This document shows positions 1 to 11,510 of a stretch of 11,510 bases of DNA, in pieces. The translations under genes were made by a program, and so were the position numbers. Numbering within the stretch: position 1 is the first letter of the stretch; every line of letters begins with the position of its first letter. A model generated the notes under the pieces. It made no database searches and was not told the origin of the DNA. It saw nothing but the letters and a program-made list of their open reading frames with translations. Source of the DNA: a bacterium (lineage in GTDB: Bacteria > JAJRZV01); contig JAJRZV010000122.1 in the NCBI GenBank assembly GCA_024275095.1, positions 1-11,510 of the forward strand, given 5' to 3'.

Positions 1-150
1 AAAGGAGTGCTCAGGGATGCCGGTAGACTTGTTTTAATTCTTGATCATTCTCGCGTTTTCAAAGAGAGGGCTGTTATAGCTCTTGAGGAATTAAAGAAAG
101 GTATAGAGGAGGTAAAAACCAGCAAAACAAAATCCAAGAAAGGCAAATGA
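1..150 (+). CDS. cheW: CheW-like coupling protein, C-terminal end only (5' end outside window)
   Basis: The frame is open from the first base to a TGA at 148-150 and gives the last 49 residues of a protein. The segment GRLVLILDHSRVF at about residues 9-21 of the fragment matches the final beta strand of CheW-fold domains, where CheW proteins usually read RLVILLD followed by a short helix. It is followed by a helix and a lysine-rich tail (KTSKTKSKKGK). CheW is a cytoplasmic adaptor linking receptor tips to the CheA kinase. The next gene, a chemoreceptor, starts 24 bases downstream, which fits a CheW in the same operon. The alternative is the C-terminal CheW-like (P5) domain of a CheA. The Arg-Leu just before the strand and the long charged tail favour CheW, but the fragment is too short to decide firmly. 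Confidence 0.7.
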   Translation, partial: KGVLRDAGRLVLILDHSRVFKERAVIALEELKKGIEEVKTSKTKSKKGK

Positions 151-174
151 CCAAAAAATTATCAGGAGATTGAC

Positions 175-2682
175 ATGGCTGAGAAGCTTTTTGGAAGGAG
201 AGATTTAAGAATTGAGTTGATTGCTGCAACTTACCTTTCATCCATTCTGGCACTTATATGCGTGGGTATTTATCTGGGAGCAGTGCTCAGGCTCGAACCC
301 CGTCAGTGGATCATTACTCCAATTGTGGCCGTTCTCATGTTTGGAGTTTTTGCCGCAATTTATGTGCTCAGGATCCTTTCAATGGCGTCTGAAATTCTTG
401 AATACAAGCGCAAGGGTAATGCTGTAAGAGTTGTCGAACTTTCTTTTTCTCTTCCCTGGAAGGCTGGAAAGCTTGCCTTTATCACCTGGATGGTAGGCGG
501 GTTGTTTGTCGCTATTATGCTCGTTGTCACAGCAGATTATACCTTTACTGAAGCGCTTATGGCTTACTACGGTGCGATTCTGGGCGGGGTAGTTGGCCCT
601 GTGTTTGCATATTTCTTTTTCAGAATGGTGATAAAAGCGCATATCCGGGAAGAGATAAAACAATTTTATATGGAAATGAAAGGCGAATACCCTCCAGGAG
701 AACCCATAAGATTGCGCAGGAAGCTGATGATTCCTTTTACACTCCTGGTGGCCCTCGTACTGGGATTCCTTTCCATTGTTTCGTATGTACTGGCCCGTGA
801 TTCCGTGCTCAGAAACGTGAAAAATTTGGGGCTTGCCAAGCTTTCACTTCTTGCAAAAGATGACGAAGGGGTGAAATACCTGGAAGAAGAAGGATGGAGG
901 CCTTTTTATCTGAATGGAGCGAAGAGCAACAGCAAGCTTTCCTCAGCGGTGTTGTCGGTGCTTAATTCTGCACCTCCGGGTCCAGGAGCCCACGTGGATT
1001 ATCGTACTGGCAATGTATATCTCTGGATAAAGAAGGGAGAAGCAATAAAGGGCGTGTATTATCCGTGGGAACGGATAAATAAAAGAGACCTGCGCAAAAT
1101 CGGGGCGATTTCTGTTTCGGTGATTATATTTTCTCTTCTTGTGGTTTCGGCTGTGGCATGGTTTGTGTCCAAGGACATCTCGGATACCATCACTGAAATG
1201 AAGGAGGGAATGAAAAAAATTACCATTGGAGACGTAGATGTATCTGTTCAGGTGCTCAGTGACGATGAAATGCAGGAGGCGATTGGCGGCTTTGTTGCAC
1301 TCCACAACAGGTTGAAAAAGGTGGTTACTGCAATTCATGAACTCAGCACACGTATCAGTGAGCGGGCGGTCAGGGTTGAGGATGTGTACAACCAGGCGAT
1401 TACTCGACTTTCGAAGAGTCTCGAGTTTTCCCGGAAGTCCCTCGCGGACCTTTCAGCGTTGAAAAAGAACATGGATGAATTGAAGAAGAACACCGAAATT
1501 TCCTCCAGGTCCGTGGACGAAATTTCATCTTCAGCGATTGAGATGGAAAGCAATATCCGCAGCGTGTTCGATATTATCGGAGATTTTATGGACAGGGTCT
1601 CACGGTCCATAGAGCTTATGGAGCACGTTCACGCGGAAATTGAGAACTTGCGGTCGTTTCTCAAGGATACATCCAGCGCGGCTTCTGCAGAAATGGATAC
1701 CGTCAATTCCCTCGAAGAGAGTTTGAAAGAGGTGGAAGCTCATATAAGAGAATCACATGCGAAAGCACTTCAGGTGATGGAAAACGCGGAAAAAGGTTCG
1801 GAAACTATTATGGAAACAATAGATATTATTCGCACCATTAAAGCCTTTGTGAACCAGATGATGGAAGTGATCGAAAGACTTCTTTCGCATTCAAAAGAGG
1901 TTGGGAACATCCTCTCTCTGATTGATGACCTGGCCGATGAGACCAATTTGCTTTCACTTAATGCCTCGATCATCGCTGCTCAGGCCGGAGAGCACGGAAG
2001 GGCATTTGCCGTTGTGGCTGACCAGGTAAGAGAACTGTCCGAGAGAACTTCCATATCCACGCGTGATGTCAGGCGGATACTGGAAGATATCATGGCTGCA
2101 ACAAGAAATGCACGTGAAATGATGGAAAAAGGAAACAAACAGGTCGAAGAAGGCGTACAGCGTGTGACCACCATGGAGCAGATGTTCAGAAAAATTATGG
2201 AGAGTTCACGTGAAGCAGCGTCTATTGCCGGGGAGGTACTGAAGTTCTCTTCGTCTCAGGTTGGAGCTGTGTCCAGTTCCTTAGAAAGGCTCACCACAGT
2301 AATGAAGTTGATGTCTGATGCCAGCGCGGCTATTGAGGACCTCTCGACAAACGCCCAGACTCTTCACCAGGATAATCAGTACATGAAATCCATGATTGAA
2401 AAAGTCATCAATGCTTCCGTAGAGCAGGAAAAGGGCGGAAAGGTTATTGCGCAGAATATAGAAAATATAGCGGATATGATAAAGTTCCTTGATCAGACTC
2501 TACAGAACGAAATAAAACTTGCTTCTTCTCTTCTTTCTTCAGGCCAGGGCACAGAACAGGAAATCAACAGGGCTTTGGAGGATGTAAGGCGGATAAAAGA
2601 GACTCTCTCCGAGATTGCAGCTGAAGCCAGTGCGCTTGCAGAGCAGACAGCTTTTGGAAGGAAAGACGAGGAAGAAGGATAA
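175..2682 (+). CDS. Methyl-accepting chemotaxis protein with six predicted membrane segments
   Basis: An 835-residue chemoreceptor. The ATG at 175 has AGGAG at 164-168, six bases upstream. Hydrophobic segments lie near residues 15-37, 45-68, 100-120, 127-152, 184-206 and 309-330. This looks like a four-helix membrane module followed by the usual receptor pair enclosing an extracytoplasmic stretch of only about 100 residues. A HAMP-like segment follows (about 331-384); it lacks the usual early proline and is degenerate. A long helical signalling region then runs to the end, with its hairpin tip around 583-610 ([16 protein letters not shown], then [20 protein letters not shown]). At the tip, Ile600 and Gln603 replace the usual Glu and Arg. 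The membrane-distal arms are each about 220-230 residues, far longer than in E. coli Tsr. The C-terminus (GRKDEEEG) has no NWETF-like CheR tether. The ligand is unknown; the membrane helices themselves may sense. Family assignment is sure. Confidence 0.95.
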
Positions 2683-2684
2683 GC

Positions 2685-2691
2685 AGGGAGG
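2685..2691 (+). promoter_or_regulatory. Ribosome binding site fixing the start of the second receptor
   Basis: AGGGAGG lies in the 13-base gap between the two receptor genes, four bases before the ATG at 2696. It supports that ATG over the longer in-frame ATG at 2615, which lies inside the preceding gene. Confidence 0.8.
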
Positions 2692-2695
2692 TATT

Positions 2696-4801
2696 ATGAG
2701 CATTCGAAAATTTGTACCTATAAGGACCAAGGTTTTCATGGTGGTTATTCCAGGGATGATACTGGTAACTCTGGTGACGGTATCTGTGGTTTTGTTTAAA
2801 GCACGAAGTGCTTTGTTTGTGCAGTTAGAGAGGAGGGCCATTGCGGTTGCCAAAAATTATGCTGCTTCAGCGGTGTTCGCCGTGGCTACCGGAGATACAG
2901 GTTACATTGACAGATTGACCAAGCGTTTTTTCGATGATCCTGATGTGATAGCAGTGGTGATTTCAGGCGCTGATAACAAAGTTGTGTACGAGAATTATCG
3001 CTCGGACGCTTATCGTGAAACTGTCCATCGTAATATTTTTTCAGATACTCAGACTGAAAAGGGTGCATTTACGCGTGCTGGAATCGTGTTTGCTGTAGAG
3101 AGCCTGAAGATTCAGGCGGGTGGAGAAGAGGGCGCCCTGGGTCTGGACCTCGGTGAGAGAAATCTGGGCAGGGTTTTCGTGATTTTTTCCACTACCAGGA
3201 TTAAGAAAGATTTTGCAGCGGTGCTTCTGTTTTCGTTAATCGTGGTGGCTGTGTTTGTGGCAGGAGGAGCTGGCACTGCAGCCGTGGCTATTGGGCGAAT
3301 ATTTCAACCTGTGAGGGAAATTGTTACAGGTTCCCAAAGTGTTGCAAGAGGTGATCTTACTGTGTCGCTTGGAATTGAAACCAATGACGAAATAGGAATC
3401 CTCGCCGAGAATTTTAACCGCATGGTCGAGCAGTTGAGGTCTGTAATTCAGCGCATGACGGAGATTGCCTCATCCATAAGTAAAGCGGTAACTGCTGCAC
3501 GCGAAATTTCTCAGACCGTAACAGAGGGATCTATGAAGCAGAAGGACTACATTCAGGAAATCGAAATAAGCATAGATAACATCAATACAGCGGCACATAA
3601 TATTGCCGAGAATACGGAAATTTTGAACTCTTCAGCGGAAGAGAGCGCATCTGCCATTTTGGAAATGAACGCATCGGTTGAAGAGGCTGCGGAGAACATG
3701 GAGAGGCTTTCCGGTGCAGTGGACGAAACCACGGTGTCCATTCAGGAGATGGCAGCGTCTATTAAACAGGTGGCAGATAATATTGTGAATCTTATGAGTG
3801 CTCTCCAGGATACTGCAAAGGCTGTCGAAGCAATTGATGAAAATATCTCCCAGATTGAACGAAATGCAGACGAAATGGCCAGAAGCAGTGAGCGCGTTAG
3901 GGAGAATGCCGGAGATGGTGAGCAGTCGCTCAGGCGCACGAAGGCACAGATGGATCGTATTAAAGTGACAGTGACGAATGTCAATCAGGCCATAGATGTG
4001 CTTAGTGACAGGGTCGGAGAAATTGGAAAGATTGTTAACGTAATAGATGACATCGCTGAACAGACAAATCTGCTGGCACTTAACGCCGCCATCATTGCTG
4101 CCCAGTCCGGTGAACGTGGAAAGGGTTTTTCGGTGGTGGCCGACAACATAAAGGAACTTTCCGACAGAACCTCGGAGTCCACGAAAGAAATTAACGCGCT
4201 CATAGAGGGTATTAATGAAGAAATGTCCAATGTGATTCGAGCTGTTGCAGAAGGAATTGAGACTGTCGAGGAAGGGGTGAAAATGGTTTCCGAGGCTTCT
4301 GAATTGCTCACCGAGATCACCAGGAGCGCCGAAGAGTCCTACAAGAGGTCAGTGGATATTGCCCGTTCCACCAAGGAGCAGGCCCGTGCTTCGAGTGATG
4401 CTGCCAAGTCTACAAAGGTGATTTCCGAAATGGCGATGGAGATACAGCGCGCCATCAACGAACAGGCCAAGGGAAGCGACATGATCCGCAACGCTGCCGA
4501 GCGGATGAAGGAAATATCAGACTTTGTAAAGGGTTCAATGACCGAATTGCTCAAGTCCGGTCGCCAGGTTGGGCAGCTTATCGAGAATATTAGTGAAATG
4601 GTTAAGTTTATTGCTGAGGCAACAAAAGAGCAGAGCGGACGTACAAAAGTGGTTTCAGAAAAGGTTGACGAGATCCTCAACGTATCGGATAAGAACATAG
4701 AGGTGGCTCAAAATCTCAGAAAGTCTGTGGAAGAATTGATGGACAGGTCCACAGAGATGGGTGAGATAACCAAAACTTTTAAAATCAGGAGGAAAGCATG
4801 A
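2696..4801 (+). CDS. Methyl-accepting chemotaxis protein with single periplasmic sensor domain
   Basis: A 701-residue chemoreceptor with the classic layout: membrane helix near 12-34, extracytoplasmic domain about 35-172, second helix about 173-199, HAMP about 199-250 (Pro205 and the [13 protein letters not shown] motif are present), then a long signalling coiled coil. I chose the ATG at 2696 because GGGAGG at 2686-2691 sits four bases ahead of it. An upstream in-frame ATG at 2615 would add 27 basic residues that overlap the previous gene and precede the membrane helix. The hairpin tip is at about 450-480 ([36 protein letters not shown]) with Ile467 and Gln470 where most receptors have Glu and Arg. 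Paired acidic or glutamine residues among Ala/Ser near 310-350 are candidate methylation sites for CheR/CheB. The sensor domain resembles CHASE8 or single-Cache types (a helical part, then [20 protein letters not shown]), ligand unknown. The C-terminus (FKIRRKA) carries no CheR-binding pentapeptide. Confidence 0.95.
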
Positions 4802-5826
4802 AGGTGAAATGTCCCAAGTGTGGAGCACTTTATCAGATTGATCCCTCTCGGATCGCCAAAGACGTTGTAAAGCTCCGGTGTAAAAAGTGTGGCTCGATTT
4901 TCGGAGTGAGAATAAAAAGAGCAGCTCCGTCTCAGCAACAAGAAGTTAAGGCCCCGCCCGTTGAGAAACCGGCTCCTCCACCTCCACCCCCACGGACGGT
5001 ACTTCTTGGAATAGAAGACCCCGAACGTCTTGAGGAAGTAGCTAAAGCACTTGAAACTGCGAGGTTTACAGTAAAGAGGGCAACCGATGGACTCCAGGTG
5101 CTCGATGTGTTGAGCGCGGAAAAACCGGATGCGCTTGTTCTTGACGTGGTACTACCCAAAGTATTTGGATTTGAGATTTCGGAACTGGTGCGTAAAAGAG
5201 AAAGTTTAAAAGATCTCAGAATTGTTCTTATCAGTACTTACAACAAAGAAAAATACGTTCGGCCCGCCCAGGAAAATTATGGCGCGGATGCCTTCGTGGA
5301 CCCCAAACACGTGGTGGAACGACTACCGGGCATGCTGAGGCAGTTGCTTGGGGACGTCTCTGCTCCTGAAAAACCGACGCCCGAAGCTCCTGCTCCGTCT
5401 CCGCCAAAACCTGAGGCTCCTCAGCCTGCTCCTGCTGCACAACCATCTCAACCTGAAGCTCCTCCGGAGCCATCTCCCCCACCGTCTCCGCCTTCACAGG
5501 TCAGCGCAACAAAACTTATGCAGGAGCAGGCAAGAGAAGTGGAAGAAGAATTTCCCGACCTTTCCCCTGAACAGCGCAAGGAAGTGGAAAAGGCCAAACG
5601 ACTTGCACGCCTGATTGTCAGTGATATTCTTCTATATAATCCTGACAAGGTAGAACAGGGCGTTAAGTCCGGAACTTTTTTTACATTACTCGAAAAAGAT
5701 ATCGAAGATGGACGTAAATTATTTGAAGAACGTGTACCAGAGTGGATCAGACAGCGGTGGGATTTTCTGACAGAAGAATTGAACAGACTTATTGAACGAA
5801 AGAAAGCAGAGTACGGAATCTCTTAA
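4798..5826 (+). CDS. Zinc-ribbon / receiver fusion protein with conserved-looking C-terminal helical domain
   Basis: A 342-residue cytoplasmic protein of four parts. Residues 1-38 are an MJ0042-type zinc ribbon, with Cys5, Cys8, Cys28 and Cys31 as the likely zinc ligands. A proline-rich linker follows (51-65). Residues 66-184 form a response-regulator receiver fold: acidic pair Glu73-Asp74, phospho-acceptor Asp116 in [14 protein letters not shown], and Ser146/Thr147. The usual Lys-Pro after the fifth strand is replaced by DPK (168-170). A second long Pro/Ala-rich linker spans 187-234. The C-terminal domain (about 238-342) is highly charged and helical, with [16 protein letters not shown] at 266-281 and [22 protein letters not shown] at 292-313 as its most family-like part. 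The start ATG overlaps the receptor stop (ATGA), with AGGAGG at 4787-4792, so it is translationally coupled to it. The role is not established; a phosphorylation-controlled adaptor or phosphate sink for CheA is plausible. Domain calls are firm, function is inference. Confidence 0.88.
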
Positions 5827-5849
5827 CATTACGGATGTGTTGATTGTTT

Positions 5850-7784
5850 ATGGATTCTGCGGCACTCAAAGAGTTGTTAAGTAGCAGCGATGAAAATGCA
5901 CGGGTAAATGCAGCAGCCCGGCTGAGATTTTTGCCCCGTGATGAAGCACAGGAACTTTTTGCTGTGGCACTCTCGGACAGTGCAGTACGTGTGCGTAAAG
6001 CAGCTGAGGAGAGTTTCAAAATTGGAATTTCCAGTAAGGACCTCCCGTTGCTTTTTCAATGGCTCGGCAATCATGAAAACGCCAACCTTCGTACGGCGGC
6101 ATTTGAAATGCTCCGCGATTGTAGAGATATTCTGCTTTCAGGAATTGTTGCAAAAAGCCGATCGAAAGATTCAGAAATTCGCAAGTTTTGTGCAGACCTT
6201 TTGTGTGGTGTTACCGACGCAAAAGGTGTAGAGGCTCTCAAGAATCTTCTTGAAGATAGAGATTTAAACGTTCGCGTTGCTGCTGCCGAATCCCTCGCTG
6301 CAACAGGTCTTCCAGATGCAAAAGATGCCATTTTGAAGCGTTTGAAGGTTCTGCAGGACCCGTATGAGATATTTTCTTTTATGGAAGCTCTGAGGTTTCT
6401 TGGTGAAAAGGGGCTTAAACTTCCGGTAGGTAAGTGGCTGAACAGGTTTGTACAGAACGCAGTCCTTCGCAAGGCGGTAATTCATTATCTCGGCTCCAGC
6501 AGAAACGCATCTGCTGTCTCGTGTTTAGCTGACATATTTAACCAGTACCCTGAAGATATACTGGATGTGGCGCGGAGTCTTGTGAGATTGAAAAGCACGC
6601 TGAAGAGTTTTCCTGCCGGGAAGGAACTGGCGCGAAAGTTCAAGCTCAAGAAGAATGTAGCAGAGATTCTTCTTGAGAAAGCAAAAGATATGAAACGTGA
6701 GGAAATCCTTGATATTATGAATTTTGCGATTCTCACTTCTAATGCTCGTCACCTCTTGTCACTTGCGCTTTCACCTGGTTTCACATTCGAGGATCAGAGT
6801 ATAGTTGCCGAATTTTTTGCAACAGCAGGCCCATCAGCTCTCCAATGGGCGGAAGAGAGAACCGATATGCTCAGTCCCGTGGTGGCAGCAGCCGCGGCTC
6901 TTTCCATGGGGATGATGAAATCGCCGACTGTAAGAAAAAAACTTGTAAATGAACTGAAACATATTCTTACATCACATTCTGTTGCTGATTACTTGCTGAC
7001 TGCTTATTTGCAAGCCGGAAAAATTGCTCCTTCGCCTGAGATTGCGGAACTCTTATGCAAAAAGTGTTCCAGCCTCAGTGAAGAGGCTATGGAAGCAGCG
7101 GCCGAGTATTTTCGAAGTATGGGGAAAAAACTGCGATATTCGCCCAGGCTGTTTAAACGCCTTAAAGAAATATGTACTGGCAGGTGCGCAGTGTTTCTCG
7201 CTTACTTTGTGGAAGGAGGCCCACCTGAAAAGGTGAGAGAGGCACTGGAAATTTTTCTCAAGCACGATGATCCCGCTATAAGAGCAAAGGCTGTGGAAGT
7301 TCTTGGTCCCTGGATGGAAGAATATCCGGATTCCCTCGCACCGTTTTTTAATGACGAAAATGAAGATGTACGCATCAGTGCTATAAGTTCTATTTCCAGG
7401 TGGAAAGGTGACCAGGCACGCAGGTACCTTGCGTGTGCATTGCGCGATGAAAGCGAGATGGTCAGGGCGAGAGCAGTAGACACCGCTGCAATGATGAAGA
7501 AGTTAAAGTTGAAGGAGAAAATGAATATTCTTAAGGTGGCGTTGAGTGATCCATCTCCATACGTGGCCATTTCTGCTATTGCAACGATTAAGCACATAAC
7601 ACAAAGTCGAGAGGAGGCGTGCTTGAGTTTGATAGAAGCATTGTATCATCCTGTAGAAGACGTGGTTGTTGAAGCTGCCCGTGAGATGAGTTCTTGTCTG
7701 GAACACCCCAAAGTAAGGGAAGCGCTTAAAGAGGCTGCTCAACGGAATGAACGCGTGCGCGCAATTGTGGATAATCTTTTGTGA
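5850..7784 (+). CDS. HEAT-repeat protein (PBS-lyase-like repeats)
   Basis: A 644-residue soluble, all-helical protein with no signal peptide or membrane segment. Repeats of roughly 30-40 residues with the HEAT signature (Asp, Val-Arg, Ala, then Leu) are clear at the N-terminus (about 8-180, for example DSAVRVRKAAEESF and DRDLNVRVAAAESLAATG). They are clear again at the C-terminus (about 458-644, for example DPAIRAKAVEVLGPW, NEDVRISAISSISRW and SEMVRARAVDTAA). The middle, about 185-455, is helical but the repeats are too diverged to count by eye. HEAT solenoids are protein-binding scaffolds; no enzymatic residues are seen. The gene lies 23 bases after the zinc-ribbon gene and before cheR, so it probably belongs to the chemosensory complex, partner unknown. 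The start is uncertain: ATG 5850 is chosen, but TTG 5844 is in frame. A stop at 5841-5843 limits the options, and no strong Shine-Dalgarno site precedes either. Confidence 0.88.
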   Translation: MDSAALKELLSSSDENARVNAAARLRFLPRDEAQELFAVALSDSAVRVRKAAEESFKIGISSKDLPLLFQWLGNHENANLRTAAFEMLRDCRDILLSGIVAKSRSKDSEIRKFCADLLCGVTDAKGVEALKNLLEDRDLNVRVAAAESLAATGLPDAKDAILKRLKVLQDPYEIFSFMEALRFLGEKGLKLPVGKWLNRFVQNAVLRKAVIHYLGSSRNASAVSCLADIFNQYPEDILDVARSLVRLKSTLKSFPAGKELARKFKLKKNVAEILLEKAKDMKREEILDIMNFAILTSNARHLLSLALSPGFTFEDQSIVAEFFATAGPSALQWAEERTDMLSPVVAAAAALSMGMMKSPTVRKKLVNELKHILTSHSVADYLLTAYLQAGKIAPSPEIAELLCKKCSSLSEEAMEAAAEYFRSMGKKLRYSPRLFKRLKEICTGRCAVFLAYFVEGGPPEKVREALEIFLKHDDPAIRAKAVEVLGPWMEEYPDSLAPFFNDENEDVRISAISSISRWKGDQARRYLACALRDESEMVRARAVDTAAMMKKLKLKEKMNILKVALSDPSPYVAISAIATIKHITQSREEACLSLIEALYHPVEDVVVEAAREMSSCLEHPKVREALKEAAQRNERVRAIVDNLL

Positions 7785-7862
7785 CATGGAAGGAGCGGAA
7801 ATTCTGAAAAAACGGAAGAGAAAAAATCATATAAATCGAATGAATCCTGAGAGTGTTTTTAG
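7785..7862 (+). other. 78-base gap before cheR with a possible 26-codon coupling ORF
   Basis: This gap is longer than most in the operon. It contains a short open frame from ATG 7786 to TGA 7864-7866, giving a basic peptide MEGAEILKKRKRKNHINR and eight more residues. Its stop overlaps the cheR ATG as ATGA. AAGGAG at 7790-7795 lies inside the frame, five and eight bases before possible ATT/CTG starts, not before the ATG. A TATAAA at 7830-7835 resembles a -10 box but has no fitting -35 box. Nothing here proves expression; the frame may be chance. Confidence 0.25.
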
Positions 7863-8747
7863 ATGATTCAGTCTTCTTCTTATCAAAACAGGTTCTCCCA
7901 GAAAGATTTTGAGGATTTAAAAAATTTTATAGAAGAGTGGTGCGGTATTGAGTTCAGCGAAAACAACAGGTACATCCTTGAACGACGCGTACAAACTCGG
8001 ATTGAGGCTTTGAAATTAAAAAGTCCCAGGGATTATTACTTTTTTATTCGCTATTCCCCGAAACGTCACGAAGAAGTTGAAAAACTTATTAATATTCTCA
8101 CCACGAACGAGACGTACTTTTTTAGGGAAAAACATCAATTGAAAGCCTTTAGTGAAGAAATTTTACCTGAACTACACAGGAATAACAGGGAGTCCAGAAG
8201 TTTACGCGTCTGGTCCGCGGGATGTTCCACAGGAGAGGAGCCTTACACCATCGCTATTCTTATTATAGAAAGCAAGCTCTTCCATAACTGGAACGTGGAA
8301 ATATTTGCCACGGATATCAACACGGAGGTGCTTCAGCATGCACGTGAAGCTGTTTACACCGTAAAGTCATTTCGAGATACCGAGCAGAGATATCTTCGGG
8401 ATTTTTTTGACAAACTGGATGGCGGCCGTTATGTGGTCAAACCGGAAGTGAGAAGTCTTGTTAATTTTGGAAAATTGAACCTTCTTGATACAGGACGCAT
8501 ACGAATGCTGCCTCGCTTTGATGTCATTTTTTGTAGAAACGTGCTCATTTACTTTACACAGGAGGCCAAGAAAAAGGTGTCTACTGCGTTTTTTGACTCA
8601 CTCAAAGATGGTGGCTATCTTCTCCTGGGACACGCAGAATCGTTAATTAATATTTCCAGTGATTTTGAACTTGTACATTTTAAGAATGATATTGTATACC
8701 GTAAACCCAGGCGGGGGGAGGATGAAGAGACGAGTTCTCGTTGTTGA
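7863..8747 (+). CDS. cheR: Chemotaxis protein methyltransferase CheR
   Basis: A 294-residue S-adenosylmethionine-dependent enzyme that methylates glutamates on receptors, here presumably the two receptors upstream. The N-terminal helical domain spans about 1-100 and ends in the family motif LTTNETYFFRE. The methyltransferase domain begins with the SAM-binding motif WSAGCSTGEEPY at 117-128 and continues with FATDIN, FDVIFCRNVLIYF and the final GGYLLLGHAES motif. The beta-subdomain loop (FDKLDGGRYVV) is about three residues shorter than in Salmonella CheR, as I recall that sequence. This is the form linked to pentapeptide-independent enzymes, and neither receptor here has a C-terminal pentapeptide. 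The start is fixed by a TAG in frame directly before the ATG; only a weak GAGAG at 7849-7853 serves as ribosome site. The 3' end overlaps cheB by 26 bases. Confidence 0.97.
   Translation: MIQSSSYQNRFSQKDFEDLKNFIEEWCGIEFSENNRYILERRVQTRIEALKLKSPRDYYFFIRYSPKRHEEVEKLINILTTNETYFFREKHQLKAFSEEILPELHRNNRESRSLRVWSAGCSTGEEPYTIAILIIESKLFHNWNVEIFATDINTEVLQHAREAVYTVKSFRDTEQRYLRDFFDKLDGGRYVVKPEVRSLVNFGKLNLLDTGRIRMLPRFDVIFCRNVLIYFTQEAKKKVSTAFFDSLKDGGYLLLGHAESLINISSDFELVHFKNDIVYRKPRRGEDEETSSRC
8713..8721 (+). promoter_or_regulatory. Strong ribosome binding site of cheB inside cheR
   Basis: A run of six G followed by AGG lies immediately before ATG 8722. The frame stays open upstream to an ATG at 8659, but that would add 21 hydrophobic residues ahead of the receiver domain, so 8722 is the likely start. 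Confidence 0.7.
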
Positions 8748-9855
8748 TGATTCCGCTTACTACAGACGGGCGATTATCCGGATTCTTGAGAAAGACCCTT
8801 CTGTTGAAGTGGTTGGGTATGCACGTAATGGTCGAGATGCACTGAAAAAGGTCAAACAACTTAATCCCGACGTTGTAATTCTTGACCTTGAAATGCCTGA
8901 ACTGGACGGGTTCTCATTTTTGCGGATTATCATGGCCGAAAATCCTTTGCCAGTGATTGTGGTTTCCTCCTTGAGCGATGATGAGAACGTGTACCGGGCG
9001 CTTGAGATGGGGGCGGTAGATTTTGTTCCCAAGCCTACGAAAAAGATATCACCGCGCATTTACGATATAGGAGAAGAGCTTCTCAGGCGGGTGGCGTTCG
9101 CAGATAAAGTGAACCTCCGTACCCGCGCGGAAATACGCCGCCAGATCGGTCTTAAAGTCCAGCAGGGAGAAAGTCCACCGTCACCAAAGGTCAAACCGCT
9201 GAGACCGATGCTGGAGCTTTCTACCACATCTCTGATACCTGTGGCTATTGGAGCATCGACGGGTGGACCGTCTGCGCTTCAGCAGGTTTTATCTGGAATC
9301 ATCTACGACCGCAATCTTCTCGTTTTTATCTCCCAGCACATCCCACCAGGATTTTCACGAGCGCTGGCTGAGAGACTTAACCGATATTCGGAGTTGGATG
9401 TCAAAGAGGCTGAACATGGAGAAAGGATCGTGGGAGGCAGAGCTTATCTGTGTCCTGGTGGATATTCCATGATGATTGCTGGTGGCGATGAGGCTCTTTA
9501 TGTTAAACTTGAACCTCGTGGGGATGAGAGGTACGTTCCCTCAATAGATAAAATGATGATTTCGGTGGCGGAGGTATTCGGGGAAAGAGTGATGGGTATT
9601 CTTCTGACGGGCATGGGAAATGACGGTGTGAAGGGTTTGGCTTCTATTCTCAACGCCGGAGGACGTACAATAGCAGAGTCACCTGAGACGGCTGTGATTT
9701 TTGGGATGCCGCGCGAGGCCGTGAAATATAAGGCAGTACACAAAATCGTGAGCCTGTATCACATAGCCCATGAGATTAACGAATGGGTGGCAAGGTGGAA
9801 CAGAAAAATGAGCCAGCAAAATTTGGAGGAAAGTGATGGACAGAGAACACGGTGA
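8722..9855 (+). CDS. cheB: Chemotaxis response regulator protein-glutamate methylesterase CheB
   Basis: A 377-residue two-domain enzyme that removes methyl groups from receptor glutamates (and usually deamidates glutamines) when phosphorylated by CheA. The receiver domain covers about 1-115 with the acidic pair Asp9-Asp10, phospho-acceptor Asp55 (ILDLEMPELDGF), a Ser pair in IVVSSLS and Lys104 in FVPKP. After a linker, the methylesterase domain (about 172-365) shows the catalytic triad: Ser179 in IGASTGGPSAL, His206 in ISQHIPPGFS and Asp301 in LTGMGNDGVKGL. Everything needed for activity is present and the length is normal. The start at 8722 puts the receiver at the very N-terminus; the gene overlaps cheR by 26 bases and the next gene by 20, implying coupled translation. 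With CheR it forms the adaptation loop for the two receptors. Confidence 0.97.
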   Translation: MKRRVLVVDDSAYYRRAIIRILEKDPSVEVVGYARNGRDALKKVKQLNPDVVILDLEMPELDGFSFLRIIMAENPLPVIVVSSLSDDENVYRALEMGAVDFVPKPTKKISPRIYDIGEELLRRVAFADKVNLRTRAEIRRQIGLKVQQGESPPSPKVKPLRPMLELSTTSLIPVAIGASTGGPSALQQVLSGIIYDRNLLVFISQHIPPGFSRALAERLNRYSELDVKEAEHGERIVGGRAYLCPGGYSMMIAGGDEALYVKLEPRGDERYVPSIDKMMISVAEVFGERVMGILLTGMGNDGVKGLASILNAGGRTIAESPETAVIFGMPREAVKYKAVHKIVSLYHIAHEINEWVARWNRKMSQQNLEESDGQRTR

Positions 9856-10657
9856 AGATCCTAAGAAAAAAGCTGAAGTTATTCTCCAAATTTTCAAGAA
9901 AGGTGAAGTGTTTGCACAGGAATTGTTGAAGGAGAACGAACGTCTCAGGTACCAGATCATAAAACTGAAAGAAGAAAAGGAAAGTTTGCTCAGGGAGCGG
10001 GGAGGAGAACAGCTTGTTGAACTTCAAAGGCGCATAGAAGAACTGGAGAGAGAAAAACAGCAGTTGCTCAAACGATATGAAGAAGTGGAAAAGGAAAATA
10101 TTAATTTCGCAAAAAAGTATGTAGAAATTGAAGAAGAAAACAACAAGCTTGCAAACCTTTACATCGCCAGTTATCAACTCCACTCAACTCTTGATTTCGA
10201 CGAGGTGATAAGGACCATTGTAGAGATTGTCATCAATCTCATCGGTGGAGAACGGTTTGCAGTGCTTTTGCTGGATGAAAAGGCCAACAGGCTCCAGTTT
10301 GTCGCTGGTGAGGGTGTGTCCAAAGAAGAGTTTCCTGATATTTCTCTGGATGATGAACACCTCATTGCCCAGTGTGTACTTTCAGGTGAGTCGTATTTTT
10401 CTGAAAACCAGGAGGCATCGGATGATATTAATAAACCTATCGTTTGTGTCCCGTTGAAGGTGAAAGAGAAGGTTATAGGTGCTATTGTGGTGTACAAACT
10501 GTTAGAACAGAAGGAAAAGCTTACCGAACTCGACCACGAACTATTCAATCTCATGGCCGCTCATGCAGCTACCGCGATTTTCAGTGCGAAGCTCTACTCT
10601 GATTCACGCAGAAAGCTTACAACAATTCAGGGGTTTATAGATCTTCTGGTAAAGTAG
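9836..10657 (+). CDS. Coiled-coil and GAF domain protein
   Basis: A 273-residue cytoplasmic protein. Residues about 15-108 are a long charged coiled coil rich in Glu and Lys (such as LQRRIEELEREKQQLLKRYE). They are followed by a GAF domain at about 109-254: LHSTLDFDEVIRTIVEIV opens it, then ERFAVLLLDEKANRLQFVAGEG, VCVPLKVKEKVIGAIVVY, and a closing helix ELFNLMAAHAATAIFSAKLY. GAF domains bind small molecules or serve as dimer interfaces; no ligand residues can be read here. There is no output domain: the protein ends in KLTTIQGFIDLLVK, faintly like a kinase dimerisation helix but lacking a histidine. The ATG at 9836 is chosen over the GTG at 9833 because AGGA at 9827-9830 is properly spaced for it. 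It overlaps cheB and is followed 15 bases later by cheY, so it probably acts with CheY or the receptor array. Family sure, role unknown. Confidence 0.9.
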   Translation: MDREHGEDPKKKAEVILQIFKKGEVFAQELLKENERLRYQIIKLKEEKESLLRERGGEQLVELQRRIEELEREKQQLLKRYEEVEKENINFAKKYVEIEEENNKLANLYIASYQLHSTLDFDEVIRTIVEIVINLIGGERFAVLLLDEKANRLQFVAGEGVSKEEFPDISLDDEHLIAQCVLSGESYFSENQEASDDINKPIVCVPLKVKEKVIGAIVVYKLLEQKEKLTELDHELFNLMAAHAATAIFSAKLYSDSRRKLTTIQGFIDLLVK

Positions 10658-10659
10658 AT

Positions 10660-10667
10660 GGAGGGGG
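10660..10667 (+). promoter_or_regulatory. Ribosome binding site deciding the cheY start
   Basis: GGAGGGGG lies five bases before ATG 10673. An upstream in-frame ATG at 10658 directly abuts the GAF gene stop and would place this site inside the coding sequence, with no good site of its own. The shorter start is therefore preferred. Confidence 0.7.
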
Positions 10668-10672
10668 AAATT

Positions 10673-11077
10673 ATGGGGGGGAGCGACAAGAAAGAACGGA
10701 AGATTCTCATTGTGGAAGACTCTCCCACAATGCGTCAACTTATAATTTTCGCTTTACGGCGGTTAAAAAATGTGAAAATTGTAGAGGCTTCCGATGGGGT
10801 GGAGGGTCTGAAAAAATTACAGAAGGATGTTTTTGACCTCATCATTACAGATATCAATATGCCCATTATGGATGGACTGAAACTGGTGAGTATTATACGC
10901 CGGGATGAAATATACAAAAATGTGCCTGTTATCATCATCACCACTGAAAGCGGCAGGGAAGATCGAGAGCGAGCCCTTTCTCTGGGTGCCAATGCGTATG
11001 TGACCAAGCCCATTCAGGCTCCGGAGGTGCTTAAACTGGTGGAACAGTATCTCTCCACCAACCAGAACCAATTATAA
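10673..11077 (+). CDS. cheY: CheY-type single-domain response regulator
   Basis: A 134-residue stand-alone receiver with all key residues: Glu15-Asp16 in ILIVEDSPTMRQ, phospho-acceptor Asp60 in LIITDINMPIMDGL, Thr90-Thr91 in VIIITTE and Lys112 in AYVTKPI. It lacks any DNA-binding or enzymatic output domain, so it works by protein contact. In chemosensory operons this is the phosphorylated messenger to a flagellar motor, pilus motor or another kinase; the target cannot be told here. The preferred ATG is 10673; an in-frame ATG at 10658 would add five residues (MEGEI). The SPTMRQLI segment is common in CheY proteins that accept phosphate from CheA. It follows the GAF gene by 15 bases and is the last gene of the tight cluster. 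Confidence 0.93.
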   Translation: MGGSDKKERKILIVEDSPTMRQLIIFALRRLKNVKIVEASDGVEGLKKLQKDVFDLIITDINMPIMDGLKLVSIIRRDEIYKNVPVIIITTESGREDRERALSLGANAYVTKPIQAPEVLKLVEQYLSTNQNQL

Positions 11078-11168
11078 CTTTTCAAGTTTTATTGATCATT
11101 TGTTGGTAGCTGAGGAGGCGGATAAACACTTTTTGGAATATGTTATTTAACTTTACAGGGAGGTAATA
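11078..11168 (+). other. 91-base gap between cheY and ndk
   Basis: It holds no convincing terminator or promoter. AACTT/AAGTT at 11076-11088 could form a five-pair AT hairpin before four Ts, which is too weak to call. GAGGAGG at 11112-11118 looks like a ribosome site but has no start codon at a normal distance. The real ndk site, AGGGAGG, is at 11157-11163. ndk may be co-transcribed or have its own promoter. Confidence 0.4.
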
Positions 11169-11510
11169 ATGGCTGAACGCACACTTGTCATTGTGAAACC
11201 AGATGCTGTGAAGAAAGGCGTTGCTGGCAAAATTATTTCACGGTTTGAAGAAGAGGGGTTTTCCATTGTGGCACTTCGCCTTTTTCGGCTCAGCAGGGTG
11301 GATGCCCAACGGTTTTATGAAGTACATAAAGAAAAACCTTTTTATGATAGCTTGTGCGAGTTTATGTCTTCCGGGCCCTGTATAGCAGCGGTTCTGGAAG
11401 GAGAAAATGCTGTTAAAAGGGTCAGGGATATTATGGGAGCGACGGATCCGGCGAAGGCCGAGCCGGGTACTTTGCGTAAACTTTACGCCACGGATGTGGA
11501 GAAAAACGCT
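11169..11510 (+). CDS. ndk: Nucleoside diphosphate kinase, N-terminal 114 residues (cut by window end)
   Basis: The open frame runs from ATG 11169 to the last base without a stop. Ndk transfers the terminal phosphate of ATP to other nucleoside diphosphates through a phospho-histidine, balancing the NTP and dNTP pools. Hallmarks seen are RTLVIVKPDAV at 4-14 with the ATP-site Lys10, FYEVHKEKPFYDSLCEFMSSGP at about 49-70, and the GATDPAKAEPGTLRKLY stretch at about 90-106. The window stops within VEKNA, just where the family continues into the active-site His-Gly-Ser-Asp motif, so the catalytic histidine itself is outside. AGGGAGG at 11157-11163 gives a strong ribosome site five bases before the ATG. 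It is a housekeeping gene on the same strand, 91 bases after cheY, and need not be functionally tied to chemosensing. Confidence 0.96.
   Translation, partial: MAERTLVIVKPDAVKKGVAGKIISRFEEEGFSIVALRLFRLSRVDAQRFYEVHKEKPFYDSLCEFMSSGPCIAAVLEGENAVKRVRDIMGATDPAKAEPGTLRKLYATDVEKNA

Follow-up and report, generated by a model that had tools for sequence, protein, structure and literature searches.

The locus raises the question of what output a chemosensory operon might have through a protein in which a zinc ribbon and a receiver are followed by a tail that no domain model covers. In the window, that is, the whole stretch of 11,510 nucleotides that was analysed, an ORF on the plus strand (4798..5826) encodes this protein of 342 aa, for which full-length homologues were found in unrelated families. 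Here we refer to it as the ZnR-receiver-RomX protein. A Shine-Dalgarno sequence, AGGAGG, lies at 4787..4792, and the ATG overlaps the TGA of the receptor gene 5′ of it (ATGA, 4798-4801). The protein consists of an MJ0042-type zinc ribbon (residues 1-36, with Cys5, 8, 28 and 31; 4798..4905; Pfam PF13717/PF13719 and TIGR02098), a first Pro-rich linker (residues 40-66; 4915..4995; 37% Pro, low pLDDT), a receiver domain with Asp116 (residues 67-184; 4996..5349; identified from PF00072, conservation, the model and receiver folds in the PDB), a second Pro-rich linker (residues 189-233; 5362..5496; 47% Pro, pLDDT 47-59) and the tail, assigned below to RomX from profile, sequence and structure matches (residues 263-338; 5584..5811). 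The Pfam scan gave 46.9 bits for Zn_ribbon_4 at residues 1-35 (cut-off 30.3) and 47.8 bits for Response_reg at residues 74-167 (cut-off 30.2), while no model of Pfam or NCBIfam, both of which were scanned, covered the tail. The full-length predicted structure showed three ordered parts with the two low-confidence Pro-rich linkers between them. The four-cysteine ribbon, the receiver with Asp116, the two linkers and the ATGA overlap, as described in the initial annotation, were all confirmed by Pfam and the sequence, and the observed layout is far beyond chance.

The tail had been annotated at about residues 266-313 as a segment with no assigned function. It is a real domain, but this extent was too short, as the tail consists of a domain of ~76 residues (263-338) with a helix N-terminal to it. 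A profile built from an alignment of 19 tails, with the motif RLARxIVSDIALYN, had only one significant match among solved chains in the PDB, M. xanthus RomX (8zna, E 2.3e-24; next match 0.06), and with this match the idea of an orphan domain was rejected. As a single sequence, the tail of the ORF 4798-5826 protein matched 8zna with an E-value of 4e-13 over 77 ungapped residues, 30 of which were identical (39%). The structure predicted for the tail alone, modelled from 48 sequences, was all-helical with a mean pLDDT of 94, and the tail was present in 80/80 full-length relatives; it is thus a conserved domain that is predicted to be ordered, and not the disordered, unconserved stretch that would have spoken against the initial annotation. 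Foldseek with the tail model ranked 8zna first (TM 0.78 by target; next match E 4.3), and VIA-align gave Z 11.8 and rmsd 2.3 over 85 aligned residues (next Z 5.2); no other family in the VIA comparison, which covered 42 chains, came near RomX in fold. Since sequence and structure agree, residues 263-338 are, as judged from profile comparison and a predicted model, a RomX domain. The tail, with no Pfam or NCBIfam model of its own, gains a name and a testable partner, MglA. RomX homologues or a RomX domain family were not found named in the literature that we searched, a search of limited reach that says little.

M. xanthus RomX interacts with MglA, a Ras-like GTPase whose nucleotide exchange it stimulates, and RomR enhances this (PMC9481161). 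In RomR, a Pro-rich linker joins the receiver, which binds RomX, to a Glu-rich C-terminus (PMC12719032). A 2024 preprint, as far as it is cited in PMC12719032 (Dinet 2024), holds that RomR-RomX is not a conventional GEF but an effector of MglA-GTP. As the GEF activity of RomX is disputed, we use the wording adaptor or regulator, not GEF. Besides the likeness in sequence and helical fold, the protein shares with RomX its occurrence in genomes with MglA; on the other hand, RomX stands alone and ends in xIW, whereas here the domain is fused behind a zinc ribbon and a receiver in a che operon, has no xIW end, and its MglA binding is predicted. With RomR it shares the receiver, the Pro-rich disordered linker, the helical C-terminus, a chemosensory link and MglA in the pathway. 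However, RomR ends in the Glu-rich RomR-C, which binds MglC/MglB, whereas the C-terminus here is RomX and a zinc ribbon is added at the N-terminus. Taking the RomX homology and the RomR layout together, the protein looks like a RomR-RomX fusion on a single chain to which a ribbon has been added.

An initial search of ~290 genomes from many families also recovered proteins that share the tail only, namely 86-89-aa proteins, TM-anchored acidic proteins and one 644-aa protein. The RomX domain was found alone, as ZnR-Pro-RomX, as ZnR-receiver-RomX and TM-anchored, which bears out the earlier suggestion that similar segments close zinc-ribbon and other proteins. ZnR-Pro-RomX proteins were identified at loci L174, L176-L178, L181, L182, L185 and L186. 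In L174 (L174:3848-6807), the ZnR-Pro-RomX gene, with no receiver, adjoins an MglA-like gene, and in L178 (3004-5184) such a gene is one gene apart from an MglA-like gene; ZnR-RomX proteins also occur in loci without che genes. The stand-alone RomX proteins that were complete end in xIW in 9/9 cases (L055, L056, L175, L183, L184, L188, L191, L192 and L193), an end that was absent from every fused tail compared with them. Therefore, part of the RomX function may be missing from the fusions, which carry a homologous domain at the C-terminus and are not orthologues of stand-alone RomX. In a tree of 116 rows, whose 77 columns resolve little, the stand-alone proteins, including 8zna, grouped apart from the fusions. 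The xIW end of stand-alone RomX is possibly a docking motif. Its loss from the fused tails might mean that a contact became dispensable when the receiver joined the same chain, which is speculation.

The partner that the tail suggests is distributed accordingly. Among 290 genomes, the RomX domain was present in 45 and MglA in 108, and MglA occurred in 44/45 of the genomes with the RomX domain vs 64/245 of the others (Fisher p 5e-21); the genomes were mostly one per family, so that their independence is partial, and the co-occurrence is partly ancestry. Within the genomes with MglA, the RomX domain tracks the MglAs most like that of the host (29/35 vs 15/73, p 6e-10). The host itself has an mglB-mglA operon, whose MglA is 196 aa long, and two PilT, and no RomX domain besides that of ORF 4798-5826 was detected in its genome. 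FliM was not found in this genome, which is 97% complete, and flagellar output is thus unlikely there. A second MglA-like host protein of 280 aa (L189:3918-4760), 59% identical to MglA, is encoded outside the mglBA operon.

The gene is located within a series of chemosensory genes assigned by Pfam, all on the plus strand. These encode a receptor with MCPsignal and a multi-TM N-terminus (175..2682), the methyl-accepting receptor with HAMP and MCPsignal whose end overlaps the ORF (2696..4801), a HEAT-repeat protein (HEAT_2; 5844..7784) that is an obligate operon neighbour, CheR (7863..8747), CheB (8722..9855), a GAF-domain protein that is a conserved operon member (9833..10657) and a CheY-like single receiver (10658..11077). 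Directly 3′ of the che operon, a nucleoside diphosphate kinase gene (11169-11510 of the window) is cut by the contig end.

With the full-length alignment we collected 80 loci from Geobacteraceae, other Desulfuromonadales, other deltas, Nitrospirota and unnamed phyla. Tabulation of the neighbours placed 65/80 in che operons, in keeping with the initial annotation. In these che loci the gene 5′ of the ZnR-receiver-RomX gene was CheW in 48 and a receptor in 12, and the HEAT gene was directly 3′ in 63/63 where the next gene was visible. The order DUF4388-CheY-CheA-ATPase-CheW-CheW-ZnR.RR.RomX-HEAT-CheR-CheB-GAF-CheY is of the Geobacter beta-group type (Tran 2008, PMC2577667); the downstream half of the host operon matches it exactly, while CheA and CheW are beyond the end of the host contig. 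The che operon regularly includes a gene for an ExeA-like AAA ATPase ('FYGLKEKPFSKTPDP'), for example L040:13682-14491, which corresponds to GSU2221 in Geobacter. The beta-group cluster would be GSU2212-2224 and, by gene content, contains esnB-ATPase-esnC of G. sulfurreducens, at which deletion of esnB or esnC (GSU2222) impairs growth on electrodes (PMC5585712). By analogy with other Geobacter, the G. sulfurreducens orthologue would be expected directly 3′ of the second cheW there. M. xanthus che8 was reported to be conserved in G. sulfurreducens (PMC2330069). However, the che8 locus of one Myxococcaceae genome (L204) has a 126-aa membrane protein in place of the ZnR-receiver-RomX protein, and M. 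xanthus MXAN_4755 was dropped as a candidate orthologue. Two other Myxococcota (L205 and L206) do carry the gene, and its tail has diverged there.

The remaining 15/80 loci, most of them from Nitrospirota, had no che genes, so that some lineages have the ZnR-receiver-RomX protein outside chemosensory operons. Among these, a rhomboid-family gene was upstream in 12 and groEL within three genes downstream in 6, with the family names of the neighbours read by eye from L045. A rhomboid gene followed by the ZnR-receiver-RomX gene, mostly in Nitrospirota and without che genes, was seen at L045, L072, L098, L099, L108, L110, L111, L117, L119, L126, L129, L130 and L136; six of those rhomboid-side genes, also that of L045, are directly 5′ of groESL.

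As to the receiver, the phosphoacceptor position of Asp116 was D in 37/42 homologues, N in 3 and E in 2. The first acidic pocket residue was lost in the same 42, being mostly His or Asn, and the second was E or D in about half; the S/T-region Ser was kept in 35/42 and the conserved Lys in 26/42. In the receiver of ORF 4798-5826, the second acidic position is E and residue 146 is Ser, and the Lys is missing from its usual place. At the usual site of helix alpha-4 the family has a strongly conserved segment, SIYDKTRYKRxPxSLYGADDYIEKHH, and the model lacks this helix, showing instead a conserved basic loop at 146-164, the confidence of the loop being low. The FrzS receiver was among the structural matches of the receiver model in the PDB. 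One family member (L051:9263-10213) has Ser for the phosphoacceptor Asp (VLFSVVLP), so at least one receiver of the family is not phosphorylatable at that site.

The ribbon, with the pattern CxxC-x(19-20)-CxxC, exceeds the curated cut-offs of Pfam and NCBIfam (TIGR02098). A profile of 15 ribbons of the ZnR-receiver-RomX family matched 2nb9 (E 1.7e-11), which has 49 aa, carries the PDB label 'Uncharacterized protein' and is probably the ribbon of ZitP, and also 7zok (E 1e-9), the ribbon of AgmX/GltJ; both share the MJ0042-type four-Cys ribbon with our protein. GltJ is listed among the MglA effectors in M. xanthus (PMC12288465), and is, unlike the ORF 4798-5826 protein, a membrane protein of the gliding machine. 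The ZitP ribbon binds PopZ (PMC5182065). These relatives point to the ribbon as a docking module, whose partner here homology cannot name.

With a recruiting adaptor retained as the best type of explanation and its tail now being a RomX domain, we consider it reasonably probable that the protein is a receiver-gated MglA adaptor or regulator, a one-chain counterpart of RomR-RomX by which the chemosensory array would act on polarity or type IV pili. The basis is the architecture, the homology and fold of RomX, the conservation of the operon, the co-occurrence with MglA, and a host with mglBA and PilT and no FliM. For this protein we infer MglA binding, gating, phosphorylation and output. The RomX tail would bind MglA, either holding MglA-GTP or promoting its formation, with the receiver in cis replacing the RomR receiver that acts in trans on RomX. 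The receiver would gate the tail when the CheA of the operon signals, or would serve as a constitutive platform, and the zinc ribbon may anchor the whole protein to the array, to the pole or to MglA. Rather than flagellar rotation, the affected output would be polarity, type IV pili, or behaviour or growth on surfaces. The operon thus probably talks directly to the machinery deciding which cell end is the front. Counted against this explanation are the degenerate acidic pocket, the missing Lys and xIW end, the che-free Nitrospirota loci, the absence of the gene from Myxococcaceae Che8, the dispute over RomX as a GEF and the share of ancestry in the co-occurrence with MglA.

Some of these points would suit other explanations. 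The invariable HEAT gene, with CheW or an MCP before the gene, and the branching of the fused tails apart from stand-alone RomX, without its xIW end, are what would be expected if the RomX-like tail had lost MglA binding and taken on a structural role within the array, where it would bind the HEAT protein, CheW or the receptor, so that the protein tunes the array. We regard this as unlikely, given that the same family has no che neighbours in most Nitrospirota loci, that ZnR-RomX proteins occur in che-free loci, two of them near MglA-like genes, and that the RomX domain co-occurs with MglA. A phosphate sink or CheV-like protein, whose receiver draws phosphate from CheA in competition with CheY while the rest only localises it, seems very improbable to us. 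CheB, CheR and CheY-like receivers in the operon and the Asp at 116 in 37/42 would agree with it; yet the acidic pocket is degenerate, the Lys is missing here, relatives exist outside che operons, and the highly conserved RomX tail would be left unexplained. The CheV-like identity proposed in the initial annotation was rejected, as no CheW domain was detected in the protein by the Pfam scan.

Closer to the receiver-gated adaptor, and overlapping with it in confidence as a variant, is an MglA adaptor that acts independently of phosphorylation, at which the receiver is a constitutive protein-binding platform and the array sets only the location. Its model is the FrzS receiver, which has been described as such a platform. 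The FrzS match, the predicted loss of helix alpha-4, the degenerate acidic pair, and N or E in place of Asp116 in 5/42, along with S in L051, speak for this variant; Asp116 kept in 37/42 and the S/T-region Ser in 35/42 speak against it, and we hold it to be possible but rather doubtful.

The receiver-gated MglA adaptor bears on the route from chemosensory signals to the MglA polarity switch, which is still debated ground in M. xanthus, and little is known about Che8 function (PMC9040617). A receiver and RomX in one chain offer a concrete output hypothesis for a class of che operons that, with ZnR-receiver-RomX, is conserved in Desulfobacterota, in some of the Myxococcota and in further phyla, and that in Geobacter includes esnB/esnC. 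In the protein, modules known for their association with MglA are arranged in a new way, and the chemosensory operon that holds its gene is widely conserved. More broadly, RomX could be one member of a wide MglA-facing domain family that plugs different inputs into the Ras-like switch; in beta-group/Che8 operons, the array would then control MglA directly, with the receiver-RomX fusion as output protein and no RomR as a separate component. This is a serious possibility, which we put forward tentatively and would not yet call probable.

Other RomX genes have neighbours of different kinds. An RluD-like pseudouridine synthase gene recurs as the 3′ neighbour of stand-alone RomX genes, at L184, L188, L191, L192 and L056, and at L191, HNH-like and patatin-like genes are 5′ of the stand-alone gene (families read by eye). 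At L054 and L058, acidic proteins that are TM-anchored and carry the RomX domain at their C-terminus are encoded near purL/purQ-like genes.
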